Shown: piece by piece, positions 1 through 64,000 of the stretch
How the letters are laid out: the number at the start of each line of letters is the position of its first letter
Numbering within the stretch: position 1 is the first letter of the stretch
Assembly (NCBI GenBank): GCA_023701385.1
Contig: JAMPXC010000013.1
Span: forward strand, 1 to 64,000
Source: Pseudobdellovibrio sp.
Lineage (GTDB): Bacteria > Bdellovibrionota > Bdellovibrionia > Bdellovibrionales > Bdellovibrionaceae
DNA length: 64,000 nucleotides
Reading direction: 5' to 3'
The notes under the pieces: model-generated
Database searches by the model: none
The model's input: the letters and a program-made list of their open reading frames with translations, nothing else
Told to the model about the DNA's origin: nothing
Translations under genes and position numbers: made by a program

Positions 1-22
1 ACGCCAAATTTTCAAATTAATT

Positions 23-52
23 AAAACCCGATTAGAAATAATCGGGTTTTTT
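23..52 (+). terminator. Rho-independent terminator at left edge
   Basis: Perfect 12-bp stem (23-34 with 39-50) closed by a GAAA tetraloop and followed by a run of T. It most likely ends a gene lying left of the window. The left arm starts with A residues, so it could also act on the minus strand. Confidence 0.85.
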
Positions 53-66
53 CGTTTTAGGAACTT

Positions 67-291
67 ATGAAGCTTCAAGAAATAGAATTCAATCTAGATG
101 GTCACGATCACATTGAGTTAAAAAACTTATTAAAAGTCTGCAATCTCTGCACATCCGGTGGCGAGGCAAAAGCCGTCATTGATGAAGGCCAAGTTCGTGT
201 TGATGGAACCGTAGAAACAAGAAAGTCTTTTAAGCTAACAGCTGGCCAAGTCGTAGTTTATAAAAACCACTCAGTTAAAATCATCGCTTAA
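67..291 (+). CDS. YbcJ-like RNA-binding S4 domain protein
   Basis: A 74-residue protein made almost entirely of one S4 fold. The stretch LLKVCNLCTSGGEAKAVI followed by GQVRVDG is the typical S4 alpha-L signature, here in the small YbcJ form. Such proteins are thought to bind structured RNA, often rRNA; the exact role is not known. AGGA lies just ahead of the ATG. It stands alone between a terminator and a convergent FMN reductase gene. Family assignment is confident; function is not. Confidence 0.85.
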   Translation: MKLQEIEFNLDGHDHIELKNLLKVCNLCTSGGEAKAVIDEGQVRVDGTVETRKSFKLTAGQVVVYKNHSVKIIA

Positions 292-310
292 ATATGTAGA
301 GGGGCACCAC

Positions 311-919
311 TTACATTCTAAGTTCAGGCTTCTTCTCTTCTGTTTTGGTCATGTGACCTGGTTCAAACTCTTCGGTTTCACCAAAGTGATTAACCCATTC
401 AGAAAAAGCGGTAACAAATTTTTTCACGAAATCGCGTGTAGACTCTTTCGCAATATCTCCGTTTTCGCTAAACAACTTGCTGGCATCACCAATATACGCT
501 TCAGGTTGTTGCATAACCGGCATATTTAAAAACACTAAACATTGGCGCAAATGATGATTCGCTCCGAAAGCTCCCGTGGCTCCCGGAGAAACGCTGATCA
601 CAGCTGCCGGCTTTTTATCCCACGCGCTTTGACCGTACGGGCGTGATCCGACATCAATTGCATTTTTTAGAACGCCGGGAATTGAACGGTTATATTCAGG
701 AGTCACAAAAATCACACCATCAAAACTTTTAATAGCCTTTCGAAATTCAACCCAACTTTGAAGAGGATTTTCATCCAGATCCTGATTGTACATTTCAAGC
801 TGAGAAATTTCTAGCTCCAAATCTTGGGGCGCAAGCTTAATTAAATTATTCGCTATTTTTCTGTTAAATGATTCTTTGCGCAAGCTTCCAACGATCACAG
901 CTATTCTTTTTGCTTCCAT
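311..919 (-). CDS. NAD(P)H-dependent FMN reductase (flavodoxin-like fold)
   Basis: A 202-residue cytosolic enzyme of the NADPH-dependent FMN reductase family (ChrR/YieF-like), which reduces quinones or other acceptors with FMN. The N-terminal GSLRKESFNRKIA loop binds the FMN phosphate, and TPEYNRSIPGVLKNAID is the second family signature. The charged tail after about residue 175 is extra. GGAGAG precedes the ATG. It is monocistronic, downstream of the copper operon on the same strand with about 90 bp between. The natural electron acceptor cannot be read from sequence. Confidence 0.88.
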   Translation of the reverse strand: MEAKRIAVIVGSLRKESFNRKIANNLIKLAPQDLELEISQLEMYNQDLDENPLQSWVEFRKAIKSFDGVIFVTPEYNRSIPGVLKNAIDVGSRPYGQSAWDKKPAAVISVSPGATGAFGANHHLRQCLVFLNMPVMQQPEAYIGDASKLFSENGDIAKESTRDFVKKFVTAFSEWVNHFGETEEFEPGHMTKTEEKKPELRM

Positions 920-1011
920 TGACTCTCCTAATTTGCCCTATTATCTAGAACTTAAGAAAGTCATGCAAAAGCCATGTCTATTTTACTTTGCGGTTTTTCT
1001 TGGTCGCTCAT

Positions 1012-1404
1012 TTATTGCGACTTCGCTAAATCATTAAGTATCGGGCAATCTGGCCGATGATCACCGTGGCAATTCTTAGCTAGGTGCTTCAGTGTTTTCA
1101 CCATCTCTTGCAGTTCGTAAATTTTGTGTTCCATCTCACTGACATGTTTAGTCGCCATCATTTTGACTTCTGAACTGGCGCGCGCTTTGTTGCGCCACAA
1201 ACTCACAAGTTTTTTAATTTCTTTCATCGAAAAACCTAAGTTACGCGATCTTTTCACAAAAGAAAGAATATGCACATCTGTTTCTGAATAAGTCCGATAC
1301 CCTGACTCGCTTCGATTGGCTTTCGGAATAATGCCGATCGATTCGTAATGACGAATTAATTTAGCATTTACTCCAGAAAGTTTGGCTGCTGAACCGATGT
1401 TCAC
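1012..1404 (-). CDS. cueR: CueR-type copper-responsive MerR regulator
   Basis: A 130-residue MerR-family regulator. The winged HTH occupies residues 1-70 (IGSAAKLSGVNAKLIRHYE, then GYRTYSETD), followed by the dimerisation helix and a metal loop with C112 and C120 separated by seven residues. These are the same positions and spacing as the Cu(I)/Ag(I) ligands of E. coli CueR. It is the second gene of copA-cueR, starting 9 bp after the copA stop, so it is probably autoregulated from the CueR-like promoter before copA. Cu(I)/Ag(I) sensing is inferred from the ligand pattern. Confidence 0.9.
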   Translation of the reverse strand: MNIGSAAKLSGVNAKLIRHYESIGIIPKANRSESGYRTYSETDVHILSFVKRSRNLGFSMKEIKKLVSLWRNKARASSEVKMMATKHVSEMEHKIYELQEMVKTLKHLAKNCHGDHRPDCPILNDLAKSQ

Positions 1405-1413
1405 AGATAACTC

Positions 1414-3795
1414 CTACCCAAGATTTATTCTTTTTAATCTTAATGCATTTCCGATAACCGAAACCGAACTTAAACTCATCGCGGCCGCAGCAATCATCGG
1501 GCTTAACAATAAACCGGTGAAAGGAAATAAAATTCCGGCAGCGACTGGTACGCCTAATGTATTATAAATAAAGGCAAAGAAAAGATTCTGTTTAATATTT
1601 TTTAAAGTGCCTTCACTAAGTGCTCGGGCTCGTAAAATTCCTGTTAGGTCACCTTTCACTAAAGTAATTCCTGCACTGCTCATCGCCACATCGGTTCCAG
1701 TTCCCATGGCTATACCGACTTGAGCCTGTGCTAACGCCGGAGCATCATTAATACCATCGCCAGCCATCGCGACAAACTTTCCTTCGCTTTGCATCTTCTT
1801 TACGATTTCAGCTTTACCTTGCGGAAGAACATCAGCGAAATAACCATCTAAGCCGACTTTGTTAGCCACGGCTTGAGCTGTCGTTTCGTTATCACCGGTC
1901 ATCATGATTACTTTAATGCCGATTTTTCGCAGCGACTGAATCGCTGGAATTGTTGTTTCTTTTATCGGATCAGTTACACCAAGTAATCCAGAAAGCTTTC
2001 CGTTAATAGCCACATACATAATTGTCTGACCATCAAGGCGAAGTTTATTCGCTTCGACTTCGGCAGTGCCAAGTTCAACTGACAAATCTTTAAGAAGAGC
2101 TTTATTGCCGATGGCGATCTCATAGCCCTCAACACGCGCCGTCGCCCCTTTTCCTGTCACAGATTTAAAATCACTCACTTGTGAAAGCTGAACTTTCTTT
2201 TCTTTAGCTCCGGTCACGATGGCATTCGCTAAGGGATGCTCACTGGCTTGTTCTAAACTTGCGGCCAAAGATAAAACTTGATCTTCAGTCAAGCTTCCCG
2301 TTTTTTTAACGGTAACAAGCTTCGGTTTTCCAAGTGTTAGGGTTCCCGTTTTATCAATAACTAAAGTATCCACTTTTCTCATCGCTTCGATAGATTCAGC
2401 GTTTTTAAAAAGAACGCCCATCGAAGCCCCTCGCCCTGTCGCCACCATAATCGACATAGGTGTTGCTAACCCCAGCGCACACGGACAAGCAATAATAAGA
2501 ACAGCTACCGCATTTAAGATAGCATACGCTAACTGCGGCTCAGGTCCCCACACCGACCAAATCACAAAAGTTAAAACCGCAGCCGCAATTACTGCTGGCA
2601 CAAAGAAAGCAGAAATTTGATCCACTAATTTTTGAATCGGCGCGCGGGACCTCTGAGCATCAGCGACCATCTGAACAATTTGCGAAAGAAGCGTGTCTTT
2701 TCCCACTTTTTCAGCTTGCATCACAAGCGATCCAGTTCCGTTGATCGTAGCGCCGATGACTTTTTCTCCTGCTGATTTTTCTACAGGAACAGGTTCACCT
2801 GAAACCATAGATTCATCGACACTCGATAAACCGGATAAAACTTTTCCATCAACTGGAATTTTTTCTCCGGGTCTTACGCGAAATTTATCACCCACATGAA
2901 TATGTTCAACAGGAATATCCACTTCAGTACCATCATCATTAATTTTGCGGGCTGTTTTTGGAGCTAATCCTAACAAAGCTTTTATCGCCGCACTTGTCTG
3001 TCCGCGTGCTTTTAACTCTAAGACTTGCCCTAAAAGCACAAGCGCTACGATAACTGCCGAAGCTTCAAAATAAAGACCGACCTCACCAGTCATCGGATCA
3101 TGAAACGATTCCGGAAAAACTTCAGGAAATAACACTGCCATAACACTATAGATAAACGCTACGCCAACACCAAGTCCGATCAGGGTAAACATATTCATGC
3201 TGCGATTTTTAAGCGATTGTAAAAATCTTTCGAAAAATGGCAAACCTCCCCAAAGAACAACCGGGGTTGCTAAAATTAATTCAACCCATTTCAGATAACC
3301 GTGAATATGCTCTGACTGAATAAGGTGACGCCCCCCCATAATTAAGATCAAAAGCGGAATACTTAAAGCCGTACTTACCCAAAAGCGTTTTCTCATATCT
3401 AAATATTCAGAATTATCTTCTTCTTGATCTAAAGATATTGTGACCGGCTCTAAAGCCATACCACATTTCGGACAACTTCCTGGCCCCATCTGTCTGACTT
3501 CGGGATGCATCGGGCATGTGTATTCCACATCAAGAGCCTGGGGTTTATTTTCTCTTTTAGTTTCTGTTTTCGCCTGTAAATAAGCTTTCGGATCAGCATC
3601 AAACTTCGTTTTACATTTTGGACTGCAAAAATGAAAAGTTTCTCCGTTAAACTTAGAAACACCACCTTTGGCTGTTGCGGGATCGATCATCATTCCGCAC
3701 ACGGGATCTTTAACAAGATTATTTTTAGCTTCGTGCGGATGGTGCTGACAGCAATTACTGTGATCATGTTTATGGTTGTGGTTATGAGATTCCAT
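1414..3795 (-). CDS. copA: Copper-exporting P1B-type ATPase
   Basis: A 793-residue P1B ATPase that exports Cu(I)/Ag(I) from the cytoplasm. Order: His/Cys-rich N-terminus (residues 1-25), a YHS-like domain (28-75, PVCGM and FHFCSPKC), a heavy-metal-binding domain (92-118, YTCPMHPEV and CPKCGM), then the ATPase core with SGEP (332-335), the CPC metal site (437-439), the DKTGT phosphorylation motif (481-485) and GDGINDAP. Classical GMxCxxC HMA domains are absent, so metal probably enters through the YHS/HMBD modules. GAGGAG precedes the ATG. cueR follows directly. Confidence 0.93.
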
Positions 3796-3817
3796 TTAAA
3801 ACTCCTCGATATATAAA

Positions 3818-3848
3818 AGCTTAATCCTTCCAACCATTGGAATGTCAA
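3818..3848 (-). promoter_or_regulatory. CueR-type promoter/operator of copA-cueR
   Basis: On the minus strand a -35 TTGACA (3843-3848) and a weak -10 TAAGCT (3818-3823) are separated by 19 bp, the over-long spacer used by MerR-family activators. The spacer holds the imperfect dyad TTCC...TGGAAGG, and the whole element is very close to the E. coli copA promoter. The predicted transcript starts only about 15 nt before the copA ATG. Confidence 0.85.
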
Positions 3849-4050
3849 TGCCCTTTATTTCGTTACAAATATGAGCAAAATCGTTTATGTCTTCGACAAT
3901 AACGACACAACTGCAAATGACAAACCCGGTATAAGAGCTATTAAACTTTATCAAAATAAGAAAACTTGAGACGAGGTACACGGCAATTAGGTGTATGCTC
4001 CATAAACTAATTAAAGTTGAAAACGCCTCTGTATAGTATACCCTATACCT

Positions 4051-5136
4051 ATGAGCATCAAAGAAAAGACCACCGATTTTATCAGTAAGCACGAGACCAA
4101 GTTAGATATCGCTTTCTTCGTTGGTGGTTTTTTATTTGATATTTTATTTATCTCTGACCCTGATGATTTATTTTCTATCGCCCAACAGGCCGTTTACTTA
4201 TCTATCGTAGCTAGTCTTATTCATTATGAGATGTTATTTCGCCTTCACAAATGGAGGCCCAGAGAATCATTATTAAAGCTCTGGTCATACCGCGATTTTA
4301 CTTTGCACTTCTTTTTAGGATCACTTTTAAGTGTGTATTCACTTTTTTATATTAAAAGTGCATCGATCTTGAGTAGCTTTATTTTTCTGATTTTATTAAT
4401 TGCCATTATTTTACTGAATGAGCTGTCTTTTGCAAAATCTGGCAAAGTCAGTCTTAAAGTGGCCTTCTATGCCATTTGCTTATTTTCATTTTTTTCAGTG
4501 ATCTACCCGATCATCTTAGGTTTTGTCGGCTGGACGCCGCTTTTCTTTTCTGTGGTAAGTACGGTTTTAATTTTATTAGCCCAATTAAAATTACTGGCGC
4601 GCTCTGAAGTGCCAGGCAAAATTTTAACCAAAGCCTTAGCGGCACCCGCAGGCGCTGTGCTAACTATTTTTTTAGTATTTTATTTTTTAGGTTGGATTCC
4701 ACCGGTTCCATTAAGTGTGACCGCGCAAGGGGTTTATCACAACTTAGAAAAACGTGAAGGCCAATTTTTTCTGTCGTTTGAAAAAACCTGGAAGTTCTGG
4801 CAAGACTCTGACAAAGAATTTAATGCAGCTCCTGGCGACAAGGTTTTCTTCTTCGCACAGATCTATTCACCGGCACGAATTTCTGATCAAATCTTTTTAC
4901 ACTGGCATTTAAAAAACAAAAAAGGCGATTGGACTTCAACAGATCGAGTTCCGCTGTTTATTCAAGGAGGAAGAAAAGAAGGTTTTCGTGGTTATGCTAC
5001 AAAATCCAACTATCAACCTGGCGAATGGATGGTCACTGTTGAAACCAGCATGGGTTCAGAAATTTCACGTTACTACTTTGAAATTACGACTGTAGCAGCC
5101 AATGAAGCGCGAATTTTTACAACCCTTGAAAAGTAG
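4051..5136 (+). CDS. DUF2914 membrane protein
   Basis: A 361-residue inner-membrane protein with about seven hydrophobic segments in residues 20-220, followed by a soluble beta-rich domain (about 240-350) that matches the DUF2914 pattern (GDKVFFFAQI, then LHWHLKNKKGDW, then GEWMVTVET). Function is unknown. It diverges from copA across 255 bp and ends one base short of the convergent radical SAM gene. TATA-rich sequence lies just before the ATG, but no clear -35 or ribosome-binding site is visible, so the start is only moderately certain. Confidence 0.75.
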   Translation: MSIKEKTTDFISKHETKLDIAFFVGGFLFDILFISDPDDLFSIAQQAVYLSIVASLIHYEMLFRLHKWRPRESLLKLWSYRDFTLHFFLGSLLSVYSLFYIKSASILSSFIFLILLIAIILLNELSFAKSGKVSLKVAFYAICLFSFFSVIYPIILGFVGWTPLFFSVVSTVLILLAQLKLLARSEVPGKILTKALAAPAGAVLTIFLVFYFLGWIPPVPLSVTAQGVYHNLEKREGQFFLSFEKTWKFWQDSDKEFNAAPGDKVFFFAQIYSPARISDQIFLHWHLKNKKGDWTSTDRVPLFIQGGRKEGFRGYATKSNYQPGEWMVTVETSMGSEISRYYFEITTVAANEARIFTTLEK

Positions 5137-5137
5137 T

Positions 5138-6244
5138 CTATTCAAATTCAAAACTAAACTGATCACCTTTAACTTTAGGTCTCTTAAATAAATCCGTGCG
5201 CAAAATTAATGACGATTTTTTATCCGTAAAATACTTACGGCGAAAGATATGAAACATCTCAGCCACGTGATCAGCTTTCGCACCTGTACCACGCATACGC
5301 GAACCAAAGTTAGAATCATAAAGCTTACCGCCACGCACATCACGAATAGCACTGATCACCCGATCTTTCTTTTCGGGATAATTTTCATCTAACCATTCAA
5401 CAAAGAGATCTTTTACCGAATGAGGTAAGCGACCCATCACATAATTGGCTGATCTTGCGCCTGCTTTGGCCGCAGCTTCTAAGATTCGTGGTATTTCATG
5501 ATCAGTAAGCCCCGGAATCACCGGTGCCACATTGACCGAAACAGGAACACCGGCTTCAGATAAAATCTTAATGGCTTCAAGCCTTCTTTGTGGCGGCGAA
5601 GTTCGTGGTTCCATAGTGCGAGCTAAATTTTCATCCAGTGATGTTACTGATAAGGTCACAGACACCAAACCGTCTTTAGCCATTTCAGCTAAAATATCTA
5701 CATCTCGCGTGATTAAAAAGTTTTTTGTAATCATAATGACCGGATTTTTAAATTCGGCCAGAACCTCTAAACACCTGCGCGTAATCTCTAACTTTCGCTC
5801 AACCGGTTGATATACATCAGTGATCCCACTCATCATAATAGCCTCAGGTTGATACTTAGGCTTCATTAATTCTTCACGTAAAAGCTCAGGCGCTTTTTCT
5901 TTAACAAAAATTTTAGATTCAAAATCCAACCCCGCGGATAAATTAAAGTATTCATGCGTGGGACGTGCGTAACAATAGATGCAGCCGTGCTCACAGCCAC
6001 GATACGGGTTTACACTTAAACCCATTCCTAAATCTTCGCTGTCGAATTTATTAATAATGGTTTTTGTATTATCAATTAAATATTCTGTCTTAAGATTTGG
6101 GATATCTTCTTCATCAATGTAATAGTCCGCATCTGTGATATCATAAACACGCTGAGTTTTATTAAAACGACCCGAATCGTTGCTAACAGCCCCACGGCCT
6201 TTCGTTTTCATAATTAAATCTAAAGATTTTTTTTTGCTTTCCAT
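5138..6244 (-). CDS. PA0069-family radical SAM protein
   Basis: A 368-residue radical SAM enzyme related to spore photoproduct lyase-like proteins. C84, C88 and C91 (CEHGCIYC) form the CxxxCxxC motif for the [4Fe-4S] cluster, preceded by the family signature NPYRGC. The N-terminus (KGRGAVSNDSGRF) and the C-terminal TDLF segment fit the PA0069 family. The substrate is unknown. The start could be M12 instead of M1. It is monocistronic and convergent with the DUF2914 gene. Confidence 0.88.
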   Translation of the reverse strand: MESKKKSLDLIMKTKGRGAVSNDSGRFNKTQRVYDITDADYYIDEEDIPNLKTEYLIDNTKTIINKFDSEDLGMGLSVNPYRGCEHGCIYCYARPTHEYFNLSAGLDFESKIFVKEKAPELLREELMKPKYQPEAIMMSGITDVYQPVERKLEITRRCLEVLAEFKNPVIMITKNFLITRDVDILAEMAKDGLVSVTLSVTSLDENLARTMEPRTSPPQRRLEAIKILSEAGVPVSVNVAPVIPGLTDHEIPRILEAAAKAGARSANYVMGRLPHSVKDLFVEWLDENYPEKKDRVISAIRDVRGGKLYDSNFGSRMRGTGAKADHVAEMFHIFRRKYFTDKKSSLILRTDLFKRPKVKGDQFSFEFE

Positions 6245-6343
6245 CTATACTTACATATAATTTACATATTACTTGTTTAGCAAGTTTTTTCACTTAAATG
6301 AGCGAAAATTTTATTGGAACAAAACTTGCGATCATTTAAGCCT

Positions 6344-6646
6344 ATGAAGAAAAATCTATTTTTGTTTTTCGCTTTCGTAGTCTTTCATTTAAATTTGTTC
6401 GCCCAGACTCCACCAGTTATTCCAGAACCTTACCGCAGTACGATTTGCTCATGCTCATGCGATAACGGTATGGGAAAGACCACATTTTTAGAACTCGCTA
6501 GCCATGGCGCCCGTCGTTGTCCTACCAAGCCTCAGCTCACTTACTCTTGCGCCCCGTACAAGTGCGACAACCAAAAGAAAATTTGCCGCACCGAGTGCAT
6601 TGATAACCGTGATTGTGCCCTGGTTTTCGCTCAGCGAGGTGGTTAG
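6344..6646 (+). CDS. Small cysteine-rich exported protein
   Basis: The ATG at 6344 is preferred over an in-frame ATG ten codons earlier because it gives a clean signal peptide (Lys-Lys, then LFLFFAFVVFHLNLFA, ending at AQ). The mature part of about 80 residues has nine cysteines, including CSCSC and CRTEC, so it is probably a disulfide-bonded periplasmic or secreted protein. No family recognised. Its stop is immediately followed by the TTG start of the downstream permease, so the two are probably cotranscribed. Confidence 0.65.
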   Translation: MKKNLFLFFAFVVFHLNLFAQTPPVIPEPYRSTICSCSCDNGMGKTTFLELASHGARRCPTKPQLTYSCAPYKCDNQKKICRTECIDNRDCALVFAQRGG

Positions 6647-7957
6647 TTGAATCAGTTAAAGCGAGTTTTAAATTTACCTCTATTAACTTTCTACGGAACC
6701 GGAATGATTCTTGGTGCTGGCATTTACACGATTATCGGAAAAGCTGCTGGCGTAGCGCAAGAAAGTTTATGGCTTGGATTTATTCTCGCCGCTATCGCAG
6801 CCTTAATGACAGCACTTTCCTACGCCGAGCTGGCAACAATGTTTCCCCGGGCCGGTGCTGAATATATTTATTTAAAAAATGCTTTTCCGAAACATCGTTG
6901 GGCTTCGATTGCCTCAGGTCTGATGATGGCTTTTGCGGGTGCGTCTACAGCATCTACTGTCGCTGTTGCCTTTACCGGCTACTTAGAAACTTTTATATCA
7001 GTACCAGCTCTTTTAGCCGCCGGCGCGTTACTGATTGTTTTTACAATTTTAAATATCATAGGCCTTAAAGAATCCAGCTGGGTCAATGTCATCTTTACAT
7101 TAATCGAAGTCGGTGGTCTTATTCTGTTTATCTACTTAGGAATAAAAAATCCTAAATTTGGCGAAGCTCTTTCGGCTAAACCTAATTTCACAACACTTTC
7201 CAGTGCCGCATTAATCGTTTTTGCTTACTTTGGATTTGAAAACACCGTGAATTTAATTGAAGAAACAAAAAAACCGGAACGAAATATTCCCTTGGCTATT
7301 TCACTAAGCCTTGGAATTTCAACGACGCTTTATATTTTGGTCGCGCTCTCGGCGTTAGCTTTACTGCCACCTGCAGAATTAGCTCAAAGTAACGCAACAC
7401 TCACCGATGCCGCTAAACAGTCTTCACCCAGAATGGCTAGTATTCTCGGAGGCATCGCTTTATTTTCTACGGCAAATACAGCACTTATCGCGCTAGTCAC
7501 TACAAGTCGTATTTTGTATGGTATGTCTCATGATTATTCGTTACCTGCGTCCATTGCGAAAGTTTCTGGAAAAAGAAAAACACCTTGGGTGGCCGCCTTA
7601 GTGGTTTTAACAATGGCTCTTTTGTTAATTCCACTAGGTAAAGTTGAAGTACTGGCCAGCGTTTCTTCTTTCGCGACTATGATTGCTTTCACCGCTATTA
7701 ACCTTGCTCTAATTTTTTTACGATTTCAAAAGCCCCATAAAAAGCGGCCATTTAAGGTTCCTTTGAGTATTAAAGGTGTTCCGGTTTTTCCGGTCTTAGG
7801 CGCCCTGCTGGCTATTACTTTTTGTTTTCAATTTGAAGGAACGGTTTACACCGTGGGATTTCTGCTCATCGCTATTGCGGTTGCTACAGGACTTTGGATG
7901 CAAAAACAAAAAAGTGCACCTTTCTATGTGCGTTTTTTCAAATTCAGACAAAATTAA
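6647..7957 (+). CDS. APC-superfamily amino acid permease
   Basis: A 436-residue inner-membrane transporter with about 12 hydrophobic segments. The N-terminal GTGMILGAGIY is the APC substrate-binding signature in helix 1, and FGFENTVNLIEETKKPERNIP is the conserved loop after helix 6. It probably imports or exchanges an amino acid or amine; the substrate is unclear. The start is a TTG directly after the stop of the cysteine-rich protein, with GAGGTGG upstream as ribosome-binding site. Confidence 0.87.
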   Translation: MNQLKRVLNLPLLTFYGTGMILGAGIYTIIGKAAGVAQESLWLGFILAAIAALMTALSYAELATMFPRAGAEYIYLKNAFPKHRWASIASGLMMAFAGASTASTVAVAFTGYLETFISVPALLAAGALLIVFTILNIIGLKESSWVNVIFTLIEVGGLILFIYLGIKNPKFGEALSAKPNFTTLSSAALIVFAYFGFENTVNLIEETKKPERNIPLAISLSLGISTTLYILVALSALALLPPAELAQSNATLTDAAKQSSPRMASILGGIALFSTANTALIALVTTSRILYGMSHDYSLPASIAKVSGKRKTPWVAALVVLTMALLLIPLGKVEVLASVSSFATMIAFTAINLALIFLRFQKPHKKRPFKVPLSIKGVPVFPVLGALLAITFCFQFEGTVYTVGFLLIAIAVATGLWMQKQKSAPFYVRFFKFRQN

Positions 7958-8023
7958 GTTCAACTATTTGTGTCACACTTATCTCACCGCTTTAGCCATG
8001 CCTTAACCAAAGTTATAAGCCTG

Positions 8024-9025
8024 TTAAGAACTCACAAGCTTAGAATCATCAATTGGGCTGTGGCTCTGAAATTGCCGAACACTCTCAAGAGTCGTTGTCG
8101 CTATGTTACTTAAAGCCTCATTTGTTAAAAAACCTTGGTGTGAAGTCATTAACACATTGGGAAAAGTCAGAAGTCTGGCCAATATATCATCATTCAGACC
8201 CTGGCTAGAAAGATCATGAAAAAAGACACCTTCTTCTTCTTCGTACACATCCAGAGCGGCTCCACCGATTTTTTTACTTTTTAATCCTTCGATCAGGGCT
8301 CTGGCTTCAATCAAAGCTCCGCGTCCAGTGTTGATCAATAAAGCCTGAGGCTTCATTTTGGCAACAAAATCAGAGTTCACTAAATGAAAAGTTGATTTAT
8401 TCAAAGGCACATGTAACGAAATAACATCAGACATTTTCACAAGCTCTTGCAAACTAACATAACTTACTCCCGAAAGAGATTTAACATCAGGATCTTCGTA
8501 CAAATCATTTACAAGAACACGGCAACCAAAAGCCCGCATGATTTTGATAAAAACTTTACCGATTTTTCCTGCGCCAATGACCCCCACAGTTTTGCCGTTC
8601 AAATCAAAGCCGACTAAACCATCAATTGAAAAATTAAGCTCATGTACACGTAAATAAGATTTATGAATTTTTCGATTTAAGCTCAATAGCAATCCAACAG
8701 CAAATTCGGCCACGGCGTTCGGAGAATATCCAGGAACCCTGCACACCGGTATTTCATATTTTTTTGCCGCAATTGAATCGACATGATTAAATCCGGCTGA
8801 GCGTAGTGCGATCAACTTAACGCCGCATTCTTTTAACTTGGCGATGCACGATTCATCAACTTTATCATTTACAAATGAACAAACTACGTCTGCATCTTTG
8901 GCCAGCGAAGCCGTAAGTTCAGTTAACCGCACATCCAAAAAATTGATATTAAAGCCAAAATCTACATTCACCTTCTCAAAAGCTTCTTTTTCAAATTTAT
9001 GAGTATCGTAAAAAGCTATTTTCAT
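8024..9025 (-). CDS. ldhA: D-lactate dehydrogenase (fermentative, LdhA type)
   Basis: An NAD-dependent D-2-hydroxyacid dehydrogenase of 333 residues, probably reducing pyruvate to D-lactate. The N-terminus MKIAFYDTHKFE, the GxGxxG NAD loop (VIGAGKIGK), the catalytic Arg in NTGRGALIE, the Glu in VYEEEEG and the His in HQGFLTNEAL closely follow E. coli LdhA. The ATG at 9025 is chosen over an upstream ATG because it matches LdhA and overlaps the preceding stop as ATGA. Last gene of the eight-gene operon; fermentation fits a low-oxygen role. Confidence 0.9.
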   Translation of the reverse strand: MKIAFYDTHKFEKEAFEKVNVDFGFNINFLDVRLTELTASLAKDADVVCSFVNDKVDESCIAKLKECGVKLIALRSAGFNHVDSIAAKKYEIPVCRVPGYSPNAVAEFAVGLLLSLNRKIHKSYLRVHELNFSIDGLVGFDLNGKTVGVIGAGKIGKVFIKIMRAFGCRVLVNDLYEDPDVKSLSGVSYVSLQELVKMSDVISLHVPLNKSTFHLVNSDFVAKMKPQALLINTGRGALIEARALIEGLKSKKIGGAALDVYEEEEGVFFHDLSSQGLNDDILARLLTFPNVLMTSHQGFLTNEALSNIATTTLESVRQFQSHSPIDDSKLVSS

Positions 9026-9681
9026 AATTTTCCTTTTTGTAAATGATTCTGGCAACATTCAGGCAAAAAAGTACTCATCAGCTCGATGGATTCATTAATT
9101 TTATCAGCGAAGGTAGCGGCACTCGAAATTTGGTAATAATTTGGATGAGACTTCCATACTTCGTGGATACGGCCATCAATAGCTGCAGCGACTTCGGCGG
9201 TTTCTGTGCGAACCGGATTTTGCCGGTTATAACCGTTGGTTAAGCTTGGCACTCGTAAGTGAATAACGCCATAGTATTGATTTAACTCCTGTTGTAATGT
9301 TGTACCTAAAGCACGAAGGTAATCTTCAGGTTGCCCCGGCCAGTAAGCCAAACCATCTAAGGTTCCTCGGTCACATAGCCCTACTGTCCATTTATTTTCT
9401 TCAAAGAAAATAGTCTGAAGTTCTTTTTGAACATGGTAAATAGCGCGCTGAATAGATTTTTGCCCGCTTTCCGAAGCTAAACGCCAGAATCCGCCTTTAA
9501 ACAGAATACTTGCCGATTCAGGTAAAATAGCTACTCTTTCGCAAAACATTTTTCTAGCAATCTCTAATACCGCCGTTTTTCCCGCACCTGGCCCCCCGGT
9601 AATAACAACTAATCTGGGCTTCACCGTATGATCTTTACATGGACAGGTATTTTCACAACTATAAATATTTTTTTCGATCAT
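9022..9681 (-). CDS. P-loop NTPase, AAA_28/NadR-kinase-like
   Basis: A 219-residue protein with a Walker A motif GGPGAGKT near residue 30, a probable Walker B/acceptor region LCDRGTLDGLAYW, and a NadR-like kinase layout. The N-terminus carries three cysteines (YSCENTCPC) that could bind a metal. It may phosphorylate a small molecule; the substrate is unknown. GGGGTGA lies before the ATG. It starts 3 nt after the beta-CASP nuclease stop and overlaps ldhA by 4 nt, so translation is probably coupled. Confidence 0.75.
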   Translation of the reverse strand: MIEKNIYSCENTCPCKDHTVKPRLVVITGGPGAGKTAVLEIARKMFCERVAILPESASILFKGGFWRLASESGQKSIQRAIYHVQKELQTIFFEENKWTVGLCDRGTLDGLAYWPGQPEDYLRALGTTLQQELNQYYGVIHLRVPSLTNGYNRQNPVRTETAEVAAAIDGRIHEVWKSHPNYYQISSAATFADKINESIELMSTFLPECCQNHLQKGKL

Positions 9682-9684
9682 AGA

Positions 9685-11049
9685 TCACCCCAAAACAACC
9701 TTATCGTTTTGCCAAGGAACAACACAGTTCCATCCGAATTTTTCGGTTATTCTTCGTCTTAACTCGTCAGCGGCAGAAGGCTCTCCATGAGTGATAAATA
9801 CTTTTTCTGGACTCATATCTGATTTAGCCAACCACTCCAAAATCTCGCTGTAGTCTGCGTGGGCCGAAATATTATCCAACTCTCTCACCTCAGCACGCAC
9901 GTCGATATATTCACCATGCACTTTGATTTCACGCACCCCGCGCTGGAGAGCTTCTCCTCTTGTACCCGCCGCTTGAAAACCAGCCAGCACAATAGTATTG
10001 CGCGGGTCTGGACCGAAAGCTTTAAGGTGATGTAACACCCTTCCACCGCTTAACATACCGCTCGCAGAAATAATTAACATAGGTCCCTTTTTTTCATTCA
10101 GGGCTATAGAATCTTCAACTGATGAAACATATTTCACTACCCGGCAGATATAGACACTTTCTTCCGGCGTCAGTTTATGAAGAGTTTTGTACTTCTTTAA
10201 AAGCTCATTTACATTCGTTGCCATCGGGCTATTTAAATACATCGGAATATCAGGTATTTTATTCTGGCTTAACAACTTCCAGACGTAGTACATGATCGTC
10301 TGTGCACGTCCCACGGCAAAAGCCGGAATAATAATTACCCCTTTTCGTTTCACCGTTTCATTAATAATTTGCGCAAGCTCGTCTTTAACACTTACTTTTT
10401 CGTGCAGCCGATTACCGTAAGTTGACTCTGTCACAAGGTAATTGACCGGCGGCAAAGGAGCCGGTGGATTCATTATCTCATCTGTTAAACGGCCGATATC
10501 ACCACTAAAAGCAATTTTTTTTCCAGCTACAGAAATCACTACCGAGGCGGCGCCAAGAATGTGCCCGGCATAGAAGAATTCAAAACTTATGCGCGAATCA
10601 ATCTGAATTTTCTGGTTATATGAAACGCCTTCAAAGTAATTCAGCGAAGCTTCTGCCTCTTTTAAAGTGTACAAAGGTAACGCGGGACTATGCTTCGTGC
10701 GTTTTGTACGATTACGATATTCGGCCTCTTCTTCCATCAGATATCCAGCATCAGGAAGCAAGATTCGGCATAGATCCTTTGTAGCCTGTGTACAATAAAT
10801 CTTTCCGCGAAAACCATTTTTAATAAGTCTTGGAATATACCCCGAGTGATCAATATGAGCATGAGTTAAAATAATAGCTTGAATCTCTGAAGCTTTAATC
10901 TCAATGTCATCCCAGTTTTTCAGCCTGAGTGTCTTTACCCCTTGAAAAAGGCCGCAATCGACTAATATCTTTGAATCATTACAAGTCAGCAAATACTTCG
11001 ATCCGGTAACCGTTCCGGCGGCACCCAAGAATGTTAGTGTGAATGACAC
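9685..11049 (-). CDS. Metallo-beta-lactamase/beta-CASP RNA-processing nuclease
   Basis: A 454-residue protein with the MBL zinc site THAHIDHSG, SGDIGR, a beta-CASP region and the C-terminal RNA-specificity motif SAHADYSEI followed by THGEP. This is the CPSF73/Ysh1-like bacterial family, expected to be a zinc-dependent RNase; the target is unknown. The start is GTG with AAGGAG upstream. In many proteobacteria this family sits beside universal stress proteins in low-oxygen gene sets, as here. Confidence 0.88.
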   Translation of the reverse strand: MSFTLTFLGAAGTVTGSKYLLTCNDSKILVDCGLFQGVKTLRLKNWDDIEIKASEIQAIILTHAHIDHSGYIPRLIKNGFRGKIYCTQATKDLCRILLPDAGYLMEEEAEYRNRTKRTKHSPALPLYTLKEAEASLNYFEGVSYNQKIQIDSRISFEFFYAGHILGAASVVISVAGKKIAFSGDIGRLTDEIMNPPAPLPPVNYLVTESTYGNRLHEKVSVKDELAQIINETVKRKGVIIIPAFAVGRAQTIMYYVWKLLSQNKIPDIPMYLNSPMATNVNELLKKYKTLHKLTPEESVYICRVVKYVSSVEDSIALNEKKGPMLIISASGMLSGGRVLHHLKAFGPDPRNTIVLAGFQAAGTRGEALQRGVREIKVHGEYIDVRAEVRELDNISAHADYSEILEWLAKSDMSPEKVFITHGEPSAADELRRRITEKFGWNCVVPWQNDKVVLG

Positions 11050-11066
11050 GGTTTTCTCCTTCTTAG

Positions 11067-11813
11067 TTAACTCTTTAATAAACTGATGAACCCAGTAAAT
11101 AACGAAATTAATCCGGCTCCAAAAACAAAAGCCAGTACTATTTTTCTAAACACCTGTTGGTTAATTCTTTGTAGCCACTTTTTAGCCAGCCAGTTTGCAA
11201 AGAATGCAACAACCATCAATGCCGGCACATAAAAATAATGTGTTTTATCTAAGTAACCTTTTTGTAAATAAATCTGTAACCGTAGAACGTCGCCACCAAA
11301 ATCAATCAGTGTTGAAGTCGCTATGAAAGTTAATGGCGTAAGATTGAACGCTGAAAGCGCCAGAGATCTGAATGCGCCACCGGAACCAACGGCACCGGTT
11401 AAAAAGCCGGATAGCCCGCCGCCAAAGTAAGAAACCGATCGCGAGGCATTCGGAGTTGAGTCTTTCATCATCCAGAAAACAAGGGATATTGAGATTAGAA
11501 AAAATCCTAAGATAATCGAAAATAAATTTTTTGGAAGGTAACTGGAAATCTGTGCTCCTAATCCGGTCATAACAATTGAAGGAATGCCAAATTGAAGTGT
11601 TAATTTCCAGTCGATATGCTTCCAATACATGAATGTTCGGGTTGTATTGCCGATAACGTGCAAACATGCCGTAAGAACCAAAGTTAACTGGATGGATTCA
11701 AATAACACAGCTATAGGCACAAAAAGCGAAGATGAACTAACGCCACTTAACGTTCCCAATACCTCAGCTAGAAAAGCCAGTACAAGAAAAAATATTTCGT
11801 GGTAACTCATCAT
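11067..11813 (-). CDS. TauE/SafE (TSUP) family membrane transporter
   Basis: A 248-residue membrane protein with about eight hydrophobic helices. The two-repeat TSUP pattern is visible (GTLSGVSSSSLFVP near the N-terminus, GFLTGAVGSGGAF in the second half). Family members export sulfite, sulfoacetate or related anions; the substrate cannot be assigned. Tandem ATG codons start the gene 8 nt after the cytochrome-like gene, inside the operon. Confidence 0.85.
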   Translation of the reverse strand: MMSYHEIFFLVLAFLAEVLGTLSGVSSSSLFVPIAVLFESIQLTLVLTACLHVIGNTTRTFMYWKHIDWKLTLQFGIPSIVMTGLGAQISSYLPKNLFSIILGFFLISISLVFWMMKDSTPNASRSVSYFGGGLSGFLTGAVGSGGAFRSLALSAFNLTPLTFIATSTLIDFGGDVLRLQIYLQKGYLDKTHYFYVPALMVVAFFANWLAKKWLQRINQQVFRKIVLAFVFGAGLISLFTGFISLLKS

Positions 11814-11821
11814 TTAACAAC

Positions 11822-12970
11822 CTACTTCTTTATATCCAGTTTAACTTTACCGCCGCTTTCAACTAATGCTTTAAGGGTATTAAGATCATTACGTACAGAA
11901 AGTGGAACATCAGTACCCCGCGAACCCGAATAGCTAAAAATAGTTTCCTTCTCGTATTCAGAGTAGCATTGTTTAGCTATTGGATCAGCTGGATACTTTG
12001 TGATACATTCTCTTAAATATAGATCGGCCAACGAAAAGAAAAAGTTTCTTTCTATCGAACGGTCACACACGGCCAGCCAAAACAAAATTTGCGGCGTTGC
12101 TTTTGAATTCGGATGAGTCTGTAAAAATTCATAGAGCAAACCCGATACGCGCAGATAGTTAACGAGGTTTTTCGTCTTACCTTCTAAATGAGCCTTAGCA
12201 AACTGAATTATCGACTCATCGGTAGCTGTTTCCAGTTTAAAGGTGTTATCATTCTGCCATTTTTCAAACTGATTGATCCAGCTGAGTAAATCTCGGCGTA
12301 TATACGCAGATAGATTTTTAAGCTTCAAATAGTCCTTTAAAACAGCAATCGCCTCAGTGGGATTGCGTTTTATTCTCGCGTAGTAGGCTACCTGGCGCTG
12401 CAATGATTTTTTAACTTCAAGATTTTCATCTTTGACCATTCCTCGAATTATAGCATCGTAAATTCGTGAAGCTTCACCAAAGTTTTTTGAAGCAAAAAGA
12501 AATTCAGCTTGTTCAAACTGGCTAAAATAGTTTTCACTGTCTTTTGTTAAGAAAAAACGTTTATCCGATGACGGTGTTTGTGTGTGACAACTCATACACA
12601 CATAAATTGTTGAATTTAACATCCATCGGGCATAATTCTTATTACCTTCAAGATAAATCTTTTCAGTTTCATGAATATGTTTAACCAAAACATCGCGTGA
12701 CAATTTAAAGTTGTCCAACTGCAACTGGGGGTCATGCATAGTCGCTTCTGCTATCTCACTGAATTTTTTTAAACTTTCTGCAATTTCAATTTTATTTTTC
12801 GGATCATTAAATCGTGATTCAGAAGCCATATATTTTTTTACCGCATTCAATTGCTGTAAAAACTGAACCATGATCGTCTTTGTGTGAACTGCAGGTTGCT
12901 CCGCGGATATTACCGGCATAGACATCAGTAATGCCAAAAATACAATGAGATGATAATTAACTTTACCCAT
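11822..12970 (-). CDS. Exported monohaem cytochrome c-like protein with long helical domain
   Basis: A 382-residue exported protein. The ATG at 12970, preceded by GGTGGGG, is preferred to a TTG 21 nt upstream that overlaps the previous gene. The signal peptide ends at ISAEQ. One CxxCH haem motif (CMSCH, residues 125-129) follows a helical segment, and the rest is a long alpha-helical region of unrecognised family. A periplasmic electron carrier or haem sensor is possible. The gene lies between the universal stress protein and the TSUP transporter. Confidence 0.7.
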   Translation of the reverse strand: MGKVNYHLIVFLALLMSMPVISAEQPAVHTKTIMVQFLQQLNAVKKYMASESRFNDPKNKIEIAESLKKFSEIAEATMHDPQLQLDNFKLSRDVLVKHIHETEKIYLEGNKNYARWMLNSTIYVCMSCHTQTPSSDKRFFLTKDSENYFSQFEQAEFLFASKNFGEASRIYDAIIRGMVKDENLEVKKSLQRQVAYYARIKRNPTEAIAVLKDYLKLKNLSAYIRRDLLSWINQFEKWQNDNTFKLETATDESIIQFAKAHLEGKTKNLVNYLRVSGLLYEFLQTHPNSKATPQILFWLAVCDRSIERNFFFSLADLYLRECITKYPADPIAKQCYSEYEKETIFSYSGSRGTDVPLSVRNDLNTLKALVESGGKVKLDIKK

Positions 12971-12981
12971 GACCCCACCTA

Positions 12982-13797
12982 TTACGGACAAATTAAAACA
13001 GGCTTGTTACCTGATCTGACAAGTTTAGCCGCAACACGCCCTAAAAATGGTGTCGACTCACCTTTCCCTCTCGGAGAAAACGCAACAAGATCGAATTTGT
13101 GGGATCTTTGCTCTACCTGTTCTGCAACATCGCCCACATCACGCACTGTTTTATAATTTGAGTGGGATTTTTTAAACTCTTCGTAACTGCGGTCATCATC
13201 GCTGTGAATCTGCTGATAAACCAAAGAGTAAATCGGCAAATCAACGATCGGTGTTGGCTCGGGAATAACATGAAACAATTCTAATTTTGACTTAAAGGCT
13301 TTATCAAAAGGTTGAATCTGGTCAAGTGTTGCATCTGTGTGCGTAGAAAAATCTGACGGCACAAGAATTTTTTTAGGCAAAAGAATTTTATGACCACGGT
13401 GAATCCAGACCGGAAAAGGAGAAATAAGAGCTACTCTTTCGGCGGTACTGCCCAGTAAAAATCTTGCGATGGCTCCCATTCCTTTATGACCGATCACGAT
13501 TAAGGGTGGCAACTGACTTGCTTTAGCAGCTTCGATCAGTTGTTCGGGGGCATCGCCCGTACGAATGACAACATCTGTATTTTCTTTCAGATCATAGAAC
13601 TTATAAACTTTTTCAGTCAATTTTTTCTCTGCTACCTCACGAGGTTCGCCGACAAACTGAAAGACATCGTTAACGTACACATATCTTAATGGTATTTTCA
13701 TGGTTTTCGCTAACTTTTGAGCTTCTTTAACGACTAGTTTCGAATATCTGGAAAAATCCACTCCGACAATAATCTGTTGAATTCCTGGTGATTTCAT
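12982..13797 (-). CDS. Tandem-domain universal stress protein
   Basis: A 271-residue protein with two UspA domains, each starting with a beta-strand/Asp signature (IVGVDFSRYS; ILVPSDFSTHT). The first has the ATP-binding loop GHKGMG-x9-GS. The second has only a variant of it (SPRGKGES...GRVA). USPs support survival under starvation and hypoxia. Strong ribosome-binding site GGAGGA, which overlaps the end of the upstream channel gene; only one base separates the two reading frames. Confidence 0.9.
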   Translation of the reverse strand: MKSPGIQQIIVGVDFSRYSKLVVKEAQKLAKTMKIPLRYVYVNDVFQFVGEPREVAEKKLTEKVYKFYDLKENTDVVIRTGDAPEQLIEAAKASQLPPLIVIGHKGMGAIARFLLGSTAERVALISPFPVWIHRGHKILLPKKILVPSDFSTHTDATLDQIQPFDKAFKSKLELFHVIPEPTPIVDLPIYSLVYQQIHSDDDRSYEEFKKSHSNYKTVRDVGDVAEQVEQRSHKFDLVAFSPRGKGESTPFLGRVAAKLVRSGNKPVLICP

Positions 13798-13798
13798 T

Positions 13799-14239
13799 TC
13801 ATCCTCCTAATTTTTCTTTATTTAAGTTTTGATTTTGACTTTCAACTTTCATATCTTTAATTTCTTTTTCAACATCGTGAACATCTTGCTCTAGAGACGA
13901 AAGCTCTGGAGTTATCATTCCGGTGACAAGAAAACCCATATAAGACCAAACAAACAATGTCCCGCACATCATCAAGGCGAGAACGACTAATTTTCCTCCC
14001 ATACTCTGGGGAGTGAAATCCGCATATCCAATTGTGGTCACAAGCCCCGTCGACCATAAAATACAGTCAATAAACTGCAGAGCCCTTTGATCAGAATGCC
14101 CCTCAAAGAAATAAATAAGCACTGATCCAAAGAGAATCACCGAATTACCAAAGATGGTTAAAAACCAAAAAAACGGATGTTTAACCAATGCAAGGAGTCT
14201 GGATTTATATTGCGCGAGTGTAACCGTTCGTCGAGCCAT
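13799..14239 (-). CDS. Two-TM potassium-channel-like protein with variant filter
   Basis: A 146-residue membrane protein with two hydrophobic helices (about 20-43 and 85-110) flanking a pore loop. The filter reads TTIGYADFTP where K+ channels normally have T-x-GYGD, so the second Gly is Ala. The acidic C-terminus is predicted coiled coil. It probably assembles as a tetramer, but K+ selectivity is uncertain. The gene sits 51 nt after the CBS gene and is coupled to the universal stress protein gene. Confidence 0.78.
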   Translation of the reverse strand: MARRTVTLAQYKSRLLALVKHPFFWFLTIFGNSVILFGSVLIYFFEGHSDQRALQFIDCILWSTGLVTTIGYADFTPQSMGGKLVVLALMMCGTLFVWSYMGFLVTGMITPELSSLEQDVHDVEKEIKDMKVESQNQNLNKEKLGG

Positions 14240-14290
14240 GGTATTTACTGCCTTAAGGTTTTCGATTTTGAAATTAAATGATTCACTCTC

Positions 14291-14698
14291 CTAAGCCTGT
14301 AATCTTGTTTCAAGCAGTTCAGAGAGGGCCTTGTAGGCATCGACTTCTGTAAAAATGCCCACAAGCTTAGCGTTATCCATAACAAGAACACAGCCGTACT
14401 TCTTCTGTGCCATTTCAGCGACTACTTCATTTAACGGAGCTTCAGGATTTGTGCAGAAAGGATCAATGGTACAAGCCTCTTCAACAAGAAGTGTATCCGG
14501 ATCAACATCTTTAAAACTTGTAATAAATTTGATATCACGGTCAGAAAGCACACCAACAATTTTGCCGTCTTTTAAAACCGGTAAATGGCGCACATGCAAC
14601 TTTCTCATAAAGTCAGCAGCTTGGGCGATAGTTTGGTCATAACCAATAGATTTCGGAACATAGGACATGTACTTTTGAATTTTAGGAATTGCTTTCAT
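14291..14698 (-). CDS. Two-CBS-domain protein
   Basis: The ATG at 14698 follows GAGGAG and gives 135 residues; the upstream extension covers the promoter region and is not coding. Two CBS repeats fill the protein (QTIAQAADFMRKLHVRHLPVLKDGKIVGVLSDRDI and a second ending KLVGIFTEVDAYKAL). CBS pairs bind adenine nucleotides and sense energy charge. First gene of the eight-gene minus-strand operon, just behind a sigma54-like promoter. Confidence 0.85.
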   Translation of the reverse strand: MKAIPKIQKYMSYVPKSIGYDQTIAQAADFMRKLHVRHLPVLKDGKIVGVLSDRDIKFITSFKDVDPDTLLVEEACTIDPFCTNPEAPLNEVVAEMAQKKYGCVLVMDNAKLVGIFTEVDAYKALSELLETRLQA

Positions 14699-14734
14699 TT
14701 TTTCTCCTCGAGCTGCAATTACTCTTGGATAAAC

Positions 14735-14751
14735 AACAAGATTCCTGCCAA
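14735..14751 (-). promoter_or_regulatory. Candidate sigma54 promoter of the CBS-led stress operon
   Basis: On the minus strand TTGGCAG (14745-14751) and TTGTT (14735-14739) are separated by 5 bp, close to the sigma54 pattern TTGGCAC-N5-TTGCW. The -12 GC is replaced by GT, a weakness. It lies 37-53 nt before the CBS gene start. Confidence 0.5.
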
Positions 14752-14784
14752 CTGTTAAAGGCAGTTTTATTCGAAATGAACGAT

Positions 14785-14840
14785 TTTTTGTGACAACTTG
14801 GCACGCCGCAACCGAAGCAGATGACAAGTTGTCACAAAAA
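14785..14840. promoter_or_regulatory. Long inverted repeat, candidate activator site
   Basis: Perfect 16-bp arms TTTTTGTGACAACTTG (14785-14800) and its reverse complement (14825-14840) are separated by 24 bp. It sits between the two opposed sigma54-like promoters, about 90 bp upstream of one predicted start and 145 bp of the other, the usual range for an NtrC-type enhancer. Assigning it to the adjacent regulator is inference. Confidence 0.6.
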
Positions 14841-14927
14841 GATTAAACCAGACAAGATAAATTCCCTATGAGGCGCAAAATAACTAATCATTTCAATACC
14901 TTATATTGAGGCACTTTATCGTATAAC

Positions 14928-14944
14928 TTGGCACATCACTTGGA
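14928..14944 (+). promoter_or_regulatory. Candidate sigma54 promoter of the two-component operon
   Basis: TTGGCAC (14928-14934), 5 bp, then TTGGA (14940-14944). The -24 block is perfect and the spacing correct, but the -12 GC is GG. The predicted start near 14956 lies about 22 nt before the ATG of the NtrC-type regulator, excluding the longer GTG start at 14948. Confidence 0.55.
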
Positions 14945-14977
14945 TAGGTGATTAGAAACTTCACAGAAAGACGGCCC

Positions 14978-16378
14978 ATGAGTTTAAAACAGAAGATTGC
15001 AGTTGTTGATGATGACATCGAAATGGGTCGCGTCGTTAAAGATTTGCTGACCGAAGAAGGCTACGAGGTGGCGCAATATTCCTCAGCCGCAGAAGCTTTA
15101 GCAAAGATCAAAACTGATGTTCCGCATGTGTTGATCACTGATCATAAAATGAAAGACATCGACGGATTGATGCTGCTTAAAAAAATTCAGCTGGATTATC
15201 CTGATATTATCACTCTTATGATGACAGCCTTTGGGTCAATCGAGACGGCTATCGAAGCGATGAAGTTCGGTGCTTACCACTACATAACAAAACCATTTAA
15301 AAATGAAGAGCTTATCTTATTGGTTAAAAGAGCCATCGAAAAATCTACGCTCAAAAATGAAAATAAAATTCTTAAGCTAGAACTTAACAAAAGCTTCAGT
15401 GTCGAATCAATCACCGGAAAAAGTCCCGCGATGGCTTCTGTTTTTGAGCTTATTAAACTCGTCGCCGGAGCTCCTGCCAATGTTCTCATTACGGGCGAAA
15501 GCGGTTCAGGAAAAGAAGTGATCGCAAGAGCCATTCACAACTCTGGTGAGCGTAAGAAAAAACCATTTATACCCATTAACTGCACTGCAATTCCTGAACA
15601 TCTTTTAGAAAGCGAATTGTTCGGTCATGTTAAGGGATCGTTCACTGGTGCGACTAACGACAAAAAAGGTTTATTCGAAGAAGCTGATAATGGAACGCTT
15701 TTTCTGGATGAAATTGGTGATTTAAGTCTTCTATTGCAAGCAAAACTTTTACGCGTTATTCAAGACAAGCAAATTAGACCGGTCGGGGGAAATCAAATGA
15801 AGCAGGTCGATGTGCGTATCATTGCAGCCACTCACCGCGATTTAAAAATTATGGTGAAAGACGGAAAATTCAGAGAAGATCTGTTTTACAGGTTAAATGT
15901 TATTCCAGTGCGGGTTCCTGCGCTGAGAGAAAGAACCGAAGATATTCCTCTGTTGGTAGAAAAATTCATTCAAAAATTTGCAAGCTACGGCCATTCGAAA
16001 ATAAAATCTATTTCATCAGAAGCCTTGCAAGTTCTTATGGCGCACTCTTGGCCAGGTAATGTTCGTGAACTTGAAAATGTTATCGAGCGTGCTATGGTTC
16101 TTAGCCGTGGCGAGACCATCGAAAAAAGCGCTGTTTTAGATAGTGCGCTGGCTGAAGCTAAAGAAAGTGTCGAACAACTTTATGCTGACCGCCCGACTTT
16201 GGAAAAGCTTGAAGAACGGTATATAAAAATGGTTATGGCTGAAGTGGACCAAAAAAAAGATGAAGCGGCCAAGGTTTTAGGCGTGAGTCGCAGAACCCTG
16301 TACCGCAAAGAGCGTCTATATGGAATGATCTCCGCAGATAGCCAAGAGCCTGATGACGAGCCCATGGAGAAACAGTAA
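14978..16378 (+). CDS. NtrC-family sigma54-dependent response regulator
   Basis: A 466-residue activator from the ATG at 14978. Receiver domain (residues 5-120) with acidic pocket VVDDD, phosphoacceptor Asp in LITDHKM and Lys in ITKPF; AAA+ domain (about 140-370) with Walker A GESGSGKE, sigma54-contact loop GSFTGA (usually GAFTGA) and LDEIGDL; Fis-type HTH at the C-terminus (AAKVLGVSRRTLYRK). It should activate sigma54 promoters when phosphorylated, plausibly both elements upstream. Its stop overlaps the kinase ATG by one base. Confidence 0.93.
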   Translation: MSLKQKIAVVDDDIEMGRVVKDLLTEEGYEVAQYSSAAEALAKIKTDVPHVLITDHKMKDIDGLMLLKKIQLDYPDIITLMMTAFGSIETAIEAMKFGAYHYITKPFKNEELILLVKRAIEKSTLKNENKILKLELNKSFSVESITGKSPAMASVFELIKLVAGAPANVLITGESGSGKEVIARAIHNSGERKKKPFIPINCTAIPEHLLESELFGHVKGSFTGATNDKKGLFEEADNGTLFLDEIGDLSLLLQAKLLRVIQDKQIRPVGGNQMKQVDVRIIAATHRDLKIMVKDGKFREDLFYRLNVIPVRVPALRERTEDIPLLVEKFIQKFASYGHSKIKSISSEALQVLMAHSWPGNVRELENVIERAMVLSRGETIEKSAVLDSALAEAKESVEQLYADRPTLEKLEERYIKMVMAEVDQKKDEAAKVLGVSRRTLYRKERLYGMISADSQEPDDEPMEKQ

Positions 16379-17517
16379 TGGTAACGAATGAAGGTCTAAC
16401 CGGATCAAGCTTTGCAAATCTAAAATCAGCCATTGATGAAGCGGCCATTGTGGCTATTACTGATAAAGGCGGAATCATTACTTATGTTAATAAAAAATTT
16501 TGCGATATTTCAAAATATTCAAGCTCTGAGCTTATTGGTAACACCCATCGCATTATCAACTCACATTATCACCCAAAAGAATTTTTCGATGACATGTGGC
16601 AAACAATATCGCAAGGAAAAGTTTGGGAAGGCGAAATTCGCAACCGCGCTAAAGATGGAACGTATTATTGGGTCAATACCACAATAGTTCCTTTTTTAGA
16701 TGCCGACGGGAATCCGGAACAATACGTAGCTGTGCGCTACGACATCACCGAACGAAAGTTAGGCGAAGAAAAACTTAAGATTTACGCCAAAAAACTGGAA
16801 GTAAGTAACAAAGAGCTTCAAGATTTCGCCTCGGTAGCAGCTCACGATCTGCAAGAGCCTTTAAGAAAAATCCAAGCTTTTTCCGAAAGGCTTACAACTA
16901 AAGCCAGAACATTATTAGATTCTGAAACTTTCGATTACGTCGATAGAATTCAAAATTCTGCTAAACGCATGCAGACACTCATCAACGACCTGCTCACCTA
17001 TTCTCGGGTCACGACAAAGATTCAACCTTTTGCAAAAATTAATTTAAACCACGTTATTTCTCAGGTCGTATCAGATCTGGAAATTCGTATCGAACAATCA
17101 AAAGGAAAAGTTAATGTAGCTGAACTTCCGGACATTTACGGTGATGCCACACAAATTTACCAGCTCTTTCAAAATATCATCAGCAACGCCTTAAAATTTC
17201 GTAAGCCTGACACTGACCCGGTTGTTCAAGTCGCCGCCCAGATTATCGATAAATCAGAGCTGGGTGGAAAAGCCTGCCAAATCAAAGTGTCAGACAATGG
17301 AATAGGATTTGATGAAAAGTATTTAGACCGTATCTTTACGATTTTTCAGCGCCTGCACGGCCGGCACGAGTACGAAGGTACCGGCATTGGTTTAGCTGTC
17401 TGCCGAAAAATTGTTGACCGCCATGGAGGAACAATAACAGCCACTTCGGCTCCTGGCGAAGGCTCTCAATTTATTATAACAATTCCTTTAAAAAACAGTC
17501 ACGGAGGCCAAACATGA
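16378..17517 (+). CDS. PAS-domain histidine kinase
   Basis: A 379-residue soluble sensor kinase without membrane segments. PAS/PAC (about 10-130, IVAITDKGGIITYVNKKFCDIS and a YDITERK tail), HisKA with the phosphoacceptor in AAHDLQEPLRKIQ, then HATPase with N-box NIISNALKF, G1 SDNGIGFDE and G2 EGTGIGLAV. A cytoplasmic PAS could sense redox, oxygen or a ligand; no cofactor residue is identified. Coupled to the genes on both sides by 1- and 4-nt overlaps, so it probably acts on the NtrC-type regulator. Confidence 0.93.
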   Translation: MVTNEGLTGSSFANLKSAIDEAAIVAITDKGGIITYVNKKFCDISKYSSSELIGNTHRIINSHYHPKEFFDDMWQTISQGKVWEGEIRNRAKDGTYYWVNTTIVPFLDADGNPEQYVAVRYDITERKLGEEKLKIYAKKLEVSNKELQDFASVAAHDLQEPLRKIQAFSERLTTKARTLLDSETFDYVDRIQNSAKRMQTLINDLLTYSRVTTKIQPFAKINLNHVISQVVSDLEIRIEQSKGKVNVAELPDIYGDATQIYQLFQNIISNALKFRKPDTDPVVQVAAQIIDKSELGGKACQIKVSDNGIGFDEKYLDRIFTIFQRLHGRHEYEGTGIGLAVCRKIVDRHGGTITATSAPGEGSQFIITIPLKNSHGGQT

Positions 17518-17963
17518 AACCAAAAACAAAAATCGACGTTCCTCTATTAATCGCCGACGATGATCTTGATGACTGCAAAATGATTAAAGAAGCTTTCGAA
17601 GAAAGTCGTCTTTTAAATAAATTGAATTTTGTCCACAATGGCGAGGAACTTTTAAAATATTTAGCCGAAAATCCTTCGCCGGGGCTTATTCTTCTGGATC
17701 TTAATATGCCCAAAAAAGATGGGCGTGAAGCTTTACAAGAGATCAAAAATAACCCCAAGTACCGCCACATCCCTATCGTGGTGCTGACGACCTCGCAAGC
17801 GGAAGAAGATATTTTTCGCACCTACAATTTAGGCGTAAACTCTTTTATTACAAAGCCTGTTTCTTTTGAAGGGCTTGTGCAAATCATGCAGGAACTTGGC
17901 AGATACTGGTTTGAGATTGTTGAACTTCCAGATCATAACCCACAAAAGAGCCCGCTATCATGA
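17514..17963 (+). CDS. Single-domain response regulator (Rcp1-like)
   Basis: A 149-residue protein consisting of one receiver domain: acidic pocket ADDDLDD, phosphoacceptor Asp in ILLDLNMPKKDG, Thr in LTTS and Lys in ITKPVS. The layout resembles Rcp1-type receivers that pair with PAS or phytochrome-like kinases. With no output domain it probably shuttles phosphate or competes for it. ATGA overlaps at both ends show translational coupling. Confidence 0.9.
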   Translation: MKPKTKIDVPLLIADDDLDDCKMIKEAFEESRLLNKLNFVHNGEELLKYLAENPSPGLILLDLNMPKKDGREALQEIKNNPKYRHIPIVVLTTSQAEEDIFRTYNLGVNSFITKPVSFEGLVQIMQELGRYWFEIVELPDHNPQKSPLS

Positions 17964-19126
17964 ATCTAGCTATAAACCAGTTTCGCGTTTTATTAATTGA
18001 TGACGATGAAGACGAACATTTTTTTATCCGCGATCTTTTATCTGATATCAAAAACAGTCATTTTTTACTGACCTGGAAATCCTCATATCAATCCGGCCTT
18101 GAATCTTTAAAAAATGAGTCCCATGACGTCTGTTTGTTAGACTACCGCTTAGGTGAATACACAGGAATTGATCTTTTAAAAAAAGCTCAAGAGTTAAATA
18201 TCGCATGTCCAATTATTATTCTTACAGGCCAAGGCGATTTTGAAACTGATCTGCAAGCCATGCAAATCGGTGCGTCCGAATATATTATCAAAGGCCAACT
18301 CACTAGCCCCTTATTAGAACGCACTTTGCGTTACACTATTAAACAAGCTATGGACATGGAAGACCTCAAAGATCAAAAAGAAAAATACAAAAAGCTTCTC
18401 GAAGAAAGAACCGAAATGGAGTCACAAATTTTAATGCAAGACCGTATGGCTTCTATTGGATTGTTGGCTTCAAGCCTGGCCCATGAAATCGGAACACCTA
18501 TGGGTGTGATTCGAAGCCGCGCTGAACTTGCGCAGAAAAAAGCCTTGGATAATAAATCGCTGCAGCAGGATATGGAAACGGTCATTAATCAAATCGACAG
18601 AATTTCAAAGTTAGTAAATTCGTTGCTTAATTTAGCCAGATCCAAACCTTCTGATTATGTAACTGCAGTCAACGTCGAACAAGTTATTAATGATGTTTTA
18701 AATTTATTAAAACATGAACTCGATCGAAAAAACATTGCCTTGCAAATTCAAAAGCTTCAGCCCTATCTGGTAAAATCTGAATCTGGGCCCCTCGGCCAGG
18801 TTTTGTTGAACCTGCTGGTTAATGCCATTCATGCTATTGAAGATGCGAAAGAACATGGCCGTAACGACTCACATTCGATTGCTCTTTCATTTGAAGAAAG
18901 TAATGGCCTAGTTACTATTTTGGTAACTGACACCGGCTGCGGAATTTCACAAGTTAATTTAAATGAAGTTTTTAAACCGTTTTTCACGACAAAAGATATT
19001 GGGCATGGCACCGGTTTAGGATTAACAACTTCTTATAAATTAGTTCAGTCTTGGGGCGGAAGTATTTCAGTTAAGCAGACCTCTGCCTTAGGCACGACTT
19101 TTAAAATTAATCTCTTAAAGGCTTAA
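17960..19126 (+). CDS. Receiver-histidine kinase hybrid
   Basis: A 388-residue protein with an N-terminal receiver (residues 8-130, LLIDDDEDEH and Asp in CLLDYRLG), a short coiled linker, HisKA (SSLAHEIGTPMGVIRSRAEL) and HATPase (NLLVNAIHAI, DTGCGIS, GTGLGLTTS). The receiver-first order suggests that it is controlled by phosphorylation and then acts as kinase or phosphatase. Last gene of the four-gene operon; its stop overlaps the convergent minus-strand gene by 4 nt. Confidence 0.9.
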   Translation: MNLAINQFRVLLIDDDEDEHFFIRDLLSDIKNSHFLLTWKSSYQSGLESLKNESHDVCLLDYRLGEYTGIDLLKKAQELNIACPIIILTGQGDFETDLQAMQIGASEYIIKGQLTSPLLERTLRYTIKQAMDMEDLKDQKEKYKKLLEERTEMESQILMQDRMASIGLLASSLAHEIGTPMGVIRSRAELAQKKALDNKSLQQDMETVINQIDRISKLVNSLLNLARSKPSDYVTAVNVEQVINDVLNLLKHELDRKNIALQIQKLQPYLVKSESGPLGQVLLNLLVNAIHAIEDAKEHGRNDSHSIALSFEESNGLVTILVTDTGCGISQVNLNEVFKPFFTTKDIGHGTGLGLTTSYKLVQSWGGSISVKQTSALGTTFKINLLKA

Positions 19127-19557
19127 TATTCGCTTTGTTTCGTTAACATGTAATAAAGTGGTTTACTGTCTAAACTTAATTCCAAATAAAGCTGGTCTTC
19201 TTTAAGAAAATATTTAGTTTGGCTTCGGCTATCGATCTTCATATCAGGATCGCCTTGGCAACGCACTGAATTTTGTGGATTAACCCAAACCACCCATTGT
19301 TCAATAAGATTTTCTCCCCGCACATATAAAGCCTGGCGCGAACAGAAAGAAGCCGTATTCTTCCAAGTCCAGTGTAAGGTCGAAACACCATCTACAGAAA
19401 AATCGAAGTATAAACTTAAATCCGGATCTAAGGGTGGATACTGTTGGCCTTCATAAACAAATCCCGTATAGAGCCAGCGTCCAAGAAGTCTATCGCTGGC
19501 TAACAAATTAAAACTTAACAAAAAAAGGCTTAAGTAAAGAATCAATGCTCTTTTCAA
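19123..19557 (-). CDS. Exported protein of unknown function (lipocalin-like size)
   Basis: A 144-residue protein with a signal peptide (KRALILYLSLFLLSFNLLAS), then GRWLYTGFVYEG and a beta-rich body with one Cys pair. The layout loosely recalls small lipocalin-like proteins, but no family is recognised. The start is TTG and overlaps, as TTGA, the stop of the shifted-frame C-terminus of the upstream metallopeptidase, so the two were probably coupled in one operon. Confidence 0.65.
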   Translation of the reverse strand: MKRALILYLSLFLLSFNLLASDRLLGRWLYTGFVYEGQQYPPLDPDLSLYFDFSVDGVSTLHWTWKNTASFCSRQALYVRGENLIEQWVVWVNPQNSVRCQGDPDMKIDSRSQTKYFLKEDQLYLELSLDSKPLYYMLTKQSEY

Positions 19558-19720
19558 AGAAATCCCCGTTCCTGCATGAGTTGTAAAACCTTTTGCTTCT
19601 GCTCCAGTGGTAGCAGGTCTATTTGCTCTTTTAAAGTAATTATGAAATCTGCAAAATCAGAATACCCATTCAAACGATTTAAAATTCGAAGAGCCAGCTG
19701 TAAAGTTAATTCTTCGCCAA
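19554..19720 (-). pseudogene. Out-of-frame C-terminal part of the M4-like metallopeptidase
   Basis: Past the annotated stop of the metallopeptidase, the -1 frame stays open for about 50 codons (RSAIGEELTLQLALRILNRL, and a charged helical tail ending QERGFL). Its length and helical character suit the C-terminal helices of an M4 enzyme, and its TGA overlaps the next gene's TTG start. One missing or extra base near 19715-19730 would join the two parts. Confidence 0.65.
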
Positions 19721-20920
19721 TTGCAGATCGTAGGCTCCAAAAAATCCACTGATGATGGCACTATCATGATATAAGCCACCGTTTTTTTCTTTGAGTGTGA
19801 TTTTGGTCTCTACGCTTCTGACAAATTGAGCTTTTTTGTAAGCCACCTCGCCCAGACGCGGAGAGTTTAAAAAAAATGTCGTAAACACATCGGCAAAAGC
19901 TTCGTTTAACGACCCGCCTTCGCCGGTAAACGGCAATCGCGCCAGATGATCGATCACAAAGTGCGACGTCTCGTGCATAACAATTGAAGGGTCTAAATAA
20001 ATTTTAGAAAAAACAATATCGTCTCCGGTCCCGAGTCTTATTTTTTCATTGTAGTAGAATGCGGCATTCGTTTTTTCAGGAAAGCCGACTTGAGTTAAAA
20101 TATTAACATTACTATCTAGATCAACGGCGAACTTTTCGCTAAACCAGTTCAAAATCTTATTGGCGAAATAAAAGGCCTGGATTTGGTCAAAACGCTCGTC
20201 TGATGGCAGTAATTCAAGAGGCTGTTCTTTTTTGATTTTTGCCAATGATTCAGTCTCCACCTTAACTTTTAGGTTTTTCAATCCATCATTATTTAAATCC
20301 CGCAGCACCTTTACCTGCGATAGATCACTTTTTATCGGACCTTGTGGGTATGCTAGTGCACTGACCTCTTTTAATTCAACGATCTGTGATCCCATTTCAT
20401 CGGTTTGCACGATCTTTAAAGCCGTATTAAATAAAATACGCTGCACCTTGAATGTTTTTTGCTCGCGAAGAATAACCATTAAAACAGCATCCATATCAGG
20501 AGGGTTTAAAACCACTGAAGCTGGTTTTTCAATATCCCATGTTTTATAGTCCGGGTGCTGCAGCAAGAATGACAACCAATACCAAGACCGGTTTTGCTGC
20601 AGTAATTTAGCTTTTTTGAGTTGATTTTGAGAAGGGCGAGCTGCCGTTGCAGAGCTTTCAAAAATACTTTTTTTCTTAAACGAAATTGTTTTAATAAAGC
20701 TGCCATGAACCGGAATGCTCTCAAACACCTGCTGACTAACCGTAATAGACTCACCAGCCGACCGGCTACTTAATTCTTGCTTCGTTTGAATATCGACTAA
20801 TGAAGCGCGGTACCCCGAACCACTCCAACGGGTATGTTGAAGTGGTTTTTCTTGGGTACACCCGACGACTGCTAAAATAAAAATAAAGCTACATGTCTTC
20901 ACGGTAATAAAGCTATTCAA
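19706..20920 (-). CDS. M4 (thermolysin-like) metallopeptidase lipoprotein, frameshifted at the C-terminus
   Basis: A 404-residue lipoprotein with lipobox VVGC (Cys21). Residues 55-85 resemble an FTP propeptide (QVFESIPVHGSFIKTISF). The zinc site is HETSH (316-320), with NEAFAD placing the third ligand at E340, exactly 20 residues after H320 as in thermolysin. GGLYHDSAII matches the segment with the transition-state His. The frame stops right after GAYDLQLAKN, cutting off the final helical part, which continues in the -1 frame. It overlaps the upstream gene by 8 nt. Confidence 0.8.
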   Translation of the reverse strand: MNSFITVKTCSFIFILAVVGCTQEKPLQHTRWSGSGYRASLVDIQTKQELSSRSAGESITVSQQVFESIPVHGSFIKTISFKKKSIFESSATAARPSQNQLKKAKLLQQNRSWYWLSFLLQHPDYKTWDIEKPASVVLNPPDMDAVLMVILREQKTFKVQRILFNTALKIVQTDEMGSQIVELKEVSALAYPQGPIKSDLSQVKVLRDLNNDGLKNLKVKVETESLAKIKKEQPLELLPSDERFDQIQAFYFANKILNWFSEKFAVDLDSNVNILTQVGFPEKTNAAFYYNEKIRLGTGDDIVFSKIYLDPSIVMHETSHFVIDHLARLPFTGEGGSLNEAFADVFTTFFLNSPRLGEVAYKKAQFVRSVETKITLKEKNGGLYHDSAIISGFFGAYDLQLAKN

Positions 20921-21305
20921 CAGTTAATGTTTTTTCCATGTATGTGCCATCGCCATTTAAAAAACGAAGTGCGTGTGTTCCACTTTGTAAACGGCCAAGA
21001 CGAACATCTTTCGAAAACGGCACAAGAACCATAATGCACATACCTTGGTTAACTAAAGCGTGTGATGTAACTTCGTGCACGAACTCGGAAACATTTTTTA
21101 CATCGGCGTTTTTCCAGCGGTAACATCCGTTTGGAAAAATACCACTGACGACAACAAAGGCATCAGACTGCGAATCAAAGCCGCCGGGAACAAATGCTTC
21201 GTTAATAGGTACGACAACATCTTTCGCTGGTACATTTTCGGCTTTGGCAACACTGGCCATTGCGATAAAGATTAAACTTGTTAAAATTTTTGTTACTGTT
21301 TTCAT
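20913..21305 (-). CDS. Small exported protein of unknown function
   Basis: A 130-residue protein with a typical signal peptide (residues 1-22, ending AKA) and a mature part with two cysteines (GCYRW and GMCIM). GGAGAG lies before the ATG. The C-terminus is beta-rich (THALRFLNGDGTY). Family not recognised. Its end overlaps the metallopeptidase lipoprotein by 8 nt, so both are probably made together. Confidence 0.7.
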   Translation of the reverse strand: MKTVTKILTSLIFIAMASVAKAENVPAKDVVVPINEAFVPGGFDSQSDAFVVVSGIFPNGCYRWKNADVKNVSEFVHEVTSHALVNQGMCIMVLVPFSKDVRLGRLQSGTHALRFLNGDGTYMEKTLTVE

Positions 21306-21328
21306 AAACTCTCCTTGTTGTTTGTTGT

Positions 21329-21682
21329 TTATCTGATTCGTCTTAAAGTACGAATTGGGTTTAGAATTTTAAATGGTTTTGCATCTTGAATTCCTAGGTC
21401 GTCATAACTTTTAAAAATAGTGACACCATAAGGCATATAAGCTTTGCACGGATCAAAATGCTCACGAATTAAGATGACGGTATCAATATCCGCGTTACGT
21501 TTTACTTGAACGAAAAACTCGTCAGAGTAAGTGCATCCACCCGATGCAACTTGAAAGAAAATTCCGCTGCTGGCTTGAATATATCCATAAATCGGTTCGA
21601 GCGGCTCTAAAGTTTGGGCGGATGAAATTTGCGCGCCCATGATAATTGCCATAATGATTATTCTGCGAATTAATTTTTTCAC
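21329..21682 (-). CDS. Small exported protein of unknown function
   Basis: The start is taken as GTG at 21682, directly after GAGGA, giving a 117-residue protein with a signal peptide ending SSAQ; the longer in-frame extension is Cys-rich and unlikely to be translated. The mature part has two cysteines and an EHFDPCKAYMPYGV segment. It resembles its downstream neighbour in size and layout (exported, one Cys pair) and is likely the first gene of that secreted-protein operon. No family recognised. Confidence 0.6.
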   Translation of the reverse strand: MKKLIRRIIIMAIIMGAQISSAQTLEPLEPIYGYIQASSGIFFQVASGGCTYSDEFFVQVKRNADIDTVILIREHFDPCKAYMPYGVTIFKSYDDLGIQDAKPFKILNPIRTLRRIR

Positions 21683-21927
21683 GTGGTCCTCGGTTGTTAA
21701 ATGTTTTGACGAAAAACATTCAAAGCAATGGCCGGACCAACAGCTAGTCAGCGTATAAACTAATTTAATTGAGTTTAAAGAAATTTTTATGACAACTTGG
21801 CAAAGGTAAATGACAAACTGGCGAAACAATGGCGAAACAAAATGCCGCTTTATCTAGCGGCTTTATAAATAGGCTTTTAGAAAGAATTATTGAATAACTA
21901 TTTGCTCAGCTTAGCTTTAACAACTAA

Positions 21928-22059
21928 CTAACGGCTGCCGCCGCCTGCAGATCCGCCACCGTTTTTACCGCCACCAGCCGATCCACCGCCTGCATTTGCG
22001 GGCTGTGCGCTGATTGCTAAAATAGAAGTTGTGATCACTAAAGCGATAAAAAGTTTCAT
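21928..22059 (-). CDS. 43-residue glycine-rich exported peptide
   Basis: A short frame (MKLFIALVITTSILAISAQ...) with a clear signal peptide ending at about ANA, then about 20 residues of two GGGSAGGGK/R-like repeats rich in Gly and Ser. Its ATG overlaps the stop of the upstream regulator as ATGA, so it is translationally coupled to it. The arrangement recalls regulator/propeptide pairs. Coding is supported by the signal peptide and the overlap; function is unknown. Confidence 0.6.
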   Translation of the reverse strand: MKLFIALVITTSILAISAQPANAGGGSAGGGKNGGGSAGGGSR

Positions 22060-22850
22060 TGTTCATTCTCCGAAAGAGTATCAATAGCGGTAAATGCAAA
22101 CACCGGGATATTTCCTTTAGCGTTTGGTTTTTCTAATAATTTAATGCGTTCTTTAAAAGCACGTTCTTCGATGATGAGCCATTCTTTGTAGGTTTCTTCG
22201 CTCAGCGACTCAAAATAAAGTGACATGTAATTTCCGTAATGTAAATCGGCGTTGCCCGGCTTTAAAAAACGCTCTGTTAACCTTAAGCCCACAGATTTAA
22301 TCGTTGCCCCCGAAAATGAAGATCTGACTTCGCCTTGACCAAATAGGCCGTTACCTAAAGAACGAATCACTTTTTGATCGATCATCTTCTTTAGAACTTC
22401 TAAGCCATAAGAACCAAAGCGCTGCTCTACGTACGATGTGCTAAAAGGTCTTGTTTCAGCTAAAACATACAATTCAGTAAAACAGGGATCTTTTTGCATA
22501 TCGTTTTCGATATCAAAATGAAATCGATTTAACGGAGATGATTTTAACTGCGGGTCTGAACTTTTTAAACGTTCTCGAATCACCGGCGGAGCTTTTTCAA
22601 TAAGGTCATTGATCACACGGGTGTCTAACAAACATGAATAAAGCTTATATAACGTAGAATAGACAGGAGTGTGTATCTTGTCACGTAAACGTCCTAGCGT
22701 TTTTACGTGAATTTGTGACTTTGTGGCTAACATTGAAAGACCTTTTTTCGGGTCTTTAAAACGCATCAAATAGGCTTCGATATCTCGTGATACTTGATCG
22801 GAGATAGAAACATCCTGGGCGTTCGAATTTTGTTCGATGTTAAGTTCCAC
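22056..22850 (-). CDS. Putative HTH transcriptional regulator (TIGR02147-like)
   Basis: A 264-residue soluble protein. Residues 20-80 form a short helical region with a possible helix-turn-helix (KKGLSMLATKSQIHVKTLGR), and a second winged-helix-like region lies around 125-170 (FSTSYVEQRFGSYGLEVLKK, then KVIRSLGNGLFG). The layout recalls TIGR02147/DUF4423 regulators, which are common in Bdellovibrio and Fibrobacter, but the match is by eye only. It shares an ATGA overlap with the downstream exported glycine-rich peptide. Confidence 0.5.
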   Translation of the reverse strand: MELNIEQNSNAQDVSISDQVSRDIEAYLMRFKDPKKGLSMLATKSQIHVKTLGRLRDKIHTPVYSTLYKLYSCLLDTRVINDLIEKAPPVIRERLKSSDPQLKSSPLNRFHFDIENDMQKDPCFTELYVLAETRPFSTSYVEQRFGSYGLEVLKKMIDQKVIRSLGNGLFGQGEVRSSFSGATIKSVGLRLTERFLKPGNADLHYGNYMSLYFESLSEETYKEWLIIEERAFKERIKLLEKPNAKGNIPVFAFTAIDTLSENEQ

Positions 22851-22909
22851 TATACACCTTAATTTTGAAGTTTCTGATTAGCGTAAAGACTTATAAGACA
22901 CAATGAGAA

Positions 22910-22943
22910 AACGCCCTGAAACCGAGGGGTGGCTCAGGGCGTT
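22910..22943 (-). terminator. Terminator of the tandem secreted-protein genes
   Basis: A 10-bp stem (22910-22919 with 22934-22943, AACGCCCTGA) with a 14-nt loop. Read on the minus strand it is followed by TTTTC, 26 nt beyond the stop of the gene ending at 22969. Confidence 0.8.
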
Positions 22944-22968
22944 CACTATTTAAGCAAAATACTCGTAA

Positions 22969-23430
22969 TTAGTGGCAGTTTTGTACTGTGAAAGCTTTGT
23001 GAAATAAAAACTCTACACGGTCATTTTTGCCACCCATAACTTTAGAAACTTTAACCATAACAGTTAATGGGTATGTGCCAGAGATCACTTTGTCTTCACA
23101 AACGCGTTGATCGTTTTGCGTGTAGTTGCAATCCCAAGAAGTGCGAGTGTAGTTGATTGGCGTTGATAAGTATTTTTCACCTTTACAAACTTCTTTAGAT
23201 TGGTTTTTACCGATGTAGATAGTTTCACATTGTTTAACTGGTTTGATCGTACGTAAGTTGTTACCATCTTTACAAGTAAACATGTAGTCTACAGCGTGAC
23301 CCATGAATACTGTAGGTGCGTCGATTTGGATTCTTGGGTCATTTTGTAAAGTTTCCCAAGATGTTGCTGCTGTGTAAGCAGAAGCTGTTGCGCTAGCTAA
23401 TAAAGCGATGATTGCGATTAATTTGTTCAT
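22969..23430 (-). CDS. Exported protein, tandem paralogue B
   Basis: A 153-residue protein with a signal peptide (residues 1-18, ending ASA) and a mature domain with six or more cysteines. It is nearly identical to the upstream neighbour over most of its length, including the leader with GGGAG before the ATG; differences cluster in the middle (CNYTQNDQRVC) and in a few surface positions. No known family was recognised. A terminator follows. Confidence 0.8.
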   Translation of the reverse strand: MNKLIAIIALLASATASAYTAATSWETLQNDPRIQIDAPTVFMGHAVDYMFTCKDGNNLRTIKPVKQCETIYIGKNQSKEVCKGEKYLSTPINYTRTSWDCNYTQNDQRVCEDKVISGTYPLTVMVKVSKVMGGKNDRVEFLFHKAFTVQNCH

Positions 23431-23479
23431 AATAACTCCCTTTTTGTTATTTGTTTTTGTTGTTCAATTAAATTTAAAA

Positions 23480-23950
23480 TTAGTAGCAGTTTGGTACTGT
23501 GAAAGCTTTGTTAAATAAGAACTCTACACGGTCATTTTTGCCACCCATAACTTTAGAAACTTTAACCATAACAGTTAATGGGTATGTGCCAGAGATCACT
23601 TTGTCGCTACAAACGCTTTGACCGTTATGTCCGCCACCAAAATAGTTGCAATCCCAAGAAGTGCGAGTGTAGTTGATCGGCGTTGATAAGTATTTTTCGC
23701 CTTTGCAAACTTCTTTAGATTGGTTTTGGCCAATGTAAATTGTTTCACATTGTTTAACTGGCTTTTGGGTACGTAAAAAAGCACCGTCAACACATGTGAA
23801 TGTGTAATCAATAGCGTGACCCATGAATACAGTTGGTGCGTCGATTTGGATTCTTGGATCGTTCTGTAAAGTTTCCCAAGATGTTGATGCTGTGTAAGCA
23901 GAAGCTGTAGTTCCAGCTAATAATGCAATGATTGCGATAAATTTATTCAT
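23480..23950 (-). CDS. Exported protein, tandem paralogue A
   Basis: A 156-residue exported protein, the upstream copy of a tandem duplication. The mature domain begins YTASTSWETLQNDPRIQ and contains a conserved KPVKQCETIYIG segment and about eight cysteines, so a disulfide-stabilised beta fold is likely. Compared with the second copy it has a GGGHNGQS insert. The 5' leader is also duplicated. Function unknown. Twin dyads lie 100-160 bp upstream. Confidence 0.8.
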   Translation of the reverse strand: MNKFIAIIALLAGTTASAYTASTSWETLQNDPRIQIDAPTVFMGHAIDYTFTCVDGAFLRTQKPVKQCETIYIGQNQSKEVCKGEKYLSTPINYTRTSWDCNYFGGGHNGQSVCSDKVISGTYPLTVMVKVSKVMGGKNDRVEFLFNKAFTVPNCY

Positions 23951-24053
23951 AATAACTCCCTTGTGTTATTTTTTAAATATTCAATTTTGGATGACTGGTG
24001 TTTCGCAAGTCTTCAGAACTTTGTATATTGAAAAACAAGGGGCCATTTTGGTT

Positions 24054-24109
24054 TTATGGACAGACAAAACTTTGTCCATAAGAAATCTGGGACAAACATT
24101 TCTTTGTCC
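24054..24109. promoter_or_regulatory. Twin GGAC-type dyads upstream of the tandem secreted genes
   Basis: Two adjacent inverted repeats: TTATGGAC (24054-24061) with GTCCATAA (24074-24081), and GGACAAA (24090-24096) with TTTGTCC (24103-24109). They lie 104-159 bp upstream of the gene starting at 23950 and are plausible operators. No coding function is seen in 23951-24177. Confidence 0.45.
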
Positions 24110-24177
24110 ACAGGTTTTGAACAAACCGCAACATAGAATGTAAAGCTATTGAAAATTTAATGAGAACGCATTGAGAA

Positions 24178-25611
24178 CTAAAGTATTTCAGCGATATGCC
24201 CATCCGGACGAATTAAGTACGCAGCATCTTTTCTAAGTCTTTTTTCTTTCATTTCATCATTCCACGTAAAATAATGAATCCGGTATTTAGATTCAATCGT
24301 GCGATCGCCGTAGATATGCACTTGCCAGTCTAATGATTGCAGAAATTTAAAATTATCTACACTTTCAATCCACGGCAAACGGTCACCTGTCTGTAGTTCG
24401 GTCACTGTATTTAGAGGATGCGGGTTATACGTAATACCAGTTTGCGATAATGTGCGAAAAACAAAACTTCCCGTGCTGGCGCGCTTAAAAATTCGTGGAA
24501 GAATTAATGGAATCGCTTTCGTCCGTACAAATCTCGCAATAGGCCCATTATTAGAAATAAATCTAAAGGCACGATCTGTGGTTTGAACTAGTTGTTTGGC
24601 AAAACTGATTCGCTCTGTTTCATACGACGATAAAAGTCTTTCTTCAAAGTTACCGTTAAGCACTTCACCTAATTTCCACGCCAGGTTTACCGCATCACCA
24701 ATTCCGGTATTCATGCCCTGCCCGCCTAACGGTGAATGAATGTGACTAGCATCACCTAAAATAAAAACGCGGTCTTTTTGAAAATGTGAAGCCAGTCTAT
24801 GATGCACACGGTATTTTGAAAACCATTTTACCTGTTCAATGGTGACATCCATTTCTCTTAATAGCCTTGGATTAATATCTTCCCAGGCAGGATCTTTTTT
24901 TTGTTCTGTTTTTTGATCTTCACGAATAATTCCAATTAAACGTGCGTGCCCTGTTTGTTTTAACGGAAAAAACGCCATGAACTCTGACTTATCAAGCGAG
25001 ACATGCAATTCACCGTTTAAAGCCGGGCCGTGTCCGATCACATCAGCTACATAAAACATATGCGGGTAAGTGCTTCCTTCAAAACCCACCTCTATTTTTT
25101 TTCTAACTATAGAATGAGTGCCATCACAGCCTGCCAGGTAATCAGCGGTGATTGTTTCAATTGCGCTATCACCTTTACGAATTTCGGCGGTCACTGCATT
25201 TTCGTTTTGTTCAAAGGCAATAAGTTCCGTACCCCGTTCAACTTCAACGCCTAATTCTTTTAATTTATTTAACAACAAGTCTTCGTGCTGATCTTGCGGC
25301 AAGATTATAATATACGGAAAAGGTGTAAGCCCCTGACCTACATCGGCTAACTGAACTCGCGCTCTCGGTTTATGGTTCACCCATAAGTTCAAAGCTGGAA
25401 ATTTAAATCCCGCCTTGATCACATCATCAGAAATTTGCAACTGCCGGTAAAATTCCAGAGTGCGCGCATGAATCACTAAGGCCCGCGAAGTGGTTTCTTT
25501 TTCTACAGCTTTATCGATAATACGAACTTTAATGCCTATCTTAGTTAACCATAACGCTAACACTAATCCGGTCGGGCCTGCGCCTGCAATTAAAACGGGA
25601 GTATGAGTCAT
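24178..25611 (-). CDS. FAD-dependent aromatic-ring monooxygenase (PheA/TfdB/UbiH-like)
   Basis: A 477-residue flavoprotein hydroxylase. It has the N-terminal dinucleotide motif LIAGAGPTGLVLALWL, the DG-type motif in AGCDGTHSIVRKK and the FAD ribityl motif GDASHIHSPLGGQGMNTGIGD. Such enzymes hydroxylate phenolic or polyketide-like substrates with NAD(P)H and O2; the substrate is not deducible. It has no obvious operon partner apart from a 49-residue protein gene just upstream. Confidence 0.87.
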   Translation of the reverse strand: MTHTPVLIAGAGPTGLVLALWLTKIGIKVRIIDKAVEKETTSRALVIHARTLEFYRQLQISDDVIKAGFKFPALNLWVNHKPRARVQLADVGQGLTPFPYIIILPQDQHEDLLLNKLKELGVEVERGTELIAFEQNENAVTAEIRKGDSAIETITADYLAGCDGTHSIVRKKIEVGFEGSTYPHMFYVADVIGHGPALNGELHVSLDKSEFMAFFPLKQTGHARLIGIIREDQKTEQKKDPAWEDINPRLLREMDVTIEQVKWFSKYRVHHRLASHFQKDRVFILGDASHIHSPLGGQGMNTGIGDAVNLAWKLGEVLNGNFEERLLSSYETERISFAKQLVQTTDRAFRFISNNGPIARFVRTKAIPLILPRIFKRASTGSFVFRTLSQTGITYNPHPLNTVTELQTGDRLPWIESVDNFKFLQSLDWQVHIYGDRTIESKYRIHYFTWNDEMKEKRLRKDAAYLIRPDGHIAEIL

Positions 25612-25620
25612 ATCTCTGCC

Positions 25621-25770
25621 TTAGTGATGTTTAAAATACTGAATTTCACGTTCGTGCTTTTTTGCCTCAGCTAAAGTTTTAAATGTCCCTAAATTCCTGC
25701 GTTTACCCGTCTTTGCATTTTTCTTTCTGGAATATATACGATAGCCGCCAGATTTTAGTTTACGAATCAT
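25621..25770 (-). CDS. Small basic conserved protein
   Basis: The ATG at 25770, just behind GGAGGA, gives 49 residues with the motif KLKSGGYRIYSRKKNAKTGKR and a C-terminal AKKHEREIQYFKHH. Similar small proteins occur widely in proteobacteria, and the YRIYSRKKN...T...A..HE pattern resembles integrase arm-type DNA-binding folds; function is unknown. It starts after the terminator of the L,D-transpeptidase gene and ends 9 bp before the monooxygenase. Confidence 0.7.
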   Translation of the reverse strand: MIRKLKSGGYRIYSRKKNAKTGKRRNLGTFKTLAEAKKHEREIQYFKHH

Positions 25771-25819
25771 ATGTTCCTCCACGCTCAGCAGAAATCCAGC
25801 AAAATTCGCACTCAAAATA

Positions 25820-25854
25820 AAAAAAGCGCCGAAGGGTTACCTTGGCGCTTTTTT
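25820..25854 (-). terminator. Terminator downstream of the L,D-transpeptidase gene
   Basis: An 11-bp stem (25820-25830 with 25844-25854, AAAAAAGCGCC), extended by AAGG/CCTT with a one-base bulge and a GTTA loop. It has A and T tracts on both sides, so it may work in both directions. Confidence 0.85.
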
Positions 25855-25876
25855 TAATCAAACTTGAAAGCTTGGA

Positions 25877-26926
25877 CTATTTAGTTTTAACGATGTCTGG
25901 TAAAGAAAGTAAACTTTGATCACCACCAACATTTAATTGTGTTGGATGTACGTAGTTTGCAAATCTTCCCGTATCAACTGAGTACGTACCACGGAAGTTT
26001 TCACGACCGATCTCGTAAACATCACCCGACAAACCAGATTTAGCCGATTTACCAGTGAAACCATTTACCGTAGGAATGCGGTCAACTATGTAAGAGCCTT
26101 GCTCTAGGATATCTTCTTGCTTGATTTCGCCCTTGGCAATACGACCCATTGTTACTGAGTATTCGATACTCGCTGCTTTGCTTGAACGAACTTGGTCTCT
26201 GGTTAAGGCGAAGTTCCATAATAATTGGGCTTGTTGGTCTGCATAACGTGATAAACTTGGATCATCTGCTACTTCTGCCGCATAAACTTTGATAAGCGGT
26301 GTACCAGCTGGTACTAAGTAATTTAAATAAGCGATGGCTCTGTTTTCATGACGAGTACAACCATGTGAACGTAAGTCAGCAAATAAAGAGAAGAAACCCT
26401 TTTTCGCGCGGTTAATAAATTTATCTTCGTCAGCGCCCCAGCCAATCGTTCCGTGCATCCATTGACCGAAAGCATTTGGTTCAGCTAAAGCGGCGTACCA
26501 GCCGAAAGCTCCACGCATTTCACCACCGTTAGGCATGTACTTATCTTTAAACCATTTTGTGGCACCTTTATCTGGTTCTGGCGGCATTGGAAGAGCTGGG
26601 TCATACCACGAAGGATAGTTTTTAGCGTTATCTTGATAGAATTTTACCCATTGAGAGATACGATAGGTGCCTAAGATAGTTTGTTGGTTCTCTTCATTAC
26701 GTTTACCGGCTAACATGACCGTTTCAAAAACCATTTTATGGGCGCAACCTGGAGACGTGTAACAGATCTCATAAACACGAGTTTTTTCTGTCGCGATATT
26801 TTGAATCACTATGTATTTCGGTTTCGATTTCGATTGGGCCGAAGCTTCTTGCACTGTAAAATTCACGATCAATGCTGTAGCTAGGCCAATAGTTTTCGAG
26901 AAATTAATGATAGTTTGTCTTTTCAC
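25877..26926 (-). CDS. L,D-transpeptidase (YkuD family), exported
   Basis: A 349-residue protein from GTG 26926, which follows a perfect AGGAGG; the longer frame upstream lacks a ribosome-binding site. It has a signal peptide (FSKTIGLATALIVNFTV... ending ASA) and a YkuD domain with HGTIGW and the catalytic SHGCTR motif. These periplasmic cysteine enzymes form 3-3 peptidoglycan crosslinks or attach proteins to peptidoglycan. In Bdellovibrio such enzymes modify predator and prey walls; that role here is inference. Confidence 0.9.
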   Translation of the reverse strand: MKRQTIINFSKTIGLATALIVNFTVQEASAQSKSKPKYIVIQNIATEKTRVYEICYTSPGCAHKMVFETVMLAGKRNEENQQTILGTYRISQWVKFYQDNAKNYPSWYDPALPMPPEPDKGATKWFKDKYMPNGGEMRGAFGWYAALAEPNAFGQWMHGTIGWGADEDKFINRAKKGFFSLFADLRSHGCTRHENRAIAYLNYLVPAGTPLIKVYAAEVADDPSLSRYADQQAQLLWNFALTRDQVRSSKAASIEYSVTMGRIAKGEIKQEDILEQGSYIVDRIPTVNGFTGKSAKSGLSGDVYEIGRENFRGTYSVDTGRFANYVHPTQLNVGGDQSLLSLPDIVKTK

Positions 26927-27058
26927 AAATCCTCCTACAAAAGGGGTTTTTATTGGGTTAGGGTGAGGCAGAAAAATAACACCGCTTTTGTTTGATTTGG
27001 AAAAAAACATGGCCTGTAAGAAAAAGTGAAAAGACTGTAAAACAGATAGACAGTAAGA

Positions 27059-27089
27059 AAAAAGGCCTTAAAAGATTTAAGGCCTTTTT
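27059..27089 (-). terminator. Bidirectional-looking terminator
   Basis: A perfect 14-bp stem (27059-27072 with 27076-27089) with a 3-nt loop and T tracts on both strands, 30 nt past the stop of the gene at 27119-27718. Confidence 0.85.
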
Positions 27090-27118
27090 AGCTTTAAGCA
27101 TGTAAAAAATGACTAGCG

Positions 27119-27718
27119 CTAGAAGCGTTTTTCTGAAGATGTGTCTTTCGATTTAGAACCAAAAAGTGTGTCGGTTTTATCAACTGACTCACCTTTTTCT
27201 TCAGATGTTGAAGAAACGTCATGAGCGCCACACTCTTTAAAGATGGCTTTGGCTTTCTCAACCCACTCGCCTTGCCCAGCATGAACTGATAAAAGCATTC
27301 CCCCTTCTTTAACAGAAGATTCAAAGCGTTTAGCTTCGTATTCAGGAATACCCATACCCACTAAGGCTCCGGCAATACCGCCAAGGGCACCGCCCATACC
27401 GGCTCCCCCTAATGTCGCTAAAATCGGGCCTGCGGCAACAAAAGGGCCAAGGCCTGGAATAGCTAAGGTCCCAATGCCCGCAAGCCAACCTAAGGCTCCG
27501 CCTAAGACAGCGCCTCCGGCAGCCCCGGCGGCGGCTCCTTCAGGGGCTTTTGTTTCTTTCTCATGGGCAAATTCTTTTGAGCCTTCGACTGTGGGCAGTA
27601 AGGCTGAAATATCTGAACTTAAAAAACCTTCGGCCTTTAAGCGACCTACCGCTGTTTCTAATGCGGCTCTTGTTTCAAATAAACCGTAAACGACTTTGTT
27701 TGCTTTACCAAATTCCAT
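27119..27718 (-). CDS. Glycine-zipper membrane protein, general-stress-like
   Basis: A 199-residue protein. Residues 8-45 (VVYGLFETRAALETAVGRLK) resemble the YflT/GSP17M start of general stress proteins. A long Gly/Ala-rich hydrophobic stretch (about 62-125, AAGAAGGAVLGGALGWLAG and more) forms a glycine-zipper pair of helices, followed by a DUF1269-like tail and a charged C-terminus. The membrane and stress role is inferred. It starts just after the BON lipoprotein gene. Confidence 0.65.
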   Translation of the reverse strand: MEFGKANKVVYGLFETRAALETAVGRLKAEGFLSSDISALLPTVEGSKEFAHEKETKAPEGAAAGAAGGAVLGGALGWLAGIGTLAIPGLGPFVAAGPILATLGGAGMGGALGGIAGALVGMGIPEYEAKRFESSVKEGGMLLSVHAGQGEWVEKAKAIFKECGAHDVSSTSEEKGESVDKTDTLFGSKSKDTSSEKRF

Positions 27719-27732
27719 CTCAATACCTCTTT

Positions 27733-28170
27733 CTATTCAGTTTTAGTTGTGACTTCTAATTGATTATTAATATTCTTCGCACCCGCACGGCGCGCGAGTT
27801 GTTCAACTCTGGATTTCTCAGCGACCGTTTCAACTGGCCCACGTAATGTGGTTAAACCTTGAAGAGTAATAATTTTTACGTTCTGCGCTTTCATCGATAA
27901 AGAATCATCGTCGGTTACGACTTCACGAATCTTAGCCGTAAGTGCCAGATCTTCTTTAGAGCCACGTGTTTGATCCATCGCCGTTAAAGCTTCATCACTG
28001 TCGCGGTCGCGCTTATTCATGGCCGTATTGTCGGCGTCTTTATATTCGTCAGAAGCAGTATTTCGTTCGTAAGTTGTACGACGGGCTTCTTCATCGCGTC
28101 GATAAGGATTATTTTTACAAGCAAAGCCTGCTGTTAAAACAATCGCTGCTAAAACTATTTTTATCATCAT
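27733..28170 (-). CDS. BON-domain lipoprotein
   Basis: The start at 28170 (first of two adjacent ATGs, after GAAGGAA) gives a lipoprotein signal peptide with Cys in GFACKN. A charged linker (residues 20-75) is followed by one BON domain (about 78-140, LTAKIREVVTDDDSLSMKAQ and ITLQGLTTLRGPV). BON domains bind lipids and stabilise the outer membrane, as in OsmY. It precedes a general-stress-like glycine-zipper gene by 14 bp, suggesting an osmotic or stress operon. Confidence 0.8.
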   Translation of the reverse strand: MMIKIVLAAIVLTAGFACKNNPYRRDEEARRTTYERNTASDEYKDADNTAMNKRDRDSDEALTAMDQTRGSKEDLALTAKIREVVTDDDSLSMKAQNVKIITLQGLTTLRGPVETVAEKSRVEQLARRAGAKNINNQLEVTTKTE

Positions 28171-28289
28171 AAATTCCTTCTTTTGTGTGTTAAAACTAGG
28201 AATGATATGCAGCGAATGTTGTGCCACTCAAAATCAAGTGATTTGAGTCGATGAGCCTCGTAAAAAGAGGTTTTTAAATTTTGATTGGT

Positions 28290-28841
28290 CTAATTTGGGG
28301 CAGATGTCCGATGACGCTTGATCTCGCATTGCAGATCAAAATTTTCGCCATTCACCATCAAAACACCGTCGTTGTTAATCACAGTCCAACGGTTTTCTTT
28401 GTTCATGGTTTTTTCTAAAGCATCCAGAAAATCTGACGGAATCGAATAAATCTCTAATTCATCTTTACGGTAAACGTCTTCTGAATTTAATTCGTTTAAC
28501 AAAACTTGGGGATCTTTATAAGTATAGACCTTAACGTGATCAGCACCTTTTGAGGCTTTATGCAGTCTACGTGCTGAAGGGTTACCGATTTCAACCCATA
28601 GTTTGATTCCACCCATCGGGTTTTTCACCGCCATCGTTGGATCGTCAGGATTATGTAAACCTTCGGCTGAAAATTCAAGGCCGTCTTCAAAACTTAGTGC
28701 GTACGCAAAGACACGTGTTAATAAATAAGTTAAACTTTCAGACGGATGTTGGGCCACACGAAAATCTAAAGATTCGTAAGACCCTTTATCAAGATCTGAA
28801 AGTTCAATTTTAAAACGGTAAAGCTTTGAAGGCAGAGCCAT
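28290..28841 (-). CDS. yaeQ: YaeQ family protein
   Basis: A 183-residue protein with the YaeQ pattern: AQHPSESLTYLLTRVFAYAL, EFSAEGLHNPDDPTM, WVEIGNPSARRLHKASKGAD and a nuclease-like core. YaeQ adopts a PD-(D/E)xK-like fold and its cellular role is unclear. Its start overlaps the upstream hypothetical gene by one base (TAATG), so the two are cotranscribed. Confidence 0.88.
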   Translation of the reverse strand: MALPSKLYRFKIELSDLDKGSYESLDFRVAQHPSESLTYLLTRVFAYALSFEDGLEFSAEGLHNPDDPTMAVKNPMGGIKLWVEIGNPSARRLHKASKGADHVKVYTYKDPQVLLNELNSEDVYRKDELEIYSIPSDFLDALEKTMNKENRWTVINNDGVLMVNGENFDLQCEIKRHRTSAPN

Positions 28842-29161
28842 TAGTCAGCGAAATCTTCGTCGTGCAATTCTTCAAGATTTGCGTATTGAATGTTTTTCGC
28901 TTCAACAACCACGATCGGCGTTTTTTTAAGCTTGTGCTTTTTTTCGATGTTGGCGCAAATGTTTTTGATAATTTGTAATAATTGATTCGCATTTAAATCA
29001 GTATCAAATTCGTATTCATCTGGCGGTAAAGCAAAAATTCTTTCGTCAGCGTCTGTAATGTAAGGGTAGCCTTCTTCATCGGCCATAGCCTTATCTAATT
29101 CACTGTAAATATCTTCTTTAGTTACGTCTTGGAGCATTACTTTTGCGATGAAAACTGGCAT
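28841..29161 (-). CDS. Hypothetical acidic protein upstream of yaeQ
   Basis: The ATG at 29161 (MPVFIAKVMLQDV) gives 106 residues and follows AAGGA at about 8 nt; the upstream extension is not needed. The protein is acidic and has a repeating alpha/beta feel (KEDIYSELDKAMADEEGYPY; LLQIIKNICANIEKKHK) but no recognised domain. It is coupled to yaeQ by a one-base overlap, which suggests a joint function. Confidence 0.6.
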   Translation of the reverse strand: MPVFIAKVMLQDVTKEDIYSELDKAMADEEGYPYITDADERIFALPPDEYEFDTDLNANQLLQIIKNICANIEKKHKLKKTPIVVVEAKNIQYANLEELHDEDFAD

Positions 29162-29237
29162 TGGAATATCCTTTGTTATTTGAAGGCCACAACATGACAA
29201 AAGATCCGCTCAAAGGCCAGAACTTTTAATAAAAAGT

Positions 29238-29528
29238 CTAATTTTTCCAGCACGAAACTTTATCTTTATTGCAGATACTGATAATTGTTCCACTATGGCA
29301 TTGAGCCACGACCTCTTTAGTAGCTTCTTCTTCTGACTTACCGATGGCGCGATACGTTTTTCCAACACCTGATAATTTACAAGTGTACGTGGCCACGATT
29401 TTTCCAGCCGACCAGTCAACCGCCATGGTGCCTTTATTTTTTTCGTCTTCTGGGTTTACAACTTTTAAACCACAGGCTGACACCATTAACGCAAGAACTA
29501 GAATTGAAATTTTAGATAAGTGATTCAT
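29238..29528 (-). CDS. Small lipoprotein
   Basis: A 96-residue protein with a lipobox ending VSAC (Cys19). The mature part has four further cysteines in YTCKL, AQCHSG, SICNK and VSCWKN. No family recognised. It diverges from another lipoprotein gene across 45 bp; each lies next to the other's promoter. Confidence 0.72.
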   Translation of the reverse strand: MNHLSKISILVLALMVSACGLKVVNPEDEKNKGTMAVDWSAGKIVATYTCKLSGVGKTYRAIGKSEEEATKEVVAQCHSGTIISICNKDKVSCWKN

Positions 29529-29573
29529 ACTTTTTATGATAAACTTTTGAGAAGCTTTTAAAAAGGATTTAAT

Positions 29574-30179
29574 ATGCGTTTACGAATTGGTCTAGTTCTT
29601 CTCTTACTTTCAGGCTGTGCCCAAAAACAAATTATTTTAAAAAGCAGCGAACTTAAACCTCTGCCCGTTGCCGCTGGTGAAAACGCATCAATCACAAAAT
29701 ACAAAGGCCAGTTAAACGTTTTAAAATTCAAAGATGACCGCACAGACAAAACTAAACTGGGCATGGCAAGTACCGGTATGCGTAATACCGACACTCCGAT
29801 TTATTTAGATATTCCTGTTGATGAATACATTCAGAGCCGATTTCGTTCTGAATTAGCAAAACATGGTGTGGAAGTTAGCGAAAATGCCGCTTATTCAATT
29901 CGCGGAGTAATTAAAAAAATTAAACTTTTTGAAAGTAATGTCAGCGCGGCTTTAGAAAAATCAAACTGCGAAATTGAAATGGAATTTGATATTTTACCGG
30001 CTCGCGAAAAGACTCCGGTTTATCATGGAACTATTTCCATGACTGGAAGTGGATCTAACTTTGCGTTAGATACAACGAGCTCAAATGGTGCCGCTCTTGA
30101 AACCTGTACGCAAGGATTAGCTGAACAGTTCTTAAAAAATAACGACTTACGTAAACGCTTTGGAATCAAAGAGCTTTAA
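29574..30179 (+). CDS. YajG-like lipoprotein
   Basis: A 201-residue lipoprotein with lipobox LLSGC (Cys15) and AAGGA before the ATG. Residues 85-110 (DIPVDEYIQSRFRSELAKHGVEV) and the following beta-strands resemble YajG/lipoprotein assembly-type domains in which a helix precedes a sheet. Likely an outer-membrane or periplasm-facing lipoprotein; function unknown. Confidence 0.62.
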   Translation: MRLRIGLVLLLLSGCAQKQIILKSSELKPLPVAAGENASITKYKGQLNVLKFKDDRTDKTKLGMASTGMRNTDTPIYLDIPVDEYIQSRFRSELAKHGVEVSENAAYSIRGVIKKIKLFESNVSAALEKSNCEIEMEFDILPAREKTPVYHGTISMTGSGSNFALDTTSSNGAALETCTQGLAEQFLKNNDLRKRFGIKEL

Positions 30180-30184
30180 TTAAA

Positions 30185-30838
30185 TTATTTCGTAAATACG
30201 GGAACATTATCAAATAACAAGCCCACAGTTAAATAGCTGCCAGATAAATCCATATCTTCGGCAGCATTATTGATATTTGTGGCTTTTAGGCTTGAAACTT
30301 TATTGTGTTCATAGCCAGCTTCAATGGTGAAAAAGAAACTTTTATACCCGACAGCCACTGATGCTCCTGCAAAAGCCATTGGTGAAGAAAAACCTTTTTT
30401 ATCTAAAGAGCCATCAACTGTGCCCGTTTTTAATTTTAGTTCAGTGCTTGTAGCCCCTGCTCCAGCGACTACATCAAATTTAAAATAATCACGATTTACA
30501 ATAGGCGCACGCACGACACCGGCGAAAACTTGTTGAGTTAAATCGGTTTTATACTCAGTGGCTGAATTAGGTGTAGCTTCTTCTTCAGTGACCATGCGTT
30601 GTGTATAGCGGAAACCTGCTTGAATAAATTTGAAGGCCGGTAAAGTAATTTCAACACCGTATTGGTTGATCATATCCAGCTTCTTCATACTTTGCGCTTC
30701 AAGGCTATCGTTGACATCTTTTGGGTCAATTTGTGTTGAACCTAAAAATAGTCGTCCTTGACCACGGTCTGCAGCTTGAGCAAAAGAGCAAAGTAAAGTT
30801 AATGAAATGACCGCAAGAATAGAGTGTTTTTTTAGCAT
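30185..30838 (-). CDS. Outer-membrane beta-barrel-like protein
   Basis: A 217-residue protein with a signal peptide (ending AQAAD) and alternating strand-like segments (YGVEITLPAFKFIQAGFRYTQ; VAVGYKSFFFTIEAGYEHNK). An eight-stranded porin or OmpW-like barrel is plausible. The last segment (YLTVGLLFDNVPVF) is strand-like but does not end in an aromatic residue. It converges with the YajG-like gene, five bases apart. Confidence 0.6.
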   Translation of the reverse strand: MLKKHSILAVISLTLLCSFAQAADRGQGRLFLGSTQIDPKDVNDSLEAQSMKKLDMINQYGVEITLPAFKFIQAGFRYTQRMVTEEEATPNSATEYKTDLTQQVFAGVVRAPIVNRDYFKFDVVAGAGATSTELKLKTGTVDGSLDKKGFSSPMAFAGASVAVGYKSFFFTIEAGYEHNKVSSLKATNINNAAEDMDLSGSYLTVGLLFDNVPVFTK

Positions 30839-30973
30839 GATGGCTTCCTTATTAGGATTAGTTTAAAGAATGACCATTTACTGCTCAAGTCCTAATTCTC
30901 AAGTAGGTTTTAACTAGAATTTTACATTTTCTTCATATTGCCACAGACCAATTGTCAGCCTACAAAAACGCGT

Positions 30974-31405
30974 ATGAAACCTATGCGCTTATTATTCATT
31001 ATTTTGGCGACTGTATTTACGACTAAAACTTTTGCTACCGACGTTAAAACTTTAACTTGTTCAACAGCGAAAAGTGAAATTCATTCCGTAGTGGTTGATT
31101 TTCCAAGATCAGTAAATCCTTTAAGCCCGTTCATTGGGTTTCTTTCTTTTACCGCTACTGTTTCTGTTTATAAATACGATGTAAAAGTTTATGAAAACAA
31201 AAATGTGCGTGTGACTCCTGAAGTGTACACGACCGATATCAATCTTCGTGGCGATGCTGAAGGTCTTTACTTACGTCTTTACCCACAAGTGGTCGAAGGT
31301 GAATTTTCACATTACATCGGCCAACTCTTTATTAACGACCTTGATAAAAAAGCTTATTTCAACTTTAAAGACATTAGCGACCAACCTGGATTAGATTGCC
31401 GCTAG
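30974..31405 (+). CDS. Small exported protein of unknown function
   Basis: The start is ATG 30974 or the next in-frame ATG at 30983; both give a signal peptide (MRLLFIILATVFTTKTFA) and a mature part of about 120 residues with two cysteines. An earlier ATG at 30938 would add an unlikely polar extension. Strand-rich, no family recognised. Confidence 0.6.
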   Translation: MKPMRLLFIILATVFTTKTFATDVKTLTCSTAKSEIHSVVVDFPRSVNPLSPFIGFLSFTATVSVYKYDVKVYENKNVRVTPEVYTTDINLRGDAEGLYLRLYPQVVEGEFSHYIGQLFINDLDKKAYFNFKDISDQPGLDCR

Positions 31406-31505
31406 CCTTATTCGCCGACTAGACTTATGATTTAAAACCATAGACCTGATCGCTGGCAAAAACTTGTCGCGCCGCTCAATATCAAAGTGAGACTTGCCGA
31501 TAAGT

Positions 31506-32549
31506 ATGCGTATGTCATCGAAGACTCTTAAGGCTGAAGAATTAGCTGAACTATCAGATTCTGATATTTTAAAACTGCGTTTTAAAAATATCGCGCTCAA
31601 TATTTCTGAAACAGAAATTCAGGAATATATTAATCAGCTTTACTCTGAACTTGAAGCCAAAGGTCTTACCTTTAAACCGCAAATTTTCTTTGGTGATGAA
31701 TGGTTTAGCCCTGAAGGTATGAACGCTATCGCCGTTCCTTTTTACTTAGCCAATACCCGCCTTAAACATTTAGAAAAATCACAAATGTTAGAGGTTGAAG
31801 GTGGCGATCCTGAATACTTCATGAAGCTTTTACGCCATGAAGCCGGTCACTGCTTTGACCACTGTTATAAATTTTCAAAAAGAAAAAAATGGAGCCAAGT
31901 TTTTGGGTCTCCTGATAAAGACTACGCCCCTGAAACTTACCGTCCACAGCCTTTTTCAAAAGGTTATGTAAAACACTTAGAACGTTGGTACGCCCAAGCT
32001 CACCCAGATGAAGATTTTGCTGAGACATTTGCGGTGTGGCTATCACCCAATATCGATTGGAAAAAAGAATACAGCAAGTGGCCAGGGGCTTTAAAAAAAT
32101 TAAATTACATGGAATCTTTAGCTAAAGAGAGTGTGAAACTTAGAAACACTTCGGAAAAAGGCCGCGTTCCAAGTAATGTTGCTAATCTTACTTCTACTCT
32201 TGAAAAATATTATCAAAAACGTCGTCGTGAAAACGCCGATGAATATCCTGATTTTTATGACACTGATCTTAAAACGATTTTTAACGGCGACACAGCGTTA
32301 AAGTCAGAATTCTCGGCGCGCAGGTTCATGAAACGCCATAAGAAAGATATCGTGGCTACAGTGGCTTGGGCAACGCACGAGCGCAAATTCACGATCGACG
32401 CGTTAGTTAAGCGTCTGACGGATCGCTGCGCACAACTTCATTTAAGGCTAGGAAAATCTGAAAACCAGACTACGATGGAAGTAGCAAGCTTTCTTACGAG
32501 TCTGGTGAAGAATTATTTATTCACTGGAAAGTTTAAAAGAGAGGCGTAA
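31506..32549 (+). CDS. Peptidase_Mx-type zinc metallopeptidase
   Basis: A 347-residue cytosolic protein. HEAGH (residues 111-115) is a HExxH zinc site, and a downstream DEDFAETFAVWL supplies the third ligand, the Peptidase_Mx (PF15887) pattern. The start is uncertain: ATG 31506 or 31512, since TTG at 31494 lacks support. Only 3 bp separate it from an ATP-grasp ligase, so the two probably act on the same substrate, perhaps a peptide. Confidence 0.78.
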   Translation: MRMSSKTLKAEELAELSDSDILKLRFKNIALNISETEIQEYINQLYSELEAKGLTFKPQIFFGDEWFSPEGMNAIAVPFYLANTRLKHLEKSQMLEVEGGDPEYFMKLLRHEAGHCFDHCYKFSKRKKWSQVFGSPDKDYAPETYRPQPFSKGYVKHLERWYAQAHPDEDFAETFAVWLSPNIDWKKEYSKWPGALKKLNYMESLAKESVKLRNTSEKGRVPSNVANLTSTLEKYYQKRRRENADEYPDFYDTDLKTIFNGDTALKSEFSARRFMKRHKKDIVATVAWATHERKFTIDALVKRLTDRCAQLHLRLGKSENQTTMEVASFLTSLVKNYLFTGKFKREA

Positions 32550-32552
32550 ATT

Positions 32553-33554
32553 ATGAAATCACTTAAGATAGTACTTCTATTTGATTTATCATTAAAGCTG
32601 GCTCCCGAACAGTATGGCGAATATTGGAATACTCCCGATTGGAAAACTGAAAAAGATGTGAAAAATACATTGATTAAGTTAGGCCACCAAGTCATTCCTT
32701 TCGGTATTCATGACGACATCGAACCTTTCTTAAATATCGTGCGCGAACAAAAACCTGATTTAGTATTTAACATGTCTGAAGCTTTTCAGGGTAAACGTGA
32801 TTTTGAACCAAACCTAACTGCCCTTATGCAGTTAATGGGTGTACCTTTCACAGGGGCAGGACCAATGAGTTTACAACTTTGCAAAGATAAAGGTTTAACG
32901 AAAGCGATTTTAGATTATCACGAAATTAATATTCCGAAATTTGTGGTTGCTAAAAAAGGCCGCGCTATTCAGCCGCTAAAAAACTTTCCTTTCCCCGCTT
33001 TTATTAAACCACTCGATTTAGAGTCTTCAGAAGGTATTTCGCAAAGTTCTTTTGTTAAAGACGAAAAAGAAGCTTTAGCGCGCGTTAAGTTTATTCATAA
33101 TTCGTTAGGCGCTGATGCGATCATCGAAGAATTTATCGATGGCCGCGAAGTTTACGTTTCTATTTTAGGAAACGAAAACTTAAAAGTATTCCCGCCGCGT
33201 GAATTATTTTTTAAAGCTAAATCTGAAGACGAACCTAAGTTTGCCACTTATAAATCAAAGTGGGATCAATCTTACCGTAAAAAGTGGGGCATTGATTCTG
33301 ACTGGGCCAAATCTTTTCCAGAACCTGTTCAGAAAAAATTGAACGAAGTTTGCAAAAAGATTTACCGTCTTTTAGGTATTCAAGGTTTTGGCCGTATTGA
33401 TTTACGTATTCGCGGTGATGAAATCTATTTCATCGAAGCTAATCCAAACCCGTCGATCGCTAAAAAAGAAGACTACGCCCTCTCAGCTAAAAAATCTGGT
33501 GTAGAATACGACGAGTTAATCGCAAAAATTGTTTCCTTGTCATTAAGCGCTTAG
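32553..33554 (+). CDS. D-Ala-D-Ala-ligase-like ATP-grasp enzyme
   Basis: A 333-residue ATP-grasp protein with the D-Ala-D-Ala ligase layout: N-terminal HDDIEPF, substrate loop MGVPFTGAGPMSLQLCKDKG, central ADAIIEEFIDGREVYVS and the metal-binding C-terminal FGRIDLRIRGDEIYFIEANPNPS. It should ligate a carboxylate to an amine with ATP, but the preceding metallopeptidase suggests a peptide-like product other than D-Ala-D-Ala. It follows the peptidase gene after 3 bp. Confidence 0.85.
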   Translation: MKSLKIVLLFDLSLKLAPEQYGEYWNTPDWKTEKDVKNTLIKLGHQVIPFGIHDDIEPFLNIVREQKPDLVFNMSEAFQGKRDFEPNLTALMQLMGVPFTGAGPMSLQLCKDKGLTKAILDYHEINIPKFVVAKKGRAIQPLKNFPFPAFIKPLDLESSEGISQSSFVKDEKEALARVKFIHNSLGADAIIEEFIDGREVYVSILGNENLKVFPPRELFFKAKSEDEPKFATYKSKWDQSYRKKWGIDSDWAKSFPEPVQKKLNEVCKKIYRLLGIQGFGRIDLRIRGDEIYFIEANPNPSIAKKEDYALSAKKSGVEYDELIAKIVSLSLSA

Positions 33555-33573
33555 TTCTGCTTAAGTAGACATA

Positions 33574-33915
33574 ATGGAAAATAAATCTGAACTGGTTATC
33601 ACTGACTTAGTTGTTGGTGATGGTATCGCCGCCGATAAAGGCGCTTTAATTACTTACAACTACACTGGCACTTTAGAAGACGGGTCAAAATTTGATTCCT
33701 CTTATGATCATGGCCGCCCGCTTGAAATCGTTTTAAGTTCTAAAAAGTTAATTCAAGGCTTCTACTTAGGAATGATGGGCATGAAAGTTGGCGGCAAACG
33801 CAGGCTTTTTGTGCCAGCAGCCTTAGGTTATGGTGAACAGGCAAAACCGCGCATTCCTGCAAATTCTAACCTAATTTTTGAAATCGAGCTTTTAGAAGTA
33901 CGCCCCCGCGAATAA
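33574..33915 (+). CDS. FKBP-type peptidyl-prolyl isomerase
   Basis: A 113-residue cytosolic FKBP: YTGTLEDGSKFDSSYD, GFYLGMMGMKVGGKRRLFVP and a final IPANSNLIFEIELLEV. It is a folding catalyst with the standard FKBP length. Its stop is followed in the same frame by 48 sense codons of a DUF2239-like C-terminus, an unusual join. It follows the ATP-grasp gene by 19 bp. Confidence 0.93.
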   Translation: MENKSELVITDLVVGDGIAADKGALITYNYTGTLEDGSKFDSSYDHGRPLEIVLSSKKLIQGFYLGMMGMKVGGKRRLFVPAALGYGEQAKPRIPANSNLIFEIELLEVRPRE

Positions 33916-34062
33916 TTTTATCCGGGTGATATTGAAAACTACGAAGAAGCTCTGCGTGCGTTATACCGTAAAGATAAAGAACGTTTTGTAAGTGAAATCA
34001 AAGCTTGGCCACGCGATGTGCAAAAGCACATTTTTGAACTTACAAAGCCGGTCTTTGCATAA
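33916..34062 (+). pseudogene. DUF2239 C-terminal remnant
   Basis: Directly after the FKBP stop and in the same frame, 48 sense codons encode FYPGDIENYEEALRALYRKD, FVSEIKAWPRDVQKHIFEL and an ending, matching the C-terminus of DUF2239 proteins (normally about 190 residues). There is no start codon of its own and no N-terminal part. Either it is a leftover from replacement of the 5' part of a DUF2239 gene by FKBP, or it is reached by stop readthrough. Confidence 0.7.
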
Positions 34063-34074
34063 CAAGATTTGTTT

Positions 34075-34563
34075 ATGTTTAAAAAAGTACTTCTTATTTC
34101 TAGTTTACTTTTCTCTCAAGCCTTACTGGCTGCTGACGAAGTTTTAGATTTAAATGCGACTTTTCAAGTTCCCGTGCCTTCTGAAAAGTTTGCGCACCTA
34201 GCAAATTTTGAAATCACGAACTATCAAATCATTATCAACAATAAAGGTGTCGTCACAATGGCGTACACCTTACCTGAAGATTTAAGCGGCGAACAAATTA
34301 CCATTGTACTGCCACTTGTTTCGGATAATAACGGCAACCACTTATTCAAAGGTGAAAAAGGAACTGCCGACTGTACGGGTGAGTGGACCTCTTTAGAGTG
34401 TGGTGTTCGTTTTGAAAATTTAAATATCCAACAAGGCAAAGTAATCGCTCACCTGTTTGCCAAGTATGGTTACAATCAAGAAACTAAAAACCGCATGCTC
34501 GTTAGTCAAATGTTTGCAAAAGACCCTACAGGTTTACTTAAAACTAACAGCACGAAAGAATAA
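34075..34563 (+). CDS. Small exported protein of unknown function
   Basis: ATG 34075 is preferred over TTG 34069; it gives a signal peptide (FKKVLLISSLLFSQALLA, then ADE). The mature part (about 140 residues) is beta-rich with two cysteines (TADCTGEWTSLECG). It precedes an MFS transporter gene by 3 nt, so the two may be cotranscribed. No family recognised. Confidence 0.6.
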   Translation: MFKKVLLISSLLFSQALLAADEVLDLNATFQVPVPSEKFAHLANFEITNYQIIINNKGVVTMAYTLPEDLSGEQITIVLPLVSDNNGNHLFKGEKGTADCTGEWTSLECGVRFENLNIQQGKVIAHLFAKYGYNQETKNRMLVSQMFAKDPTGLLKTNSTKE

Positions 34564-34566
34564 GCT

Positions 34567-35808
34567 TTGCGTTTTAATACTCTTCCCAATGATTTTAAAA
34601 AATTAATTACGGCCCGCTTCTTTTTTACTTTCGCCGTACAAATGCAAGCTGTTGTTCTTGGTTGGCGCATTTACGATTTGTTAAAAGATCCCTTATCACT
34701 TGGCTTAATCGGTTTAACAGAGGCTGTGCCTGCCATTGGCTTAGCACTTTATGCTGGTTACCTAGTTGATCGCCTTCGTCCGATTCAAGTTTATCGTAAA
34801 GTGATTATGGTAAGTTTTGTTTCAAGCTTAGTTGTTTTAGTTGAACATATCTTTGCAGGAAATCTTTCTGTTTACCAACAAGCGGGAATGTTATATTCAG
34901 CCGCTTTCTTAACTGGTATTGCGCGCGCTTTTTCTCAACCCGCGATTTTTGCAACCGTTCCTCGCTTGGTTGAAAGATCGCAACTTATGCAGGCCACAGC
35001 CACCAGCACTTCAGCAATGCAGATTGCGCGTATCGCAGGCCCCGCCGCCGGTGGTTTTATCTTTGGATTTTTTGGCGCGATCACAACTTCAAGTTTAGTT
35101 TGTCTTTTATTAATCATTGCAAGCATTGCGATGATGCTTATTAAAAAAGATATCGCACCGCCTGAGTCACGCCCCCATCACACAAATATTAAAGACGAAT
35201 TATTATCAGGTGCTCGTTTTGTCTTTAGACACCCGATTTTATTTCCGGCTTTATCATTAGATATGGTGTCGGTCTTATTTGGTGGCGTTACAGCGCTTCT
35301 TCCGATTTTTGCCAATGAAATTTTAATGGTCGGGCCTAAAGGCTTGGGGGCTCTGCGTGCAGCACCTGCTGTGGGGGCTACAATTATGAGTCTGTACTTA
35401 GCCCGCAAGTCTTTAAGAGGAAATTCCGGCACATGGTTATTTTCGGCCGTGATCGGTTTTGGTTTATGCATTTTATTCTTCGCTATGAGCAAAACCTTTT
35501 GGATTTCACTTGTCGCTTTAGCTCTAAGCGGAGGCTTTGATAGCATTAGCATGATGATCCGCTCAGCGGCTGTTCAACTCTCATCGCCAGATCATATGCG
35601 CGGAAAGATTTCTGCGGTAAATTCTATTTTTATCGGCTCATCGAATGAATTAGGTGAAGTTGAATCAGGTATCGCGGCCAAAGTTTTAGGAACTGTGCCG
35701 TCAGTTTATTTCGGGGCCACGATGTGTTTACTCACCGTAGCCCTGATTGCGTATTGGTCGCCAACACTGCGCAAAATGGAGCTTGAAAAGCTTCACGCTG
35801 CACATTAG
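34567..35808 (+). CDS. MFS transporter (enterobactin-exporter-like)
   Basis: A 413-residue transporter with 12 likely helices and an MFS_3-like profile (ARFFFTFAVQMQAVVLGWRI; GLTEAVPAIGLALYAGYLVDR; FSQPAIFATVPRLVE). Related members export small molecules such as siderophores. The start is TTG at 34567. The stop is 3 bp from the convergent gene. Confidence 0.85.
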   Translation: MRFNTLPNDFKKLITARFFFTFAVQMQAVVLGWRIYDLLKDPLSLGLIGLTEAVPAIGLALYAGYLVDRLRPIQVYRKVIMVSFVSSLVVLVEHIFAGNLSVYQQAGMLYSAAFLTGIARAFSQPAIFATVPRLVERSQLMQATATSTSAMQIARIAGPAAGGFIFGFFGAITTSSLVCLLLIIASIAMMLIKKDIAPPESRPHHTNIKDELLSGARFVFRHPILFPALSLDMVSVLFGGVTALLPIFANEILMVGPKGLGALRAAPAVGATIMSLYLARKSLRGNSGTWLFSAVIGFGLCILFFAMSKTFWISLVALALSGGFDSISMMIRSAAVQLSSPDHMRGKISAVNSIFIGSSNELGEVESGIAAKVLGTVPSVYFGATMCLLTVALIAYWSPTLRKMELEKLHAAH

Positions 35809-35811
35809 CGA

Positions 35812-36234
35812 TTACTCACGCAAAGCTTTTTGAGTTTTTGTATTTAAATTATCCATAGCAGTGGCAATTTTAATTTTCATATTTTTCCAACTGCTTTCAG
35901 ATGATCTATCTAAGTTATCAAGATCAGTTTTGATTTTCATTTTAGTTTTTTCTAAATCGGCAATGGTTGTCTGTTTAACTTTAGACCCTTTCACTTTAGC
36001 TTTTTCTTTTAAAGTCATGATTTCAGCTTCAGCACTTTCAAGCTTCATCGACATCTCTTGCTTAAACGAAGCCATGTCTTCTCTAAAACCTGAGGTCGTA
36101 GCGCTGTCCTCGCGCTTTTCTGAGCCGGTTGTTGTTTGTGTTGTTGTAGTCGTTGGTTTAGTTGTTCCTTCAGCAAAAGCTGTTGTCGTTACAATAAGAC
36201 AAGCAGCCGCTGCAAATTTTGCGAAATGCTTCAT
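35812..36234 (-). CDS. Exported coiled-coil protein
   Basis: A 140-residue protein with a signal peptide (ending AFAEG), then a Thr-rich linker (KPTTTTTQTTTG) and a long charged alpha-helical, probably coiled-coil, region (AEIMTLKEKAKVKGSK; KMKIKTDLDNLDRSSESSWK). Likely periplasmic structural or stress protein. AGGAGA precedes the ATG. No family recognised. Confidence 0.65.
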   Translation of the reverse strand: MKHFAKFAAAACLIVTTTAFAEGTTKPTTTTTQTTTGSEKREDSATTSGFREDMASFKQEMSMKLESAEAEIMTLKEKAKVKGSKVKQTTIADLEKTKMKIKTDLDNLDRSSESSWKNMKIKIATAMDNLNTKTQKALRE

Positions 36235-36320
36235 TTGCGATTCTCCTTATGTATTTATAGAGAATCGCTTTTGCAAAATTTAGACTTGGTATATTCGGCC
36301 CCGTCTGGGGCAATTACGTA

Positions 36321-37535
36321 CTAGAGGGGGTGTAACTTATAAATGGCTGTTCCAAAAATCCATTTTTGATTTTCGGTCGCCACCACCGTTGAAACAACGA
36401 TTTCGTTGTTATTGTTAATATCGACGTTGCCTCCAAAACCAGGAAAGTCATTTTTGCGTAAGATCGCACCCATTCCCTGATCCGTTAAGATCGAATCACC
36501 TTCACCCAACAATCTTTTAACTTCTGCTGTTGGTGTTGCAAATGGATTTGCTAAATAGATACCGCGTAACCCTTTGCTGTTTTTCGCACGAAACACCACA
36601 AAGCCGTTATCATTAATCTGCGGCGAGAACATTTCAATTTGTGAAATATCATTTTGCCCTTCACGAGCCACTTCATAGTGGACACCGTCTTTAACCGCAA
36701 CAATCATGCGTACGCGGTCTTTTAACACGGCTGTGAACACAACAAGACCTGCATTGGTAATAGCTGGGCTATTATCAAATGATTTGTAAGGTGAAAGCGG
36801 GTCGCTATCAGAATCTTGCGCCAGCACTGTTTTTTGATAACTCTTTTCACCAAAAGCTGTAAAGTGCGGCGTTAATAAAACGATCTGGTCCGGAGCCTCT
36901 TCGGCGTAATTAAATTTTTCACCAACACGGGCTTTAAAGATCCATTGTGAAGCGGCATTTACACTTGGGCCAAATAAATAAGAATAACCACCGTCTTCAT
37001 TAATGATTTCAGAAAGCTTGTCTGAACGATACTCGAAAAAGCTTCTGTTATTTTCTGAATCTGTTGAACGAAACACATACGACGCATCACTGGTGGCTTG
37101 CGGGTAATTTACGGCCGCCATATTTTTTGCCGGAAAAATATTTTCAGTCATTTGCTTTTGCGAGTTAAAAGAAAAAATTCCGTCACTTGTGATTTCGTCA
37201 AATTGGCTAAAAAGCACATCACCACGATCAAGCATCTTAGGATCGCTGACCATTTTTTCTTTAGGCGCATAATAAACGATACGGCCATCCAGGTCGTTAC
37301 GAGTCTTAAGCCAAACTGCAGCCTGTTCACTATGATCACCGTTTTGATCCACTCCACCCGATACAGCTATAAAAGCTACCTCACCAGCATCGTTAATACT
37401 TGGAGAAGTGCTATTGACCATCGCATAGACCGGCAAATTATATGTGCTGCCCCCGTTAGTACGAGCTAACAGCTCGCTTTTATATTCAGGTAAAGTTGAA
37501 GTCATTGCGGCTAATGAAAGAACAGCTAAAAGCAT
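36321..37535 (-). CDS. Exported beta-propeller-like protein
   Basis: A 404-residue protein with a short hydrophobic N-terminus and repeats of the form SINDAGEVAFIAVSGG, AITNAGLVVFTAVL and PQINDNGFVVFRAKN, like the DUF7453-type repeats of secreted proteins. AAGGA precedes the ATG. It begins 11 bp after the stop of a receiver/membrane/PAS protein and is likely cotranscribed with it. Function unknown. Confidence 0.6.
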   Translation of the reverse strand: MLLAVLSLAAMTSTLPEYKSELLARTNGGSTYNLPVYAMVNSTSPSINDAGEVAFIAVSGGVDQNGDHSEQAAVWLKTRNDLDGRIVYYAPKEKMVSDPKMLDRGDVLFSQFDEITSDGIFSFNSQKQMTENIFPAKNMAAVNYPQATSDASYVFRSTDSENNRSFFEYRSDKLSEIINEDGGYSYLFGPSVNAASQWIFKARVGEKFNYAEEAPDQIVLLTPHFTAFGEKSYQKTVLAQDSDSDPLSPYKSFDNSPAITNAGLVVFTAVLKDRVRMIVAVKDGVHYEVAREGQNDISQIEMFSPQINDNGFVVFRAKNSKGLRGIYLANPFATPTAEVKRLLGEGDSILTDQGMGAILRKNDFPGFGGNVDINNNNEIVVSTVVATENQKWIFGTAIYKLHPL

Positions 37536-37546
37536 AAATTTTATCC

Positions 37547-39361
37547 TTACTCGGATACGGTAGCAGGTGTCATGCTTTCGACAAAGATAATAATGCCTGA
37601 AACTTGATTATTAATATCAAACCACGGCCTGATTTCGCCTTTAACATTAAACAGGCGTCCGTTGTTATCGGCTATGTTTTCAAATTTTGTGTTAATGATT
37701 TCTCCATTCATGGCACGCTGGTTTAATATTTTAACCTCATCTGAAAGATTCGGAAAAATTTCGTAGTGCGATTTGCCGATAATGTTTTTATCTTTTAAAT
37801 TAAAGTCATCAATCCACTTACGGCTGGCTAGAACATAGCGCATATTCTTATCTAGAACAGCTACAGGGTTTGGCACTCTTTTAAGCACAAACTGTAATTC
37901 GCGTTCGCGATTTTGTAAAAATTTAACCGTTTGTTCTGCCTGCAATTCATTTTTGATTTGTTTTAACGTCGCCCACAAAATCACACCTGTTAAAATTGTT
38001 ATGGTCGCAATAAGAATAAAAATAACTTCTAAATTTGCAAAAGAGGTTCTTGGTGTGTAATAAAAAATTAAAAAACTGGCCACGATCATTAAAGCGTTGG
38101 ACCAGTAAAGCATCTTACGTCCCACTTTTGCACTGGTTCGGCGATTTGAAAAAATCGACATAACCCCAAGCTTTGGATTCAAATAAAAAATTCCTACAGT
38201 TAAAACCATTAACGCTAAAAGAATCGGCCGTGACTGCGCCGAATAAGGAACAACTTGGTTAAACTCGTCTTGCTTAAAAATATGCCCTAAAAACCCAACC
38301 ATCGTTAAAAATAACGATAACAAGCTAAACCCTTCAGTCAAATTAATCGCATATTTAAAAAACTTGAATCGGTTAAATAATAAAGCCAGCGATATAAACA
38401 TAAAACTAAGCGCTGTAGTAATGGCCATTCTGCCTGGCGCATTAAATTCGTTAACAAACTTGTCACTAGCTAACAATTCATCTATTCCCAAATTAAGTGA
38501 TGATACGTCTTGGAGAACCGTCAAAGATGAAATGGCAAGGGCCGCCATCATAGCAGCTAGAGACGCTAGTTTCCAGCCCGGCGTTAAGCGCACCTCATTT
38601 TCGATCCACAAAGAAAAACTTAAAAGAAAAATACTAAGTATGGAATTTATTTTTAGCGTTGCCCCATAACTTGTGTATGCCACCAACCACGGAATATCAA
38701 ACACATAGCCAAGAATGCCTAACACACCGATGGCTATGCAAAAAGCAACGCAGATTTTAACCCAACGGTAATAAAGGCTTGCGGATTTTTCAGAAGCTTT
38801 ACTGCCATGTTTTCTTTTTTTAATCAGATAGAGTTTTTCAGAAACGCCAAATTCATCTTCTAGCGCTTTAGTAGCTAAAATACGACTTTTGATCGCATCG
38901 GCTTCTTCAAAGACTTTATCCTGCATGCGTGTGAACTTCTTAAGCGCAAGTTGAATTGCCGCAGCTAAAGCTGGCTGATCATAAGGCTTAGGTAAAAAAC
39001 CATACACATCTAAATCAGCCAACTGATGTAAAGTCGCTTCATTGACTGTGCCGGTAATTAATATTGAGGGAATATTTAAACGATTAAGCTCTCTGATTAC
39101 ATCTAATCCTGTTTTGTCACCAGTTAAGACCAAATCAACAAGCACTATATCGACTTGAGTGACTTTAAGGGCGGCCATAGTTGTTTCAAAACTGGTCGCC
39201 ACCCCAGCCGGCTGATAACCTAACTGATCTAACATGGCCTCAGTTAAAATAATCGATGTAGGCTCGTCTTCAACAAGAAATACTCTGGCCGAAGTTATCG
39301 TCTTCTCTTTCGCTCGATTAATTTTGTTTAGCCTTTTTTCTGGCTGGTGTTCAGTCTCCAC
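37547..39361 (-). CDS. Receiver-membrane-PAS protein without output domain
   Basis: A 604-residue protein. Receiver domain at about 25-140 (VFLVEDEP, phosphoacceptor in IVLVDLVLTG, Lys in FLPKPYD), then roughly eight hydrophobic helices (about 205-460) and one PAS domain (about 490-595, VPNPVAVLDKNMRYVLAS). No kinase, GGDEF or HTH follows, which is unusual. It may signal by partner binding. Its C-terminus is followed closely by the exported propeller-like gene. Confidence 0.82.
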   Translation of the reverse strand: METEHQPEKRLNKINRAKEKTITSARVFLVEDEPTSIILTEAMLDQLGYQPAGVATSFETTMAALKVTQVDIVLVDLVLTGDKTGLDVIRELNRLNIPSILITGTVNEATLHQLADLDVYGFLPKPYDQPALAAAIQLALKKFTRMQDKVFEEADAIKSRILATKALEDEFGVSEKLYLIKKRKHGSKASEKSASLYYRWVKICVAFCIAIGVLGILGYVFDIPWLVAYTSYGATLKINSILSIFLLSFSLWIENEVRLTPGWKLASLAAMMAALAISSLTVLQDVSSLNLGIDELLASDKFVNEFNAPGRMAITTALSFMFISLALLFNRFKFFKYAINLTEGFSLLSLFLTMVGFLGHIFKQDEFNQVVPYSAQSRPILLALMVLTVGIFYLNPKLGVMSIFSNRRTSAKVGRKMLYWSNALMIVASFLIFYYTPRTSFANLEVIFILIATITILTGVILWATLKQIKNELQAEQTVKFLQNRERELQFVLKRVPNPVAVLDKNMRYVLASRKWIDDFNLKDKNIIGKSHYEIFPNLSDEVKILNQRAMNGEIINTKFENIADNNGRLFNVKGEIRPWFDINNQVSGIIIFVESMTPATVSE

Positions 39362-39523
39362 AAAGGTCTAATCAGAGCAACGCCAGTGCCAGCGTCTCAT
39401 TCTAGAAAACGAGTCAATTTGCCACATTTATGTTAAGACGCCTACACATGTGTAGATAACTCCATTGGAAGAACGCAACTCTCTCCTATATTCTTGAAGA
39501 GCGAAATATTAAGAGAGGTCTTT

Positions 39524-39898
39524 ATGAGAATCCTACTAGTTGACGATGACAAAGAAATTAGATTTGCCTTAGCCAACGTGCTTCAGGCCAAACACAAATT
39601 CAGCGTGGTCGAAGCTAGCTCTGGCCAAGAAGCCATTGCTGCCTTGAGCGCAAAAAATGATTTTACGTTAATCATTTCTGATTTTCAAATGGACAACGGC
39701 AATGGTGATGTGATCGTTGATTTTCTTAAAAGCCAAAATGTAGATATTCCCCTTATCTTCTTTTCCGGCTCGCAAGAGATTAAATCTGCTGAAATTAGCG
39801 CACCTATTTTAAAATGTTTCGCCAAATCTGAAGTTTTTCACCTGATTGAATACGTTGAATTTTTATGGAGCCAAACAGCGCAACGCGCAGTTGTCTGA
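39524..39898 (+). CDS. Single-domain response regulator
   Basis: A 124-residue receiver starting at ATG 39524 behind AGAGAGG. Acidic pocket VDDDKE, phosphoacceptor Asp in IISDFQMDNG, conserved Ser in FFSGSQ and Lys in CFAKSE. No output domain. It stands 160 bp from the receiver-membrane-PAS gene, divergently oriented, and may be its partner. Confidence 0.88.
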   Translation: MRILLVDDDKEIRFALANVLQAKHKFSVVEASSGQEAIAALSAKNDFTLIISDFQMDNGNGDVIVDFLKSQNVDIPLIFFSGSQEIKSAEISAPILKCFAKSEVFHLIEYVEFLWSQTAQRAVV

Positions 39899-39926
39899 GG
39901 ACTAGACTTATTGAATACTGTTTTCT

Positions 39927-41138
39927 ATGAAAAAATGTATTCTGAGTTTAGCCGCGATCTCGTTATTGGCCTGCCAATCACAATCTAAAAAATTAACTTT
40001 ACCTGAAGCCCCACAAGTCACACTGACTAAAGCCGAAGTGCAATTAAAGCCCGTTGAAGGTTTTAATTTTAAATGGGGTGGCTTTTCAGGCCTGTCATTT
40101 ATTAAAGAAGAAAAAAATGGTGACTTACTATTTTGGACTTTAACTGACCGAGGCCCTAACGGAGCTGAATTTAAACGTGATAAAAAAGTAATGCGCGGGT
40201 TCTTTAGCCCGAACTTCACACCTAGCTTTATTCAGCTTAAATACATTAAAGCTGAAAACAAAGTAGTTATTGTAAAAACGATCCCGTTTCATAATTCAGA
40301 TAATAAACCCATGTCAGGTCTTCCACCGAAAGAATCCATTTCTAAAGTTGAATCTCCGACAGATCTTATCGGCACAAGTTTAGAACAAGATAATAACGGC
40401 GTTGATTCCGAATCAATGACTGTTGATGAAAAAAATCATTTCTGGGTAGGCGAAGAATATTTTCCTTCTATTTTAGAATTTGATGCCAAAGGAAAATTAG
40501 TATCTCGTCTTTTTCCAGCAGCGCAACCTAACACTGCTTTAAAGAAAAATGAAATTCCAAATGCTTTCGCTCATCGTGGCTTTAACCGTGGTTTTGAAGC
40601 GATCGGTTATAAAAATGGTAAAATATTTTTTATGTCACAAAGCCCCCTGAAAGTTCCGGATGTTCATAAAGACAAAGAATTTTCGGTGATTCGCATTGGT
40701 GTATTTAACACAAAAACCAGAATGTATGAGGCTGAATACCTTTACCCGTTAACACATAGAAAAGTGGATAAGATCGGCGATCTGACGATGATCAGTGATA
40801 CTGAATTTTATGTGATCGAACAAAATGGTGAGGTTGGTGCCGATAGCGTTCACTTAATTTACAAAGTAGATCTGTCAAAAGCGACAAACCTGGTAAAATC
40901 ACCTTTAGAGCAAAATCCAGAAACATACTCGCAAAAAGATTTACTCGCAAAAGTAACTCCAGTAGCCAAAACTTTAGCTGTGAATTTAGTTAAAGCGGGA
41001 TACAACGAATTTGAAAAGATGGAAGGTTTAACGATTATCAACGGCAAAACGTTAGCTATTATCAATGATAATGACTTTGGCGTTCAGGATAACAAAATCA
41101 CTGAACGTTCAGCTGTATTAGGAATCATTGCTCAGTAA
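39927..41138 (+). CDS. Esterase-like phytase-family lipoprotein
   Basis: A 403-residue lipoprotein with lipobox LLAC (Cys16). The body matches the phytase-like/esterase-like (PF13449) pattern: FKWGGFSGLSF, LTDRGPNGAEF, DSESMTVDEKNHFWVGEEYF and HRGFNRGFEAIGY, with many acidic residues for metals. Probably a periplasmic or outer-membrane phosphoesterase; substrate unknown. Confidence 0.83.
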   Translation: MKKCILSLAAISLLACQSQSKKLTLPEAPQVTLTKAEVQLKPVEGFNFKWGGFSGLSFIKEEKNGDLLFWTLTDRGPNGAEFKRDKKVMRGFFSPNFTPSFIQLKYIKAENKVVIVKTIPFHNSDNKPMSGLPPKESISKVESPTDLIGTSLEQDNNGVDSESMTVDEKNHFWVGEEYFPSILEFDAKGKLVSRLFPAAQPNTALKKNEIPNAFAHRGFNRGFEAIGYKNGKIFFMSQSPLKVPDVHKDKEFSVIRIGVFNTKTRMYEAEYLYPLTHRKVDKIGDLTMISDTEFYVIEQNGEVGADSVHLIYKVDLSKATNLVKSPLEQNPETYSQKDLLAKVTPVAKTLAVNLVKAGYNEFEKMEGLTIINGKTLAIINDNDFGVQDNKITERSAVLGIIAQ

Positions 41139-41144
41139 TTGAAC

Positions 41145-41882
41145 CTACAGGGCATACTCAACTAAGAGTGGAATATGATCGGAAAGCTTTTTCCAAGGGT
41201 TTCCGATCATCGGCTTACACGTGACAATATCCATATTACGCGAATACACGCGGTCTAACGTGAGCACCGGAAAAAAGCTCGGAAACGATCTCGCCGGTCT
41301 TTCGTGAAACTTGGTATGCGCTTCGTCTAACCCGATCTCTTGGGTAAACATCTGATGAAGTTCGCCTGTCCAATCATTAAAATCGCCTGCCATAATAAAT
41401 TTCTCTTGGTCTTGCACATCAGCTTTTATTTGCGAGACAATTTTTTGATATTGCATACGGCGCCCACGACTTAATAAATCTAGATGTACATTATATAAAT
41501 GAATACGCTGTTTAAGATCAGGAATTTCAACTTCACAATGCAATAACCCCCGTTGCTCAAAACGATTGGTCGACATCACCGTGTGTTTTTCTTGCACAAT
41601 CGGAAACCGGCTTAATGTGGCGTTGCCGTAATGAAACTGTGAAAAGATAGCGTTTTTTGCATACGAATAATGTGACCACAGCTGATCTGCTAAAAATTCA
41701 AACTGGCCTTCGGTGGGCCAATTGTTTTTTTCACTTTTACTGTGTTCGCCGACCACTTCCTGCAAAAGTACAATATCAGCCGAGGTCGTACTTAACGCTT
41801 CTTTAATCTTACGCAAGATATATTTAAGTCCGCCTGCCGAGAAACCTTTGTGAATATTATATGTCATTACTTTTAATTTCAT
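41145..41882 (-). CDS. YbhP-like endonuclease/exonuclease/phosphatase-family protein
   Basis: A 245-residue EEP-family protein: MTYNIHKGFS, ADIVLLQEV with the catalytic Glu, MAGDFNDWTG and SDHIPLLVEY. ATG 41882 overlaps the upstream phospholipase D gene stop as ATGA. In E. coli the EEP gene ybhP is likewise next to clsB. It probably hydrolyses phosphoesters in lipid metabolism; the substrate is not known. Confidence 0.85.
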   Translation of the reverse strand: MKLKVMTYNIHKGFSAGGLKYILRKIKEALSTTSADIVLLQEVVGEHSKSEKNNWPTEGQFEFLADQLWSHYSYAKNAIFSQFHYGNATLSRFPIVQEKHTVMSTNRFEQRGLLHCEVEIPDLKQRIHLYNVHLDLLSRGRRMQYQKIVSQIKADVQDQEKFIMAGDFNDWTGELHQMFTQEIGLDEAHTKFHERPARSFPSFFPVLTLDRVYSRNMDIVTCKPMIGNPWKKLSDHIPLLVEYAL

Positions 41883-43021
41883 AACCAATACCTAAACCAG
41901 TAAAAAATGTTTGCGATAATTCGTAAAAAAATATTTGAGTGACCTTTGTCTTCAAGAGTAATCATCTTCGACTGCGCTACATCGGCCCGCCATTGTTTTT
42001 CAAGCTTTTCAAGCCATTCTTGTTGATCAATCACTACTTCTACTTCAAGATCATGGATAAGGCTTCTGTGGTTGAAATTATAGGACCCCACGGTTCCCCA
42101 TTGATCCACGATCATAGACTTAGCGTGCAAGATCCGGTCTTGATATTCGTAAATTTTAACGCCCGCTTTCAAAAGACGATCGTATAAAAGCCACGCCGTC
42201 CACTTCATAAAGGGCATATCACTGATGGCCGGTAAACAAAGATTCACATCCACACCGCGACGCGCGGCTCTTGCTAAAGCTTGAACTGTTTTTCGATTTG
42301 GCAAAAAGTACGCTGTCGTGATCCATATTCGTGTTTGGGCTTCGTTGAAAGACTGGATTAATTTGCGTAGCCGAACTAAGCGGTGCTTGCGGCGAGCGCT
42401 TAAACGTAAGACGTTATAATGAAGACTCCAAGCCTCTGTCAGTTTATTTGGCTTAGCTCTTTCCCAGGCAAATTGACTGGTACTAACCAGCGTCTCAATC
42501 GGTGCGCCCCGCACTTCGACTCCGGTATCACGCCACGCCTTGTTTTGTGAGATTTCTTCACTGTGCACGTTGTTGATATTCTGGCTTCCAACGAAAGCCA
42601 CTTTCTGATCGATTAAAAAAACTTTGCGGTGATCACGATTATTCAGTTTGCGAAACATCAAAAAAAAACGACGAATATTTTTCCAGGTTAAATCTTTTAA
42701 TGAAAAACGGCGTAAAAAATTTAACCGAATCGGTAACGGATGATAAACTTTAAAATTGATATTATTAGCCTTACAATAACTATCGATATCGCCCAGAAAA
42801 CCAATCGTTCCGATACCGTCGACAAGTAAGTAAACTTTGACTCCACGCTCGCGGGCTTCTTTTAAACTTTGCAGAATTTTTTTTCCAAGCTCATCAAAAT
42901 TGAACATGTACATTTCAACTCTGATTTCATAAACAGCCTGATGGATACTTTCTAAAACAGAAGAAAAGTACCCATCACCAGAAAAATAAAATTTTACATC
43001 ACTCCAGTTTTGAACAGCCAC
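41879..43021 (-). CDS. clsB: Cardiolipin synthase B-like phospholipase D protein
   Basis: A 380-residue protein with two HKD motifs (HRKVFLIDQKVAFVGSQN and HAKSMIVDQWGTVGSYNFNHRS), no N-terminal membrane domain, and the ClsB-type layout. It should make cardiolipin from phospholipids at the inner membrane. The start is GTG at 43021. It is coupled to the YbhP-like gene by 4 nt and preceded by a DUF4383-like gene 20 bp away. Confidence 0.82.
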   Translation of the reverse strand: MAVQNWSDVKFYFSGDGYFSSVLESIHQAVYEIRVEMYMFNFDELGKKILQSLKEARERGVKVYLLVDGIGTIGFLGDIDSYCKANNINFKVYHPLPIRLNFLRRFSLKDLTWKNIRRFFLMFRKLNNRDHRKVFLIDQKVAFVGSQNINNVHSEEISQNKAWRDTGVEVRGAPIETLVSTSQFAWERAKPNKLTEAWSLHYNVLRLSARRKHRLVRLRKLIQSFNEAQTRIWITTAYFLPNRKTVQALARAARRGVDVNLCLPAISDMPFMKWTAWLLYDRLLKAGVKIYEYQDRILHAKSMIVDQWGTVGSYNFNHRSLIHDLEVEVVIDQQEWLEKLEKQWRADVAQSKMITLEDKGHSNIFLRIIANIFYWFRYWL

Positions 43022-43041
43022 TTAAAAAGCTTTCTACAGCA

Positions 43042-43461
43042 TTAAGCTGTACGTTTAACTGCACTGTAACCAAAAATTCCACTGGCTAAGGCCATCACGG
43101 CATGAAGCCAAATTCCCGCACCAAAAAGCGGTACATAACCAAACAATGTATTTGTTTGCGGAAATAATCCCAGCACGGCAAACAGAGCTGATAACATAAA
43201 TACCCAGCGCGAAAAGCTAATCGAACGCGGCAGACTTAACACCGGATCACTGGCGGCTGCGACCCCCCATAAGCCAAAGCCGATCAAGATCGCTTTATTT
43301 ACAATATTTAACGGAAAAATTCCCAGAAACAGGCCATAGCTAGTTTCGATTTTTAAAATAGGCAATCCGAAAGCTAGACCAGTAAACGCTGGAATTAACG
43401 ATAATGCACCGATAACCAGCATGATAATACCGCCTACCAGCGCAAAATTTTTTGCATTCAT
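43042..43461 (-). CDS. DUF4383-like membrane protein
   Basis: Starting at ATG 43461, which GGAGG precedes, the 139-residue protein has four hydrophobic helices (GGIIMLVIGALSLIP; GLFLGIFPLNIVNKAILIG; and two more). It matches the DUF4383-type pattern by eye. Function unknown. It leads the operon with clsB and the EEP gene. Confidence 0.7.
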   Translation of the reverse strand: MNAKNFALVGGIIMLVIGALSLIPAFTGLAFGLPILKIETSYGLFLGIFPLNIVNKAILIGFGLWGVAAASDPVLSLPRSISFSRWVFMLSALFAVLGLFPQTNTLFGYVPLFGAGIWLHAVMALASGIFGYSAVKRTA

Positions 43462-43619
43462 AAAAACCTCCATGTTAAGGGTTTAAATGAGCAAAACGCG
43501 TGCGGGCTATAAGCTATTCCATTGTTTTTTAATTACAAAATGCTGTGGTATTTCGCCCACGCCTTGTGGCAAAATTCGTGTAGCTTATAACAAACAAATA
43601 GCTAATTGCGAGAAACGAA

Positions 43620-43916
43620 CTACTTCGCTTTTAGACTTAACTTAAAACCTAAAAGATCAATCAGCTTTAAGAATGTGTCTAGGCGCGGGTTTCCGTTTTC
43701 AGAAAGAACACGGTAAAGATTTTCGCGGTTAAGATCAGCTTCTGCGGCGAACTTTTTAAACCCGCGGGCTGAAGCTACAGTTCGCATCGCCAGCAGAATC
43801 TCATCAGCATTATGACTTTCATCTATGGCATTTTGCAAATACACAATTTCAGAATGCGGGTTACGTTTTAGATTTTCTTTGATGATCGCTTGCTTGTAAA
43901 GTTGTGCTTTTGACAT
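43620..43916 (-). CDS. Orphan addiction-module antidote protein (HTH)
   Basis: A 98-residue protein of the putative addiction-module antidote (COG3636, HigA-like) type with a helix-turn-helix: FKKFAAEADLNRENLYRVLS and DTFLKLIDLLGFKL. Family members are antitoxins of RelE/ParE-type toxins. No toxin gene was found in either flank (43462-43619 and 43917-44048), so it is orphan or acts as an ordinary regulator. Confidence 0.8.
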   Translation of the reverse strand: MSKAQLYKQAIIKENLKRNPHSEIVYLQNAIDESHNADEILLAMRTVASARGFKKFAAEADLNRENLYRVLSENGNPRLDTFLKLIDLLGFKLSLKAK

Positions 43917-44048
43917 AGTTTATTTGTAGCTTGCCAGCTACATAGGGACAAACTGTGTCTCTATGAAACATAGTAATCTGGACTAAAAGCCAACCTCGCT
44001 TCAAAAGCTTTCTCACAGAATGAATTTGGACTAAAATTATCATTAGGC

Positions 44049-45524
44049 ATGTCAACAAATTCTGGCCCAACTCTTTTGAATTCGACCCGTTCTAGGTTTT
44101 ACCAAAACCTATTCACTCCTACTGCCAACGGTGAAAAAATCATCGCTGATATCGGAAAACTTAAATCGTGCTATGGTTATGATATTACCGCTGTCGTTAT
44201 GCTATTCCAAAAATACGGTTTAAGTGGACGCGTAGAACTTGAAAGTAAATCAGGCCAGATTAACGCTGTGGTTTTTCATGAGGGCGCCATTCAATTCATC
44301 GAATTATCTGATAGCGATACCCGTATCGGTACGTTATTAGTAAATCACCGCCTGATCACGCAACAACAGCTTGAATTAGCCTTAAAAGAGCAAACTGGCG
44401 TTCCTATCGGGGCGTACTTAGTTCAACGTGGTATTATCAACAAAGAACAAATTGGTTCAGTGCTATTAACTCAATCACGTACCCGTCTATCAAAACTGAT
44501 CAGTGACGAACAGTTTGCTATTCGTATTAAAGAATCGAATACAAAAATCAAATCATCTGAACTTAACGTGGCTCAATTCAACCTTCTTGTGCACGATTGG
44601 ATTTTAAGTAAGTTTTCGGCTGAGTGGTTAAATGCCCACTATCTTGAGTATTACAATTACACTGTGACAGTGAATTTCAGCAACTTCAGCCCCGCTGATG
44701 TGCAAAAATTTTCAGTGTTCAGCTTATTTAATGTTGATAACTTTTTAGAGATTATCGACACGCAAAAGATCAGTGATTTAGCACTGTTATTTGAAAACAA
44801 TAAAAATCTTTTTAAGGCGTTACATTTTTTAATGCTTTTAAAATGGATTCAAATCGAACCTTCTCGCGAAGCCGATACTTACGATTTAAAGATTAAACAT
44901 ATCTACAAACTGATCATGAATAAAACAGGTTTAGATCTGGCTTACTGGTTAAGTTTAATCACTAAGCAAGATGCGAATAATATCGAAACGATCTATGAAG
45001 AACTGCAAAGAACGTTTTTAGGACCTGAAACACTGACTAACGAATTTAAATTAGAAATTGATAAGAAAGTTTTAAATCTTTTAATTAATTTCCGTAATAT
45101 TAAAAACACTCTGCCTGTGACTGAACCTGCTGAAGAGAAAAAAGCCGCACCTGCTGCTGTTGTTGATGTTAAGCCCATCAAAGCTCTTTTATTAGCTGAA
45201 AGATACACCGAAGCTTTAGCTTTGGTAAAAAAACACAAAAACTCTATTGCGTCTGTGGCAGGCCTTCAACTTTATTCAGCCTGGGCTCATTTAGGTTTAG
45301 CTCTTTTTAAAGGGACGCAAATTTCAATGGGTACTTTAGAGAAAGAATTTTTAAACGTTTTACCTGAAGATATGACAACAGCTGATTATCACTATGTGAA
45401 TTACTTACTACTTAAAGTAAAAAAACAAGATAACCAAGCCAACATCGCTTTCAAACGCGCCACCGACCAAGACGGCCGCATCAAAGAATACCCTCAAAGC
45501 AAAGGCCTCTTCGGCTGGTTCTGA
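44049..45524 (+). CDS. DUF4388 domain protein
   Basis: A 491-residue cytosolic protein. Residues about 60-105 (YGLSGRVELESKSGQINAVV, then FHEGAIQF) form the DUF4388 (PatA N-terminal-like) domain, and residues about 105-165 hold two GTLLV/GAYLV repeats like the type II secretion GspE-N pattern. The C-terminal half is helical and possibly TPR-like. Related proteins occur in gliding and secretion regulation; the role here is unknown. Confidence 0.75.
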   Translation: MSTNSGPTLLNSTRSRFYQNLFTPTANGEKIIADIGKLKSCYGYDITAVVMLFQKYGLSGRVELESKSGQINAVVFHEGAIQFIELSDSDTRIGTLLVNHRLITQQQLELALKEQTGVPIGAYLVQRGIINKEQIGSVLLTQSRTRLSKLISDEQFAIRIKESNTKIKSSELNVAQFNLLVHDWILSKFSAEWLNAHYLEYYNYTVTVNFSNFSPADVQKFSVFSLFNVDNFLEIIDTQKISDLALLFENNKNLFKALHFLMLLKWIQIEPSREADTYDLKIKHIYKLIMNKTGLDLAYWLSLITKQDANNIETIYEELQRTFLGPETLTNEFKLEIDKKVLNLLINFRNIKNTLPVTEPAEEKKAAPAAVVDVKPIKALLLAERYTEALALVKKHKNSIASVAGLQLYSAWAHLGLALFKGTQISMGTLEKEFLNVLPEDMTTADYHYVNYLLLKVKKQDNQANIAFKRATDQDGRIKEYPQSKGLFGWF

Positions 45525-45610
45525 TCCGAGCCCCAGATCTCATCTATAAATAATCACGCTTTCACCTCTGCTCAGGCCTTGCTCTCAGCAATCATCGAGA
45601 GGTTGGGGGT

Positions 45611-46097
45611 ATGGGTCACACACAATTACATTTTTCTAAAACACATTGGCAATTTCGCTATAACCATGGCGGTATTCTGCGCAACAAACGTCGCGGGCGT
45701 AAAGCTCGCCCTTATCAACCAAGGCTCCAATTCATTTAGTGCTTAAAATCGAGAGAAGACTCTTACGCCGGGGGCTTCGGTCACCTTTAGGATTTTATTT
45801 GATCAATCACATTATTAAAAAATACGCGCGCAGGTTTTATGTAAAAGTGGAACAGGTTTCGATTAATCACGATCATCTGCATTTACTGGTGCGGTTTTCG
45901 AAAAGATCGCTCGGTCAGCATTTTTTACGTGTGGTGACAGGACAAATTGCGCAGCAGTTTAAAAATAATGGATTTTTAGCCGCGAAAAATGTGACCGGTA
46001 CCCCCACCAAAACCCCAAAGCTTTGGGTCGGATTGAATATAACCCACAGCGACTTCGAGGTCTTTCTCTGTCGGAGTGGGAAATATTATGGACTTAG
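45611..46097 (+). pseudogene. Degenerate RAYT-type (Y1) transposase
   Basis: Reading-frame pieces of a REP-associated tyrosine transposase. The ATG at 45611 begins MGHTQLHFSKTHWQFRYNHG and stops after 42 codons; a one-base shift (a missing C at about 45709) joins it to KAPIHLVLKIERRLLRRG and the catalytic HxH (DHLHLLVRF). After PKLW the central part is lost, and the C-terminus (RLRGLSLSEWEILWT) follows in another frame, ending at 46097. At least two lesions make it inactive. Confidence 0.75.
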
Positions 46098-47662
46098 AAA
46101 GCTACAGAGTAACTTGCCGTGTAGTCGAACGACTGATCTTTTAGCTTTTGTAGCTGTGTTTCTTGGTTACGTAAGTTGTAGTGGAAACCAATACCGTAAA
46201 GCTTGTTTCCGTCAGCGTAGTGAAGATCGGTACGGAAATAAGCGCGTGTTCCCATTTTAGATTGGCTACCAGATATATCTGTCGGCAATAACCACGCATA
46301 ACCCGCATGTAAGAAGCTTACGAAACGGCCGCGGTCGTACATATTAAGACTTCCCTGCACGCCTAACTCTTTATTTAATACCGAACTCATATTCACTTCG
46401 GCAGAATTATTTGAGTTGTAATCAACGGCCGTATTTTTCTCAACCGCTGCGCGTATTGCGTAACTGATACGGTCACTAAAAGCACGATTCACTGAACCTG
46501 ATAAGTTGTATAAAAAACCTTGTGGATTAGCAACCGTTACGCTGTTGACGTTAGATACGTATTTAATCGAACGGAAGTTCGCTGAAGCTGTCCAGAAGTG
46601 AAAGTACTTAGCAAACCATTGGTACTTTTGCTCTTTAGGCATTTGCTTCATGATATAGGTACGCAACGAAATATCATACTCTGATAAAATCGATACATTT
46701 TTCGTGCGCGTATTACCTTCAAAGCGTGAAAAGCCGAAGAACGGAGAAATCGAATACATGTTCAGGATTTTCATACGTTTATAAGGTGGTACGTAATACG
46801 TTAGATCTAACTCTTTATTTGAATTGTCTTTATTAAAATAATCTTGGTAAGCCGTAACTAAATTATCATTCGGAATTTTAAAAGCCTCTTGCTCATAACC
46901 TACGTTAGTTTCCCAAGAGTAATTATCCATTTCAACGTCGATAAATTTGATTTGATAATCTTTACGGGCTACATTTTTCTTAACCGTTGACGGGATAATT
47001 AAACGTTTGCGCGTTGTTAATTTGATCGACTCCAGTTCGTTAATTTTTACATCAAATAAAACACTTTTTTTAGGCTGATTTAAAATTAAACGACCGTAAG
47101 GATTTACTTTTTTCTTGGCGATTTCAACTTGTGGATAACCCTCAAGTGGTGTCATCGGCGTTAGACTTTTACACATTAAATACTGCGTGATCTGATTACG
47201 CGTTGACAAACAAACCGTTGAACCTGGAGCGATCACTAACTCTTGCGGTTGCAGCAGAGCTGCTGCCACAGTGCCACTCACCTCTTCAGGCGCAGCTACT
47301 GGCTCAGGTGCCATCATTAATGTCGCTGTTGCACTGGCTGGCATTGGAAATGTTCTTAGAGCATTTAAATCTTGCTCTTTAACTGTGAATACAACTTTAT
47401 TCTTTGGATTTTTTACAGTGATATTCCAAATGCCGGCAAGTAAGATCTCTTGTTTTTTAAGCAACAACTTACCGTCTTTGATTGTCGCGAAATCATCGTT
47501 CCAATCAATTTTATGACCACCGATATTGAGGATCTTTCCTTCAGAAACATCGTATTCAATGTACTGATTTAAAAAGACAAACGGCAGCTGAGGCTTATCA
47601 GCCAAAGCCAGTTGCGGTAATACTAAAGAAAGTAGTGCTGCAAAAAGTTTCATTGATTTCAA
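46094..47662 (-). CDS. Outer-membrane-protein-like exported protein
   Basis: A 522-residue protein with a signal peptide (LFAALLSLVLPQLALA), a Gly/Ala-rich middle part, and a C-terminal half of alternating strand-like segments that ends in ASYSVAF, with a terminal Phe typical of outer-membrane barrels. Its ATG overlaps the STAS gene stop by 4 nt, so it is translated with a partner-switching module. Its stop overlaps that of the degenerate transposase. Confidence 0.68.
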   Translation of the reverse strand: MKSMKLFAALLSLVLPQLALADKPQLPFVFLNQYIEYDVSEGKILNIGGHKIDWNDDFATIKDGKLLLKKQEILLAGIWNITVKNPKNKVVFTVKEQDLNALRTFPMPASATATLMMAPEPVAAPEEVSGTVAAALLQPQELVIAPGSTVCLSTRNQITQYLMCKSLTPMTPLEGYPQVEIAKKKVNPYGRLILNQPKKSVLFDVKINELESIKLTTRKRLIIPSTVKKNVARKDYQIKFIDVEMDNYSWETNVGYEQEAFKIPNDNLVTAYQDYFNKDNSNKELDLTYYVPPYKRMKILNMYSISPFFGFSRFEGNTRTKNVSILSEYDISLRTYIMKQMPKEQKYQWFAKYFHFWTASANFRSIKYVSNVNSVTVANPQGFLYNLSGSVNRAFSDRISYAIRAAVEKNTAVDYNSNNSAEVNMSSVLNKELGVQGSLNMYDRGRFVSFLHAGYAWLLPTDISGSQSKMGTRAYFRTDLHYADGNKLYGIGFHYNLRNQETQLQKLKDQSFDYTASYSVAF

Positions 47663-48129
47663 TTCTTTAAAAATTTGAAATATTTCTGTTCAACAACGTC
47701 TAATTCTAATTCAGAACCATCTTCGCCCTTTACGCTGCCGGCTACGTTTAAAAAACCTTCGCCAAACTCTTTACCTTGCGAGTAAAGAACATTTTTCTCA
47801 GCATTGCTGTCTTCGTTAAAGTACGGAACATAGAATGAAGTGATTTTGCAATTTGGCGTGATAAAACCTTGAACCATGTTAACTTGGTCAATAAAGATTT
47901 TCGGAGCTTTAACAAATTCAATTTTAGCCGCAGAAACAGTGCCCATGAATTTGATCCATTCACGAATTCCTAAAGAGTTAATCATTTTAACTTGATCAAG
48001 ATTAATAACCATATCACCGGCCGGTTTAAGGCCGTGAAGCTCTTGCGGAAAACTTTCATCAATTTGTCCGTTTAATGTTAGAACTGTTTTACCGTTTTCG
48101 TTTGATTGTGTGAATTGTAGTTTTGACAT
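47659..48129 (-). CDS. STAS-domain protein (anti-anti-sigma-like)
   Basis: A 156-residue protein with an N-terminal STAS fold (residues 1-105, VINLDQVKMINSLGIREWIKF) whose Ser52 in MINSLGI sits where SpoIIAA-type proteins are phosphorylated, followed by a unique acidic tail. It should switch partners with the upstream HATPase-like protein under control of the SpoIIE phosphatase. Gaps of 3 nt to the HATPase gene and a 4-nt overlap with the outer-membrane-like gene. Confidence 0.75.
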   Translation of the reverse strand: MSKLQFTQSNENGKTVLTLNGQIDESFPQELHGLKPAGDMVINLDQVKMINSLGIREWIKFMGTVSAAKIEFVKAPKIFIDQVNMVQGFITPNCKITSFYVPYFNEDSNAEKNVLYSQGKEFGEGFLNVAGSVKGEDGSELELDVVEQKYFKFLKN

Positions 48130-48132
48130 TTT

Positions 48133-48924
48133 TTATCCCTTAATGATGTGTATAGATTTTTGAATTTGATTAATTTTTTTCTCAGAGACCCCGTATGGTA
48201 AAATCGCCGTTACCCGCGACATCACATCTGGAATTACCCCGATCACTAATGAATCAACGAATTCATAAATCATCGCTGATCCAAGTCCCGCCCCGATTGA
48301 ATTTTTCGACATCGAATCGCGAAATCCATCTTTATGGGCCGCATAAATATTTTCTAACATTTTATAACAATCTAAGCTTCCGTAGTGATCGATCACTGAA
48401 ATCGCCACTAAGCCCTTATTTTTATTCTTTTCAACGACCAATAAAGACTTAGCCACGTTTGATTTCGTTGAAATTTTTGGCGCATCGATTTGGGCATTCA
48501 TCACAAGCTCAGCTGCCACTTGAAATAAGTACTGATACTTTGTCATATCAATTTCAAGATCTGCCGGTAAAAATGCCTGTTCGATCACTTCACCGCGGTC
48601 ATCTTTCATACCGAATGGCTGAATAACAACATCAGCGTTTAATAGCTGTAAATCTTTATTAAAAAAATCTTCTAACTTGTAATCTACCAACTTTAAAAAA
48701 CTAAGTTTATCTGAAAGGCCCTGAATTGAATTTTGTAAAACATTAGTAATCTGACGGCCACGAATTAATCCCAGACAGTCAACAGCTGACATATTATCTG
48801 TGACCATGTAGCAGTTATGACCTTTTAAATCAGCCTGTGAATAACAAAACTTATCCGCTGAACTAAACACATCAGCGATTTTCTTTTGAGCATCTGCTTG
48901 GCTTAAAGAGAAAATGTTACTCAT
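48133..48924 (-). CDS. HATPase-like partner-switching kinase (RsbW-like, divergent)
   Basis: A 263-residue protein. The C-terminal half shows a degenerate GHKL fold: N-box AAELVMNAQID (Glu139, Asn143), a G1-like VIDHYGSLD (D179-x-x-G182 instead of DxG) and a G2-like IGAGLGSA. The N-terminal half is unique. It probably phosphorylates or sequesters the STAS protein. It overlaps the SpoIIE gene by 4 nt (ATGA). The kinase activity is inference because the motifs are imperfect. Confidence 0.6.
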   Translation of the reverse strand: MSNIFSLSQADAQKKIADVFSSADKFCYSQADLKGHNCYMVTDNMSAVDCLGLIRGRQITNVLQNSIQGLSDKLSFLKLVDYKLEDFFNKDLQLLNADVVIQPFGMKDDRGEVIEQAFLPADLEIDMTKYQYLFQVAAELVMNAQIDAPKISTKSNVAKSLLVVEKNKNKGLVAISVIDHYGSLDCYKMLENIYAAHKDGFRDSMSKNSIGAGLGSAMIYEFVDSLVIGVIPDVMSRVTAILPYGVSEKKINQIQKSIHIIKG

Positions 48925-50711
48925 AGTACGTCCACAGCAAAGAAAGTTACGTCATCAATAAGCTCTGTATTTTCACGGTAAGTTTCAAACTGGGCATGAA
49001 CTCCCGTGATAAACTGAGAAACATTAACGCCTTTATTATGGTTTTCTAAAACTACTTTAAACATACCACGCTCTTGCAAAGACTCTTCATTTTTGTTGCG
49101 AATATCCGGAATACCATCCGTATAAACGAAGATACGATCGCCCGCCTCTAATTGTTCAGAAGCCACTTTAAATTCAGATGTCATAGATTGACCTAAACGA
49201 TTACATTTAGAGTTATCTAAGAAGCGTAGGTCTTTTTTCTTTAAATCAGTGCGTTTACTTAAAATAAACGGCGCCTCGTGCGAAGCATTTACATAATGAA
49301 CAACTCGAGTGGCTTTGTCGATTACCCCTAAAAAGCATGTCATCATCATTTTACTTTTAGAAACCTGACAGATTGATTTGTTCACTAATTCAATTGCCAC
49401 TTCTGGTTCCATTTTTAAATTTTCAGTCATCGCTACCGCTGATTTGATAGCGCTCGTGATCAAGGCCGCTGGAGCCCCATGGCCTGTGGCATCAGCCATC
49501 CAGAACCAGATCTTTTGTTCATTTTCAAAGTAATGCCACCAGTCGCCACCGCACTCAGAAGCTGATTGGTATGAACCATGAATTTCGCCATTCTCAAATT
49601 TCTGATGAACCGGGGGAAATAACGTTTGTTGTACGGCCTGTGCTGTTTTAAGCTCAGCTTCAAGACGCGCACCTTGGGCCGTGTCTTCTAAAAGCTTAAC
49701 CATCTCAACGGCCATTTTATTAAAAGTTTCTGACAATAGTGAAATCTCGTCATTGCCTTTAACCGGCACATTAATTTTAAAGTTACCACCGATGATCTGC
49801 TTAGCCGCTTCAGAAAGTGTAAGAATCTGTTTTGTCACATAGGTTGAAGCAAATTGGCTCACTAATACTACACCCGATAAAACCATTAAGAACACGATTA
49901 GTGATTTATTGATTAAGTATGTTAATACGCCGAAAGCTTCTTTTTTATTTGTTAAAGTCACCAGGTATAAATCATTTAAACCTAAACTTGAAGACGACAA
50001 CAACCAGTCTTCTTGCTGTGCAGATTTAATTTCGCTTGTACCCATTTTGATAGAATCAAGGCGTGTAAATAAAGTTGGAAATTCTTCTTTTAAATAACCC
50101 GCTTGAAGATTAGATGTTTGACGAACGACATCGCCAGACATGCTCATCATGAACGAGCTAAACGCTTTATCTGTTTCAAAAAAGCTTTGCAGAGCATCTG
50201 ATCTAAAAACTGTCACTAACGCGATTTTTTCAGACGCATCGTAAACCACGTCACTTACATAAACCAATTCGCCGCCTAAGAACATTGATTTAGATTCAGC
50301 TAATGTTTGTGGAACTGATTTTAAAAAGCCTACGTCTTCAGTTAATTTATAACCGAAGTTTGATTTTACAGTGATTTTGTCAACTAACTGCGGGCTTGCT
50401 GGATTTGTAATATCAACTAGAAATAATCCTTTAACAAAAGAATCTTCATCTAAGAAAATACTATCACCCGAGCTGAAGGCTTTATTCTTTTGATATTCAG
50501 TTAAATATTTTTTTGAAATTTCAGACGATAATTTTAATTCATTTTTAAACTGATTCGTGATCGTTTCTAAATAAATGCTGTTCGTATCGTAGATATACGC
50601 GATTTTATCTTTTTCAAAAACGTTAATTGAATAGATCAAGAAAACGCTTGATGACAAAAGACTTGTGATACTGAGAAGTAACATGATTTTTCGTTTAATC
50701 GATGAATTCAT
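48921..50711 (-). CDS. Membrane-bound SpoIIE-type PP2C phosphatase
   Basis: A 596-residue sensor phosphatase. TM1 (about 8-30), periplasmic sensing domain (about 30-265), TM2 (267-290), HAMP (290-345), then PP2C/SpoIIE domain with ECGGDWW (Asp390) and MADATGHG (Asp407) as metal ligands and YTDGIPD near the C-terminus. It should dephosphorylate the STAS protein in response to a periplasmic signal. GAAGG precedes the ATG; 98 bp separate it from the upstream GGDEF gene. Confidence 0.9.
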   Translation of the reverse strand: MNSSIKRKIMLLLSITSLLSSSVFLIYSINVFEKDKIAYIYDTNSIYLETITNQFKNELKLSSEISKKYLTEYQKNKAFSSGDSIFLDEDSFVKGLFLVDITNPASPQLVDKITVKSNFGYKLTEDVGFLKSVPQTLAESKSMFLGGELVYVSDVVYDASEKIALVTVFRSDALQSFFETDKAFSSFMMSMSGDVVRQTSNLQAGYLKEEFPTLFTRLDSIKMGTSEIKSAQQEDWLLSSSSLGLNDLYLVTLTNKKEAFGVLTYLINKSLIVFLMVLSGVVLVSQFASTYVTKQILTLSEAAKQIIGGNFKINVPVKGNDEISLLSETFNKMAVEMVKLLEDTAQGARLEAELKTAQAVQQTLFPPVHQKFENGEIHGSYQSASECGGDWWHYFENEQKIWFWMADATGHGAPAALITSAIKSAVAMTENLKMEPEVAIELVNKSICQVSKSKMMMTCFLGVIDKATRVVHYVNASHEAPFILSKRTDLKKKDLRFLDNSKCNRLGQSMTSEFKVASEQLEAGDRIFVYTDGIPDIRNKNEESLQERGMFKVVLENHNKGVNVSQFITGVHAQFETYRENTELIDDVTFFAVDVL

Positions 50712-50809
50712 TACCTTCTAAGGTACGAGATGCCCGTCTTTTTATCAATATATAGCCAATCAATATAGACTAGACTACAAGGCATTATGTTACATAGATT
50801 TGCTGGCGA

Positions 50810-52183
50810 TTACGCTGCATTTAAAACTGAAACGCGGTTACGGCCCGAACGTTTAGAATTGTAAAGAGCATCATCTGCCGCTTTATACAATAATTTAACA
50901 GCTTCAGGAGAGAACGAATGTTTCGGCGTCCACGATGAAACTCCCAGACTGACTGTGAATTTAATCGCGATTTCATTAAACATGACCGTCGACGCTTCGA
51001 TTTCCGCACGGAAAGCTTCAGCGAACATTTGCGCAAAATCCTGCTCTTTATCAGGGATCACAATCGCAAACTCTTCACCACCCACACGGGCAATTGTCGC
51101 CGCCGCGAAGTCTGGATTTACTTTTTGCATAACTGCAGGAATTTTTTCACCTAAGAACATTAACACGGCGTCACCGCCCGGATGTCCATAAGTATCGTTA
51201 ACCTTTTTAAAGAAATCCACGTCAAATAAGATTAACTGAGCAGTCTGGCTCGCAGAACAAACTTCTTCGATTTTTTTTCTGAAGTAAAGATTGTTTTTAA
51301 GCTTAGTTAAACCATCAGTGTATGAAAGTTCTTTTAACGTTAAGTTATTTAAGATTAAGTTCAGCTGTTCACTTAAAATGATCGCTGATTGATGCGAGAA
51401 CTTATTCAGTTGCTCTAAAGAATCAAAGATAAAGATCGCATGCATATTATCGTTAGCTAATTTAAACGGAACAACAGACCAATAATAATGGCTATCACCG
51501 TTTTTAACTGACGATTTTTGCGTTTGGTATTTAGAAACAACGTTAGCTGCTAAATAACCTTCAACTTCTTTCATCACTTCAACAAATGCCGGAGCTGCAT
51601 TATATTCTTCACCATGAATGATCGACATCGTTTGATTTACGCGCTTAGCGGCAGCATAAAATTGTGAAAACGATAATTGATAATTCATGAACTCATTTAC
51701 GATAAGACTTGGCTCATCTAATAAACGGATCTTTTGAAAGATCTCTACTAACTGGTTCATCTCGTCGATTTTTTTGTTACGTGAAGCTAATTCAAAACGG
51801 AATGTTTTAACTAAATCTTCTTCAACAGTTAAATCTTTTAAAGTTAAATGAAATAAGTTTTCATGCGGAGGTAAAGCTAATTTACGGATCGCAAACTGCC
51901 CTAAGCCGCGTAATACTTTTTTAGTTTCAAACTTTAAGATACTTACACCGGTAAAACCACAGAACTCTTCTGTGCGCGTAAGATCAAAAGCTTTATCATC
52001 AATAGAAATAAAAGAATTAAATACCGTCGTCTTTTTATTTAAAAAACGAATTTGCGACGTGCCTGTTAAGGCCGAGAACGCCTCATTACAATAAGCAACG
52101 AAACCTTCGTTATCGAAAATGCATACAGGATCCTGGATAGAATCGTAGTACTCTGAAAAAAAAGAAAAAACATTATCTTCCAC
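50810..52183 (-). CDS. PAS/GGDEF diguanylate cyclase
   Basis: A 457-residue soluble protein. PAS domain (residues 10-60, DPVCIFDNEGFVAYCNEAF), a second sensory region (about 150-290), then GGDEF (about 290-450) with DVDFFKKVNDTYGHPGGD and RVGGEEFAIV. GGEEF is catalytically competent, and there is no EAL domain, so it should make c-di-GMP. No RxxD inhibitory site is visible. It diverges from the FecR gene across a dyad. Confidence 0.92.
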   Translation of the reverse strand: MEDNVFSFFSEYYDSIQDPVCIFDNEGFVAYCNEAFSALTGTSQIRFLNKKTTVFNSFISIDDKAFDLTRTEEFCGFTGVSILKFETKKVLRGLGQFAIRKLALPPHENLFHLTLKDLTVEEDLVKTFRFELASRNKKIDEMNQLVEIFQKIRLLDEPSLIVNEFMNYQLSFSQFYAAAKRVNQTMSIIHGEEYNAAPAFVEVMKEVEGYLAANVVSKYQTQKSSVKNGDSHYYWSVVPFKLANDNMHAIFIFDSLEQLNKFSHQSAIILSEQLNLILNNLTLKELSYTDGLTKLKNNLYFRKKIEEVCSASQTAQLILFDVDFFKKVNDTYGHPGGDAVLMFLGEKIPAVMQKVNPDFAAATIARVGGEEFAIVIPDKEQDFAQMFAEAFRAEIEASTVMFNEIAIKFTVSLGVSSWTPKHSFSPEAVKLLYKAADDALYNSKRSGRNRVSVLNAA

Positions 52184-52247
52184 GTTAACCTTGTCGGTGT
52201 CTCATATATTAGACTTTAAAAATATTATTAAATCTTTAAGTGTTGTG

Positions 52248-52275
52248 TGGTCCAGGATTGTCTAAATTTGGACCA
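52248..52275. promoter_or_regulatory. Dyad between the GGDEF and FecR genes
   Basis: Perfect 7-bp arms TGGTCCA (52248-52254) and TGGACCA (52269-52275) with a 14-bp spacer in the 154-bp divergent intergenic region. Candidate operator for one or both genes; the binding protein is unknown. Confidence 0.5.
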
Positions 52276-52337
52276 TTTCTGTAAATGCGTCCGGACTAAA
52301 CAAGAAAAAACTATCTAATACTAGACCAAGGGCCATT

Positions 52338-54005
52338 ATGAATTCACCGTTTCGTGTCGATACTATATACATGAAATTTCAGAAGTTTAAAAAATTCTTT
52401 AACGACGACACAATCACAATTTATGTTTGTGTGATCGGCCTACTTATCGGTTGGTACGCTTTACACTCTGATTTTTCATTCTTTAATATCGGCGGACGCG
52501 CAACCTCAGGACAAACAATTGCAACAGTCGATGAAGTTGAGTCTGATGTTCGTTTACGTGGTACAAAAAATATTTTCTGGGAAAACGCAAGCACTGAAGA
52601 CTCTATCGTTGAAGGCGATAGCTTATTCGTGGGCCCTGAATCATCTATTGTTATCCGTTTCGAAGATGGTAAATCAATCACGATCGGCGCCAATTCATTA
52701 ATTAAGTTCAAATCAGAAAATAATAAGATCAAACTTAGTTTACAATACGGTTCTTTCAAATCACAGAACTTACCTACTCAATTAGTATTAGATGATTGCG
52801 GTAAAGCTTTAGATATCAAAGCCCAAGGCGATGCTGATTTAGAAATCGGCAAATCTTCTGAGTGTGGTAAAATTCAGGTTAAAGCAAAAAAAGGGGAAGT
52901 TAAAGTTAACGATAAAATCGTTGATAAAACAAATGACCTTGTTATCGCTCCTAAACCAATCGTTAAACTTGTTGAAAAACCGATTGTTAATGAAGCGATC
53001 GTAAAGCTTGAGTCTTTACCTGCCCCAGAAATCGCTAAGCTTCCGGAAATTAAACCTCCACCACCTCCTAAGAAAGTAGAAGAAAAACCTCTTCTACCAC
53101 CAAAACTTTTACGTAAAACAGCTAAAATCTTAATTAATAAAAAGAAACTTCCGGCAGCTTCATGGGAACAAGCCGAGCTTGCGAAAGAGTATATCTTAGA
53201 AACTTCATCGGAACCTGAATTTAAAAACCCAACTGTTGTTCGCACCCCGGCCTTGATTCACCAGGTTGAAAACGCAGGCAATGAGCAGATGTATTACCGC
53301 TTAAAATCTGTGGGTGAAAACAATAAAGAATCAGCTTACTCAGAAGTTGGTCAAATCGATTTTGTTTACCCGTCTATCAAAATCAAAGAACCTAAAGAAG
53401 TTTACGACTACGTTGCCAAAAGCTCGAAAGATGTACCGCAACCAAAAGACTTCAATGTGAAATGGACTGATGTTCCAAACGCTGATAAATACGTTGTTGA
53501 AGTTGATAAAAAAGGTGGAGACTTCTCTAGCCCGAAAAAATTCACTTCTAGAAAACCAGCTAGTGCGATTCAAGTACCTGGCCAAGGCGAATACGAATAC
53601 CGCGTTTCTGCGTATAATGCGCAAAATAGAAAAATCAGCTCATCAAGCAATGTGGGCGAAATTATCTATAACAAACTTTTTGATATGAAAACTCCGGCTA
53701 TTGAAAAAACTGCTTCTAGCCTGCAGTTCTTCTTTCAAAAAGGTTTAGGTAAATATATCTGGTTAAAATGGGTTTCGCCTGAAGCTAAAGTAACTGACAA
53801 ATACCGTATTGAAATTGCGAAAGATCAGAACTTCACGAAATTATTTAAATCGTATTCGACTTATAAAACAAAAGTTCTTGTTCAAGACAACTTGCCGGTT
53901 GGTAACTACTACTGGCGCGTTCGCGCTGAATCAACTGAAGATAAAGAACAAGTTTCTGACTGGTCTAACCCAGGAAAAATAGAAATCAACTCTGGTGCGA
54001 TGTAA
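52338..54005 (+). CDS. FecR-domain membrane protein with Fn3-like repeats
   Basis: A 555-residue protein with one TM segment (about 28-48 from the first ATG), an extracytoplasmic FecR domain (about 60-140, VEGDSLFVGPESSIVIRF and YGSFKSQ), a Pro/Lys-rich linker (PPPPPKKVEEKPLLPPK) and two or three Fn3-like beta repeats (GEYEYRVSAYNAQ; GNYYWRVRAES). FecR proteins sense periplasmic signals. ATG 52371 is an alternative start. It diverges from the GGDEF gene. Confidence 0.82.
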   Translation: MNSPFRVDTIYMKFQKFKKFFNDDTITIYVCVIGLLIGWYALHSDFSFFNIGGRATSGQTIATVDEVESDVRLRGTKNIFWENASTEDSIVEGDSLFVGPESSIVIRFEDGKSITIGANSLIKFKSENNKIKLSLQYGSFKSQNLPTQLVLDDCGKALDIKAQGDADLEIGKSSECGKIQVKAKKGEVKVNDKIVDKTNDLVIAPKPIVKLVEKPIVNEAIVKLESLPAPEIAKLPEIKPPPPPKKVEEKPLLPPKLLRKTAKILINKKKLPAASWEQAELAKEYILETSSEPEFKNPTVVRTPALIHQVENAGNEQMYYRLKSVGENNKESAYSEVGQIDFVYPSIKIKEPKEVYDYVAKSSKDVPQPKDFNVKWTDVPNADKYVVEVDKKGGDFSSPKKFTSRKPASAIQVPGQGEYEYRVSAYNAQNRKISSSSNVGEIIYNKLFDMKTPAIEKTASSLQFFFQKGLGKYIWLKWVSPEAKVTDKYRIEIAKDQNFTKLFKSYSTYKTKVLVQDNLPVGNYYWRVRAESTEDKEQVSDWSNPGKIEINSGAM

Positions 54006-54024
54006 GACTTCGCGCCTTCTAGCT

Positions 54025-54699
54025 TTATAATGGCAACCCTGGATAGTTTCTTTTTTCTTTGACGAAAGCCGTCTCTTCAACTGTGGCTCTACGATAATTA
54101 AACGACTTACTTTCGCTGGCTAATCCAAGCGGCGTAAATGGGTTATCTTCGTTTTTATAATGCAATAACCCCGTGTAAAAATCAAAACGATGAGCTCCCT
54201 TAATCGCGCCGCCTCTGTCGCGCACGATAAAAAAACCGTCATGCACTTCACCATTTGGAAGCTTTGTACCTTTAACTGATTCTACAAAAATAACTTCGCC
54301 TGCTTTATGAAAATTCATATCAGCGGCCACCGTGTAATAAGGATCCAAACAGATGTTACTGACACCTAAACCGTAAGGGCATTTTTCTTCAACTTCTTTA
54401 AATAGCGGCACACCCTGCTTATTCTGATCAACATAGTTAATCAGCTTTGTTTCTTTACCACCCACTAAAGCGCATGTGCCTTCGATCACGCAGGTTTTAT
54501 AATCTATAGCACAGACTCTTTTAATCACCTCACCTGTTGTTGAATAAAGGGTCTTTTTAACTGAGCAGTCCTGCTCAGTCAGGTCGATAGATTTTACGAA
54601 ATAGATCGTAGGATTTAGCTTTTTCTGGGCACAAGCCACCCCAGCTACGAAGGTCATTAAAATAAAAGTGAACAAAGTTTTTACAGTCTGTGTTTTCAT
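54025..54699 (-). CDS. Exported 3D-domain protein
   Basis: A 224-residue protein with a signal peptide (ending CAQKK) and a C-terminal 3D-type segment (FIVRDRGGAIKGAHRFDFYTG), the signature of the double-psi beta-barrel in MltA/RlpA-like proteins. Five or six cysteines in the middle part suggest disulfides. It may bind or cut peptidoglycan; a catalytic Asp is present in the DRGGAIKG motif (VRDRGG). Convergent with the FecR gene. Confidence 0.75.
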   Translation of the reverse strand: MKTQTVKTLFTFILMTFVAGVACAQKKLNPTIYFVKSIDLTEQDCSVKKTLYSTTGEVIKRVCAIDYKTCVIEGTCALVGGKETKLINYVDQNKQGVPLFKEVEEKCPYGLGVSNICLDPYYTVAADMNFHKAGEVIFVESVKGTKLPNGEVHDGFFIVRDRGGAIKGAHRFDFYTGLLHYKNEDNPFTPLGLASESKSFNYRRATVEETAFVKEKRNYPGLPL

Positions 54700-54880
54700 A
54701 CAATGACTATAGGTACAATAAGAAGACCAGACCTAAATCCCCTAATTTAGACCCTAAATTAAAAACTGTTACCAAATCTGTCACTAGGACCAGAATTGTT
54801 TCATTCAGCCCTGCCGTAAAATGACCGATAAAGTTTTGTTATTAGAAAAATTTACTAAGACAACAAAGGGAGACTTTTTA

Positions 54881-56395
54881 ATGAGACTGATCAAACTCAT
54901 CACCAGCTTTGCATTGCTATTCACATTTTCATGTCAATCACCATGGAAACAAGACGAAACAAGAACCGTGGCGCAATACGAACACGAAGACGAAGAGCAA
55001 AAACACGCCAACACTTTTGAAAAATTGATGCAAGCTCCGACCGACGCAGAAAGATCTCGTAATTTTGCGAACTACCTTGATCGCCAAAGAAGCTTCTACT
55101 ATGTGGCCCAACAGCTACTTTTTGACTTCGATGCCCGCTTAGATGTGATCTACAACAAAACACAAAATGGCGAACAATTAACTGACGAAGACATTAACGA
55201 ATTTCAAAAAATTCGCGCGCAAAACCTAATTGCTTGGGAATTCTCTGAGCGCAATCTTCATGAAATGTTAGACCTTTACTACTTAGCTTTAAAACATGCT
55301 AACACTGAAGATTCTCCTTATCAAAAATCAACTCAGTGGATGGTCGCTAACGTTAAAAAATGGATTGATGAAGGCTGGAAAAAAGGCGACAAATCAGCAA
55401 TCATGAACTTAGCGCAAAACTTACATGATGTGAACGAGCAGATCAAATCAGAGTTTTCAACCAAAGTAAAAGCGCCTTCATTTAAGTCTTATCTTAACCC
55501 GTCGCAGGCTGTTTTAACAGAAGCTTACGAACGTTCAAAGTGGCTTGTTGCTAACCGCCCAAAAACACACTTAGACTCTTTCATCGAGAAAGAATGGTCT
55601 GAATATTTACAAACTCGCGTGATCGAACCTGAGCAGGACTTTGTAAATACAAAAACGGATTTCTTAAAAAATGATTTTAAATTAAAAAAAGATTTTAATT
55701 TAAAAAACTTCACTACTCCGCGCACACCGCAGGCTTTAGATGAATTATATCCAAGTCCGGATGGAAAAGGTCATGTGACTGGTAACCGCTTCCCGATGGG
55801 AAAATGGGCGATGACTTTTGATGATGGTCCAAACCCAACTCATACTCAAGGCATGGTCAATAACTTAAAAAACAACGGCGTTCACGGCACATTCTTCTGG
55901 CAAACACAAAACGTCTTGAAATACCCGGCAATTCCGCAAACGACGAGCCCGTTATATTCACGCGCTTCGCACTCTTATACGCACGCTAACTTACCAAAAC
56001 AAAGTTCAGCTGGCTTAGATAAAGAGATCAACAGAGCCGTAACTGATTTCGCTAAAATCGTTGGCGAAAAACCAACGATGTTCCGCTGCCCGTATGGTGC
56101 CTGTGGCCCTTCTGGAAGTGCCATCAGACAAATGATTGCAAAAAACAACATGTTACACATCGCTTGGAACGTTGATACATTAGACTGGCAAGATAAAAAT
56201 CCAGAATCAATTTTTCAACGCACGAAAAAGCAAATTGATTCGCTTGGTCGCGGTATCGTTTTATTCCATGATATTCATCCACAATCTGTGATCGCGTCAG
56301 ATAAAGTGATCAAGTACTTAAAATCTAAGTATAAGGTGGAACCACTTCACAAATTGATTGAAGAATCCCGCGGTAAACCATACTATACACCGTAA
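54881..56395 (+). CDS. NodB-type polysaccharide deacetylase lipoprotein
   Basis: ATG 54881, behind GGGAG, gives a 504-residue lipoprotein (lipobox TFSC, Cys18). A helical N-terminal half (about 40-280) precedes a NodB domain with TFDDGPN, SHSYTHANL, RCPYGACGPSG, WNVDTLDWQ and VLFHDIHPQ, all catalytic or metal motifs intact. It deacetylates peptidoglycan or another polysaccharide; a role in self/prey wall marking is known for Bdellovibrio but only inferred here. The next gene starts 1 nt after its stop. Confidence 0.88.
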   Translation: MRLIKLITSFALLFTFSCQSPWKQDETRTVAQYEHEDEEQKHANTFEKLMQAPTDAERSRNFANYLDRQRSFYYVAQQLLFDFDARLDVIYNKTQNGEQLTDEDINEFQKIRAQNLIAWEFSERNLHEMLDLYYLALKHANTEDSPYQKSTQWMVANVKKWIDEGWKKGDKSAIMNLAQNLHDVNEQIKSEFSTKVKAPSFKSYLNPSQAVLTEAYERSKWLVANRPKTHLDSFIEKEWSEYLQTRVIEPEQDFVNTKTDFLKNDFKLKKDFNLKNFTTPRTPQALDELYPSPDGKGHVTGNRFPMGKWAMTFDDGPNPTHTQGMVNNLKNNGVHGTFFWQTQNVLKYPAIPQTTSPLYSRASHSYTHANLPKQSSAGLDKEINRAVTDFAKIVGEKPTMFRCPYGACGPSGSAIRQMIAKNNMLHIAWNVDTLDWQDKNPESIFQRTKKQIDSLGRGIVLFHDIHPQSVIASDKVIKYLKSKYKVEPLHKLIEESRGKPYYTP

Positions 56396-56396
56396 G

Positions 56397-56828
56397 ATGA
56401 AACTTACGGTTGTATTTACCCTATTAGCGATTTCTTTATTTTCTATTAACAGTCAGGCCAGAACGTTACAGTCTCTGGCCCAACTTTCAAATGCCCTACT
56501 GGTTTTAGCTGAACAAGCCACTCCCACTGCCGGCAGCAAAACGTGCAAACTCTCAAGCCAGCAGATCTCTGAAAAAAGCCAAACTCTTCACATGTTAATT
56601 GATGAAAAGTCACAAGCTTTAATTGAAGGTGATTTTAAAATCTTAGCGCAAAGAGCTGATACGTGCGATAAAGACTGCACCTGCGACATCTACGCCTACG
56701 CTTTAGAAAAGCGCGAACGCCCTATTCAAACAATCGCCGACAAAGCGACAAAGACACAAATGGAAGACCGCCAAAAGTGTATGGCTGCAATTAAAAACGT
56801 TTGTGCGCAAATCAAAGCCCTAAAATAG
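56397..56828 (+). CDS. Small exported protein coupled to the deacetylase
   Basis: ATG 56397 lies just after the deacetylase stop and gives 143 residues: signal peptide (LTVVFTLLAISLFSINSQA) and a helical mature part with six cysteines (SKTCKLS; DTCDKDCTCDIYAYA; KCMAA...VCAQ). Probably a disulfide-rich periplasmic partner of the deacetylase. No family recognised. Confidence 0.65.
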   Translation: MKLTVVFTLLAISLFSINSQARTLQSLAQLSNALLVLAEQATPTAGSKTCKLSSQQISEKSQTLHMLIDEKSQALIEGDFKILAQRADTCDKDCTCDIYAYALEKRERPIQTIADKATKTQMEDRQKCMAAIKNVCAQIKALK

Positions 56829-56846
56829 TTAGAGCCCAAAATAAAA

Positions 56847-56873
56847 AAAGCCCTGTGCATAACACAGAGCTTT
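56847..56873 (+). terminator. Weak terminator after the deacetylase operon
   Basis: An 11-bp stem with one mismatch (AAAGC-C-CTGTG with CACAG-A-GCTTT) and a 5-nt loop, 19 nt past the stop at 56828. Only a short T stretch follows. Confidence 0.5.
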
Positions 56874-56937
56874 ATCAATTATGAATTTAGTACGAGAATT
56901 GGAATATATTTAGGAAACCGAATCGCTATTTAAGCGA

Positions 56938-57366
56938 TTACATACATTGGTAACCTTGAGTTTGAGATTGCGAACCACCTGGGTAAGCAATTTGACCCGA
57001 GCAGTTTGTTTGCGCACAACTTACCCAGCATCCGCCATACTGTTGGAAAGTTTGCATTTGCATGTAGTCAGAAGAACATGCGTATTGTTGACCACGGATG
57101 AAAACGAATAAGCTAGAGTTTCCGTTACATTGTTGTGAGCCGTAACCATAACCATTGTTGTACTGTTGTTGACAGTAAGTTGTAGCAACAACTTGGCCAT
57201 TTTGGTTATTGATACATTGCCCGTTGGCACCGTATGTATAGATACCATTGTTATAGGCATAGTTTGTATTAGCGTTTGTATTCTTTTTCTTGTTATCACA
57301 AGACATCACAAACGATAATGTTGTTACTAACATCGCGATTTTTAACAGTGTTACTAATGTTTTCAT
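56938..57366 (-). CDS. Asn/Gln-rich lipoprotein
   Basis: A 142-residue lipoprotein with lipobox VMSC (Cys23), then a low-complexity Asn, Gln, Gly and Tyr-rich body (KKNTNANTNYAYNNGIY; QQQYNNGYGYGSQQ) with eight or more cysteines. Such composition is seen in surface proteins of Bdellovibrio relatives. Unknown function. No neighbouring partner. Confidence 0.7.
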   Translation of the reverse strand: MKTLVTLLKIAMLVTTLSFVMSCDNKKKNTNANTNYAYNNGIYTYGANGQCINNQNGQVVATTYCQQQYNNGYGYGSQQCNGNSSLFVFIRGQQYACSSDYMQMQTFQQYGGCWVSCAQTNCSGQIAYPGGSQSQTQGYQCM

Positions 57367-57549
57367 AATTGTTACTTCCTTTACAATTGATAGTTAAAGC
57401 AACCTAAAGGCCAACTTTTCATATTTCGCGTAAGCTATTGATATGCTGTAGGTTTTAAAAAATGATGTTTCACCATGAGACGCGCTCCAAAATCACAGAC
57501 CGCAAAATTGTTTTACACCCCATTAACTTGTGACATATATTTAAGACCA

Positions 57550-57798
57550 ATGAGCAACACGCAAGACCAATTAAAACACAAACCACCAAAACTAGCGCCT
57601 AAAGCGATCCTTAAGGACTTCTTACGCTCGTTTCTGGTTCCCACACTAGTTGGTAAGGCTTTTGTTTTATATTTCGGTATACGCCAAGCTGAATACCCTG
57701 GCGAAGGTTACGGTTACGGCTTAGCCGCCGCCATCTGCTTTACGGTGACCACGCTGTCACTGTTCGTCTGGAAATACAGACACTACGAAGATTTATAA
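57550..57798 (+). CDS. Small two-helix membrane protein
   Basis: ATG 57550 is preferred over 57475 because the extra 25 residues are poorly coding. The 82-residue protein has two hydrophobic segments (SFLVPTLVGKAFVLYFGI; YGLAAAICFTVTTLSLFVW) and a cytosolic N-terminus. No family recognised; the start is uncertain. Confidence 0.55.
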   Translation: MSNTQDQLKHKPPKLAPKAILKDFLRSFLVPTLVGKAFVLYFGIRQAEYPGEGYGYGLAAAICFTVTTLSLFVWKYRHYEDL

Positions 57799-57860
57799 CA
57801 TTATATATAGATGAAATTTCGATCGTCTCAATTTGATACGCAAGTTCAACATGAGGAAAA

Positions 57861-57913
57861 GGTAGGCCGTTACTTTCTGCAACACACTGCGTTTCAAAAA
57901 GTAACGGCCTACC
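57861..57913. repeat. Long perfect intergenic hairpin, REP/MITE-like
   Basis: A 16-bp perfect inverted repeat (57861-57876, GGTAGGCCGTTACTTT, with 57898-57913) and a 21-nt loop, in the intergenic space beside an ordinary terminator. Such long hairpins are typical of mobile palindromic elements; no second copy was found in this window. Confidence 0.5.
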
Positions 57914-57918
57914 AAATA

Positions 57919-57946
57919 AAAAAAGCCGGAAGGACCCGGCTTTTTT
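57919..57946 (-). terminator. Bidirectional terminator between convergent genes
   Basis: An 11-bp stem (AAAAAAGCCGG at 57919-57929 with 57936-57946), 6-nt loop and A/T tracts on both sides. It serves the protease gene ending at 57972 (minus) and possibly the small membrane protein gene (plus). Confidence 0.85.
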
Positions 57947-57971
57947 CGTTTTAAAATTTAATTTTAAAAAA

Positions 57972-58778
57972 CTATTCTTCAGTTGTCGTGGCCATTTTTT
58001 CTTTGATCCACTCAACTCCGTTGCTTACTTTTGAGTAAACACCGTATTTGTTAGCGCGAGCGCAACCTTCACCCCAGCTCACAACACCGATTAAAGTGTG
58101 TTTGCCGTCTTCACCGATAACAGCTAAAGGTCCACCAGAGTCACCTTGGCAAGAATCTTTACCACCAGTTTTGTAACCAGCGCATAGCATGCTGTCTTTG
58201 ATGTCGCCATCGTATGATTCTTTAGCGTTACAAGCTGTAGTGCTTACTAATGGAACCATAACTTTTTGTAACAAGTTAGGTAATGAGTAAGAACCTTCAC
58301 GAGTCGCACCCCAGCCAGCAGTCATAGACATGATTGGTGCTGCATCTGGATTTTCATCGATTGCGATTTCAGTTTCATTTAAACCGATTGGAGCAAAAGA
58401 TGAATTTTGCGATAATTTAATTAAAGCAAAGTCATTTTCCATAGTTTGAGAAGAGTACTTCTCATGAGCGATGATTTTAGCTGGTTTGATTTTTTCAACA
58501 CCGGCAGTATTTTTTTGATCTAACATACCGATCCAGATTTCATCGATAGATCCACCGCGAACGCAGTGAGCTGCAGTTAATACCCAATTTTGAGCGATTA
58601 AAGATCCGCCGCAAAAGTGGCCGTAGCTTTTTGAACGTAAAGAAACGATGTATGGAATCTCACCTTGTAGAGCATTCTCACCACCAACGATTTTTTGGTT
58701 TAATGTTGGTTTAGCGATAGCAATTGATGAAATTGCAAGCACTGCTGATACGATTAATGAATTAAGTGGTTTTAACAC
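57972..58778 (-). CDS. Trypsin-like serine protease (S1A), exported
   Basis: A 268-residue S1 protease with a signal peptide (ending AIAKP), an activation site KIVGG (residues 29-33) that suggests proenzyme processing, His71 in TAAHC, Asp116 in NDFALIKL and Ser214 in GDSGGP. Asp208, six residues before Ser214, indicates trypsin-like cleavage after Lys/Arg. Secreted trypsins are abundant in Bdellovibrio and probably digest prey protein (inference). A terminator follows. Confidence 0.93.
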   Translation of the reverse strand: MLKPLNSLIVSAVLAISSIAIAKPTLNQKIVGGENALQGEIPYIVSLRSKSYGHFCGGSLIAQNWVLTAAHCVRGGSIDEIWIGMLDQKNTAGVEKIKPAKIIAHEKYSSQTMENDFALIKLSQNSSFAPIGLNETEIAIDENPDAAPIMSMTAGWGATREGSYSLPNLLQKVMVPLVSTTACNAKESYDGDIKDSMLCAGYKTGGKDSCQGDSGGPLAVIGEDGKHTLIGVVSWGEGCARANKYGVYSKVSNGVEWIKEKMATTTEE

Positions 58779-58866
58779 AAACTCTCCCCTCTAATTGAGT
58801 TTAAACAAATCCGTTTGTTGTGGATCTAGCATTGTACGTTTGTTTAAAAATTTTAAGCGATTTTAC

Positions 58867-58910
58867 TGGTTCCATTATTAAACTAGGCGATGGTCTAGTT
58901 TTCTTGACCA
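58867..58910. promoter_or_regulatory. Two palindromic sites upstream of the trypsin-like gene
   Basis: TGGTTCCA (58867-58874), and TGGTC (58891-58895) with GACCA (58906-58910) as an inverted pair, 89-132 nt upstream of the protease start. TGGTTCCA recurs before the other protease gene. Regulator unknown. Confidence 0.35.
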
Positions 58911-59011
58911 AATGCTAGGTGAATTAAACGTAAGAGTGTGGAATTTTAGATAAAAACTAGCCCATTATCGCAAAGCGCGAGGCTTGTTTAAACTAAGAAT
59001 TAATTGTAATC

Positions 59012-59035
59012 GGCGCAGATAGACTACTGCGCCGC
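59012..59035 (-). terminator. Terminator-like hairpin overlapping the NADAR gene stop
   Basis: An 8-bp GC-rich stem (CGGCGCAG, 59012-59019 with 59028-59035) whose loop holds the TAG stop codon region of the preceding gene. Only an AT-rich tract, not a clean T run, follows on the minus strand. Confidence 0.45.
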
Positions 59036-59713
59036 TTTGTTTGATAGACCCGAACGGATCTTCATAAAAATATCGAAATATAAGTACGCAGGATCTGGAT
59101 TCGGCTGCTGTGTATGATCCGGCAAGAATTTTAAGTTACCTGTGCGTAATAATAAATTTTTGATCTCTGGATTTTGCAAGACCTTTTGTTCTGAAGCACG
59201 GTAGATAATATTGTAGTGTTCAACCTTACCCGTTTCAGTTTTGTATTCGATCTTTTTACCTTTATAGGTGATCCACTTAATACCTAACTGTTTCATGTTA
59301 GCATTAGCTGCATCACCAGCGGCTTTAGATTCAAAGCCTGACATTTTGTAAACTTGTTCGCGCGTGTAAGGCCAAACAACGTTCGGATCTTTCAAACGTT
59401 CGTCGTTTGGGCCTTCTGGATACTTCATTCCCTGCCAGAGCCCCTCAACGCTGGCGTAATGAATTCCATCCATTTCAAAATGAGCTTCAGATAAATTAGA
59501 GAAAATACCAAGTTCAGTGCGCTTAGAAAGAATAACTTCGCCTTTTGAACGATCAGCGGCTTGCGGAGTAATCTCCCAACCTTTTAATTCGCTTGGCGGA
59601 ATAAACACCCACCATTGATCAGGATAATTGTCGTTAACTTTTGAATCTTGTGCAGTCGCATGAATGCAACCACACAATAAAAGAACTGAAAGAAGGCGAA
59701 AGATATTTTTCAT
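59024..59713 (-). CDS. Exported NADAR-domain protein (YbiA-like)
   Basis: A 229-residue protein with a signal peptide that could be type I (cut near ATA-QD) or a weak lipobox (LCGC, Cys16). Residues 65-100 (GIFSNLSEAHFEMDGIHYAS, then VEGLWQGMKYPEG) and 180-195 (NPEIKNLLLRTGN) match the NADAR/YbiA N-glycosidase fold, including Glu90. NADAR enzymes release ADP-ribose from ADP-ribosylated targets and hydrolyse related N-glycosides, usually in the cytosol. The gene lies 20 bp after a secreted protease gene, in one operon. Confidence 0.7.
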   Translation of the reverse strand: MKNIFRLLSVLLLCGCIHATAQDSKVNDNYPDQWWVFIPPSELKGWEITPQAADRSKGEVILSKRTELGIFSNLSEAHFEMDGIHYASVEGLWQGMKYPEGPNDERLKDPNVVWPYTREQVYKMSGFESKAAGDAANANMKQLGIKWITYKGKKIEYKTETGKVEHYNIIYRASEQKVLQNPEIKNLLLRTGNLKFLPDHTQQPNPDPAYLYFDIFMKIRSGLSNKAAQ

Positions 59714-59733
59714 CGCTTAATCGCTTGATCTGA

Positions 59734-60489
59734 CTACTTGATATTTAATTGTTGGATAATTCTCTTCAACGGCGTGTCGTAGATGTACGTACCGTAATTT
59801 AAACCACCACCATTGCCATCTGCACGACCACCATCATGAATACCTACAACTTTTAAAGAGAAGTAGTTGATGATTGTTGCACCAGATGAACCTGGGTTTG
59901 TATCACAAATGTGGTGAATTAAAGCCGGATCGAAATCAGAGTCTTTAACTTTTTGGATTTTACAAGATTGTGACCAACGTAAAGGTAATTCTTCTGGATG
60001 AGAGAAGATCGTTACTTTTTCGCCAACTTTAGCGCGTTTGTATAAATCAGCTTTGATCGCCACTGGAGGAACTGGGCTAACTTTTAATAAAGCATAGTCC
60101 ATTTTCTCTGTTCTTTGCGCCATGATGATTTTTTCACATTTAGAAGTTAAGTAAGCTTCTTTACCTTCACGGTAACCCCATTGGATTTCATTTTCAGCGC
60201 CTGGGCAGTCTTGGTTTTCGATTGGTGTAGGACCAGCCCAAAAACAGTGACCCGCAGTCAATACATAACCATCACCGATGTGAGTTGCCGTACAACCCAT
60301 ACCTAATTTACCAAAGGCATCTACTAATTTTTTAAACTTAGCAGGTACATTTGTAGCTTCAGCGTTTACGGCGATAAGGTCATCTTTTCCAATGATTTTT
60401 TCGATATCGCTATCGGCTTTAACAGTTTGTGATCCCATCACGACTACTAAAGATAAAGCTGCTACTGATAACTTAATAAGTGCTTTCAT
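59734..60489 (-). CDS. Trypsin-fold serine protease (V8/S1-like), exported
   Basis: A 251-residue protein with a signal peptide (ending VKAD) and the triad His81 (LTAGHC), Asp131 (MDYALLKV) and Ser202 (NPGSSGATI), the glutamyl-endopeptidase-like S1B spacing. The activation site is not the classical IVGG. First gene of the operon with the exported NADAR protein. Potential target: prey proteins (inference). Confidence 0.87.
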   Translation of the reverse strand: MKALIKLSVAALSLVVVMGSQTVKADSDIEKIIGKDDLIAVNAEATNVPAKFKKLVDAFGKLGMGCTATHIGDGYVLTAGHCFWAGPTPIENQDCPGAENEIQWGYREGKEAYLTSKCEKIIMAQRTEKMDYALLKVSPVPPVAIKADLYKRAKVGEKVTIFSHPEELPLRWSQSCKIQKVKDSDFDPALIHHICDTNPGSSGATIINYFSLKVVGIHDGGRADGNGGGLNYGTYIYDTPLKRIIQQLNIK

Positions 60490-60522
60490 TTTTAACCCCC
60501 TTCGTGGGTGTAAGGTCTCCGG

Positions 60523-60562
60523 TGGTTCCAGAGACGCACTGGTTGTACCCAGATTGGAACCA
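60523..60562. promoter_or_regulatory. Inverted pair TGGTTCCA/TGGAACCA upstream of the protease gene
   Basis: TGGTTCCA (60523-60530) and TGGAACCA (60555-60562) are separated by 24 bp, 34-73 nt upstream of the protease ATG at 60489. The half-site is itself not palindromic but the pair forms a dyad. Candidate operator. Confidence 0.4.
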
Positions 60563-60681
60563 TCTGAAAAGTAAAAATTGCAGGTAAAATGAAGAAAACT
60601 GAATGTATCGACGCAATGAGTTGCGACGATTTACGCGGGTTAAATTTCTGAAATGTTCTTAATTATAGATCTGAAACGATC

Positions 60682-61374
60682 TTAACTCATATAAGTAGCT
60701 GAAAGCACGTAAGGAAAATCGAAATCTTTACAAATCTGCTCATTAAAAGTGATCTCCACCGCACGCAGTGCTAATGGGCCGAACGGCCACTGGCTGGGCT
60801 TTAGCGTAATTTTTGATCCGTACAATTGATCGCCGACAATCGGAAATCCGTGACGACTTAATTCTAATCTTAACTGATGAGCGCGGCCCGTGATGGGATA
60901 CATATCCCACTCGTTAAACTCCCCGCGATGACCTTGATAGATCGCTTTTGTTTCTGACGGATCACCGTGTGGAGATTCAAACGATCGGCGTTTACCGCGC
61001 AGGATTTTCATCTTCCAGCTAAACTCAGAACCTACGTTTAAATCTAATTTATCTTTGGCCGCCGGCACATCGGCTGGCCAATGAGAAAAATCTTGATTCA
61101 AAGTTAAAGCTTTATATTTCTTTTGCAGTAATTTTTTAGAAAACCAATCTTGTGAAGCTTTGTGCCCGCGCGAATTTTTCGCAAATAAAATTAAACCACT
61201 AACTTCTAGATCAAGTCGGTGCACCGGAAAAATTTGAATATTTTTTTGTTTTTGCAATTCCAAACCCAAACATGGGCGGTCACTTTTGTGACGATCAGGA
61301 ACGCTTAACACTCCTGCTGGCTTATCACAGGCGATAAAGTCGTTATTTTCAAAGATGACTTTGATGATCGACAT
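60682..61374 (-). CDS. RluA-family pseudouridine synthase
   Basis: A 230-residue RNA-modifying enzyme with the catalytic Asp55 in VHRLDLEVSG and motif TGRAHQLRLELSRHGFPIVGD. It converts uridine to pseudouridine in RNA; whether the target is rRNA or tRNA is not clear. It has no S4 domain. It starts with a one-base overlap of the rlmE stop, so it is in an operon with rlmE. Confidence 0.87.
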   Translation of the reverse strand: MSIIKVIFENNDFIACDKPAGVLSVPDRHKSDRPCLGLELQKQKNIQIFPVHRLDLEVSGLILFAKNSRGHKASQDWFSKKLLQKKYKALTLNQDFSHWPADVPAAKDKLDLNVGSEFSWKMKILRGKRRSFESPHGDPSETKAIYQGHRGEFNEWDMYPITGRAHQLRLELSRHGFPIVGDQLYGSKITLKPSQWPFGPLALRAVEITFNEQICKDFDFPYVLSATYMS

Positions 61375-61976
61375 TATTTTTTCTTTAAACCGACAAGAAA
61401 AATTTCTTTTGAAATCTTACGCGTAGAATCAGGCTTAACAGCTTCGAACTTTTGAAAATCTTTTTTGATCTCGTCACGTAATTTAGAAAAATCATCTGAG
61501 TGAAACAACTTACAAACAAAGTGCCCGTCTTTACGTAAAAACTTGCGAGCTACATTAAGAGCAATTTCACAAAGTTCATACGAACGAGCTTGGTCAGTAA
61601 AACGAATGCCCGTCGTTTTTGGCGCCATATCAGATAACACCACATCAAAGGGTTCGTTAAAGCCGTACTCTTTAAAAATTTCTTCAAGGTTAATATCGCG
61701 TAAATCGGCCTGAATAAATTTGGCATTACTCATGGTTTTTGCCAATTTTTCTGGAATTTCAGTTAAATCAGCCCCCAAAAGGCGACCGTTTGGACCAATC
61801 TTTTTTGAGCAGTACTGTGACCATGATCCAGGAGATGCTCCTAGATCTAAAATCTTTTGGCCCGGAGAAATAATTTTGAATTTTTGATCAATCTCTTCAA
61901 GTTTAAAAATCGAGCGCGCCACAAAGTTTTGCTCTTTAGCCTTTTTAAAATAGTGATCCTGTACCTTATAACTCAT
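61374..61976 (-). CDS. rlmE: 23S rRNA (Um2552) 2'-O-methyltransferase RlmE
   Basis: A 200-residue FtsJ/RrmJ methyltransferase. SAM site DLGASPGSWSQ; catalytic residues K25 (or neighbour), D116 in LSDMAPK, K156 and E191, in the spacing seen in E. coli RlmE. It methylates U2552 of 23S rRNA late in 50S assembly. Operon with the downstream pseudouridine synthase gene. Confidence 0.92.
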   Translation of the reverse strand: MSYKVQDHYFKKAKEQNFVARSIFKLEEIDQKFKIISPGQKILDLGASPGSWSQYCSKKIGPNGRLLGADLTEIPEKLAKTMSNAKFIQADLRDINLEEIFKEYGFNEPFDVVLSDMAPKTTGIRFTDQARSYELCEIALNVARKFLRKDGHFVCKLFHSDDFSKLRDEIKKDFQKFEAVKPDSTRKISKEIFLVGLKKK

Positions 61977-62036
61977 GGGGTTTTGATACCAATTCTTTAG
62001 ACTTATGTCACAGGTTCAATGTATAATGGCGATATT

Positions 62037-62225
62037 ATGGAACTTATCTGGATTCTTATTGGATTTTTTGCACTATGTACTATGGTTTTTATCGTGATCG
62101 CGATCTTTTTACCTGAATGGGTGGGAATCACTGGCAAAAAAGCCTTAGAAATTCAAAAACACCAGCACAGTGAGCCGTCTGAAGACAAATCTCAGACGAC
62201 TACGGAAACTAAGCCAAACGTTTAA
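62037..62225 (+). CDS. Small single-TM protein
   Basis: ATG 62037 gives 62 residues with one TM helix (LIWILIGFFALCTMVFIVIAIF) and a cytosolic Lys/Gln/Thr-rich tail; an earlier in-frame ATG at 62019 would add six residues. A TATAAT lies at 62022-62027, which argues for the later start. Its stop overlaps the convergent transporter gene by 4 nt. Unknown function. Confidence 0.55.
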   Translation: MELIWILIGFFALCTMVFIVIAIFLPEWVGITGKKALEIQKHQHSEPSEDKSQTTTETKPNV

Positions 62226-63478
62226 GCTTTACTTTGCGCGCGCTGCACTTTTACTCGCGTTAAGAAGTAAATTCCACACACAAATAACAACAATAAACTT
62301 AAAATTGTCTTTTGTGGGTGACCGAAAACTCGCGCTGTGACCGCCATTAACAATGGCCCTAAAACCGAAGCAAATTTTCCTAATAAATTAAAAAAGCCAA
62401 AATATTCACCTGCTTTTTCTGACGGAATTAAGTACGCAAATAACGAACGCGAAAGCGCCTGTACGCCCCCTTGAGCTAAACCAATAAGCACGGCCATGAT
62501 GTAGAAATGCTCGGGCCTAGTCATCACAGAGGCCCCCATCACAACACCGACATAAATTAATAAGCAGCCAATGATCACTTTTTTACTTCCGTATTTTGTA
62601 GCTAACCATCCTGTGCAATAAGCTGCCGGAAATCCTACAAACTGCACGATCAATAACGACTTAATTAAATCAGCCGCTTCAAAGCCAATTGAGATTCCGA
62701 AATCAACAGCCATTGACATCACCGTAGCTACGCCATCGATATAAAACCAATAAGCAACGATGAATAAAAATAAATTTTTCTGACTAAAAAGTTCTAAGAA
62801 AGTTTTTTTAAGCTCGTTCATTGATTTTACAAATAACTGCGCCGCTGTTTCGTTAGTTGGCATAGCCGCAGGCTCTGGAACGAATAAAAAATTTGGAATA
62901 GAAAACAACAGCCACCAAACCGACACTGTTAAAAACGACCAACGAACCCCTTCAGCGCCACTGCTTAAGCCGAAAAATTCTGGTTTTTGAAACATTAAAA
63001 CATTCACTAGAAATAACAGACCACCGCCTAAATACCCGAGCGAAAAACCAAACGATGAAACTTTGTCGTACTTATCAGGTGTTGTCACACCTACGATTAA
63101 CGAGTCGTTAAATACAACACTCGCAGCTGCCGAGAAAAACGCGAAACCATATAAAACTGCTGCGCTTAACCAATCGCCTTGCGGAACAAAAAATAATCCC
63201 ATGGTGGCAACGGCTCCGCACACCATAAAAAAAGCTAAGAATTTTTTCTTTGATCTGCGGTAGTCAGAAAGAACCCCTAACCACGGTGATAAAATCGCTA
63301 AACAAAAGCCAGAAATAGCTAAGATTAACCCTAAACGTTCAGTACTTTGACTGACTGTAGCTTCAGTGTTCCAGTATTTTTTAAAGAATACGGGAAAAAA
63401 TCCTGCCATCACAGTGGTGTAAAACACGCTGTTTGCCCAATCGTATAACGCCCAAGAGAGTACTTTTCTATTCAACAT
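62222..63478 (-). CDS. UMF1-family MFS transporter
   Basis: A 418-residue permease with about 12 helices beginning with the UMF1/Atg22-like signature LSWALYDWANSVFYTTVMAG. The related family includes vacuolar amino acid effluxers; bacterial substrates are unknown. Conserved RSLFAYLIP motif near 340-350 and a basic C-terminus. It is monocistronic. Confidence 0.85.
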   Translation of the reverse strand: MLNRKVLSWALYDWANSVFYTTVMAGFFPVFFKKYWNTEATVSQSTERLGLILAISGFCLAILSPWLGVLSDYRRSKKKFLAFFMVCGAVATMGLFFVPQGDWLSAAVLYGFAFFSAAASVVFNDSLIVGVTTPDKYDKVSSFGFSLGYLGGGLLFLVNVLMFQKPEFFGLSSGAEGVRWSFLTVSVWWLLFSIPNFLFVPEPAAMPTNETAAQLFVKSMNELKKTFLELFSQKNLFLFIVAYWFYIDGVATVMSMAVDFGISIGFEAADLIKSLLIVQFVGFPAAYCTGWLATKYGSKKVIIGCLLIYVGVVMGASVMTRPEHFYIMAVLIGLAQGGVQALSRSLFAYLIPSEKAGEYFGFFNLLGKFASVLGPLLMAVTARVFGHPQKTILSLLLLFVCGIYFLTRVKVQRAQSKA

Positions 63479-63563
63479 AGCCTTATTTTTAAGTGAAACG
63501 GAGCAAAAGTCTTGTAAAAAAGTTAAAAACTAGTGCATTAATTGGCTTCATTCAGAAAATCCG

Positions 63564-63581
63564 ATAGACCCCAAGGTCTAT
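63564..63581 (+). promoter_or_regulatory. Hairpin in leader of the last gene
   Basis: ATAGACC (63564-63570) and GGTCTAT (63575-63581) form a 7-bp stem with a CCAA loop, 7 nt before AAGGAG. It could be a transcriptional dyad or a leader hairpin; nothing shows which. Confidence 0.35.
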
Positions 63582-63603
63582 TAACTAAGGAGCCCGTGTG
63601 TCT

Positions 63604-64000
63604 ATGAAATACGCTTACGCGACAATGATCGTTCTTTGTCTTTTAGCTTCTACATCTTGGTCGGCATCTAATCCTTTAATCAGAAACTGTAACTTAGCCG
63701 GTGGCGAATTCACAGTTGTTGAAATTCAAAAAAATTCAGACCAATGGGCTTTATGCAAATTTGATAACGCTTATGTGGGTGCTTTTGATGTTATGCAATT
63801 TAACACAAAAGAAGGTAACCCGATTTCTTTTAACGAATACTCAACAGAAGCCACTCAATGTTCTGGTCATGTTGAAGTAGCCCAAGTTATCGGAACTGAC
63901 AAAAAATTTTTAGTTTGCCAATACGCAGATTCGTCTTTTATCGATCTTATCACTTTATCATTAGGTGTTAATGCTCCTGAAAATTTTCAGTTAAATAAAT
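63604..64000 (+). CDS. Exported DUF333-like protein (truncated at window edge)
   Basis: The open frame runs off the right edge. ATG 63604 (or GTG 63598, both close to AAGGAG) gives a signal peptide (AYATMIVLCLLASTSWSA) and a mature part beginning NPLIRNCNLAGGEFTVVEIQ with WALCKFDNAYVGAFDVMQF, like DUF333 (NPAxxxC...GG...ALC). Over 130 residues are visible with four cysteines. The C-terminus is missing. Confidence 0.65.
   Translation, partial: MKYAYATMIVLCLLASTSWSASNPLIRNCNLAGGEFTVVEIQKNSDQWALCKFDNAYVGAFDVMQFNTKEGNPISFNEYSTEATQCSGHVEVAQVIGTDKKFLVCQYADSSFIDLITLSLGVNAPENFQLNK

Follow-up and report, generated by a model that had tools for sequence, protein, structure and literature searches.

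The 64,000-nt stretch of Pseudobdellovibrio sp. DNA analysed here (the window) carries on its minus strand a gene for a NADAR-fold protein that begins with a signal sequence and a lipobox. By sequence comparison the protein belongs to an undescribed family whose nearest relative is phage gp30.3; the NADAR fold itself is known, and what is new is the exported setting and the subfamily. The best explanation, held at about even odds, is that the protein is an extracytoplasmic, probably lipidated NADAR hydrolase which acts, together with exported nucleases and a pyrophosphatase, on nucleotide material, ribosylated or ADP-ribosylated, that comes from digested prey. Its computational footing is the fold, the catalytic Glu/Lys/Asp, the kept export signal and the mark of purifying selection, together with operons of a sister clade that hold nuclease and pyrophosphatase genes; the catalytic activity, localisation, substrate and role in predation of the window protein are what we infer. 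A literature search, which took in little of the subscription literature, found no paper that links NADAR to Bdellovibrio or describes exported NADARs.

The gene is the sole NADAR match in its own genome. An in-frame stop precedes its ATG by one codon, so the N-terminal signal, MKNIFRLLSVLLLCGC, does not come from a mis-called start. Comparison with the nearest relative, Bdellovibrio sp. qaytius, indicates strong purifying selection (dN 0.05, dS 0.74, dN/dS about 0.07), and Rfam gives no match near the gene. The features of the locus are as follows:

59024..59713, minus strand: predicted exported NADAR-fold protein of the gp30.3-like subfamily (229 aa; open reading frame, profile and model)
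59669..59713, minus strand: signal sequence, residues 1-15 (from sequence; feature kept in 82/82 readable homologues)
59666..59677, minus strand: lipobox L13-C-G-C16, Cys16 likely lipidated (from sequence; same in the 91% relative)
59444..59446, minus strand: Glu90 codon, aligned with catalytic Glu48 of YbiA and Glu43 of the Phytophthora NADAR
59423..59425, minus strand: Lys97 codon, aligned with catalytic Lys55 of YbiA and Lys50 of the Phytophthora NADAR
59360..59362, minus strand: Arg118 codon, invariant (110/110), a family-specific candidate substrate-binding residue
59114..59119, minus strand: Asp199-His200 codons, third catalytic position by alignments
59734..60489, minus strand: exported Trypsin_2 serine protease (Pfam PF13365, 9.5e-12), first gene of a two-gene unit
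59011..59034, no strand assigned: terminator-like hairpin overlapping the NADAR stop codon (consensus match; T-rich tail scored on the plus strand only)
57972..58778, minus strand: classical secreted trypsin (PF00089, 5e-62), probably a separate unit

The NADAR fold of the window protein is well supported by modelling. The first-pass annotation had named the protein a NADAR from a recognisable signature, and comparison of a structure model with YbiA bears this out: the AF2 model (pLDDT 91.4) has a YbiA-like fold, with structural Z scores of 12.1 to YbiA, 12.0 to 8bau (an ADP-ribose-bound Phytophthora NADAR), and 10.9 to 8bat. After these three solved NADARs the next, unrelated chain scores a Z of only 3.3, and Foldseek agrees. 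Profile alignment places phage gp30.3 nearest (1.9e-16), followed by the YbiA type (5e-12). A search of PDB sequences with the single window protein returned chance SH2 matches only. The scores against curated models all lie under their cut-offs: Pfam Phage_30_3 (PF08010) gives 9.5e-7 and 29.2 of the 36 bits of its gathering cut-off, Pfam NADAR (PF08719) gives 3e-4 and 21.5 of 35.1 bits, and TIGR02464 gives 1.2e-5. Because the protein falls under the cut-offs of both PF08719 and PF08010, it has been filed as a new subfamily of the NADAR superfamily, in neither curated family.

Phage gp30.3 (PF08010) has a pairwise identity of ~30% with the window family and shares its motifs SNF...EG.xQ...K, V...G..AK..G, and QN...L..T...H; T4 gp30.3, a member of this nearest known subfamily, strips ADP-ribose from guanine in vitro (PMC11125620). 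The phage protein, however, lacks the export signal of the window family, its N-terminal HWW...WE..PQ...SKR segment, and its Asp104/Arg106/Arg118 insert. YbiA (TIGR02464/PF08719), which is a riboflavin-intermediate N-glycosidase, has in common with the window protein its fold and the catalytic Glu and Lys; it too lacks an export signal, and it keeps Arg79, Trp89, Lys93, Asp130, and Trp133, which are absent from the window protein.

The sequence MKNIFRLLSVLLLCGC, which continues with IH, opens with a short basic n-region, goes on to a hydrophobic core, and closes with an L-C-G-C lipobox (LLLCGC), and a 91%-identical relative keeps the same signal and lipobox. An export signal, of either the lipobox or the cleavable type, is found in each of the 82 homologues that have a readable N-terminus, where a hydrophobic stretch immediately precedes the [Y/F]P..WW motif of the mature protein. 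The criterion is a simple hydrophobicity heuristic, not SignalP, and it is passed by 37-46% of nearby long ORFs, which served as the null, and by 0/11 of the NADARs of E. coli, plasmids, phages, and Phytophthora. A uniform 82/82 is hard to explain other than by export. The signal peptide or weak lipobox that had been noted earlier is thus borne out at the level of sequence; the window protein is probably a lipidated, signal-peptide-bearing lipoprotein, and it would be located outside the cytoplasm. The accompanying remark that NADARs are normally cytosolic fits the published NADARs, which act within the cell on DNA-linked ADP-ribose, but it does not hold for Bdellovibrionota, where every NADAR sampled, of both types described below, carries an export signal.

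The residues expected to carry out catalysis are also present. Conservation was counted over about 110 aligned family sequences, with one further sequence excluded as a false or truncated frame. Glu90 is invariant (110/110) and Lys97 is kept in 101/110, E90-x6-K97 being aligned with YbiA E48/K55. The third catalytic position varies among NADARs: it is Glu125 in YbiA, Asp in the BC4488 type, and His in phage gp30.3. In the window family, Asp199, which is invariant, aligns with YbiA Glu125, while the catalytic His of phage gp30.3 aligns with the adjacent His200, which is found in all but one of the ~110 sequences; either of the two may be the acting residue. NADARs mutated at the equivalent Glu, Lys, or Asp lose their function or are impaired in it (PMC11543638). 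The active-site context, about which the first-pass annotation had been cautious, is therefore in place (E90, K97, and D199/H200), and catalysis by the window protein is likely from its sequence.

Within Bdellovibrionota, to which the profile-based distribution applies, the gp30.3-like family is present in 111/369 genomes and 59/182 genera. An exact-peptide scan of genome contigs, made with the peptides of one protein, gave Bdellovibrio, Bdellovibrionaceae, Halobacteriovorax, and one unnamed bacterium only. No family member was found in phages, plasmids, or viral contigs, where the distant gp30.3 of Acinetobacter phage Acj9 was the only match, and on this ground a reading of the gene as phage or plasmid cargo was rejected. 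The family is apparently present in B. bacteriovorus HD100, in which deletion and tagging are routine.

A search with the ordinary NADAR model revealed a second exported lineage, of the YbiA type, in 39 genomes of the phylum; the loci L202-L224 of this lineage come from Bdellovibrio and Bacteriovoracia genomes. All 30 of the fetched proteins start with a signal or lipobox (29 are over the numeric threshold, and one scores 1.83), and all 30 keep the eight contacts Glu48, Lys55, Arg79, Trp89, Lys/Arg93, Glu125, Asp130, and Trp133. This lineage shares with the window family its phylum and an export signal, and differs from it in being a separate lineage that scores over the Pfam NADAR cut-off and has a full ADP-ribose pocket. 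The occurrence of the two types within Bdellovibrio is complementary: among the 24 genomes taken as this genus, 9 have the gp30.3-like type, 12 have the YbiA type, none has both, and 3 have neither. The types are interleaved on an FtsJ marker tree of Bdellovibrio, a weak phylogeny based on one marker gene. Taken together, the lack of co-occurrence and the alternation on the tree suggest that the two exported types do the same job and are interchangeable in Bdellovibrio; elsewhere in the phylum both can co-occur. (The idea that one type has taken the place of the other at a common chromosomal position in Bdellovibrio was considered and rejected, since no common flanking genes were found within about 1.5 kb.)

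A hint at function comes from the neighbours of the gene in relatives, in particular those in clade B, a sister clade in Bacteriovoracia (the class name assigned to family f12 from its Halobacteriovorax member). Genomes with two copies carry one of each clade. In clade B, 14 loci from 7 genera have an EEP nuclease gene (PF19580) directly upstream of the NADAR gene, and 8 loci from 4 genera have a gene for a type I phosphodiesterase/nucleotide pyrophosphatase (PF01663) directly downstream of it; both neighbours begin with signal-like sequences. Five loci, one of them from Halobacteriovorax, have the full triad of exported EEP nuclease, exported NADAR, and lipoprotein nucleotide pyrophosphatase, and in each of five linked genomes that were checked, the NADAR neighbour scores best of all PF01663 matches. 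One further locus has an S1/P1 nuclease upstream of NADAR. In the window's own genome, nuclease and pyrophosphatase genes are on other contigs, unlinked to NADAR. A different arrangement is seen in six Bdellovibrio loci, in all of which a class-V aminotransferase gene abuts or overlaps the downstream end of the exported NADAR gene; several of them also have a metallo-beta-lactamase-like protein transcribed divergently upstream.

The preferred reading combines these observations with what is known of predation. B. bacteriovorus breaks down the nucleic acid of its prey with secreted nucleases and draws on the prey's nucleotides for its own nucleic-acid synthesis (PMC7925074); NADARs have been proposed to act on small ADP-ribose derivatives as well (PMC9503650). 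The NADAR protein would be carried out of the cytoplasm by its signal and would probably be lipid-anchored. There, it would most likely act on nucleotide conjugates, of the ADP-ribose type or otherwise ribosylated, by cutting their N-ribosyl bond; the conjugates would presumably be released from digested prey, and the exported nucleases and nucleotide pyrophosphatase would break the products down to monomers that can be taken up. Several observations count against this explanation: the usual pyrophosphate contacts are lost and nine relatives lack Lys97 (both described below), the nuclease/pyrophosphatase operons belong to clade B, not to the clade of the window protein, and the gene is found in less than a third of the genomes of a phylum in which a predatory lifestyle is known for few. 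The earlier suggestion that a predator could use the enzyme against prey nucleotides or ADP-ribosylated targets gains plausibility from the exported neighbours in the sister clade, and otherwise it stays at the level of inference. A broader proposal, that predatory Bdellovibrionota have taken NADARs of two separate lineages into service outside the cytoplasm, for digestion or counter-defence, to strip prey nucleic acids or nucleotides of ADP-ribose, is offered tentatively and may well not hold. The export signals in two NADAR lineages, partly beside exported nucleases and pyrophosphatases, place the fold in a new setting and point to a function that can be tested. They suggest that bacterial predators must handle ADP-ribosylated or similar nucleotide conjugates of their prey; if this is true, extracytoplasmic reversal of ADP-ribosylation would be part of bacterial predation.

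The residues that line the substrate pocket bring in another candidate. In the profile alignment, the pyrophosphate contacts Arg79, Trp89, and Arg/Lys93 are without positional equivalents in the family, and with this loss ADP-ribose may not be the substrate. W34, W46, K64, R65, and R118 are new invariant or near-invariant family residues, which could form another pocket. Consequently, an exported N-glycosidase could serve in the salvage of some other small ribosylated substrate (for example, the ribosylamines of the riboflavin pathway, or another nucleoside), rather than act on ADP-ribose conjugates. The catalytic Glu/Lys/Asp would be retained for such a reaction, and YbiA is known to cleave riboflavin intermediates (PMC11543638). 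However, exported YbiA types with an intact ADP-ribose pocket appear able to stand in for the family, and the sister clade has pyrophosphatase partners; both points speak against this reading, which is considered rather unlikely.

A role in counter-defence or immunity, in which the protein would strip ADP-ribose set by prey or rival toxins (DarT-like enzymes, T6SS ART effectors) on nucleic acids or on extracytoplasmic targets of the predator, has precedents in the antitoxin roles of NADARs in the DarT1 and YarT systems (PMC11543638, PMC11125620) and in the proposal that phage gp30.3 acts in counter-defence (PMC11125620). The DarT1-associated NADAR antitoxin (BC4488 type) has the same fold, Asp at the third position, and an N-terminal extension ahead of its core, but the window protein differs from it in having an export signal and no DarT partner. 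Indeed, no DarT was found in the window's genome, beside the gene, or among the recurrent neighbours of the fetched loci, and the antitoxin reading was rejected for this reason. Conservation over a large phylum, moreover, points to metabolism more than to an arms race, and counter-defence as a whole is judged distinctly unlikely.

It is very doubtful that the protein is a catalytically dead NADAR, secreted as a lipoprotein with a binding or structural role. The loss of the usual phosphate contacts would fit such a role, as would the absence of Lys97 from nine relatives, but Glu90, Asp199, and Arg118 are invariant in 110 sequences, Lys97 remains in the other 101, and the low dN/dS speaks for a constrained protein. 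At position 97 the nine exceptions, all of clade A, carry Leu, Met, or His; they mostly cluster on the tree and retain Asp199 and His200, and their activity is possibly changed or lost. Finally, that the protein is not a NADAR or is not exported is hardly credible, for although every Pfam and NCBIfam score is under its curated cut-off and export was judged by hydrophobicity, strong structure matches are found only to NADARs, the profile alignment is highly significant, and signals were seen in all readable homologues and in none of the 11 control NADARs.

The first-pass annotation had also placed the gene in an operon with a secreted protease and noted a second trypsin-like gene next to it. 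The NADAR gene does lie 20 bp after the end of the Trypsin_2 protease gene, whose product has the His/Asp/Ser motifs (TAGHC, DYALL, PGSSG), and among the loci fetched, six further members of the window's genus show this arrangement too. It is, however, limited to that genus, and thus says little about NADAR function; the protease was rejected as a family-wide functional partner. The classical trypsin gene, for its part, is indeed next, starting 245 bp downstream of the NADAR gene, past the terminator-like hairpin. Among the fetched congeners it adjoins NADAR only in the window and in the 91% relative, and given the gap, the hairpin, and this lack of conservation, it was rejected as an operon member. 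What is left is the protease and the NADAR as a plausible two-gene operon, real but confined to one genus.

Two other reading frames of the window may be mentioned. A small, lipoprotein-like ORF at 56938-57366 (minus strand) has a very high content of Asn, Gln, Tyr, and Gly along with several cysteines, and is without a confident Pfam match. At 54821-56395 (plus strand) there is a probable exported polysaccharide-deacetylase-like protein, in which a long N-terminal region lies ahead of the TFDDGP motif.
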